This document shows, piece after piece, positions 1 to 24,661 of a stretch of 24,661 nucleotides of DNA (positions are counted from its first letter, which is position 1; the number at the start of each line of letters is the position of its first letter). The position numbers and the translations under genes were made by a program. The stretch is taken from positions 1 to 24,661 of the IMG/VR virus record IMGVR_UViG_3300010885_031651. One strand, given 5' to 3'. The DNA comes from a virus. The notes beneath the pieces are model-generated. The model was given only the letters and a program-made list of their open reading frames with translations. It was not told the DNA's origin and searched no databases.

Positions 1-21
1 CCAGTCGTCCAATAACTATAC

Positions 22-84
22 CCAATGCTTAGTAACGAACTAACTTGATCATTGGCGATTTACAGGTTCTCATCTCCTGTAAAT
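22..84 (-). other. Two stem-loops downstream of the tRNA cluster
   Basis: Two inverted repeats lie after tRNA-Val in the direction of transcription. Positions 58-66 pair perfectly with 76-84 (9 bp, 9-nt loop). Positions 22-27 pair with 50-55 (6 bp), enclosing a second 5-bp stem (29-33 with 39-43). Neither is followed by a clear U-run, so a terminator is not shown. They may be tRNA-cluster processing elements or part of a structured RNA that continues beyond the window. No gene is supported in 1-86. Confidence 0.45.
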
Positions 85-86
85 AA

Positions 87-162
87 TGGTGCCCAGTGAG
101 AGATTTGAACTCCCGACATCTGCTGTGTAAAAGCAGCGCAACTACCACTGTGCTAACTGGGC
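87..162 (-). tRNA. tRNA-Val (anticodon UAC)
   Basis: The minus strand folds as a complete cloverleaf. The acceptor stem GCCCAGT pairs with ACTGGGC, and the anticodon stem CTGCT/AGCAG closes the loop TTTACAC, giving anticodon UAC, which reads GUA. The T-arm is intact and a genomically encoded CCA follows discriminator A. It is the last tRNA of the cluster in the direction of transcription. Confidence 0.95.
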
Positions 163-169
163 TTATACT

Positions 170-244
170 TGGAGCGGCAAGCGGGAATCGAACCCGCGAC
201 CAACAGTTTGGAAGACTGTGACTCTACCACTGAGTTACTGCCGC
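170..244 (-). tRNA. tRNA-Gly (anticodon UCC)
   Basis: The acceptor stem GCGGCAG/TTGCCGC contains a terminal G-U pair. The anticodon stem ACAGT/ACTGT closes the loop CTTCCAA, giving anticodon UCC, which reads GGA. The T-stem GCGGG/CCCGC is perfect and the 3' end is an encoded TCCA. Seven bases separate it from tRNA-Val, so both are probably cut from one transcript. Confidence 0.95.
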
Positions 245-249
245 AATTT

Positions 250-324
250 TGGCTGGAGAGGCAGGGATCGAACCTGCGACCAAGTGATTAACAGTCACCT
301 GCGCTACCGCTGCGCCACTCTCCA
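250..324 (-). tRNA. tRNA-Asn (anticodon GUU)
   Basis: The acceptor stem TGGAGAG/CTCTCCA begins with U1, as bacterial tRNA-Asn does. The anticodon stem GGTGA/TCACT closes the loop CTGTTAA, giving anticodon GUU. The D-stem GCGC/GCGC and T-stem GCAGG/CCTGC are perfect, and GCCA ends the gene. It lies 7 bases downstream of the lipoprotein stop codon. Confidence 0.95.
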
Positions 325-331
325 ATAAACT

Positions 332-637
332 TTATCTACAAACAATACGTTCTACGTAGCGACCACGAATGTTATCCCATGTAGAGAAACAACTACGTTG
401 GTAGCGTGGTGGTGGTACTGGAACATAACGCTGCTGAACAAAATATGGACGTTGCTGAACAATATAACGTGGTTGTGGTTGTCTTACATAAAATGGTTCT
501 TGTGGTCGGCTCAATTCAGAGCCAATGATTGTACCAGCAACAGCTCCAACTGCTCCAGCAGCCAGTAACTGACTATCTCTTTCTGTGCATCCTGTAAGAG
601 CAAGAGCACCGACTAATACTACTAAAGCAATCTTCAT
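332..637 (-). CDS. Small secreted lipoprotein with glycine-zipper segment
   Basis: This 101-residue protein starts with a signal peptide ending in a lipobox (L14-T15-G16-C17), so it should be lipid-anchored at Cys17. Residues 27-39 form a small glycine/alanine-rich segment (AAGAVGAVAGTIIG pattern) like the glycine-zipper repeats of 17-kDa surface-antigen lipoproteins. The remainder is rich in Pro, Gln, Tyr and Arg, with Cys82 and Cys100 near the end. GGAG lies 8 bases before the ATG. It sits alone inside the tRNA cluster, a typical site for a phage moron gene. A role in superinfection exclusion or at the host envelope is an inference; an outer-membrane spanin subunit is possible but no partner gene is seen nearby. 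Confidence 0.75.
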   Translation of the reverse strand: MKIALVVLVGALALTGCTERDSQLLAAGAVGAVAGTIIGSELSRPQEPFYVRQPQPRYIVQQRPYFVQQRYVPVPPPRYQRSCFSTWDNIRGRYVERIVCR

Positions 638-655
638 CTATGTTTCTCCAGTTGA

Positions 656-729
656 TGGCGCCGCATGTAGGAGTCGAACCCACGCTTGGAGTTTTGGAGA
701 CACCCGTGCTACCGTAACACTTATGCGAC
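656..729 (-). tRNA. tRNA-Trp (anticodon CCA), anticodon-stem mismatch
   Basis: The acceptor stem GTCGCAT pairs with ATGCGGC (one U-G), the D-stem GTGT/GCAC and T-stem GTGGG/CCTAC pair, and an encoded CCA follows discriminator G. The loop CTCCAAA gives anticodon CCA. The anticodon stem GGTGT/ACTCC carries a U-U mismatch at its middle pair, which is unusual for a functional tRNA but does not disrupt the rest of the fold. Confidence 0.88.
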
Positions 730-742
730 ATACGATATTTAT

Positions 743-835
743 TGGCGGAAGTGGTAGGATTTGAACCCACGGTACGCTACTAACGTACGCTTGTTTTCAG
801 GACAAGTGCAATAAGCCAGACTCTGCCACACTTCC
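743..835 (-). tRNA. tRNA-Ser (anticodon UGA)
   Basis: This is a class II tRNA with a long variable arm. The acceptor stem GGAAGTG/CACTTCC is perfect, the anticodon stem CTTGT/ACAAG closes the loop CCTGAAA to give anticodon UGA (reads UCA), and the variable arm forms its own GTACG/CGTAC hairpin. The T-arm is intact and GCCA ends the gene. Confidence 0.95.
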
Positions 836-843
836 GTAATAAG

Positions 844-888
844 TTCCAGCTCTAAAGCTGGAAGGGCTAATCGACGCATCGAGTTAGC
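844..888 (-). other. Tandem hairpins between tRNA-Pro and tRNA-Ser
   Basis: Two adjacent inverted repeats fill the spacer. Positions 844-851 pair perfectly with 856-863 (8 bp, 4-nt loop). Positions 866-874 pair with 879-888 through GCTAA/TTAGC plus TCGA/TCGA with a single bulged base at 883 and a 4-nt loop. They do not make a cloverleaf and lack a U-run. They could guide tRNA processing or be remnants of a decayed tRNA. Confidence 0.5.
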
Positions 889-895
889 GGAAAAT

Positions 896-972
896 TGGTC
901 AGGGAAACTGGAATTGAACCAGCAACCTTTGCGTCCCAAACGCAACGCTCTACCAAATTGAGCTACTCCCTG
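896..972 (-). tRNA. tRNA-Pro (anticodon UGG)
   Basis: The acceptor stem CAGGGAG/TTCCCTG begins with C1, as tRNA-Pro usually does. The anticodon stem TTGCG/CGCAA closes the loop TTTGGGA, giving anticodon UGG (reads CCA). The D-arm GCTC/GAGC and T-arm GCTGG/CCAGT are present and ACCA is encoded. Its 5' end is only 3 bases from the end of the structured RNA region at 976-1103. Confidence 0.95.
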
Positions 973-975
973 TTA

Positions 976-1103
976 TTGTTTCTTCAAGGATACACCAGCT
1001 ATCTAACTTCCAATACCACTCGTTATTACAGCTGATTACCGATTCTGGGAAGCCTAGCGAACTTTACGATCATCCACGCTCTGATGCACCCATGAAGAAA
1101 CAA
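976..1103 (-). ncRNA. Candidate structured non-coding RNA upstream of the tRNA cluster
   Basis: No plausible gene occupies 973-1278. The ends of this segment form a long helix: 976-986 pairs perfectly with 1093-1103 (11 bp), then after one U-U mismatch 988-995 pairs with 1084-1091 (8 bp). Inside, 1005-1011 pairs with 1048-1054 and 1056-1059 pairs with 1077-1080, suggesting a branched fold. Several pairs in the 8-bp and 1005/1048 helices are G-U on the minus-strand RNA and would be A-C on the plus strand, which argues that the minus strand is the functional RNA. I do not recognise the family. Large ornate phage RNAs such as GOLLD and ROOL are known near phage tRNAs, but no match is claimed. 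Confidence 0.45.
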
Positions 1104-1160
1104 CCGAAGTCGTTTCAACAAGTTTCCAACGATTTCAAACAGCGTATATTATTATATTAC

Positions 1161-1267
1161 TGCTAGTTTTTGAGTAAGGAAAACTAGCAAACCTCGTATA
1201 GACAGCCCATCCCATGTTTCGTCTATAACGGAGGCAGAAACAGAGCATAGAGCTCTGGTGGGTCTGC
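1161..1267 (-). other. Three hairpins at the 5' side of the non-coding region
   Basis: Positions 1161-1170 pair perfectly with 1180-1189 (10 bp, 9-nt loop). Positions 1197-1203 pair with 1221-1227 (7 bp). Positions 1241-1246 pair with 1252-1257, inside an outer 1234-1238/1263-1267 stem. A further hairpin, 1106-1114 with 1128-1136, lies towards the next element. The outermost hairpin starts only a few bases after a late-promoter-like motif, so these could form the 5' part of the same RNA as 976-1103. Read on the plus strand, the 1234-1267 hairpin is followed by a T-rich run and could terminate plus-strand transcripts. Confidence 0.45.
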
Positions 1268-1272
1268 TTTCT

Positions 1273-1280
1273 TATTTATT
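1273..1280 (-). promoter_or_regulatory. Late-promoter-like motif AATAAATA
   Basis: The minus strand reads AATAAATA, one base from the T4 late promoter consensus TATAAATA, overlapping the stop codon of the HTH gene. It would drive the structured region and tRNA cluster under gp55 control. Such AT-rich octamers also arise by chance here, so this is suggestive only. Confidence 0.35.
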
Positions 1281-1560
1281 AAGCAAAAGCCATCTTACGT
1301 GCATTCGGACCAACTGATTCAGATCCAAGAGAAGCAATACCAGCAGCGATAATTGCACGAGTTGGTGCACCTAGACGATACTTCTGAGTAACTTCGCCCT
1401 TAGAATTTGTATGCTCATTCAAATAAATAGCGTAACCATCATGACGAAGATTGTAGATAATATCGTATGGGTTTGCCACATTAAAACGAGACGTAATTTG
1501 ACGAGCAGTAAGTTGTTCGCCATTCTTGAACGCATTTAATACCTTAATAGTCTTAGACAT
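1279..1560 (-). CDS. Small helix-turn-helix DNA-binding protein (HTH_39-like)
   Basis: This 93-residue protein has an N-terminal winged-helix-like domain at about residues 5-62. The segment LTARQITSRFNVANPYDII (17-35) looks like helix-turn-helix helices, and a basic wing (about 45-62) follows. The C-terminal third is short and low in complexity. It resembles small HTH proteins common in marine T4-like phages; that link is from memory. GGAG sits 8 bases before the ATG. It is the last gene before the non-coding region and tRNA cluster and could regulate viral or host transcription, but its target is unknown. Confidence 0.7.
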   Translation of the reverse strand: MSKTIKVLNAFKNGEQLTARQITSRFNVANPYDIIYNLRHDGYAIYLNEHTNSKGEVTQKYRLGAPTRAIIAAGIASLGSESVGPNARKMAFA

Positions 1561-1584
1561 TCACTCTTCTCCATTTAGAGTTCA

Positions 1585-1613
1585 ATTATAAAGATAGTCA
1601 ATATTTCTTTAAA
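1585..1613 (-). promoter_or_regulatory. Candidate sigma70-type promoter for the HTH gene
   Basis: The minus strand carries TTTAAA (1608-1613), a 17-base spacer and a perfect TATAAT (1585-1590), 25 bases before the HTH start. The -35 box matches consensus at only four of six positions. It overlaps a short palindrome around 1602-1619, which could be an operator. Confidence 0.4.
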
Positions 1614-1779
1614 GAATATCAACCAGTTTGCCATTAAAATCAATGGCTCTTACCCTGCACGTAGGGAACTGTGATTGTAGTTCCTTCATTGCCGCAAGGA
1701 TACGCTGAGAGTTGTTAAAAACATTGTTATACGTTCTCCACAAACCACTAATCTGTGCTTGAATAGAAACATATTCCAT
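1609..1779 (-). CDS. Small hypothetical protein (56 aa)
   Basis: A short gene starts with ATG 2 bases after the stop of the preceding 125-residue gene and uses GAGAGG about 5 bases upstream as its ribosome site. The product begins MEYVSIQAQISG and looks largely helical (about 1-38), ending in a short segment CRVRAIDFNGKLVDIL that could form a beta-hairpin. I do not recognise the family. The good ribosome site, tight packing and lack of an alternative explanation for this stretch support it as real. Confidence 0.7.
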   Translation of the reverse strand: MEYVSIQAQISGLWRTYNNVFNNSQRILAAMKELQSQFPTCRVRAIDFNGKLVDIL

Positions 1780-1780
1780 A

Positions 1781-2158
1781 TTAACCTCTCCGCATATTCG
1801 CTATGTCGATGGCTACTTGTTTATTATCGGCGAACACAGGAACCATATTAGATTTGTGCATCGTCGCAATACCAAGAAGCTTTCGCTCACCAGTATACTG
1901 TTTTGGTTCGACCTTCTTACCTATACCAGTTCCGATACCGTAACTAACATATTCAGACTGATCAACAACCATACTATTAGTATGCTCTGTTTCCCATAAT
2001 TTGTCAAGTACTTTTTTATCTTTCTTCATACCCTTTGTCATAGAGTCAACCCATTGTTGGTGGGCAAGAAGTTGTAACTTCTTCTTACCGTTAACCTTAG
2101 ACTTCTTCTTAGAAAAATTTGTTGTAGTAACAAATGCAGGGCAAAGATGCATAGACAT
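1781..2158 (-). CDS. Conserved-type phage hypothetical protein (125 aa)
   Basis: The protein is basic in its first half, with a lysine-rich stretch (about residues 17-28, KKKSKVNGKKK), a helical middle (about 30-58) and a Gly/Lys-rich C-terminal half with YGIGTGIGKKVEP around 73-85. Its layout (short disordered start, basic segment, short motif near the end) is common among small marine phage proteins of unknown role. GGAG lies 9 bases before the ATG; a second ATG two codons later is possible. It is followed closely by the 56-residue gene and preceded by the AAA+ ATPase, probably in one transcript. No function is assigned. Confidence 0.7.
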   Translation of the reverse strand: MSMHLCPAFVTTTNFSKKKSKVNGKKKLQLLAHQQWVDSMTKGMKKDKKVLDKLWETEHTNSMVVDQSEYVSYGIGTGIGKKVEPKQYTGERKLLGIATMHKSNMVPVFADNKQVAIDIANMRRG

Positions 2159-2172
2159 TATGGTATTCTCCC

Positions 2173-3030
2173 TTAGTTCTTACAGCAAGTAATCTTGGCG
2201 ATACGTTGCCAATCGTTACCTTGTTTACGCAAGGAACCGAGCTTGATAGCCATGCGAAGAGAAAGTTCGCGGAGCTTTTCAGAGTTCTGTTCGATAAACA
2301 TGATAACATCACTACGTTCGGCAAGAGAAAGATCGCCGAGCAAACCTTGCTTAATGACTTGACGAATGCGAACAAGATAGTCTCGGCGGGTTTTCATCGC
2401 AAGATCAATATAATGGCTTCGCGAAACAAGAGCTTCAAGATGCGGTGCCAGTTTATGACCACGATCGATCATCGCGTCAAAGTCATAATTGCTGATGAAA
2501 ATGATTGTTCCCTTGAACTCGAACGAGCGAGGGATAATCGCAGCAGTTTCATCATCAATCAACTTACCTTCAGAAAGCCAAGAAACAACTCGGCGTTCAG
2601 TTGTATCACAAACAGCTTTCAGCAAGCCGAGCGAAATATCGTCGAAGAAAATAGCGTCGGCGTCATCGAAAACGATAACTTGGTTTTCTTCGCGATATTG
2701 ATACAACAATTTAACAAGCCCAGTCGCACGAACGTAACCTTTGATAATCGTGTGGTTGACTTCGTTCGGGTCCCATTGGTTAAGACGTTTCTCAACGGTG
2801 TAAGACTTTCCAAGACCAGCAGGACCAGAAACGATAAGCGCACGAGCATTACCAACCGTACAAGCTTCGGTCAACACATCAAGAATTTCGAATCGTTCGG
2901 CAATGCGCTGATCGATCTCTTCCTCGGTTTCTTTAGAGACAATTGGGTAAGAAACTTTGATGTTAGTAATACGTTCAACAGAAGACTTTTTCGAAGAACG
3001 AAAACCAGACTTAGGAACACCACGGGGCAT
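2173..3030 (-). CDS. AAA+ family ATPase
   Basis: This 285-residue protein is a P-loop NTPase of the AAA+ type. It shows Walker A GPAGLGKS (69-76), Walker B IVFDDAD (119-125), a sensor-1-like FISN (178-181) and an arginine in SRSH (203-206) that could be the arginine finger. The first 25 residues are basic and probably disordered. The C-terminal third is helical, as in AAA+ lid domains. GGAG is 6 bases before the ATG, and a strong early promoter lies at 3058-3086. It is unlike the gp44 clamp loader in the same window. Related single-domain ATPases are frequent in marine myoviruses, with no assigned role; remodelling of a host or replication protein is inference. Confidence 0.85.
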   Translation of the reverse strand: MPRGVPKSGFRSSKKSSVERITNIKVSYPIVSKETEEEIDQRIAERFEILDVLTEACTVGNARALIVSGPAGLGKSYTVEKRLNQWDPNEVNHTIIKGYVRATGLVKLLYQYREENQVIVFDDADAIFFDDISLGLLKAVCDTTERRVVSWLSEGKLIDDETAAIIPRSFEFKGTIIFISNYDFDAMIDRGHKLAPHLEALVSRSHYIDLAMKTRRDYLVRIRQVIKQGLLGDLSLAERSDVIMFIEQNSEKLRELSLRMAIKLGSLRKQGNDWQRIAKITCCKN

Positions 3031-3057
3031 ATTATTCTCCTCATCAACTTATAATCA

Positions 3058-3086
3058 ATTGTACCGTAGTTTTAGAAATAAGTCAA
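3058..3086 (-). promoter_or_regulatory. Early promoter module copy 1
   Basis: The minus strand has TTGACT (3081-3086), a 17-base spacer and TACAAT (3058-3063), a near-consensus sigma70 promoter. It lies 28 bases before the AAA+ ATPase start. The spacer begins with ATTTCTA after one base, and a GTTGATGA leader element lies downstream, both shared with the copies at 3377-3405 and 3635-3663. Confidence 0.8.
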
Positions 3087-3096
3087 GCACTAAAAT

Positions 3097-3348
3097 TCAA
3101 TACGCTCCCTCAAAGTTAAGCTTAAAAGTAGCCCACTCAGGCTCACCGTCAGCGAATTCGTCACCATAAAGTTGAAAGAAAATAACATCACCGTCAAGCA
3201 CAACAGCAATATCATCAACTTCACCAATAAAAGGGTTTTCCGACTCACAACCAGAAAAACTCATCCAATCACCTTCATCAAAAGGACGGAACTGAGTTTT
3301 AGCAACCAAAAGTAAAGCTTCAACGGGCGACTGGGGTAAACGGCTCAT
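3097..3348 (-). CDS. Small acidic hypothetical protein (83 aa)
   Basis: I start this gene at the ATG encoding MSRLPQSPVEA because AAGGAG lies 7 bases upstream; an in-frame ATG seven codons earlier would place the ribosome site inside the gene. The 83-residue product is acidic and rich in aromatic residues, with a likely mixed alpha/beta fold (helix about 8-19, then several beta-strands). No family is recognised. It has its own early promoter at 3377-3405, suggesting an early host-takeover protein, a class typically small, acidic and variable between phages. Confidence 0.7.
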   Translation of the reverse strand: MSRLPQSPVEALLLVAKTQFRPFDEGDWMSFSGCESENPFIGEVDDIAVVLDGDVIFFQLYGDEFADGEPEWATFKLNFEGAY

Positions 3349-3376
3349 TTTTTTCTCCTTCATCAACATATATTAT

Positions 3377-3405
3377 ATTGTACCGCGAAAATAGAAATTA
3401 GTCAA
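3377..3405 (-). promoter_or_regulatory. Early promoter module copy 2
   Basis: The minus strand has TTGACT (3400-3405), a 17-base spacer and TACAAT (3377-3382), followed by the GTTGATGA leader element and AAGGAG before the 83-residue gene. The spacer contains ATTTCTA and a GC-rich end (CGCGG) just before the -10 box, closely matching copies 1 and 3. Confidence 0.82.
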
Positions 3406-3446
3406 GGAATTTCTTTTCGCTTTATAAACAACGACTTACTAATAAG

Positions 3447-3602
3447 TTATTGTTTTTCAACTCGTTTTTCCCAAGCTTTTATTAGATTTTCGTAATTAAT
3501 GTCGTAAGAAAGGTTAAGTGATTGTAATGACTTGAGAAAAGCGATTTTTCCCTCAATAGTGGGGATTTTTTTGAAGTCGGCGAAAATTTCGTGTAAAACC
3601 AT
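3447..3602 (-). CDS. Small hypothetical protein (51 aa)
   Basis: A short gene beginning MVLHEIFADFKKIP has a strong GAGGAG ribosome site 7 bases before its ATG and its own early promoter at 3635-3663. The product is predicted mostly helical, with a lysine-rich C-terminus (KAWEKRVEKQ). I recognise no family. The identical promoter arrangement to its neighbours makes it credible as an early gene despite its size. Confidence 0.72.
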   Translation of the reverse strand: MVLHEIFADFKKIPTIEGKIAFLKSLQSLNLSYDINYENLIKAWEKRVEKQ

Positions 3603-3634
3603 TTTTTAGCTCCTCTTTCATCAACCTATAATAC

Positions 3635-3663
3635 ATTCTACCCCGAAACTAGAAATTAGTCAA
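3635..3663 (-). promoter_or_regulatory. Early promoter module copy 3
   Basis: The minus strand has TTGACT (3658-3663), a 17-base spacer and TAGAAT (3635-3640), then GTTGATGA and GAGGAG before the 51-residue gene. The spacer shares AATTTCTA with copy 2 in full, and the segment before the -10 box ends in GGGG rather than CGCGG. Confidence 0.8.
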
Positions 3664-3691
3664 GGATTTTTTTTATAGTGGAATCAAGGAC

Positions 3692-3937
3692 TTAGGAATC
3701 TTCTTCCTCGATTACCTCGGCGATGAAGTCATGGAGAGCTTCTCGAAGCTTGGCTTTAGCGGGAAGGTATCGCTCTTCTTTGATTTTCCACATTTGTCTA
3801 TGGTTGGAATACTTCTCTTCCTCCCACATATCATCACGTGCGTCGATCATTTTTTCGAGAGACTCGATGAACTTATCAATATTCTCGATCTTTTGCCTGA
3901 ATTTCTTCAATTTCTTTATTCTCCCGAGTATCGACAA
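3692..3937 (-). CDS. Small coiled-coil-like hypothetical protein (81 aa)
   Basis: The reading frame begins at a TTG and overlaps the end of the previous gene by 62 bases. It encodes a highly charged, largely helical product with heptad-like spacing (about 1-30) and an acidic end (EVIEEEDS). The ribosome site is poor: AGGA lies about 13 bases before the TTG. An internal ATG at codon 30 would give a 52-residue protein without the overlap, but its ribosome site is also weak. The frame is probably coding because no other explanation fits 3692-3875, but the start is uncertain. Confidence 0.5.
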   Translation of the reverse strand: MSILGRIKKLKKFRQKIENIDKFIESLEKMIDARDDMWEEEKYSNHRQMWKIKEERYLPAKAKLREALHDFIAEVIEEEDS

Positions 3938-4226
3938 TCATATATGATGTTCCTTTTTCGATATCTCTATAAACTTCCATAATTTGTCTTATCTTGTAAA
4001 GTCTATTCGAAATATCTTTAATTGTATTTCTTACTGTTTGATCATTGTAGCCATCTTCTAGATCAGACAAAGCAGAATCTAAATTCATATCAGCTGAATA
4101 GTCTATCTGATACTTCGTACCATCCTTATCAATGTTTACTTCATAGGGTGGAAAAAGTATGTTAGCTATTTCATCTATTTTTTTATCTGAAGGAGTCGAT
4201 ATTTTGGATTTGAAAATTTTAAACAT
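3876..4226 (-). CDS. Conserved T4-like phage hypothetical protein downstream of regA
   Basis: This 116-residue protein begins with a basic segment (MFKIFKSKIS) and contains IANILFPPYEV (about 21-31), then a beta-rich patch and an acidic helix-rich region with LDSALSDLEDG (49-59). Small proteins of this look occur directly after regA in marine T4-like phages; that comparison is from memory. No enzymatic motif is seen. The start codon lies 18 bases beyond the regA stop, consistent with cotranscription with the replication genes. Function is unknown. Confidence 0.72.
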   Translation of the reverse strand: MFKIFKSKISTPSDKKIDEIANILFPPYEVNIDKDGTKYQIDYSADMNLDSALSDLEDGYNDQTVRNTIKDISNRLYKIRQIMEVYRDIEKGTSYMIVDTRENKEIEEIQAKDREY

Positions 4227-4244
4227 AACGAAAACACCACACTG

Positions 4245-4643
4245 TTATTTTTTCTTGCGCCCGATATTATACTTCGCTTCTAAGGTCCAACTATCTTTAT
4301 CTTTATGGGGGATAATTTTAACCTGACTCATAGGAGCTTTTGGTTCTTTTATTCTCTCATTCTCAACCACTTTTAATAAGTTCCAATCTTCCAATAACTG
4401 AATGATTGTATTACGACGACCTTTGTCTTCGCCAGTAAAATCAGAAGGTTTTCCATCTAAAGCAAAAAGCTCTTTGAAGTGAACAATATAATACTTACCT
4501 TGTTTATGCAAAATATGGCAAGACTGATAAAGTTTCTTATCTTTACGAGATGCAACACCGATACGAGTAAGAGTTTCCTTAATTTTTAAGAAGTCTTCCT
4601 CTTCAGCAATTTTCACCTCAATTAGCGAATCTACTATAGTCAT
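4245..4643 (-). CDS. regA: RegA translational repressor
   Basis: At 132 residues this is close to the 122-residue T4 protein. It keeps its hallmark segments: EEDFLKIKETLTRIGVA (15-31), KKLYQSCHILHKQGKYYIVH (36-55) and the RRNTI..LLEDW region (about 75-87). RegA binds AU-rich sequences around start codons of early mRNAs and blocks ribosome entry, in T4 including those of genes 44, 45 and regA itself. It sits in the conserved order 45-44-62-regA, 2 bases after the gene 62 stop, with its ribosome site inside the end of gene 62. The C-terminus is a little longer than in T4 and ends in RKKK. Confidence 0.95.
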   Translation of the reverse strand: MTIVDSLIEVKIAEEEDFLKIKETLTRIGVASRKDKKLYQSCHILHKQGKYYIVHFKELFALDGKPSDFTGEDKGRRNTIIQLLEDWNLLKVVENERIKEPKAPMSQVKIIPHKDKDSWTLEAKYNIGRKKK

Positions 4644-4645
4644 TA

Positions 4646-5113
4646 TTATCCACCTTTTTCTTGTCTTTTTTTAATAATATCGATCTGTTCCTTTGTGAGG
4701 ATAGAAAGAGCTTCTTTAGCTCTATTCGAATTATATTTATAATGACTAGAAATTAAGGCGATTAAATCTTGTTCCTTCTCAGCTTCCTTCTCCCGCTTCT
4801 TATCTTCATCGGTTTTTTTCTTTCCATATCGCTTTTGTTTGCGAACTCTATAGAAAAGAAAATGATAATGAAGCTTATCAGAAAGATGATAATGTTTATT
4901 CATCTCATTTGCGGCTGCTATAGTATCTGTATGATTAGATAAGCTAAGATTAGTTCTCCATTGATTATATTTGAATTCAAGAGGAAGATCTAGGTCAATT
5001 AGCGTTGTTTCGCTATTGATGTTGTTCTCATATCGCCAGTCATAAACTGGCTTTTTGATTACCTCTTCTTTTACCTCTTCTCTTGCATTTAGAGTTACAT
5101 CTAAAAAATTCAT
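4646..5113 (-). CDS. 62: Clamp loader small subunit gp62
   Basis: This 155-residue protein lies between gp44 and RegA, where gene 62 always is in T4-like phages, and overlaps gp44 by four bases (ATGA). Sequence similarity to T4 gp62 (187 aa) is weak, but the central pattern YHFLFYRVRKQKRYGKK (82-98) matches the part of T4 gp62 that includes KRYGKW. The lysine/glutamate-rich stretch at 98-114 is probably an exposed helix. gp62 forms a 4:1 complex with gp44 to load the gp45 clamp. The assignment rests mainly on position and this motif. Confidence 0.88.
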   Translation of the reverse strand: MNFLDVTLNAREEVKEEVIKKPVYDWRYENNINSETTLIDLDLPLEFKYNQWRTNLSLSNHTDTIAAANEMNKHYHLSDKLHYHFLFYRVRKQKRYGKKKTDEDKKREKEAEKEQDLIALISSHYKYNSNRAKEALSILTKEQIDIIKKRQEKGG

Positions 5114-6048
5114 ATCAATTCAATCGACAACATTACTTCAACAACAAACGCAGCAAAGTTAATCTCAGGATTTGCCGAGAATGCATTTTGATATTGATAC
5201 CTAGCGATAAGAATGACTAAATCCGGAAGACTTTTCCTTGAACAAAATTCACCAATGGTTTCATAGAACTGATTATAAAGAACATTAACATCAGTATCGA
5301 TATTATTCTTAATCCACTTACGAACTTCTGTGAAGTTCTTATCCTTCATCAAGGCTAATAGTTCCTTGATTGAAGTTTCCTGCATATTAGATAATATACC
5401 AGAGTCAATAGAACCAGTCGCCGAATAACGCTGAAGCTCGTTAAGAACACGACGCCAATCTGGGAAATACTTCTGAATGATCTCAGCAACTACTGCCTTA
5501 TCATAGGTAACACCTTCGGCTTCTAAAATTCCTTGCGTACGCTTGAAAAATTGACCTGCCAGTCGAGCCATATCCTTCTTGGAAATTTTAAATTCAATAA
5601 CGGAGCACCGAGAGTGAAGAGGCTCAATGATTCTGTTTTTGAAGTTACAGGTAAGTATAAAGCCGCAGTTTCCTGAAAATTCTTCCATGAAATTTCGTAG
5701 GGCTGGCTGCGTAGAATTGGCGTTGAGGTAATCTGCTTCGTCGAGAATGACATATTTTCGCCCTCCAGTAAAAGATACTGAGGATGCGAAATTGAGGATT
5801 TCATTTCTGAGGGTGTCGATGTTTCCATTCATAGATCCATTAATTACGATATAATCACATTCAAGTTGTTCAAGCATAGCACGAGCAACTGTTGTTTTAC
5901 CAACACCAGCAGTACCAGACAGAATTAAATTGGGAATGTTTTTGTTATCAACAAACTGTTGAAATGTTGTTTTTAGATCGGTTGGAAGAATAGCGTCTTC
6001 AATAGTTTTTGGGCGATACTTCTCAACCCAAAGAAATTCTTCATTCAT
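5110..6048 (-). CDS. 44: Clamp loader large subunit gp44 (AAA+ ATPase)
   Basis: The protein opens with WVEKYRP, the usual start of clamp loader ATPases, then Walker A GTAGVGKT (45-52), the DEAD Walker B box (103-106) and the SRC motif (146-148) that supplies the arginine finger. I use the second of two adjacent ATGs as the start because GGAG is 6 bases upstream; a start 12 bases further up is possible. At 312 residues it is close to T4 gp44 (319). It hydrolyses ATP to open and place the gp45 ring at primer ends. Expression may be limited by RegA at the leader, which shares ATTATGGAG with gene 45. Confidence 0.95.
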   Translation of the reverse strand: MNEEFLWVEKYRPKTIEDAILPTDLKTTFQQFVDNKNIPNLILSGTAGVGKTTVARAMLEQLECDYIVINGSMNGNIDTLRNEILNFASSVSFTGGRKYVILDEADYLNANSTQPALRNFMEEFSGNCGFILTCNFKNRIIEPLHSRCSVIEFKISKKDMARLAGQFFKRTQGILEAEGVTYDKAVVAEIIQKYFPDWRRVLNELQRYSATGSIDSGILSNMQETSIKELLALMKDKNFTEVRKWIKNNIDTDVNVLYNQFYETIGEFCSRKSLPDLVILIARYQYQNAFSANPEINFAAFVVEVMLSIELI

Positions 6049-6070
6049 CATAATCTCCATAATATAAAAG

Positions 6071-6100
6071 TGGGGAGAGGTTTAGTATAACCTCTCCCCA
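6071..6100 (-). terminator. Perfect 12-bp hairpin between genes 45 and 44
   Basis: Positions 6071-6082 pair perfectly with 6089-6100 around a 6-nt loop, giving a GC-rich stem. On the minus strand the stem is followed by CTTTTATATT, a weak U-run, so it may act as an intrinsic terminator or attenuator for transcripts leaving gene 45. It overlaps a promoter whose -10 box lies mostly in the loop, so it could instead be an operator or an mRNA end stabiliser. Confidence 0.65.
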
Positions 6101-6112
6101 ATAAAAAGTCAA
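6084..6112 (-). promoter_or_regulatory. Sigma70-type promoter for 44-62-regA
   Basis: The minus strand has TTGACT (6107-6112), a 17-base spacer and TATACT (6084-6089). The -10 box occupies the loop of the 12-bp inverted repeat and the spacer contains one arm. Transcription would begin near 6077, inside the other arm, so transcripts from this promoter would lack the hairpin that read-through transcripts from gene 45 carry. Confidence 0.72.
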
Positions 6113-6113
6113 C

Positions 6114-6773
6114 TTAAAAAGTTGAACCCTTTTCAAATGCAACCCAATATTCTATTTCTCGTCCAGCCCAATGGGAAATACCCTTAGAACTAATCTTAAT
6201 ATCGTAGTTATCACTCATAATCTTAATAACATTTTCAAGCTTAAAGATAACTAGAAATGTCTTATCTGTTGAACCAAAATTAATGTTAAAAACATCACCA
6301 GTTGATTCTTTACTATTACCAGCCTGAATAGAAACATTGGTACCATCACCAACGATTGAAATTTCTGGCATTCCAAGAGTACTACAGGCTCTAATAATTT
6401 CCTTGAGAATTTGATCACTAATAGTTAAAGAAACATCAACTGAAGGTAAGGTTAGTTCTTTCTCTGGAGGTGTTTTAATAGTTGCTTCGCTTGCATATGT
6501 ATAATTGAGGCTTGATCCATTTGATCCAACAATTTTTACAAAGTTATCATTGAAATCTAAATCAGGTTCGTTAATAAGTGACATTGAACCAAGGAACCTA
6601 GAAAGATCATAGATAGCGAAACGCTTTGTAAAGTTTGTATCTACCTTTGCCTTTGCGAGAACTGTCTTTGTTGGGGAGATTGTACTAACGACATTTCCTT
6701 CCTTGAAAAGGATAGAAGGATTGATTGTGGAAAAGTTTTTCAGTACATTCAAAGTTTTTGCTTCAAGTTTCAT
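6114..6773 (-). CDS. 45: Sliding clamp gp45
   Basis: This 219-residue protein starts MKLEAKTLNVLKNFSTINPS, very like T4 gp45 (228 aa), and keeps the FAIYDLSRFLGSMSLI segment (52-67) that matches IYDLNGFLGILSLV in T4. The trimeric ring tethers polymerase gp43 to DNA and, with gp33 and gp55, activates late transcription, so it links this block with gp55 elsewhere in the window. GGAG is 7 bases before the ATG. The leader shares the 9-mer ATTATGGAG with gene 44, a plausible RegA site. It lies 33 bases after the accessory operon and could be read through from it. Confidence 0.95.
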   Translation of the reverse strand: MKLEAKTLNVLKNFSTINPSILFKEGNVVSTISPTKTVLAKAKVDTNFTKRFAIYDLSRFLGSMSLINEPDLDFNDNFVKIVGSNGSSLNYTYASEATIKTPPEKELTLPSVDVSLTISDQILKEIIRACSTLGMPEISIVGDGTNVSIQAGNSKESTGDVFNINFGSTDKTFLVIFKLENVIKIMSDNYDIKISSKGISHWAGREIEYWVAFEKGSTF

Positions 6774-6795
6774 AATAATACTCCATAATTGTTAA

Positions 6796-6823
6796 ATTAT
6801 ATTCAATCACTTACGCTTACCAA
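6796..6823 (-). promoter_or_regulatory. Weak candidate promoter for gene 45
   Basis: The minus strand has TTGGTA (6818-6823), a 16-base spacer and TATAAT (6796-6801), 22 bases before the gp45 start. The -35 box lies within the end of the glycosyltransferase gene and matches four of six consensus bases. Confidence 0.35.
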
Positions 6824-7655
6824 GTTGACCTGGATCTGCAGTTGCAGATGCACCAATAGATGCTAGGTCAGCCAACGATCCACCAAAGATATAGCTACCA
6901 ACATGTTGTAACTTCATCCAAGGGCAGAACCATGTACGCAACTCTGCTTCTTGTGCCTTTTGACAGAACCAATAATCTTCTGAAAGATAACGCTTAGAAA
7001 CAGGATCTACTTCTGCTTGGAAGTACATCAAAATTTCACGGGAACCGTCGAATGCAGCAGTACGAACATGATCTGGTTTATAATGATATTGAGGATACTT
7101 ATCTTTAAATTTAGTCATAGCTTCCTTAGTAACCATCATAAACCCAGTTCCAATTTCAAGAACTTCACAAGGTTCACTAATTTGAATGGTCTGAGTTCCG
7201 CCCTTCGGATTAAACACATAATCACCAACAAACTTCTCAAGTACATTCGGATCTTCGTCAGCAATACCCTTATCAACTGCCAACTTAATTTTTTCCCAGC
7301 TAATGCACTTCTTGGGATATGGACCACCAATAATGTCATACTTTTCTGGTTCATTTGCCTGAAGCGCCATCAAAGCAATAACATCTTTTGGATCGAAACC
7401 AATATCTGAGTCAATAAACATTAAATGACCTGATTCAGAACGCATAAACTCATCGGCGCAATAATTTCTTGCACGAGTAATCAAAGATTCATTAAACAAA
7501 AAGTAAAACTGAAGAGGAATTCCATACTGAGTGCAAATAGCAGATAGGTCAGCACAAGACTTGGCGAACATACCAGTACATTGTCCACCATACATTGGTG
7601 TGGCAACAAAAAGCTTTCTTTTCTTCAATTCTTCAATATTAATTTTAATTTCCAT
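6807..7655 (-). CDS. GT-A-fold glycosyltransferase
   Basis: This 282-residue protein begins, after a short lead, with a strand-turn segment LFVATPMYGG (15-24) and carries LMFIDSDIGFDP (78-89), whose DSD is the metal- and nucleotide-sugar-binding DxD motif of GT-A enzymes. RARNYCADEF (61-70) and SEDYWFCQKA in the C-terminal half fit a family common in marine T4-like phages. Its start overlaps the upstream stop as TAATG, making it the last gene of the modification operon. In that context a hydroxymethylated or amino-modified base is a plausible acceptor, but related enzymes also occur in phages without such genes, so a protein or surface glycan acceptor is possible. Confidence 0.82.
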   Translation of the reverse strand: MEIKINIEELKKRKLFVATPMYGGQCTGMFAKSCADLSAICTQYGIPLQFYFLFNESLITRARNYCADEFMRSESGHLMFIDSDIGFDPKDVIALMALQANEPEKYDIIGGPYPKKCISWEKIKLAVDKGIADEDPNVLEKFVGDYVFNPKGGTQTIQISEPCEVLEIGTGFMMVTKEAMTKFKDKYPQYHYKPDHVRTAAFDGSREILMYFQAEVDPVSKRYLSEDYWFCQKAQEAELRTWFCPWMKLQHVGSYIFGGSLADLASIGASATADPGQLGKRK

Positions 7656-8059
7656 TATTTACCATCCTTATAATGATCCACATACAAACACATTAATGTG
7701 TAATGTAATGCTTTTAGCAAGTCAGCTTTATTGCTGCCATTTTTCTTACCGTATCGCCAAAGATATTTGAGAGATGTGTTTCGAAATGTAGGTGTTGAAT
7801 CACCAAGAGCAATCCACGCATCAAAACATTCTATACTCTGCTCTTCAGTCTTATAGTGTTCACTGTAAGTCTTATCTATATAGGCTTTGAAGTCAGCAAT
7901 AATCTGATCTTCAGCATATTTATAATCAATATTTTGAGAATGCGCTCCCTGTGTGATTAGAACAGTAGGAGTTTCTGATTCTTGTAATTTATCAGTGATA
8001 CTACCATAGTTTGGAAAGTTTGCACTAATAATTGTTGACCCCGTCATATTATTTTCCAT
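7655..8059 (-). CDS. DUF3310-like protein
   Basis: In this 134-residue protein the last third carries FRNTSLKYLWRYGKKNGS (91-108) followed by KADLLKALHYTL (110-121), the pattern of DUF3310 proteins, which in other phages are associated with nucleotide metabolism. The N-terminal half is unrecognised. GGAGG lies 6 bases before the chosen ATG; a second in-frame ATG is four codons later. It overlaps the kinase gene by 11 bases and the glycosyltransferase start as TAATG. Being inside the operon, it may handle a modified nucleotide or bind modified DNA, but this is inference. Confidence 0.65.
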   Translation of the reverse strand: MENNMTGSTIISANFPNYGSITDKLQESETPTVLITQGAHSQNIDYKYAEDQIIADFKAYIDKTYSEHYKTEEQSIECFDAWIALGDSTPTFRNTSLKYLWRYGKKNGSNKADLLKALHYTLMCLYVDHYKDGK

Positions 8060-8588
8060 TTATAGCCTCCAAAATTTCATTGTATATTTTGTTTTGCTCT
8101 TCATAGGTATTATTGTCAATACTTTTAATATTGAACATCAACATCATGTTTGTAAGAATATTGTTGATCTTACTTTCTCTGCCCTGTAACCAAGTTTTGT
8201 CTTGATTACTACCACGTAGCTTGTATCTTTCTTCACGAACGGATTCATTGGTCTTTAAATGAAAGATTTGTAACTCATAATTTTCAAGACAGTGTTCTAA
8301 GAATGACGAGGTAAATAAACGATCACCTTCAAATAATATTTTACTCTCTTTTGGTAAAGAAGCAAGGAATTTTATTGCTTCTGGTTGAACTGCCATGCTC
8401 ATTCTATCAGTACCAGAAAACACTTCACCTTCTTCATATTTGCCAAGAATGTAAATGTTATTTTTTTGCAGATAAGGAACTAATTTATATTGATTGTACT
8501 TTGGTTCAACACTATAATGTTCAAGTATTCGTTTCATCAGCGTTGATTTACCGCTGCCTGGATTACCACCAATAGCAATAATTCTCAT
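8049..8588 (-). CDS. P-loop kinase, candidate 5-hydroxymethylpyrimidine DNA kinase
   Basis: The 179-residue protein has an N-terminal Walker A GGNPGSGKST (7-16), a Walker-B-like ILFEGDRLF region near the middle and an arginine-rich lid, REERYKLRG, followed by WLQGRESKINNI. The GR.(S/T)KI.NI motif recalls the P-loop kinases predicted and partly shown to phosphorylate 5-hydroxymethyluracil in phage DNA; this comparison is from memory. Its neighbours, a TET/JBP oxygenase and an amino acid:DNA transferase-like protein, fit that role: phosphorylation would turn the hydroxymethyl into a leaving group. Its ribosome site GAGGAG is inside the end of the upstream gene (TAATG junction). A nucleotide monophosphate kinase is the main alternative. 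Confidence 0.72.
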   Translation of the reverse strand: MRIIAIGGNPGSGKSTLMKRILEHYSVEPKYNQYKLVPYLQKNNIYILGKYEEGEVFSGTDRMSMAVQPEAIKFLASLPKESKILFEGDRLFTSSFLEHCLENYELQIFHLKTNESVREERYKLRGSNQDKTWLQGRESKINNILTNMMLMFNIKSIDNNTYEEQNKIYNEILEAINGK

Positions 8589-9574
8589 TAAAAAAACTCC
8601 TCAAGACCAATTTTTTTATTCTCAAATAACCCTGTAGCATCTAATACATTTTCATTCATGTACAATTCCATTTTACTATTTTCTATCTTATTAGTCAACA
8701 GTTTATTATTGAGAGTTTCTTTTCTAGCATCCCACATTGGTTGCCAGTCAATACCAACCCAACTATCACTTTCACACTTGGCAATCTCTTCAGCTTGACG
8801 ATCGAGGTAGTATCCAAGATATCTGCCTTTCGATTTACGGAACAATTTCTTGAATGAACACAAGCAGGTTTCCATATCAAAGTAATCAGTGTTAGGAAAT
8901 TTTTGTTTTACTTCTTGGAGAATATAATACGCTTGACCATCAATATGATTCAATTGTATGTCTGTGAGTTTTTGATCATACCAATCATCAAGACCAAGTG
9001 CTAACAACAGTCCATTACGATGAGAACGAGAACCATCATGATCATCTAGCATCAGGTTGGTTGGTTCAATAGGAAGATCACAACACTGCTTGAGTGTTTG
9101 GAGATAGAACCAAGTTGAGTAGCGACCAAATTTGTGGAACTTGGTTTTTACTTCTGGCCAGAGACGTTCGAAGTTTTCTGTCGGCGAACCGACAAGGAAC
9201 GGCGCAAAAGCTTCACGTTGAGATCTATCTCCGACCCAATGTTTGTAACTTTCAAACTGGGCTGGTAGATGACCTTTGTTCCACTTGGTATCGGTTTGAT
9301 ACCTGAGCCGCTTGTAATTGTTATTGTTCCACTCGCGGAGTCGCTCGACCCCGACAAGTTCCATGTCAGGAAACTCATTCCAAACCACCCATGTTGTCGG
9401 AAGATAATACGTTGTCCCGTAGATCCAAGATATCCAGAGTTTTTGTTCTCTGTTATGCTCGAACCTACGAAACAAGTAATTGGTCATGAATATCGCTGGA
9501 TCACAATCCTTGATGGAAAGCGACCAGCGATACCAGTTTATGAAGTCTTGCTTACGCTGCAATTTGTTGTTCAT
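8588..9574 (-). CDS. Amino acid:DNA transferase-like protein (ADDT/AADT family)
   Basis: At 328 residues this looks like the family predicted to attach amino acids or amines to phosphorylated hydroxymethylpyrimidines in phage DNA. Supporting segments are FINWYRWSLSIKD (11-23), YLFRRFEHNREQKLWISW (33-50), GRYSTWFYLQTL (150-161) and LDDHDGSRSHRNGLL (176-190), plus ETCLCSFKKLFRKSKGRYLG (235-254). Family recognition is from memory and should be confirmed. I start at the ATG giving MNNKLQRKQ; an upstream in-frame TTG would add six residues. No clear ribosome site is present, and it overlaps the preceding gene by 23 bases, suggesting translational coupling. The substrate amine cannot be read from the sequence. 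Confidence 0.68.
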   Translation of the reverse strand: MNNKLQRKQDFINWYRWSLSIKDCDPAIFMTNYLFRRFEHNREQKLWISWIYGTTYYLPTTWVVWNEFPDMELVGVERLREWNNNNYKRLRYQTDTKWNKGHLPAQFESYKHWVGDRSQREAFAPFLVGSPTENFERLWPEVKTKFHKFGRYSTWFYLQTLKQCCDLPIEPTNLMLDDHDGSRSHRNGLLLALGLDDWYDQKLTDIQLNHIDGQAYYILQEVKQKFPNTDYFDMETCLCSFKKLFRKSKGRYLGYYLDRQAEEIAKCESDSWVGIDWQPMWDARKETLNNKLLTNKIENSKMELYMNENVLDATGLFENKKIGLEEFF

Positions 9575-11003
9575 CAAACAGCATATTGACAATGTTCTTT
9601 ATCATATTACCCTTTCTTGTAGTATCATAACGAGCTGGCAAAGAAACGATAAAAACTTTATAGCCATTATGTTTACCAACAAATGGAACATATCCATTAA
9701 TAGCTTTAGACTTATCAGGAAAGAAATTATAGAAAGCGAAATTGTTTTTTACCATTTCAAAAATTTCACTTTCTCTGTTTTCAGTTTTAGTTTGTGTATG
9801 GTATGCAAGAATAACTTCAGCATTTTTTCCTTGCGAAGCTCCAGTACTACCGAAATAGTTAGCTGGATTAGAGATTGCATCTCGATGAAGGCTAGAGAAA
9901 GAAGATTTACTAACTTCTGATTTAGGGAATCGCATTTTAACCTGATGAGAGAACTTATCAATCAACTTGTTAGCTGCATAATTTACCCAGTTATCACCCT
10001 TGATTTCATCTTCTTCGTACTTTTCTTTATACGCCTTAAGATTTTGAGCCAAAGCCTTTGCACTAAACTTTCTATAATAAAGAGCTTTGAAGCATTCACA
10101 AAAATCTTCAAATGATTCTTCAAATAGTTCTTTATGATCCATATGAAAAATATGGATATGAGTTGGTAACTCTTTCTTTGGATCCTGAGCTTTGTTATAT
10201 TTTTCAGGAATGTTTCGAGCTGAAGCGTAATTTCTCATTAGATAATTACTATCATTGAACACGCTCGATTTGAATCGAACCACAGGAACTGTTGGCCAAA
10301 TTTGACATTGTTCAACAGCATGCACAGTTGTTGTGCCATCCAAACGCATTTCTCTGCCATCTGGATATTCAATGATTGTACAAGGTTCAACTTTTCGAAC
10401 TGCTGCAATAGGATCGCGCATCATAGACTCAGCGACCTTATCGACTTCTCGAGGGTCAATATGGTTTTCAGTAACCTGAAGAAACTCCATCTTGGTCATA
10501 CGATCAACAGGCTCGTAAGTTACCTTATGAATAACTTTTTCAGGAGTGTCCAGTTGAACAACAACTGCTGATTGAACTTCTTTAGCCAATTTCTCAATAT
10601 ATAAATTAAGTTCTTCATATTTCTCAACAGAATATTTCTCTGGAAAAATATTATGAATGATCATATTCTCACCAACAATATAATCCTTTTCTTCAAGGAT
10701 ATTTTGACGAGCTCCACCACGATGTCCACCACCGCTGTTTTTATTGTAAAGATCAATCGCATTATTTTTCGCAAGATTGATCAAATATGTTTCAAGAGCA
10801 TGAGCCTTTTCTTTGCTTTCTCCCTTATAAACAATGTATTCGTCGATAAAATTATCTTCAATAGCTTTTTGAAGAAAGATGCTAGATGAAGAATGTGTGT
10901 ATGATTTGCTACCAACTTGGTGATGCAAACCAATATAAAAACAATTGATAGACTTATTATGAAGGATGTATACGTACCAGTAGTTCGGTTCAAAGCTTAA
11001 CAT
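9552..11003 (-). CDS. GIY-YIG nuclease-like domain fused to ParB-like domain
   Basis: The first 97 residues resemble a GIY-YIG nuclease: YVYILHN (10-16), CFYIG (21-25), Glu71 in ALETYLI and LYN..SGGGHRGG (86-97), in the subtype where SYTHSSSSIFLQKAIED replaces the usual arginine region. A linker follows, then a ParB-like segment centred on DGREMRLDGTTTVHAV (215-230), with DGTTT at the place ParB family members carry DG.HR. The last 230 residues are mainly helical and unrecognised. ParB-like proteins are often encoded beside predicted phage DNA modification enzymes. A role in targeting DNA or cutting unmodified DNA is inference; the GIY-YIG module could also be a captured homing nuclease. Total length is 483 residues. 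Confidence 0.65.
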   Translation of the reverse strand: MLSFEPNYWYVYILHNKSINCFYIGLHHQVGSKSYTHSSSSIFLQKAIEDNFIDEYIVYKGESKEKAHALETYLINLAKNNAIDLYNKNSGGGHRGGARQNILEEKDYIVGENMIIHNIFPEKYSVEKYEELNLYIEKLAKEVQSAVVVQLDTPEKVIHKVTYEPVDRMTKMEFLQVTENHIDPREVDKVAESMMRDPIAAVRKVEPCTIIEYPDGREMRLDGTTTVHAVEQCQIWPTVPVVRFKSSVFNDSNYLMRNYASARNIPEKYNKAQDPKKELPTHIHIFHMDHKELFEESFEDFCECFKALYYRKFSAKALAQNLKAYKEKYEEDEIKGDNWVNYAANKLIDKFSHQVKMRFPKSEVSKSSFSSLHRDAISNPANYFGSTGASQGKNAEVILAYHTQTKTENRESEIFEMVKNNFAFYNFFPDKSKAINGYVPFVGKHNGYKVFIVSLPARYDTTRKGNMIKNIVNMLFDEQQIAA

Positions 11004-11021
11004 TTTATATCTCCTAGATTC

Positions 11022-11645
11022 TCATATTTGTATAGAGCGAGATTGTGTGATTGTTAAGAACTCTTTATAACGCGATGGATGACCAAAGTCAAATTCATCA
11101 TGTTTCTTGACTTTTTTAGCTATCCACTTCAATTTTGCATTACGAAGTTCTTGTGGATATTTGTTCAATATTTCATTAGCAGACAGGGTTTGTATCTCTC
11201 TAAAACATTCTACACCTCTTTCATTTATAGGAAGATCACAGAACATGGAATGACTAATGGTTGTACCCCAATAAGTCATTCCAAGTTTATCGTAGAAACC
11301 AAGAGCAGACTGATTGCAATCTAGACGAATGCTCGTAGCTCCTGCTTCAACTGCTTCGAGGATGTTACGGTGCAACATTTCTCTAGCAGAACCTTTACCA
11401 CGACCTGGAGTCGGAGTAAAAATATTAGAAATGAAAAGAACTTTGGACTTAGCTTGACCAGAGATCTTCATAAAACAAACGGAAAGTATCTCTTCGTTTT
11501 CCTCTAACACTCTAGGTGGCCAAGTATCCCAAGCTTTCATAAAGTCCCACATCCCCATGGCTACTTTAGAGAACTTCTGGTCTTTTTCAACCAGAGTATT
11601 ATGATAGCTTAAATATTCGGTTTTGTCAAGCGTTTTATAGATCAT
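11022..11645 (-). CDS. GNAT-family acetyltransferase
   Basis: The 207-residue protein has the acetyl-CoA pyrophosphate loop GRGKGSAREML (81-91) after a beta-strand, and the C-terminal GNAT signature NQSALGFYDKLGMTYWGT (111-128). About 70 residues follow beyond the GNAT core, basic and helical. Its ATG overlaps the amidoligase stop as ATGA, indicating translational coupling. In this operon it could acylate a free amine that an earlier step installed on a base, or modify a small molecule before transfer to DNA. Acetylation of a host protein is the alternative. Sequence alone does not show the acceptor. Confidence 0.83.
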   Translation of the reverse strand: MIYKTLDKTEYLSYHNTLVEKDQKFSKVAMGMWDFMKAWDTWPPRVLEENEEILSVCFMKISGQAKSKVLFISNIFTPTPGRGKGSAREMLHRNILEAVEAGATSIRLDCNQSALGFYDKLGMTYWGTTISHSMFCDLPINERGVECFREIQTLSANEILNKYPQELRNAKLKWIAKKVKKHDEFDFGHPSRYKEFLTITQSRSIQI

Positions 11646-12562
11646 ACTGAAAGAAATTTACGAGACTTGCCGAGCTTGTTAAGACCAAGCTTCTCGGCTG
11701 TTTCATCATCAAGGTTACGGTCAGTACGTTCATGTTTGGTCTTTTCCCAACCAAGATACATTTCATGATCATATTCAAAAGGCGGGAACTTGTAATCGTT
11801 TTGAAGGAACAATTCCTGAACATCAGGACCATCGTTCAAAGCAGCATCAATCCAATCAGTTGCAAAACGGAAACAATCTGTAATCTCTTTACGATCTATC
11901 GAACTACGGAAACAACGAAACTCGATTGTCTTTGAGTTCTTGAGTGCATAGGTATGAATACCATAGCGAAATGGACGAGACTTCGTCTTAGCATCTTTAC
12001 CACAACAATGCACACGGATCCAATCATCAAAATCAACAGGTACAGTTGCAAGATTAGTTCCAAGCCAATCAGGCATAATACGCCCACCATCGTGCTTAAG
12101 ATAAGTTTTGGCAGTCTTTGTCATATCCATGTTAGGCATAACATGAAACTGATAGCAACGATCAATAGTCATGTGCTGATTGTCACGAAGATATCGTGAA
12201 AGTCTCTTCAAAGCATCAATGTCTTCAGTCAACCCTGGAACATGGATATGAAGATGACCATGATTAACACATCCAGCAGTAGGAGGAGTACCATGCTCAA
12301 CGAACATATCATGAAGTTTCATAATGTTATCAACCTGTTCTTCCATAGTCTTTGTTGGCTTTGTATTAATCTCACCACCAACAGGAGGGTTCACTCCCTT
12401 TGGATCCGAGCCGATACCACGATAAGGTTCGCGAAGATTGATAATATCAGTTTCACAAAATTCCCAAGCTCCAAGCTCTGGAGGAATTGGCATGTTACGA
12501 TCAATATCACCCCACTCGATTTCGAAACCATAGGTGAAGGTGTTTCTATCATATTTGTTCAT
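11642..12562 (-). CDS. Amidoligase-family ATP-dependent carboxylate-amine ligase
   Basis: This 306-residue protein shows the ordered motifs of the amidoligase_2 family, which has a glutamine-synthetase-like fold: YGFEIEW (11-17), GGEINTKPT (62-70), NHGHLHIHV (100-108) and TIEFRCFRSS (212-221). The acidic and histidine residues would bind Mg-ATP. Family members are predicted to join a carboxylate to an amine. It overlaps a class II glutamine amidotransferase by ATGA at its start and a GNAT gene by ATGA at its end. I infer that it makes or extends an amide-linked group destined for the modified base. A protein-modifying ligase cannot be excluded. The C-terminal tail (about 275-306) is charged and unrecognised. 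Confidence 0.8.
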   Translation of the reverse strand: MNKYDRNTFTYGFEIEWGDIDRNMPIPPELGAWEFCETDIINLREPYRGIGSDPKGVNPPVGGEINTKPTKTMEEQVDNIMKLHDMFVEHGTPPTAGCVNHGHLHIHVPGLTEDIDALKRLSRYLRDNQHMTIDRCYQFHVMPNMDMTKTAKTYLKHDGGRIMPDWLGTNLATVPVDFDDWIRVHCCGKDAKTKSRPFRYGIHTYALKNSKTIEFRCFRSSIDRKEITDCFRFATDWIDAALNDGPDVQELFLQNDYKFPPFEYDHEMYLGWEKTKHERTDRNLDDETAEKLGLNKLGKSRKFLSV

Positions 12563-13245
12563 TGCAAATCCTCGGCGTTTGAATTTCTTAAAATATCATG
12601 AACAGCGTTCATTTGGAAATGTTCAACAGTATACATAGTAAGCATACTAGTTTTTTGAATATTAGTCAAGTTAGATCTTTTGGCAATATCTTCAGTAGAC
12701 GTAAATATTATATGATTCATATCATAAGCATAATATAATGGACGCTCTGCATTTCGAAAAGCTACAATTCTTTTATCATCATACAAAGCACAAACTGCCA
12801 TAGAAGCAGGTTCAAAATGCTGAAGAGGATTTACATCTTCTTCCATCGCTCGCAAAACAAGCTCTGAGTCGTTTGAGGTTTCTGTTCTGAGTTTGTATTT
12901 GTCTTCCCAAGTTTCAGGCGGTTCTTGAGATATGACACCATTATGGGCAATAGATAGTTTATCACTAGACATAGGCTGATTATAACGCAGATCAGAAGTT
13001 GAATATCTAATGTGCCCAATACAGTAGAGATTTCCATCTTCATTTCTCCATTCGTTTAGATCCTGCTTCATAATAAACTCATTAGCAGGGATAGGATCTT
13101 TGATTGTATTTACACGACCGTTTTTGACATAAGAAACACCAGTCGCATGCTTACCACGGATCATTGATTGAATGAAGAGACTACGAACTAAATCGTAGTC
13201 TCCCTCATTGAAGTTTTTAATGGCAATGCCAAGAACACCACACAT
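12559..13245 (-). CDS. Class II glutamine amidotransferase (Ntn hydrolase)
   Basis: The start codon is followed directly by Cys2, the nucleophile once Met1 is removed. The family landmarks follow in order: GKHATGVSY (31-39), GHIRYST (77-83), AHNGVI (100-105) and ETSNDSE (122-128). At 228 residues it is a stand-alone glutaminase domain without a synthetase. It would release ammonia from glutamine. The next gene, overlapping by ATGA, is the amidoligase, a natural acceptor for that ammonia; the preceding gene is the TET/JBP oxygenase (TAATG junction). Production of an amide or amine for DNA modification is inferred from this arrangement. Confidence 0.9.
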   Translation of the reverse strand: MCGVLGIAIKNFNEGDYDLVRSLFIQSMIRGKHATGVSYVKNGRVNTIKDPIPANEFIMKQDLNEWRNEDGNLYCIGHIRYSTSDLRYNQPMSSDKLSIAHNGVISQEPPETWEDKYKLRTETSNDSELVLRAMEEDVNPLQHFEPASMAVCALYDDKRIVAFRNAERPLYYAYDMNHIIFTSTEDIAKRSNLTNIQKTSMLTMYTVEHFQMNAVHDILRNSNAEDLQ

Positions 13246-14546
13246 TAAGAGAAGAAATCCTCTAAGCTAGATACAGTTTCAGCCATATATGGATCTTGCA
13301 TATTATGAGTTGACATATAGTCATACCATTCCTGTTCATGCCACATATCAGCATTTACACCATTCCAAAGAGGACGCCAGTACTTGTGTTCTTTGTTTAA
13401 ACGTCTCTCGTCAATATATTGTTTACGTAGCTGTTCATAATCCCATGATTTAAGATCGACCATTTTTTCGCGAAAATAAGCAACAATAGTCATACGGTCA
13501 TTGTTGTCGCCAATAAGTTCATCATTAGCATGAATACCGCCATGATTATTTACAAGCAACATATCTCCTGGCTCAAGCTTTACAGCAATGCGAAACTCAG
13601 GAAGAATAAATTCAGCGCCTTCCCAACCTTTGCCAAGAGCACAAATGTTAGAAAACCCTTCATGAAGATCTCCAGCATCTCGATGACATGCAGTACGCCA
13701 GTTATGATTTACAGTAAGAGTAGTAAACACTGTTCTATCAATAAGAAAACGAGGATCAAGTTTATCAGCTTCTTTACGTTGATTGTTCCAACGAATAGGA
13801 AGCAATTCTTTAAACTGATCATTCAACTTATTGAGAAATGGATATGACTCAGTAAAATCTTCTGGATGTTTTTCAGTATAAGAAGCTGCACGACCATAAG
13901 GAATACGAGGATAGCGATCAAAATATCCAGCAATACCAGACATAACTGACTGTGCATAATTTGTTTCAGAAATATAATTATTGATTACATATTCTGCTTC
14001 TTCAATTTGCTCTTCGCGAGACATATTATGAAGACCATTGACCCACTTATCAAACCAACCATGATATTCAGGATACTTCTTGGTTACTTCAGAACGTAAC
14101 CAAACCTGACCACGTGTTTCTTCTTTCGAAGAAATTTTATTACTTGTACGAATTGTGTCAATAGTAGTTCCATCATCAAAAGTATTGATTGGTCTTGCAA
14201 GAAACGAAAGAATTTCAAGATGTTCGGCAGTAACCCAATCGCGATTACCACGACCTTCCTGACCAAGTTGATCACCACGAGGACCAGCAGCCATACCACG
14301 GTTCTGTGATTCAGTTGCTGCATTACGCAAACCCTGATAACAACGACGACGTTCTTCGTCAGTAAATACACCCTTACGAAATTTGAAAATAATATTTTCT
14401 TCTGATTTCAAATTAGAATCAATAGGATCTTCTGCATAAAGATCGCAATCTTCTGTGATGATACGATCTGTATATTCAGCACAAGTAATGAATGTACCTA
14501 AAGTTTCTTCTGAATCTATCTTTTTTCTGACTAATACTTCTATCAT
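13245..14546 (-). CDS. TET/JBP-like 2-oxoglutarate/Fe(II) dioxygenase
   Basis: This 433-residue protein carries a double-stranded beta-helix oxygenase domain in its second half. NHNWRTACHRDAGDLHEG (280-297) supplies the HxD iron ligands H288 and D290; GWEGAEFILPEF (307-318) and EPGDMLLVNNHGGIHAND (325-342) follow with distal ligand H339; DRMTIVAYFRE (350-360) gives the arginine for 2-oxoglutarate. The layout resembles TET/JBP enzymes, which oxidise the 5-methyl of thymine or 5-methylcytosine in DNA. GGAGG lies 5 bases before the chosen ATG; an in-frame TTG 12 bases earlier would include it. It is the first gene of the coupled operon and probably makes the initial hydroxymethyl base. No cytosine methyltransferase is seen in the window. 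Confidence 0.85.
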   Translation of the reverse strand: MIEVLVRKKIDSEETLGTFITCAEYTDRIITEDCDLYAEDPIDSNLKSEENIIFKFRKGVFTDEERRRCYQGLRNAATESQNRGMAAGPRGDQLGQEGRGNRDWVTAEHLEILSFLARPINTFDDGTTIDTIRTSNKISSKEETRGQVWLRSEVTKKYPEYHGWFDKWVNGLHNMSREEQIEEAEYVINNYISETNYAQSVMSGIAGYFDRYPRIPYGRAASYTEKHPEDFTESYPFLNKLNDQFKELLPIRWNNQRKEADKLDPRFLIDRTVFTTLTVNHNWRTACHRDAGDLHEGFSNICALGKGWEGAEFILPEFRIAVKLEPGDMLLVNNHGGIHANDELIGDNNDRMTIVAYFREKMVDLKSWDYEQLRKQYIDERRLNKEHKYWRPLWNGVNADMWHEQEWYDYMSTHNMQDPYMAETVSSLEDFFS

Positions 14547-14563
14547 CTTTGCCTCCAATAATA

Positions 14564-14601
14564 TATTTTATATTAGTATGTATATGAGATCACAGCGTCA
14601 A
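14564..14601 (-). promoter_or_regulatory. Candidate promoter region of the modification operon
   Basis: The minus strand has TTGACG (14596-14601) and, 18 bases on, ACTAAT (14572-14577), a weak sigma70-like pair. The same stretch holds TATAAAATA (14564-14572), a T4 late promoter motif with one extra A. This 43-base gap is the only sizeable intergenic space between the recombination block and the operon, which supports a promoter here, but its class is unclear. Confidence 0.38.
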
Positions 14602-15003
14602 TTGGGCAATTTTACAAAGATATTCGTCATGTGACTTTTTTAATACGTCATCAATATCAGGTGGAGTCCATCCTTCTGGCTTTTGAACCTTGCCATCTTC
14701 ACGACGAAGAACCTTACCATCAACAAGCTTTGCCATATTTGAACGATGTACTTCTTCAAATACTTTGTCAAAAGGAATACCATATGATACTGCAGTACCA
14801 CAGGCAATATAGATAATATCAGCAAGCGCATCAGCAATCTCTACAATATCATTATCGTATTCCGCAGAACGATATTCTTCAAATTCTTCAGAAAGAAGCC
14901 TAACGCGAAGCGATCGTTCGTCAATATTAGGAAGCTCTGGTTTTTCACCAATACGCTGCCCAAAAGCTTGGTGAAAATCTTTTACGTCTGTATAAAAACT
15001 CAT
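14590..15003 (-). CDS. MazG-like nucleotide pyrophosphohydrolase
   Basis: I start at the ATG encoding MSFYTDVKDFHQAFG because it overlaps the upstream stop as ATGA. The 137-residue protein has EEFEEY (about 39-44) and DALADIIYIACG (about 56-67), the acidic metal-binding helices of all-alpha NTP pyrophosphohydrolases (MazG / phosphoribosyl-ATP pyrophosphohydrolase-like). Phage members hydrolyse dNTPs or alarmones and can bias nucleotide pools. Lying just before the modification operon, it might remove a competing dNTP, but it belongs to the upstream coupled set by its overlap. The C-terminus carries a short basic hairpin-like stretch (GKVLRREDGKVQKP). Confidence 0.82.
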   Translation of the reverse strand: MSFYTDVKDFHQAFGQRIGEKPELPNIDERSLRVRLLSEEFEEYRSAEYDNDIVEIADALADIIYIACGTAVSYGIPFDKVFEEVHRSNMAKLVDGKVLRREDGKVQKPEGWTPPDIDDVLKKSHDEYLCKIAQLTL

Positions 15004-15560
15004 TGTGTAATCCATTCTGGTGGTTGACGGTTTTTCCATTTGTGCATTTTAGCTTTACCTATTTTATAATAATTTCTATAATTTGTCAAGGGGTCATCAC
15101 TAATTTTATACTCGTCAGCCATAGCTGAAGGCATAAGAGTCATATCCCATTCTTGAAGATTTTTAGGAGGAGACTGCAGCATGTAAGAAAGCTCGCCAAA
15201 ACATTTATGTTGTTTTTCATAACGGTAAGTGTACTCTGCCATCAAAGCAAAGAAATGATCTACCAACCAATTATAGTTTTCAATAGAATTTCGACACCAA
15301 ATCGCCGATGGATGATTAATATGTGTTGCTGAATAGAGAACTGACTCACGAGCATCTTGCAATACGTATCGTTTGACATTACGGTAACGAGGCGGAAAAG
15401 AACCATTCACATATTTTTGAACAGTTTTTTGTTCGCCATCGAGAACACGATGCGCAGTAGAAAGAAGCTGTGCTGACTCGAGGATCATTTTGACAACATG
15501 TTTGTCAACCATCCACTGAGCGGCTTGCGCAGGATCTTTATCGATATAGAAGATATTCAC
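15000..15560 (-). CDS. Conserved phage protein of unknown function (DKHVVKM family)
   Basis: The best start is a GTG giving MNIFYIDKDP: GGAG is 6 bases upstream, and the codon overlaps the preceding stop as GTGA. The 186-residue product has DKHVVKMILESAQLLSTAHR (19-38), then HPSAIWCRNSIENYNWLVDH in the middle and LTNYRNYYKIGKAKMHKW near the end. Proteins with this DKHVVKM start occur widely in tailed phages, from memory, without an assigned activity. Conserved His, Lys, Cys and Trp residues suggest an enzyme or metal-binding protein. It is coupled to the deformylase-like gene before it and the MazG-like gene after it. Confidence 0.78.
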   Translation of the reverse strand: MNIFYIDKDPAQAAQWMVDKHVVKMILESAQLLSTAHRVLDGEQKTVQKYVNGSFPPRYRNVKRYVLQDARESVLYSATHINHPSAIWCRNSIENYNWLVDHFFALMAEYTYRYEKQHKCFGELSYMLQSPPKNLQEWDMTLMPSAMADEYKISDDPLTNYRNYYKIGKAKMHKWKNRQPPEWITQ

Positions 15561-16036
15561 TTTCCTCTCCACTTCTTCATGGCTATATCTCTATGATACC
15601 TCGAAGCGAAATTAAAGTAAAGGATTCCTTCTAAATTATTTGTCATTTGTTGGAACACTCTGGCAGAAATACCTGTAAATGTTTCAGTTCTTGTATCACC
15701 ATTTGGTGTTGTGAATCTAACACGAACATGCTGTGGTCTTTTTATTTTAACAATTAATCCAGGATACGAGAGAGAAGTTTCTTCGAGAACAACTTCTTGT
15801 TTACTTCGCTGCACAATTTTAGGATTGAAACAAACAAAGTTCTCGGGAGCAGCACGCATAGCAAAAATACGGTAGGGTACTCCAACTTGATTGGCAGAAA
15901 CACCAATACCATTGTTATCATACATAAACTTAACAAGCTCACGAGAGAAGTCGAATGGATCAAACGGAGGATTTGAAAATTCAAACAATTTACAAGGTAG
16001 TGTGAGAATTGGGTCATTATCTTTCACGAGTTCCAT
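15557..16036 (-). CDS. Peptide deformylase-like protein lacking catalytic residues
   Basis: The 159-residue fold matches peptide deformylase: motif 1 GIGVSANQVG (43-52), strands around FVCFNPKIV (67-75), and a C-terminal helix with ARVFQQ...LEGILY. However, motif 2 (normally EGCLS) reads ETSLS at 86-90, so the metal-binding Cys is Ser88. Motif 3 (normally QHExDH) reads QQMTNN at 129-134, removing both metal-binding His and the catalytic Glu. It cannot use the normal deformylase mechanism. The frame is intact, with TAATG coupling to gene 46, so it looks like a maintained pseudoenzyme rather than a decaying gene. It could bind nascent N-termini or ribosomes without hydrolysis; this is inference. 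Confidence 0.82.
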   Translation of the reverse strand: MELVKDNDPILTLPCKLFEFSNPPFDPFDFSRELVKFMYDNNGIGVSANQVGVPYRIFAMRAAPENFVCFNPKIVQRSKQEVVLEETSLSYPGLIVKIKRPQHVRVRFTTPNGDTRTETFTGISARVFQQMTNNLEGILYFNFASRYHRDIAMKKWRGK

Positions 16037-17742
16037 TATGCTACCTTACTGAAGTTTTGTTTCTTTTCGAACTTGATGATGTTAGAGAACTTATCGTATA
16101 ACTGATCACCCTTATGAGATATTATAAACGTATTCGTGTCAGAAGTCAAGTTGTTTAATATCTTTAGAAACTCTTCTGTTCCATTAGAGTCTAGAGAGCT
16201 ATCCATAACTTCGTCCATAATGAGAAGGTTAGTAGAAACAGAATTACGTAACTTAGCGACAGCACGCCAAGTAAACAGAATAGCAAGATTAATACGCATC
16301 TTTTCTCCTTCGGAGAACGACGCATAAGAGAATTCATCTCTGAAACGAGACTTGATAGTCTCATTAAATTCCTCATCAAGATCAAACTGGACAAAAAAAT
16401 CCATAGCGCCAAGATACTTATTAATAAGCTTGTTAATAACTGGGACATATTGTTTGATAATCCTCGCCTTGATACCACCATCTTTCAATAACATAGATGC
16501 TGCAGTAAGGATTTGTTTTTCATCCATGGCATCATTATATCTCGTAGCAATTGACTCAAGTTCTTCTTGTAGAGCAAATAGTTTTGTATCTTCGTCAACT
16601 TCATGGTCTTTATTGATAGAATTAATTTCTTTTTCCAGCTGTTCTTTATATTTTATAAGGCTATCGATTGTTGAATTTATGCGTATCATCTCCATTTGAT
16701 TATCGCTAATTGAAGATTTGATATCCATAATCTCAGTAAGACGAGTACTCATCTCATCATACTTTTTTGCCAGATCAACAAGACCATTATCAATATTTTC
16801 AATTTCATTAGTTTTATTTAAAACAGTCGTTTCGCGAAATTTTGAACTGATAGTTTGAGTGCAAGTTGGACAATTTTCATGTTTATGAAAAAACTCAATA
16901 TCGTTTTCAACCAAAGCTTTCTTAGCTTCAATTTGATGTTTTAATTTTTCAAGTTTATGTATTTTACTTGATATTGAGTCAGAGTCATAAATTTTTTCTT
17001 TCTCGTTCTCAATTTTCATTTTTAATTCGAAATGTTTATTCTGTAAATTCTCAACCTGAACAACAGTATCACGAATACGATCAATTTTTTCAGTAATAAT
17101 TTTCTCGTTACTGTTTTGTTTCTCTTGAAGATGTTGCTGAATAATCTTTAGCTTTTCAGTAACAACTTTCTGATCTGTTGATATATCTGATAACTGTTCA
17201 TTATTAGAAACAACTTTATCTTTTAACAAACTGTTCATCGTTGTGAAAATTTGAAGATCTAACAAGTCCTCTATTACTTCTCTACGCTGACCACCAGGAA
17301 GTTGCATAAACGGAACGAATGAAGCTGAACCAAGAACAACAACTTGGCAGAACGATTTGAAATTTAACTTTATAATTTGACGTTCAAGTATTTCTTGATA
17401 GTCTTTCATTTCAGCTGACTGATTAAGTAAGCTATCATTCATATAAACTTCAAATACATTTGGCTTCAATCCACGAACAATTTTATATTTGTTTGAACCA
17501 ATATCAAACTCAATTTCAACAATAAGACTTTTTTGAGTAATACTATTGAGCAGCTGTGGTTTATTAACTTTACGGAATGGTTTACCAAACAAAGCAAACG
17601 TAAGCGCATCAAGAATGGTTGACTTACCAGCGCCATTCTCACCAACAATCAAAGTTGATGTTGATTTATTAAGATCAATTTCTGTGAAAAGATTACCAGT
17701 AGATAGAAAGTTTTTCCATCTAAGTTTTTTGAATAAAATCAA
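16036..17742 (-). CDS. 46: Recombination endonuclease subunit gp46 (SbcC/Rad50-like ATPase)
   Basis: This 568-residue SMC-type ATPase has Walker A GENGAGKST (34-42), long coiled coils (about 170-410) broken by the zinc-hook CPTC (291-294), the ABC signature FSEGEKMR (476-483), Walker B LLIMDE (506-511), a D-loop SSLDSNG (515-521) and the switch His543. With gp47 it resects double-strand ends to start recombination-dependent replication and helps degrade host DNA. Length is close to T4 gp46 (560). Its start overlaps the preceding small gene as ATGA. In most T4-like genomes gene 45 follows after a few small genes; here the accessory operon intervenes. Confidence 0.96.
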   Translation of the reverse strand: MILFKKLRWKNFLSTGNLFTEIDLNKSTSTLIVGENGAGKSTILDALTFALFGKPFRKVNKPQLLNSITQKSLIVEIEFDIGSNKYKIVRGLKPNVFEVYMNDSLLNQSAEMKDYQEILERQIIKLNFKSFCQVVVLGSASFVPFMQLPGGQRREVIEDLLDLQIFTTMNSLLKDKVVSNNEQLSDISTDQKVVTEKLKIIQQHLQEKQNSNEKIITEKIDRIRDTVVQVENLQNKHFELKMKIENEKEKIYDSDSISSKIHKLEKLKHQIEAKKALVENDIEFFHKHENCPTCTQTISSKFRETTVLNKTNEIENIDNGLVDLAKKYDEMSTRLTEIMDIKSSISDNQMEMIRINSTIDSLIKYKEQLEKEINSINKDHEVDEDTKLFALQEELESIATRYNDAMDEKQILTAASMLLKDGGIKARIIKQYVPVINKLINKYLGAMDFFVQFDLDEEFNETIKSRFRDEFSYASFSEGEKMRINLAILFTWRAVAKLRNSVSTNLLIMDEVMDSSLDSNGTEEFLKILNNLTSDTNTFIISHKGDQLYDKFSNIIKFEKKQNFSKVA

Positions 17743-17975
17743 AGTTTCTCGCCTATCAGTTCTACATCAGCAAATGTTTCAATCCAAAGTTTAGCACCAC
17801 ATGGGCGTGGTTTCTTAGGATTATATATCATGTGTGAAGGACCATTAATTTGAATCTCCATACAATATCTAATTTTACCATCCTTTTCAACTCTACAAAT
17901 TGGCTCATCGCGACCATGTTTATTATTTTGCTGAATGATGTTTCGATTGATATGTATGATTGTTGGATTATTCAA
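17739..17975 (-). CDS. Small conserved protein between genes 47 and 46 (46.1 position)
   Basis: This 78-residue protein starts with TTG, with GAGG 9 bases upstream inside the end of gene 47. It begins NNPTIIHINRNIIQQNNKHG and contains Cys27, Cys38 and Cys59 with RPCGAKLWIET (57-67). A very similar small protein sits between 47 and 46 in marine T4-like phages (from memory). It overlaps both neighbours by a few bases, so it is surely cotranslated with the nuclease subunits. The cysteines could bind a metal, but no function is known. Confidence 0.8.
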   Translation of the reverse strand: MNNPTIIHINRNIIQQNNKHGRDEPICRVEKDGKIRYCMEIQINGPSHMIYNPKKPRPCGAKLWIETFADVELIGEKL

Positions 17976-19029
17976 TTGTCAATGCCTCATTATAAAGATC
18001 CACGATAGTATTTTCGAGTCTCTTCTTATCTAGATTTGCAATATTTATTTGGTCAATATGATGCCTGAAAATATCAATAGTTGACTCTGCTTCATTCACG
18101 ATTTTCGTATCATCTTCAAAAGCAAGATTTAAATGATCGTCAACAATTTGCATATCGATAACACCGCTTTTCTCGAGCTTGTTTATAAACAGATCAAACT
18201 TATATGGATTACTTTTGTTTGTTACGATAACTTTGATAATCTTTCCTTTGTATGAATCTGTATCAATTTCATCTGGGATTTTTGACACATCATCATACCA
18301 AACCTTATCAAATATTGTATATGGGTTTCGTATAAAAGTCAAGTCCCTGGTTTCTGTATCCAAGATGTGAAATCCTTTAGGATCATCATAATCGCTCCAA
18401 GTAAACTCAGCATGATTACCAAGGTAGTGAATGCTACCATCACTAGAACGATGATGGTAATGGCCAGAAAAGACTGTATCAAAACGATCAAAGAGTTTGC
18501 GATCATCTCCGTGCGAGACCATAGAGCCTTTGTACATCTCGAAGCCACTGAGTTCCAAATGTCCCATGATGATTTGGGAGGGTGTTGACTTGAACTTTTC
18601 GAGTGATTGTTTTCTGTTTTCATCGCAAATCCATGGTGTCATTAAAACGATTGTGTTGTCAAATTCTACTTCTTTGGGATATCTATCATAACCATAAAAG
18701 TCAGGATAACTATCGCCAATTAATTCCCTGAGAGCATTTACTTCGTTTGTGTTCTTAAAGTAAGTATCGTGATTACCAGCAATGAAATGCACTTTAAGTT
18801 TTAGAAAAGCTAATGGCTCAAGGAAATCTTCTCTTAGACGTCGAGCAGTGTTGATGTTGATATACTTACGACGATCGACAACATCACCAAGATGGACTAC
18901 CGTAGATATTCCATTGTTTTTGATATATGGAAAGAAAATCTGATCAAGAAACCTCTTGCTATTGTCCATAAATGTAACATTGTCATTTCTTACTCCCCAA
19001 TGAGTATCCGTAATTAAAGCTAACTTCAT
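17968..19029 (-). CDS. 47: Recombination endonuclease subunit gp47 (SbcD/Mre11-like nuclease)
   Basis: The 353-residue protein carries the metallophosphoesterase motifs in order: DTHWG (8-12), GDVVDRR (48-54), GNHDTY (85-90), a histidine in MGHLELSGFEM (about 155) and GHYHH (about 193). These bind two Mn ions for nuclease activity. It pairs with gp46. T4 gp47 is of similar size (339). The ATG overlaps the preceding small gene as ATGA. The order 55, small gene, 47, small gene, 46 is that of marine T4-like phages. Confidence 0.96.
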   Translation of the reverse strand: MKLALITDTHWGVRNDNVTFMDNSKRFLDQIFFPYIKNNGISTVVHLGDVVDRRKYININTARRLREDFLEPLAFLKLKVHFIAGNHDTYFKNTNEVNALRELIGDSYPDFYGYDRYPKEVEFDNTIVLMTPWICDENRKQSLEKFKSTPSQIIMGHLELSGFEMYKGSMVSHGDDRKLFDRFDTVFSGHYHHRSSDGSIHYLGNHAEFTWSDYDDPKGFHILDTETRDLTFIRNPYTIFDKVWYDDVSKIPDEIDTDSYKGKIIKVIVTNKSNPYKFDLFINKLEKSGVIDMQIVDDHLNLAFEDDTKIVNEAESTIDIFRHHIDQINIANLDKKRLENTIVDLYNEALTIE

Positions 19030-19253
19030 ACGTTATTTCTTCCAATACGGGAATAGCCTGTTTTGGTACGTGTTTCTTTAAAAGGAACTGCAGAAATTTT
19101 GTTATTATTCTTACGTAACGCCTCATCGCAGTATTCGCGAATAGCTTCTACACGAAGAATATAATTATAATGTTCGTTTTCTTTTATATTTTTATCAAGC
19201 ATCTTTTCAATAAGATCTTGAACATTAATTGGAACTAGGTGTAGGTTCTGCAT
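19026..19253 (-). CDS. Small conserved-type protein between genes 55 and 47
   Basis: I start at the ATG encoding MQNLHLVPINVQDL because AGAGG lies 9 bases upstream; another ATG three codons earlier sits directly against that site. The 75-residue helical protein has NVQDLIEKMLDKNIKENE and YILRVEAIREYCDEAL and a basic end (TKTGYSRIGRNNV). A small helical protein in this slot is usual in marine T4-like phages (from memory). It overlaps the end of gene 55 by 29 bases and the start of gene 47 by four. No function is known. Confidence 0.75.
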   Translation of the reverse strand: MQNLHLVPINVQDLIEKMLDKNIKENEHYNYILRVEAIREYCDEALRKNNNKISAVPFKETRTKTGYSRIGRNNV

Positions 19254-19791
19254 TTGGTTCATCCTCTATAAATTTTTCAACGCCTGTTTTTGTTTTTTTT
19301 GTTGTTTTAACTATTTTTTGTTCAAAGCTTCTAATAATTTCATCCGAGTATTCATTATGGTAACTTTTACCAGTAATATGACTTTCTTCAATTAATTCAT
19401 CCATAAGGTTACTGTACTCGAAGTTTTTATGTTTAACATATGATTGTTTTTTTTCTTTTTGAATCCTTCTAATGAAGGCATTCCAAGCTATCTGTGTAAA
19501 GTAAGCAAAAGGATTAGTTGATTTAGATGGGTCAAAACTATGCGCGGCAGAAACACAATTTTCAATAGCATCTGCGACCATTTCATCTCTATATGAATAA
19601 TTCATAAAATTTGGCTTAGAAGAAAGTTTATTACATATCATCAAAAAACATTCACCAACATATCTTGGTACGCGAGGTAAAGGTTTATCAGATGCAGCTG
19701 CTTCTTCTGTTTTCTGTTTAAACTTAACCATCTCTTCGTACAACATTTTATTGTTGACGTAGTGTTTTTTTGGCTTTGTTAATTTAATCAT
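19225..19791 (-). CDS. 55: Late transcription sigma factor gp55
   Basis: This 188-residue protein matches T4 gp55 (185 aa) through KKHYVNNKMLYEEMVKFK (8-25), YRDEMVADAIENCVSAAHSF (67-86) and NPFAYFTQIAWNAFIRRIQK (92-111), the sigma region-2-like part that binds RNA polymerase and the late -10 box. The C-terminus is acidic. gp55 with the gp45 clamp directs polymerase to TATAAATA promoters; a perfect one precedes gp23 in this window. It starts 2 bases after the uvsW stop. Confidence 0.94.
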   Translation of the reverse strand: MIKLTKPKKHYVNNKMLYEEMVKFKQKTEEAAASDKPLPRVPRYVGECFLMICNKLSSKPNFMNYSYRDEMVADAIENCVSAAHSFDPSKSTNPFAYFTQIAWNAFIRRIQKEKKQSYVKHKNFEYSNLMDELIEESHITGKSYHNEYSDEIIRSFEQKIVKTTKKTKTGVEKFIEDEPNAEPTPSSN

Positions 19792-19793
19792 TA

Positions 19794-21245
19794 CTAATCC
19801 TTTAAATTTACCTGATATATTTTATAGTCAAATTTCTCTTCGTTGTAGATTTTCATTCTTTCAACAAAATGAAGTATTGTATAATTCTTTCTAGTTTTCC
19901 ATGTTAGGTCGTCAGCAATATCATACAGCGTTGCCATATATTTGCTATCAGACTTTCGCAACCCGCGACCAATAGATTGTAAATTTCTAATTTTGGATTT
20001 TGAAGGACTAGTAAATATAATGTTATGCAAGTTAGGAATGTTAACACCTGTGGAGAAAGTTCCCGAACTAGCGATAATAATAGAGTTTTGTTTTTGTTGT
20101 ACAATTCTACGAATTTCTTCACGTTCATCACCATCAACCCCACCATGCACAAAAAAGACAGGAACTTGTGCTTCTGACTTTATAAGTTCATGTAAAACTT
20201 TCCCATGTTTTTCTACAAATTGAAATAATAATAAGTTATTACCCTCTAATGAGAGAGCCAAATTTGTTATAAACCTGTTGCGCGAATCATTACGAACTAG
20301 AAAATCCAATTCATCCTGATACGCAGAATTCTTCAATTGTTGTCTAATTACATCAGAGTATTTTAATATTATAGCCTTAATTTGGAAATTAGACAAGTGT
20401 TTTTGTTCAATAAGTTCCGATGTTGTCGTAACTTTTCTTACAGGACCAAATAAACCTTCTAATACTAATTTATTAGTTTGAGTTCCGTCAAGAGTACCAG
20501 TGAAACCAAAACGATATACGCAGCTGCAAAGCTTAGACATAATACTTGTAAGACTTTTAGCTTTAAACAAGTGTGCTTCATCGCCTATGACCACATCAAA
20601 CTGTTCGAAATATTCTTTAGGAAGTTTGTAAATTGATTGCCATGTTGAGATTGTGATTGGTTTATCTGTTTGTTTATCTTGTCCTGCAAAAATTCTATGT
20701 ACGTACTTATCAGATTTAAAGCCATAGTCGGCAAAATCAGAAGCAAGCTGAGAGACCAAAGAAGTAGTTGGAACGATAATAAGAGTGCGTTTAGCATAGT
20801 ACCTCGTAATAAGATAGATTATGAATGACTTGCCTGACGCTGTAGGGGAAAGCATCAATGCTCTTCTGTTACGTATACCATAAACAAATGCATCAACTTG
20901 ATAATCTCGACGTTCAAACTTCTCAGGTATATTTAATGTTGAGATAAACTCATTTGCTTCTTTAACTGAGAACTCTTCAGCTGAGAAATCAGAAATATAT
21001 TCAACCTGATAATTTCTAGCTTTTGCAAATTCTTCAATATATTTGTTAAGACCTGCATATAATAAACAAGTCATAGTATTAAACATTCTTATCTTACCGT
21101 CCCAAAATTTGTTCCGAACAGCTGGCATAAACTTAGCACCAGGAACTTCGAATGTAAAATATTCGTTAAGTTCGTAACCAATTCCAGGCTCGCAATATAT
21201 TTTGTTATATACTTGGTCGAATTTTTCGACTTTAATAATATCCAT
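19794..21245 (-). CDS. uvsW: UvsW recombination helicase (SF2)
   Basis: The 483-residue protein has a small N-terminal domain with KFWDGKIRMFN (46-56), then SF2 helicase motifs: a Q-like RRDYQVDAF (112-120), Walker A SPTASGKS (133-140), DEAH (222-225), FTGTLDG in motif III, and the C-terminal SIGRGLRKSD motif VI. UvsW unwinds branched DNA, D-loops and R-loops, and helps shift replication from origin- to recombination-dependent initiation. Length is similar to T4 UvsW (503). It overlaps uvsY by one base (TAATG). Confidence 0.95.
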   Translation of the reverse strand: MDIIKVEKFDQVYNKIYCEPGIGYELNEYFTFEVPGAKFMPAVRNKFWDGKIRMFNTMTCLLYAGLNKYIEEFAKARNYQVEYISDFSAEEFSVKEANEFISTLNIPEKFERRDYQVDAFVYGIRNRRALMLSPTASGKSFIIYLITRYYAKRTLIIVPTTSLVSQLASDFADYGFKSDKYVHRIFAGQDKQTDKPITISTWQSIYKLPKEYFEQFDVVIGDEAHLFKAKSLTSIMSKLCSCVYRFGFTGTLDGTQTNKLVLEGLFGPVRKVTTTSELIEQKHLSNFQIKAIILKYSDVIRQQLKNSAYQDELDFLVRNDSRNRFITNLALSLEGNNLLLFQFVEKHGKVLHELIKSEAQVPVFFVHGGVDGDEREEIRRIVQQKQNSIIIASSGTFSTGVNIPNLHNIIFTSPSKSKIRNLQSIGRGLRKSDSKYMATLYDIADDLTWKTRKNYTILHFVERMKIYNEEKFDYKIYQVNLKD

Positions 21246-21679
21246 TATGCTCCCATAGTAAATTTATACCAATCAATTGCAGATTTAATTTGAAAACCTC
21301 TGTTGGTAAAACTTCTAATTATTGAATCTAAAAGTTCGACTTTCTCTTGCTGATACCCAATTTTAAGAGATAAATCTACAATATCTTTATCGGCTTCAAG
21401 ATACATTGGCATTTCTTGTTTTAAAATAATACCTTTAGATGGGAGCTCCCAATTTCTATCTTTTGTTTCTTTTGACGGACCTTGTGTATAAAACTCAAAC
21501 TTATCAAGCTTTAACTTTTTCATATCAGCTTCATATTTACGAAGAAGAAGCCTTTCTTTAGAAAAGATCTGAAAATATTTATTATGAAGTTTTGGTATTT
21601 TAATTGCTTCTTCACCAAGCTCTGTTTTATCAATATCCGAGTCTTTAGCCCACTCATCGTATATCTGTTCAAGTAACAT
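21245..21679 (-). CDS. uvsY: UvsY recombination mediator
   Basis: At 144 residues it is close to T4 UvsY (137 aa). It has the same helical layout, with LEADKDIVDLSLKIGYQQ (93-110) matching the LSADKDVLKVDTSLQYW region and a final SFTNRGFQIKSAIDWYKF like the RGFAIKHIQDMRAF end of T4 UvsY. It loads the UvsX recombinase on gp32-coated single-stranded DNA. It lies directly before uvsW as in other T4-like phages, and a promoter lies just upstream. Confidence 0.93.
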   Translation of the reverse strand: MLLEQIYDEWAKDSDIDKTELGEEAIKIPKLHNKYFQIFSKERLLLRKYEADMKKLKLDKFEFYTQGPSKETKDRNWELPSKGIILKQEMPMYLEADKDIVDLSLKIGYQQEKVELLDSIIRSFTNRGFQIKSAIDWYKFTMGA

Positions 21680-21708
21680 AATATCCTCAAAAACTAAATT
21701 ATAATTAT

Positions 21709-21737
21709 ATTATACCTGATTTTTCAAAAAAAGTAAA
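21709..21737 (-). promoter_or_regulatory. Sigma70-type promoter for uvsY-uvsW
   Basis: The minus strand has TTTACT (21732-21737), a 17-base spacer and TATAAT (21709-21714), 30 bases before the uvsY start. The gap between uvsY and the upstream structural gene is 59 bases and AT-rich. This would allow early expression of recombination genes separately from the late structural genes. Confidence 0.6.
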
Positions 21738-21738
21738 G

Positions 21739-22260
21739 CTATATTTTCGCTATATTGAAATAAGTGTATTTAAACACAGTAGTAGCCGATATGTAATTAA
21801 CAGATTCATCTGTTGTCTGGAAGTTAACTTCACCAAGAGCTGATGGGAAACAATCTACAAATGTTATCTCGTAATTTGGATTTTTTAAAGAGTCGCTGAT
21901 TATTAAAGATATATCCGACTTTAAAGATTGACCAGAAGCTTTTGGATTGTTTTGTAATTTTTTATATTCTGCAGGTGTTTGTATTTGACCTAATGCTTTT
22001 AACCATTCATAAATTTCCATGTAGTTTTGGAAATCCTCATCAACCTTAAATGTTACGTGCAAATCTTGATAAGTGATATGACCCATTGCATAGGGAATAA
22101 TAAGTGTTGGTGAAGGAGCTTCATATGTTGTCAAATAGAAATTAGGTATATTAATACTTTGTACAAAGAAATTTAGATTTGGTGATCTCTTAAGAACAAA
22201 AGTAAAGTTTAATGGATTAAGGAAATTCTTATTTGTAGGTATGTTGTCAATGGCTGTCAA
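21739..22260 (-). CDS. Virion structural protein, tail-tube/terminator-like
   Basis: This 173-residue protein looks beta-rich, with NKNFLNPLNFTFVLKRSP (10-27), FVQSINIPNFYL (32-43) and DLHVTFKVDEDFQNYMEIYEWL (67-88, long helix at the end), then FVDCFPSALGEVNFQ and YFNIAKI at the C-terminus. This arrangement recalls tail-tube-fold proteins common in marine T4-like phages. Its position between gp23 and uvsY is where cyanophages carry the tail completion gene 3, and its length is close to T4 gp3 (176 aa), but I see no decisive motif, so gp3 is only a candidate. It overlaps the preceding small gene by ATGA. Confidence 0.65.
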   Translation of the reverse strand: MTAIDNIPTNKNFLNPLNFTFVLKRSPNLNFFVQSINIPNFYLTTYEAPSPTLIIPYAMGHITYQDLHVTFKVDEDFQNYMEIYEWLKALGQIQTPAEYKKLQNNPKASGQSLKSDISLIISDSLKNPNYEITFVDCFPSALGEVNFQTTDESVNYISATTVFKYTYFNIAKI

Positions 22261-22532
22261 TCTAGATCTCCGTGCTTATCGCTATGATGCATCATATCTT
22301 GCATAATTTTAAGATGTTTACTTTTCTCGCGACTTTCATCGGGGTGGTGCTTATCTAATTTTTTCTGTAGAGTTCTAAATGCTCTAGTAGCCGCTGATTT
22401 ATATATTCTAAGACCACTATCATAATGTTTTTTATTGGCAGCCAAATGTCTTTCATGAGCTTTCCATACTTCTGGATGCACTCCAGGCATAGGAGGAGTG
22501 CTTTCTGTAATAAATTTAGTAAAAGACAACAT
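22257..22532 (-). CDS. Small basic hypothetical protein after gp23 (91 aa)
   Basis: I start at the ATG for MLSFTKFITESTPPMPG because GGAG lies 7 bases upstream; a longer frame would add 19 residues without a better site. The 91-residue protein is rich in His and Lys in its second half (about 60-88), with several His-containing helices. The opening MLSFTKFITES resembles N-termini of many small marine phage proteins. It is the first gene after the gp23 terminator, behind both a sigma70-type promoter and a late-like motif. No function is known; it may be a virion or assembly component. Confidence 0.68.
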   Translation of the reverse strand: MLSFTKFITESTPPMPGVHPEVWKAHERHLAANKKHYDSGLRIYKSAATRAFRTLQKKLDKHHPDESREKSKHLKIMQDMMHHSDKHGDLD

Positions 22533-22570
22533 ACAATTTCTCCATAGTTCAAAACTATATAATTCAATAC

Positions 22571-22578
22571 TATTTATT
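22571..22578 (-). promoter_or_regulatory. Late-promoter-like motif AATAAATA
   Basis: The minus strand reads AATAAATA, one base from the T4 late consensus, 38 bases before the 91-residue gene and its structural neighbour. Placed after the gp23 terminator, it could restart late transcription for these two genes. Confidence 0.45.
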
Positions 22579-22596
22579 ATCATGGGCACATATGTG

Positions 22597-22624
22597 ATTA
22601 TAACGTATTTTAGAAAAAAGTCAA
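22597..22624 (-). promoter_or_regulatory. Sigma70-type promoter downstream of gp23
   Basis: The minus strand has TTGACT (22619-22624), a 16-base spacer and a perfect TATAAT (22597-22602). It starts right after the U-run of the gp23 terminator, giving a compact terminator-promoter junction. It would allow early reading of the 91-aa gene through the recombination block. The -35 and following TTTCTA resemble the early modules at 3058-3663. Confidence 0.7.
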
Positions 22625-22625
22625 T

Positions 22626-22652
22626 AAAAAAAGGGGGACCCGAAGATCCCCC
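22626..22652 (-). terminator. Intrinsic terminator after gp23
   Basis: On the minus strand an 8-bp stem (GGGGGATC/GGTCCCCC with one U-G pair, 22645-22652 with 22633-22640) closes a UUCG tetraloop (22641-22644) and is followed by seven U residues (22626-22632). It is a textbook Rho-independent terminator ending the gp23 transcript. Confidence 0.92.
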
Positions 22653-22662
22653 AGTTTGCGGC

Positions 22663-22709
22663 TTGAAACCGTCTTGTATTACCTTCCCTTTGAATCAGGA
22701 AGGTTTCAA
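22663..22709 (-). other. Second stem-loop in the gp23 3' untranslated region
   Basis: Positions 22681-22687 pair with 22698-22704 (7 bp), and 22663-22670 can pair with 22702-22709 (8 bp). The two pairings share three bases, so they are alternatives or a partly nested fold. The structure lies between the gp23 stop and the terminator and may protect the abundant capsid mRNA from 3' decay. Confidence 0.45.
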
Positions 22710-22712
22710 TCC

Positions 22713-24110
22713 TCACATCAAGTTATTGACGATAATACGACGATAATACTTGTTCTTTGAAAGACCAAGCGCACCATTGCCCTTGTTAAGACCTTCGGCG
22801 AATGGATTGGCTACCATACCATAACGAGTCTTAAAGCCGATTTTTGGCTGGAAAGACGATGGGTCAACTGCACGAACCATCTGGAGTGGAACGTATGGGC
22901 AGTAGAAGAGACCAGCATCGAATGCTGAAGAACCCTTATAACCTACTGTCAAGTAGTTACCACCGAGAGCGTATGGATCGATATAAACACGAAGGCGACC
23001 ATTGAGAACACCAGCGAAGGTGTTACCTGTATCGTCTACCTGAAGGTTATTGCTATTGAGAGCAGGTGAGTAATCGAGAACACCAGCCATCTGCAATGCG
23101 GAAGCGACGTCCGAAGAACAAATAACGATGTTACCTTTACCACGACGAGTCTGCTTGGCAATTTGATTAGCTTCGCGCTCGAGCTGGAACATAAGTCCCT
23201 TGAACTTTTCAACTGACCAACGACCGTTTGAGTCGGTATCAAGATCAAATACACCAGTAGTAGTTGTATTTTCTTGAGCACCAGCTTCAGCAGTGATGTT
23301 GATAGTACGAACAACTTCGCGGTTAATTTCAGCAAGAATTTCAGCAGCGAGAATATTCGAAAGCTCTGATTCAGCATCGAGACCATGAATGGCTTTAAGA
23401 TCCTGCGCAAGTTCCATTGAGTATTCTGCTTTGAGAGCACGTGACTTAGCAGTAACAGTTACTTTCTCAATCGAGAAAGCCATCTGCGAGAAGTCGTCAG
23501 CCGAACCAGTGCCGAGACCTTCTGCCTGAGCAGTTGTCATACCAGTGCCAGTGTTATAGTTTGCAAGGCTTGTTAATTTAGTGGTACCAGTATCGCCTGG
23601 GATTGTACCAGTGAAGTTGTTACCAAACTCATTACCGCCACCAACATATGGATTGGAGAAGGCAGTATTGACTTCGTTGTAAAATGTTTCGTTGTTTTGG
23701 TTGCCGACGTAACCACCGTTACCATTAGACTGATCAGTGTACTTCGAACGCATTGCGAAGATCAAACCAGTTGGACCTGTCATTGGCTGAACACCGCAGA
23801 TGTCATAGGCAATAAGATTTGGCATTGAACGACGAACTAGTGAAATCAATACTGGATCGAAAGTATCGATACCACCGTTACCAGCAGTTGAAGAAGAACC
23901 GCCCATTGCGTTTGTTGGCACTGCAGAAGTATAGGCAGTTTCAGACAAAGTCTGGTACTGACCATGAGCAGCGGATTCTGTTAATGCTCTCTCTGTATTT
24001 TCCAACATAAGAGCTGTTACTGAACGACGATGTGAGTCCTTGATAGTTCCAAGACCTTCATGGTCAAGAACTGGTGCCCACTTTTTTTGAATTTCCTCAG
24101 CTAGATACAT
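22713..24110 (-). CDS. 23: Major capsid protein gp23
   Basis: The 465-residue protein matches T4 gp23: SLVRRSMPNLIAYDICGVQP (89-108), then MTGPTGLIFAMRSKY, MELAQDLKAIHGLDAESELS, AEILAEINREVVRTIN, and the C-terminal PKIGFKTRYGMVANPFAEG. It is shorter than T4 gp23 (521), as is usual in marine relatives that lack the inserted region. LTE (43-45) and LSE (55-57) are candidate prohead protease sites of the L/I-x-E type that would remove the N-terminal peptide. GGGAG precedes the ATG and a perfect late promoter lies 37 bases upstream. Confidence 0.97.
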   Translation of the reverse strand: MYLAEEIQKKWAPVLDHEGLGTIKDSHRRSVTALMLENTERALTESAAHGQYQTLSETAYTSAVPTNAMGGSSSTAGNGGIDTFDPVLISLVRRSMPNLIAYDICGVQPMTGPTGLIFAMRSKYTDQSNGNGGYVGNQNNETFYNEVNTAFSNPYVGGGNEFGNNFTGTIPGDTGTTKLTSLANYNTGTGMTTAQAEGLGTGSADDFSQMAFSIEKVTVTAKSRALKAEYSMELAQDLKAIHGLDAESELSNILAAEILAEINREVVRTINITAEAGAQENTTTTGVFDLDTDSNGRWSVEKFKGLMFQLEREANQIAKQTRRGKGNIVICSSDVASALQMAGVLDYSPALNSNNLQVDDTGNTFAGVLNGRLRVYIDPYALGGNYLTVGYKGSSAFDAGLFYCPYVPLQMVRAVDPSSFQPKIGFKTRYGMVANPFAEGLNKGNGALGLSKNKYYRRIIVNNLM

Positions 24111-24146
24111 TTTTGTCTCCCTTTTTTCTAACTAATTGGGTAATAT

Positions 24147-24154
24147 TATTTATA
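24147..24154 (-). promoter_or_regulatory. T4-type late promoter TATAAATA for gp23
   Basis: The minus strand reads TATAAATA exactly, the consensus recognised by gp55-bearing polymerase, 37 bases before the gp23 start and just after the gp22 stop. T4 also has a strong late promoter before gene 23. Confidence 0.9.
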
Positions 24155-24159
24155 TTTGT

Positions 24160-24661
24160 TTAATTCTTAATTGTTCTAGAAATAGCCTGAACATATCTGT
24201 TCACAGAAGGGTCAATGTTTGTCACATTAACATTAGACTCAACTTCAAAAGTTTCTTCTTCAATGTTTGTTGAAACAAAAATTTTCTTTTCGCCGAAGTA
24301 GTTTTCTTTAATGATATTAAGCTTATTTGCATAAGTGTTTAAATCACCATCGAATTCAATTCCTTCTGCAAATGCCTTAAACTTCTCTTGTTGAGAAAGT
24401 GCTAAATCGTTTACGAAAGATTCTAAAACTTCTTTCTTTTCAGCGTCAGCTAATGAACGCTTAATCTCTACATTTTCAACAATTTGAGCATCGAGAATTG
24501 ACTCAAGTTCTTCTACCTTAGAGGCGAGGGACTCGATAACATCAATCTTTTCTTGTGGAACATCAATATAATGTTCGGCGAAAAGTCCTTTAAGACCACC
24601 GATGAACTCTTCCATGATTTCATTACGAAGAGTTGATTCAATAGCTACTTCATTTTGTTTC
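24160..24661 (-). CDS. 22: Prohead core scaffold protein gp22 (5' part missing)
   Basis: The frame stays open to the window edge, so the N-terminus lies outside; an internal ATG at 24615 is not the true start. The visible 166 residues are acidic and strongly helical, with GGLKGLFAEHYIDVPQEKIDV-like scaffold sequence, the coiled-coil-like LASKVEELESILDAQIVENV, and a C-terminal VNRYVQAISRT. This matches the C-terminal half of gp22, the main internal scaffold of the T4-like prohead, degraded by the gp21 protease. Its place directly before gp23 is invariant in T4-like phages. Confidence 0.88.
   Translation of the reverse strand, partial: KQNEVAIESTLRNEIMEEFIGGLKGLFAEHYIDVPQEKIDVIESLASKVEELESILDAQIVENVEIKRSLADAEKKEVLESFVNDLALSQQEKFKAFAEGIEFDGDLNTYANKLNIIKENYFGEKKIFVSTNIEEETFEVESNVNVTNIDPSVNRYVQAISRTIKN

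Follow-up and report, generated by a model that had tools for sequence, protein, structure and literature searches.

A fusion gene within a modification operon

The window, that is, the whole stretch of DNA analyzed here, is a 24,661-b record from an uncultured T4-like virus. An open frame on its minus strand (9552-11003) encodes a 483-aa protein that joins a GIY-YIG nuclease domain to a ParB-like domain, exactly as the original prediction placed it, and profiles and structure models agree on this architecture. Read 5′ to 3′ on the minus strand, the fusion is preceded by a MazG-like gene, a TET/JBP-type dioxygenase (13245-14558; PF12851 (Tet_JBP), 2.7e-19), a class II glutamine amidotransferase (12559-13245; PF13522 (GATase_6), 6.5e-12), an amidoligase-like protein (11642-12562; PF12224, a weak match at 0.012, conserved in relatives) and a GNAT acetyltransferase (11022-11645; PF00583, 2.4e-5). 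It is followed by an ADDT amino acid:DNA transferase (8588-9592; PF18724, 3.6e-24), a P-loop nucleotide kinase (8049-8588; PF18751, 3.5e-12), which is likely the base kinase of the pathway, a DUF3310 gene, a GT-like gene, a clamp gene and a clamp loader gene. The GNAT and ADDT genes form the upstream and downstream borders of what we hereafter refer to as the slot, and the 3′ end of the slot gene overlaps the first codons of ADDT. Based on these families, we infer that the gene set encodes a DNA-base hypermodification pathway, in keeping with the modification operon that had been predicted around the fusion.

A search for a C5-cytosine methyltransferase (PF00145) across 13 related records (52-173 kb) found none, and we did not retain 5-methylcytosine as the presumed TET substrate; the modified base may derive from thymine or from cytosine. 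Because no such enzyme lies beside these TET genes, the substrate of TET may be thymine, or else methyl groups that originate elsewhere. We also observed that the chemistry following TET is itself a swapped cassette. The amidotransferase-amidoligase-GNAT-ADDT block is replaced in many relatives (L003-L006, L008, L010-L016 and others), frequently by a gene for a 258-263-aa protein, alone or with a diverged ADDT. In two loci (L190:3616-4263 and L192:2396-3043), an additional GIY-YIG gene of the ordinary homing type (215 aa, with a NUMOD-like tail by eye) lies between ADDT and the kinase; it was not seen at this place in the related L191 and L193.

The nuclease domain and the ParB-fold domain

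The GIY-YIG domain is of the Seg/I-TevI type and spans residues 8-98 (10710-10982, minus strand). PF01541 matches residues 8-80 of the window protein with E=3.2e-4 and 21.4 bits, which is 1.2 below the curated cut-off of 22.6, and a 69% identical relative (L084) scores above it (28.2 bits, 2.3e-6). Relatives match the homing-endonuclease family phrog_314 (10/30 members; best 7.7e-11) and the PADLOC HEase model (2.9e-6); among the other PADLOC defence models, none matched except one weak Cas13Cterm. We built an AlphaFold2 model of the window protein (8 sequences, pLDDT 81) and a second one of the relative L096 (30 sequences, pLDDT 86). The former matches Seg/GIY-YIG proteins, and also ParB-like ones, among the BFVD viral models, and the latter matches the I-TevI catalytic domain (1ln0) with Z 7.1 and 2.6 Å over 81 residues.

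The window protein carries Y12, YIG at 23-25, H27, Y35, S38, E71, Y86-N87 and GGG at 91-93, including the two tyrosines (Y12 and Y23), the metal-binding glutamate (E71) and the C-terminal asparagine (N87) of the superfamily. Fold, profile and motif residues together make it a member of the GIY-YIG superfamily. The same active-site residues are present in T6 SegE and in a further two phage homing enzymes; in the sequence alignment, neither the window protein nor any of these three has an arginine at the positions aligned to the helix 1 arginine of I-TevI-type enzymes. This conservation holds across relatives down to about 22% identity: Glu71 (codon at 10791-10793), Tyr35, Ser38 and the glycine of YIG are invariant in 35/35 representatives, Tyr12 and Tyr86-Asn87 are kept in 34/35, and position 27 is His, Lys or Arg in 33/35. 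The YIG tyrosine is more variable (Tyr in 27, Asn in six, Val in two), and some members may be inactive given its loss in 8/35. By mean identity, the GIY domain is the best conserved part (61%), followed by the ParB (53%), helical (47%) and C-terminal (46%) parts. The gene is under purifying selection, with dN/dS of 0.04-0.16 in comparable pairs, dS being saturated in several.

The position usually taken by a NUMOD/HTH tail, for which Pfam found no match in 30 members, is occupied by a ParB/sulfiredoxin-fold domain (residues 158-269; 10197-10532, minus strand). No family model in the searched libraries matches this part of the window protein, and a PDB sequence search with the family profile returned nothing useful. 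Among 30 family members, 17 match phrog_8071 ('ParB-like'; best 9e-9) and three match PF02195. Foldseek matched the window model to ParB/Noc (2e-4) and to sulfiredoxins; residues 158-268 superpose on ParB-CDP (6sdk) with Z 9.8 and 2.7 Å over 96 residues, and the L096 model on KorB (8qa9) with Z 10.6 over 138 residues. Structure prediction, one of the checks that had been proposed for the fusion, thus returns both folds, and the fusion is confirmed as real, far beyond chance.

The DG box reads DGTTT at residues 222-226 (10326-10340), where ParB/Srx relatives have DGxHR; this substitution had been noted in the original prediction and extends through the close family as DGT[TS]T. The DG pair is kept in nearly all relatives, and the histidine is retained in half of the members (DGNHT type). 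The following arginine is Thr in 25/34 and is kept in 9/34. The arginine of a QxR motif is kept in 31/34 and lost only in the clade of the window (QVT/QIT; QVT at residues 176-178, 10470-10478, in the window protein). The DGTTT box, together with the Thr-for-Arg exchange in 25/34, indicates a fold-level ParB/Srx relative, not a canonical ParB CTPase. From these motifs, the altered nucleotide use suggested earlier for the window protein appears likely, and it probably extends to the family.

A helical part (residues 270-340; 9984-10196), into which the KorB/ParB match of the relative reaches, links this domain to a C-terminal alpha/beta domain (residues 341-483; 9555-9983) defined from the model. 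The latter has no convincing structural relative, with only weak AAA+/MoaA-like matches (Z under 5) and, in NCBIfam, only a weak SbnI match for one relative. Members of the GIY-ParB family range in length from 420 to 510 aa. Pfam scans found neither DUF262 nor DUF1524 (HNH), the combination of GmrSD-type Type IV enzymes.

Occupancy, exchange and loss of the slot gene

The close relatives of the protein (L001, L007, L033, L063 and L082-L086) lie between GNAT and ADDT on all contigs that extend that far, and relatives down to about 22% identity hold this same place in diverse TET-amidoligase operons. To collect such operons, we used the amidoligase as a marker and obtained 80 loci, most of them new, as the best 80 of 272 matches, so that the sample leans towards the window. 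The slot survey covered 89 loci with both borders, which form 47 clusters by amidoligase at 95%. Within this sample (best 80 of 272 matches), a slot gene with a GIY part occurs in one or more members of 27/47 clusters (26 with GIY-ParB and one with GIY only); the slot is empty in 14 clusters, holds a ParB-like gene without GIY in four and holds another gene in two. The fusion therefore recurs in other TET-bearing phages, and a recent single insertion is ruled out, since many operons have the fusion in this slot and its N-terminal module is common to all close and many distant relatives there.

A GIY profile scores 35/42 slot-protein representatives, a count that is partly circular because the profile was built from family members; independent profiles agree. 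Alleles without the GIY domain occur at L043, L070, L129, L140 and L157, and the L043-type ParB-only protein compares weakly with the family ParB part (14.9% probability by profile comparison), with the DG motifs aligned. At L067 (11455-11910) and L069, the slot gene encodes a GIY domain only (151 aa), without the ParB part. At L121 (2289-3416), the slot holds an unrelated 375-aa protein that is PLP-dependent-enzyme-like by eye.

These data bear on the possibility that the protein is no nuclease in practice but a DndB-like or ParBc-like regulator or accessory of the pathway, its GIY-YIG domain only binding DNA. The ParB-only alleles, the loss of the YIG tyrosine in 8/35, the overlap of the slot gene with the ADDT start and the frequency of ParBc near other phage cytosine-modification genes (PMC12783734) would all fit such a role. 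However, the near-invariance of the catalytic Glu, the first Tyr and the Asn, the position of GIY as the most conserved domain and the 14/47 operon clusters with an empty slot argue against it, and we regard it as quite improbable.

The main clade stays inside the modification operon even where the surrounding gene order differs (L143-145, L159-161). Distant GIY-ParB genes were found away from any TET operon (L214:5926-7209, L217:5959-7200, L218:1020-2324, L219:2217-3521 and L220:3456-4850); their neighbors include, by eye, a helicase-like gene (L218) and hydroxylase-like genes (L214). A tblastn search of 50,697 phage records with the window protein gave no match even at 0.01, and no fusion is annotated nearby in the nearest TET-gene isolates (DLP_6, C48C1 and Cr30). 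A pattern scan of 84,980 bacterial and archaeal genomes, based on the B-type alignment and limited by its two short patterns, found no relative.

Comparison of closely related operons revealed that the slot content changes while the other operon proteins remain nearly the same. These other proteins are 97-100% identical in L144/L145, 89-100% in L164/L168 and 96-100% in L163/L164, and the slot proteins are 29%, 30% and 63% identical, respectively. In L152/L157 (97-100%), a GIY-ParB protein faces an unrelated ParB-only protein with no similarity. In L148/L151 (95-99%), BLAST detects no similarity between the slot proteins, that of L151 resembling, by eye, a very diverged GIY-ParB. The slot is empty in one member and occupied in the other in L047/L083 (83-99%) and L135/L146 (60-98%). 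Directly 5′ of the slot gene of L148, at 6395-6545, we noticed by eye a near-consensus sigma-70 promoter (TTGACA, TACAAT); the other allele, L151, is without such a sequence at that place.

The ends of the slot gene are the points at which DNA alignments between operons break off and restart. In the lineage of the window, the slot gene ends, with its last codons and its stop, in sequence that the empty L047 also has at its ADDT start (AAATTGCARCGTAARCAAGA). Some pairs show identity dips in the 300-600 bp beside the slot and 100% identity outside. Per 300 bp, L152/L157 are 95, 94, 100, 100 and 100% identical upstream and 94, 95, 100, 100 and 100% downstream; L144/L145 are without a flanking dip. 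Such dips are as recent replacement with co-transferred flanks (co-conversion) would leave them, and ordinary homologous recombination between divergent alleles would produce the same borders and dips.

Since near-identical operons carry divergent or unrelated slot genes and related ones carry none, the slot gene is optional, exchanged cargo of a fixed, hypervariable slot and not a required modification enzyme, a property that goes beyond the original prediction. The empty slots make it dispensable for modification, yet where present it is intact and under selection. A caveat to these swaps is metagenome assembly: every locus is an uncultured contig, and some swaps rest on single contigs (L144, L157, L151 and L168). 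The swaps could in part be artefacts in which a slot gene was assembled between the flanks of a different strain. We consider this very unlikely, as the same alleles occur on the same backbone in different samples (L143, L145; L152, L154, L156, L158), the breakpoints fall on gene ends, where a switch by the assembler would not be expected, and both alleles would still need to exist beside similar flanks.

A candidate exchangeable nuclease and its possible targets

We tentatively propose, at a little short of an even chance for the proposal as a whole, that the slot gene encodes an active endonuclease, carried as exchangeable slot cargo, that targets other DNA within the infected cell. The homing-type (Seg/I-TevI) GIY-YIG part would be the cutter, and the ParB-fold module would select or hold the DNA target. 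As an optional, exchangeable gene in one fixed slot of a phage hypermodification operon, it would mainly attack co-infecting related phage genomes whose slot is empty or holds a different allele, and would gain by competition and by copying through recombination, in the manner of intronless homing or marker exclusion. Its own genome may escape if it lacks the site or carries an altered version of it, or if hypermodification shields its DNA; by analogy to T4 endonuclease II, self-protection by base modification is plausible.

The proposed homing-type nuclease draws on the Seg/I-TevI-type domain, the residues shared with SegE, the I-TevI match and the homing-endonuclease profiles, and the occurrence of distant relatives away from the operon adds to it. 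Its activity is suggested by the near-invariant GIY residues, the conservation of GIY above all other parts and the dN/dS values, and its exchange by the slot replacements, empty slots, gene-end borders and flanking dips. The idea of a selfish nuclease joining the operon, which the original prediction had considered, also agrees with the swaps, with the slots found empty and with a catalytic domain of the Seg type. Several features argue against the proposal: the NUMOD/HTH tail usual in homing enzymes is replaced by the ParB and C-terminal parts, some slot alleles lack GIY and some members lack the YIG tyrosine, and the main clade, despite very large divergence, keeps to one slot in a single kind of operon. 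Such fidelity also fits a function tied to modification.

Among known systems, Seg proteins such as SegE offer a close comparison. In T4-like phages, seg and mob genes replace one another at one site and drive the exclusion of co-infecting relatives (PMC2988022). Seg proteins share with the fusion a GIY-YIG domain with VY, YIG, H, Y, S/T, E, YN and GG, and an intergenic slot whose optional gene is replaced at one site in related phages; the fusion likewise has empty-site counterparts at its fixed intergenic site (L047/L083, L135/L146 and others). However, Seg proteins measure about 200-250 aa and carry different DNA-binding tails, whereas the fusion has a ParB/Srx-fold and an alpha/beta domain, resides in a modification operon and is strongly site-bound over large divergence. 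A precedent for a homing-type GIY-YIG cutter that became a phage weapon, joined to a replicon-protein domain at a swapped locus, is Odn (Gp88) of ICP1 (PMC8263062). Odn is similarly a chimera that comes and goes by swapping at a single phage locus, but its GIY-YIG part is C-terminal and of the T5orf172 type, its other part is RepA_N, it targets satellite origins and it lies outside a modification operon.

The link to modification is also compatible with the self/non-self function suggested in the original prediction: a restriction-like nuclease would degrade host or competitor DNA without the hypermodified base of the operon, with the phage's own DNA immune and the ParB/Srx-fold part reading DNA or nucleotide state. 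The retention of the main clade in the operon under altered gene order is consistent with this. Related strategies are known: the GIY-YIG enzyme Endo II of T4 breaks down host DNA and spares modified T4 DNA (PMC1564403), modification-dependent GmrSD fuses a ParB/Srx-fold domain to a separate nuclease (PMC4619093), and the CMoRE/PD-T4-3 GIY-YIG nuclease, to which the L096 model has a weak structural match (Z 5.4), reads 5hmC (PMC12923530). On the other hand, virtually identical modification enzymes accompany different or GIY-less slot genes, and related operons have none, so that the nuclease is not required. Moreover, such frequent exchange of the targeting part would make little sense if self were marked by modification alone. 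We therefore consider this restriction-like role somewhat unlikely, and slightly favor the Seg-like over the Endo II-like reading.

The enzymes cited in its favor also differ from the fusion. The GmrSD/BrxU/SspE type (DUF262 + HNH) likewise joins a ParB/Srx fold with a DG motif to a separate nuclease, but that nuclease is HNH, the order is reversed, DGQQR is kept and the carriers are bacterial. T4 endonuclease II (DenA), which we liken by description, is a phage GIY-YIG nuclease whose phage modifies its own DNA; to our knowledge, it has no ParB domain. The ParBc proteins of phage CmoX/CmoY cytosine-modification operons similarly sit beside DNA-modification enzymes, but GIY-YIG is not reported for them and the modification chemistry is another. 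Their function in phage modification contexts is stated as unknown (PMC12783734). In the portion of the literature covered by full-text searches, we found no published GIY-YIG/ParB fusion of this kind, and ParB is not mentioned in the main text of a GIY-YIG phylogenomic survey.

The analysis defines a family for which we found no published description, with alleles of several GIY-ParB kinds, GIY only, ParB only and empty. Repeated exchange and loss at a fixed slot between near-identical phages suggest a weapon or selfish cutter directed against other DNA in the same cell. In an unlikely but more far-reaching form, interference would be coupled to modification: the operon would mark the phage DNA, and the swappable slot nuclease would destroy unmarked host, plasmid, satellite or rival-phage DNA. 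If true, this would amount to a mobile, phage-borne restriction-modification system whose specificity gene is replaced as a cassette, with the targeting parts exchanged through an arms race. Because the allele series lies in closely related phage backgrounds, two questions become testable, namely, the role of ParB-fold proteins in phage DNA-modification operons (PMC12783734) and whether homing-type nucleases have become modification-protected weapons. The alleles could also supply new nucleases and targeting modules.

Follow-up and report, generated by a model that had tools for sequence, protein, structure and literature searches.

A glutaminase, an amidoligase and an acyltransferase as the variable part of a probable thymidine hypermodification cassette in T4-like phages

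What might a glutaminase, an amidoligase and a GNAT acyltransferase do when they are encoded directly behind an oxygenase of the TET/JBP type? The question is raised by a stretch of 24,661 nucleotides from the IMG/VR record IMGVR_UViG_3300010885_031651, here called the window, which is a fragment of a T4-like phage with a major head protein, a UvsW-like helicase, a late sigma factor, gp46/47, a clamp and a clamp loader. An amino acid:DNA transferase and a kinase form the core of known thymidine hypermodification, in which 5-hydroxymethyluracil (5hmU) in DNA first receives a phosphate and is then substituted (PMC6449724), and the cassette described below very probably belongs to such a pathway. 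In a cassette of six to seven genes for the hypermodification of thymine in phage DNA after replication, the trio would be the part that varies. The window genes lie on the minus strand, and those relevant here are the following:

13245..14558, minus strand: TET/JBP 2-oxoglutarate/Fe(II) oxygenase (TET), 437 aa; Pfam Tet_JBP, E 2.7e-19
12559..13245, minus strand: stand-alone class II glutaminase (GAT), 228 aa; Pfam GATase_6, E 6.5e-12
11642..12562, minus strand: amidoligase (AMI), an ATP-dependent carboxylate-amine ligase of gamma-glutamylcysteine synthetase (GCS)/glutamine synthetase (GS) fold by motifs, AlphaFold and Foldseek, 306 aa
11022..11645, minus strand: GNAT acyltransferase, 207 aa; Pfam Acetyltransf_1, E 2.4e-5
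9552..11003, minus strand: GIY-YIG + ParB/Noc/sulfiredoxin-fold protein, 483 aa; Pfam GIY-YIG, E 3.2e-4
8588..9592, minus strand: amino acid:DNA transferase (ADDT), 334 aa; PF18724, E 3.6e-24
8049..8588, minus strand: P-loop kinase, 179 aa; PF18751, E 3.5e-12
6807..7655: glycosyltransferase-like protein, PHROG 1574

The trio is packed tightly behind TET, just as an earlier note on this DNA had read it, the TET/GAT junction being TAATG and the GAT/AMI and AMI/GNAT overlaps being ATGA each. Past GNAT, the same gene run continues with the GIY-YIG/ParB protein, ADDT and the P-loop kinase, which were absent from that note. A search for the trio beside TET/JBP genes in other phages, which the note had suggested, recovered the same gene run in dozens of contigs, and in the GAT, AMI and GNAT genes alike dN falls far short of dS, indicating purifying selection; because of this recurrence and these dN and dS values, the gene run is not due to chance. 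The PHROG 1574 protein is retained in nearly all relatives whatever their cassette and therefore is probably not specific to this modification. PADLOC gave two matches only, both of them weak kinase matches.

Among 20 distinct AMI loci flanked on both sides by 4.5 kb or more, TET, GAT, GNAT, ADDT and kinase were found together in 18, which places the trio in DNA-base chemistry, as had been supposed, and not mostly in loci without oxygenases. In complete TET loci, ADDT and kinase accompany AMI in 24 of 24 cases and are present in 16 of the 42 loci without AMI (Fisher 1.4e-7, a p-value which, like the others of this kind, counts related loci as independent). The supposed tie of the trio to the DNA oxygenase held in part: TET lies beside most trios, but in some clusters a thymidylate-synthase homologue replaces it. 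A TET-specific module was rejected on the same grounds, and what the trio accompanies appears to be 5hmU/ADDT chemistry, not the oxygenase itself. On a TET tree of 73 rows, the GAT/AMI cassette requires 16 changes, and supported branches force at least 8 of these; an independent-pairs test on the supported branches had 4 pairs to work with, too few for significance, and none of them contradicted the expected direction.

In IMG/VR contigs, a swap site between TET and the replication genes is occupied by one of several gene sets, namely GAT-AMI-GNAT-(GIY/ParB)-ADDT-kinase; GAT-glycosyltransferase-AMI-phosphatase-ADDT-kinase; ADDT and kinase with a methylase-like gene, with an N6/N4 DNA methylase, or with FkbM or inositol-phosphate synthase; and glycosyltransferases (TET-associated and others), with ADDT absent. 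In L019 (2983-3759), a methylase-like protein with a weak RrnaAD match replaces GAT-AMI-GNAT, and the adjoining TET is 92% identical to the window TET. The AMI cassette itself remains intact where the order of its genes is permuted and where the phage backbone differs (e.g. L184, L157 and L160). Myo-inositol-1-phosphate synthase occurs with ADDT in L091, L066 and L075, an FkbM methyltransferase being present also in L091 and L075, and it is annotated near ADDT in phage Cr30 (L004); an inositol-based base modification is possible for these cassettes.

From the observed gene content, folds, conserved residues, co-occurrence and swapping, we infer the chemistry of all five steps of the following scheme. 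TET would convert thymine in DNA to 5hmU and the P-loop kinase, judged by its family, would phosphorylate the hydroxymethyl group. As its co-inheritance with GAT suggests, ADDT would then swap the phosphate for ammonia released from glutamine by GAT, and not for an amino acid, giving 5-aminomethyl-dU. AMI, using ATP, would form an amide bond between the aminomethyl amine and a small carboxylate, which may be an amino acid, and GNAT would acylate the amine still free after this step. Where AMI is lacking, another clade of GNAT would acylate the aminomethyl group directly. The five-step scheme as a whole is slightly favoured, whereas chances are about even for the statement that a glutaminase-fed ADDT makes 5-aminomethyl-dU, a GCS/GS ligase extends the base by an amide side chain, possibly an aminoacyl one, and GNAT caps it. 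To our knowledge, no DNA transferase has been described as fed by a glutaminase, and no ligase of GCS fold as acting on DNA.

According to the earlier note, the glutaminase has Cys2 and lacks a synthetase domain, and both features were confirmed: Cys2, Arg80, Asn102-Gly103 and Asp126 of class II enzymes are conserved, the catalytic Cys2 and its partner residues being invariant even at 34% identity, and a synthetase domain is absent. A class II glutaminase commonly supplies a ligase with its ammonia. The earlier note had paired GAT with the amidoligase for the amidation of a carboxylate. In such a pathway, ADDT would add an amino acid to 5-phosphomethyl-dU, GAT and AMI would turn its carboxylate into a carboxamide with glutamine ammonia, and GNAT would cap the amine. 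The adjacent and overlapping GAT and AMI genes of the window, the presence of GAT in 24 of 31 non-redundant AMI loci, the GAT-amidoligase pairs known in other phages and the AsnB-type ligase CmoY, which forms a base amide on phage DNA (PMC12783734), are all consistent with it. However, GAT persists with ADDT in AMI-less loci and AMI persists in GAT-less loci. In a set of 36 non-redundant GAT loci, which was partly gathered by TET or AMI queries and is thereby biased toward AMI, ADDT was present in 36, AMI in 28 and a flavin lyase in none. On an enlarged ADDT tree of 77 rows (a quick tree with some long branches; the trees besides the TET tree are all from quick searches), GAT changes 2 times and AMI presence at least 6 times. 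In an earlier ADDT tree, the GAT-bearing loci, including two AMI-less ones, fell within a single ADDT subfamily, from which the existence of more GAT-ADDT cassettes without AMI was predicted. A GAT-only scan, run to test this prediction, returned many AMI-less loci, mostly GAT-GNAT-ADDT-TET-kinase. In 19 of 20 contigs with AMI-less GAT loci, no AMI was found elsewhere by HMM searches, which a very divergent AMI can escape, and as most contigs are fragments, absences weigh little beyond adjacent genes. Judged by this pattern of inheritance, ADDT is probably the client of GAT, and the GAT-AMI pairing is not favoured.

The window AMI scores 16 bits against Pfam Amidoligase_2, below the cut-off of 22, yet its identification as an amidoligase stands by the family motifs (G12, E14, E16, GGE62-64, H103, H105, R199, E214 and R216) and by an AlphaFold model (pLDDT 91) that shows the GCS/GS fold and for which Foldseek matched GshF, YbdK, GCS and GS. 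Amidoligase_2 matches were obtained for 14 of 37 aligned AMI sequences (best 1.4e-5), the relatives in L189 (25.5 bits) and L208 (23.6 bits) lying above the cut-off. A PDB sequence search with the AMI profile gave nothing useful, only the structure model revealing the fold, and a scan with the AMI of phage Simon as sole query recovered 0 relatives.

Where AMI occurs without GAT, it adjoins either a flavin oxidoreductase (phage Simon, L206, L207 and L189/L210) or radical SAM and/or PLP enzymes (L208, L209 and L211), and across the records searched GAT and a flavin enzyme were never found in one locus. The L206 locus, where the lyase gene at its end overlaps AMI, gives matches to two solved structures: 8z2o, a 'flavin-dependent lyase', for the oxidoreductase (E 4e-54), and 8z2m, a 'glycinyltransferase', for the ADDT (1e-85). 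We take these two structures to be the enzyme pair of the Na-GlyT and 5-NmdU study. The end product of that pathway is reportedly an amine without a carboxylate, so AMI in L206-type loci most simply acylates an amine, and when this reading is carried to the window, GAT and ADDT become the amine-making step. By this analogy, an amine is moderately favoured as the group acylated by AMI. The same neighbours, expected to leave an amine and to strip a carboxylate, speak against GAT and AMI as an amidating pair: in the flavin-lyase or radical-SAM/PLP settings the carboxylate of the amino acid should already be gone, so that no group is left to amidate. Amidation of an amino acid carboxylate on the base is thus unlikely.

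GAT ammonia could also go to either synthase, ADDT or AMI, depending on which of them the locus has, and may have moved to AMI in AMI-bearing cassettes. The order GAT-AMI-GNAT-ADDT fits such a double clientele, as GAT lies beside AMI where AMI is present and otherwise beside GNAT-ADDT or ADDT, but AMI-plus and AMI-minus settings have the same GAT-type ADDT subfamily, and we regard it as rather improbable that GAT serves both enzymes.

Returning to AMI as an amine-acylating enzyme, AMI and low-molecular-weight phosphatase domains share one open frame in L208 (8659-10338) and apparently also in L207 (8940-10343), and in other loci the phosphatase occupies the GNAT position; the fusion suggests, as another sign, a common pathway. 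A 375-aa gene of L133, which on visual inspection resembled a PLP enzyme, was discarded because Pfam, PDB and pairwise comparisons gave it no support. L189, filed as a Parcubacteria MAG, has phage-like genes and a TET-kinase-AMI cluster that is also present in the viral contig L210. In the jumbo phage Vibrio phage 2.275.O (L007, 8896-13156), a distant AMI relative and a class II GAT have 7-deazaguanine genes as neighbours and perhaps amidate a deazaguanine carboxylate.

The GNAT has the CoA loop GRGKGSA and is predicted to cap the final amine. On the GNAT tree, AMI-plus and AMI-minus loci form cleanly separate clades (one change, support 98), as expected if AMI changes the acceptor. The window ADDT falls in the GAT-associated ADDT clade and is predicted to displace the phosphate of 5-phosphomethyl-dU. 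Characterised ADDTs use an amino acid and the use of ammonia is a proposal; in an alignment, no clear candidate for a conserved amino-acid-binding residue lost in GAT-type ADDTs was seen at this divergence. In the case of the kinase, a match to the P-loop kinase family PF18751 was obtained, HMUDK_hel (5-hmdU-kinase helical domain) was not found in the cassette, and the protein is predicted to be a 5hmdU-DNA kinase. The GIY-YIG/ParB protein is an optional member, missing or replaced in many loci, with Par493 (without GIY-YIG) found elsewhere. Foldseek related its model (pLDDT 85) to Noc, Srx and PadC and, among the weaker matches, to SbnI, presumably a ParB-like free serine kinase, and the protein may be a kinase or CTP switch and not a nuclease guide.

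In TET, the residues H292, D294, H343 and R355 are conserved (76 sequences), and the methyl group of thymine in DNA is its predicted hydroxylation target. In 29 TET-bearing records of relatives, including the isolates DLP6, C48C1, Cr30 and S-CBWM1, no C5-cytosine methylase (PF00145) and no CmoA-type C5-cytosine (carboxy)methyltransferase was found, the window itself being a fragment, and in TET-less clusters (phage Simon, L107 and L206-L209) a thymidylate-synthase homologue is present, as it is in M6-like phages, which provide 5hmU as a nucleotide. Because a C5-cytosine methylase is lacking in those records and the thymidylate-synthase homologue appears where TET is missing, thymine is the likely target, TET serving as an alternative 5hmU source; the window would thus possess such a source in TET, which replaces the homologue of its TET-less relatives. 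In DLP6, Cr30 and S-CBWM1 (L002, L004 and L005), the TET genes carry the name 'SNF2 DNA repair protein', which is wrong in view of their near-full-length alignment to the window TET.

If cytosine were the target instead, TET would oxidise 5-methylcytosine and the remaining enzymes would decorate 5hmC. Phage TETs acting in C5-cytosine hypermodification have been described, according to the title of Burke 2021 as cited in PMC13222311. In relatives, a TET-associated glycosyltransferase (PF20691) stands in place of the window cassette. However, the 29 records mentioned above, four isolates among them, contain 0 C5-cytosine methylases, and in characterised phages ADDT and its partner kinase act on 5hmU, making cytosine a very improbable target. 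Just as improbable is a role of the trio off the DNA, in peptide or cell-wall modification, e.g. against superinfection: although such a role has been proposed in print for the amidoligase and GAT of phages (PMC10580990 citing Iyer 2009) and although RimK and gamma-glutamyl cyclotransferase accompany the amidoligase-GAT of LUZ24, Pfam detects in the window cassette neither ATP-grasp nor cyclotransferase, the partners in peptide or metabolite operons, and AMI, GAT and GNAT remain with ADDT, kinase and a 5hmU source across gene orders and phage backbones.

Of the systems compared here, M6/ViI-type hypermodification, Tonitrus and CmoY come nearest. The thymidine hypermodification indicated for the window would have a 5hmU intermediate, a predicted DNA kinase, an ADDT-type transferase and tailoring enzymes in common with the M6, ViI and phiW-14 systems (Lee 2018/2022), acetyltransferases reportedly being among the tailoring enzymes. 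Whereas those phages make 5hmU as a nucleotide, TET would make it in DNA, and a glutaminase locked to ADDT and an amidoligase as tailoring enzyme would be features of the window. With the Na-GlyT/5-NmdU pathway (8z2m; 8z2o/8z79; Wen 2024, whose title on Na-GlyT and 5-NmdU is cited by PMC11946847), the cassette would share 5-aminomethyl-dU as predicted intermediate, and in L206 relatives of the glycinyltransferase and lyase adjoin the AMI family, but the flavin lyase is absent from the window cassette and nitrogen is proposed to come directly from GAT. The THM genes of the R. equi phage Tonitrus encode ParB-like, TET/J-binding, aGPT-Pplase2 and 5hmU kinase proteins (PMC11955845), so that ParB, TET, transferase and kinase occur together as in the window, whereas GAT, amidoligase and GNAT, all three present in the window, are unreported there apart from one hypothetical protein. 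CmoA-CmoX-CmoY (PMC12783734) builds an amide bond on a phage DNA base, as is proposed here, and some CmoY homologues carry a glutaminase domain, but it uses cytosine, a carboxymethyl handle and an AsnB-fold ligase, in contrast to the thymine indicated here and a GCS/GS-fold ligase. The operons of LUZ24 and of OM43 phages, the latter without ADDT (PMC10580990), combine an amidoligase with a class II glutaminase as the window does, but the LUZ24 stretch examined lacks ADDT, kinase and TET. Among the best-ranked matches of a literature search, the terms 'thymidine hypermodification' and 'amidoligase' did not occur together in any paper; outside the scope of this search lay Iyer 2013, Lee 2018, Lee 2022, Burke 2021 and Wen 2024.

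If true, the proposed pathway would widen the DNA chemistry that phages apply to themselves by a glutamine-nitrogen route and an amide ligase. Phage amidoligases and glutaminases, which mostly appear in annotations under metabolism or cell wall, would thereby gain a clear function. The exchange of cassettes at one locus in uncultured T4-like phages is a natural experiment in the diversification of DNA disguise, and the cassettes offer small, testable enzyme sets for functionalised DNA.
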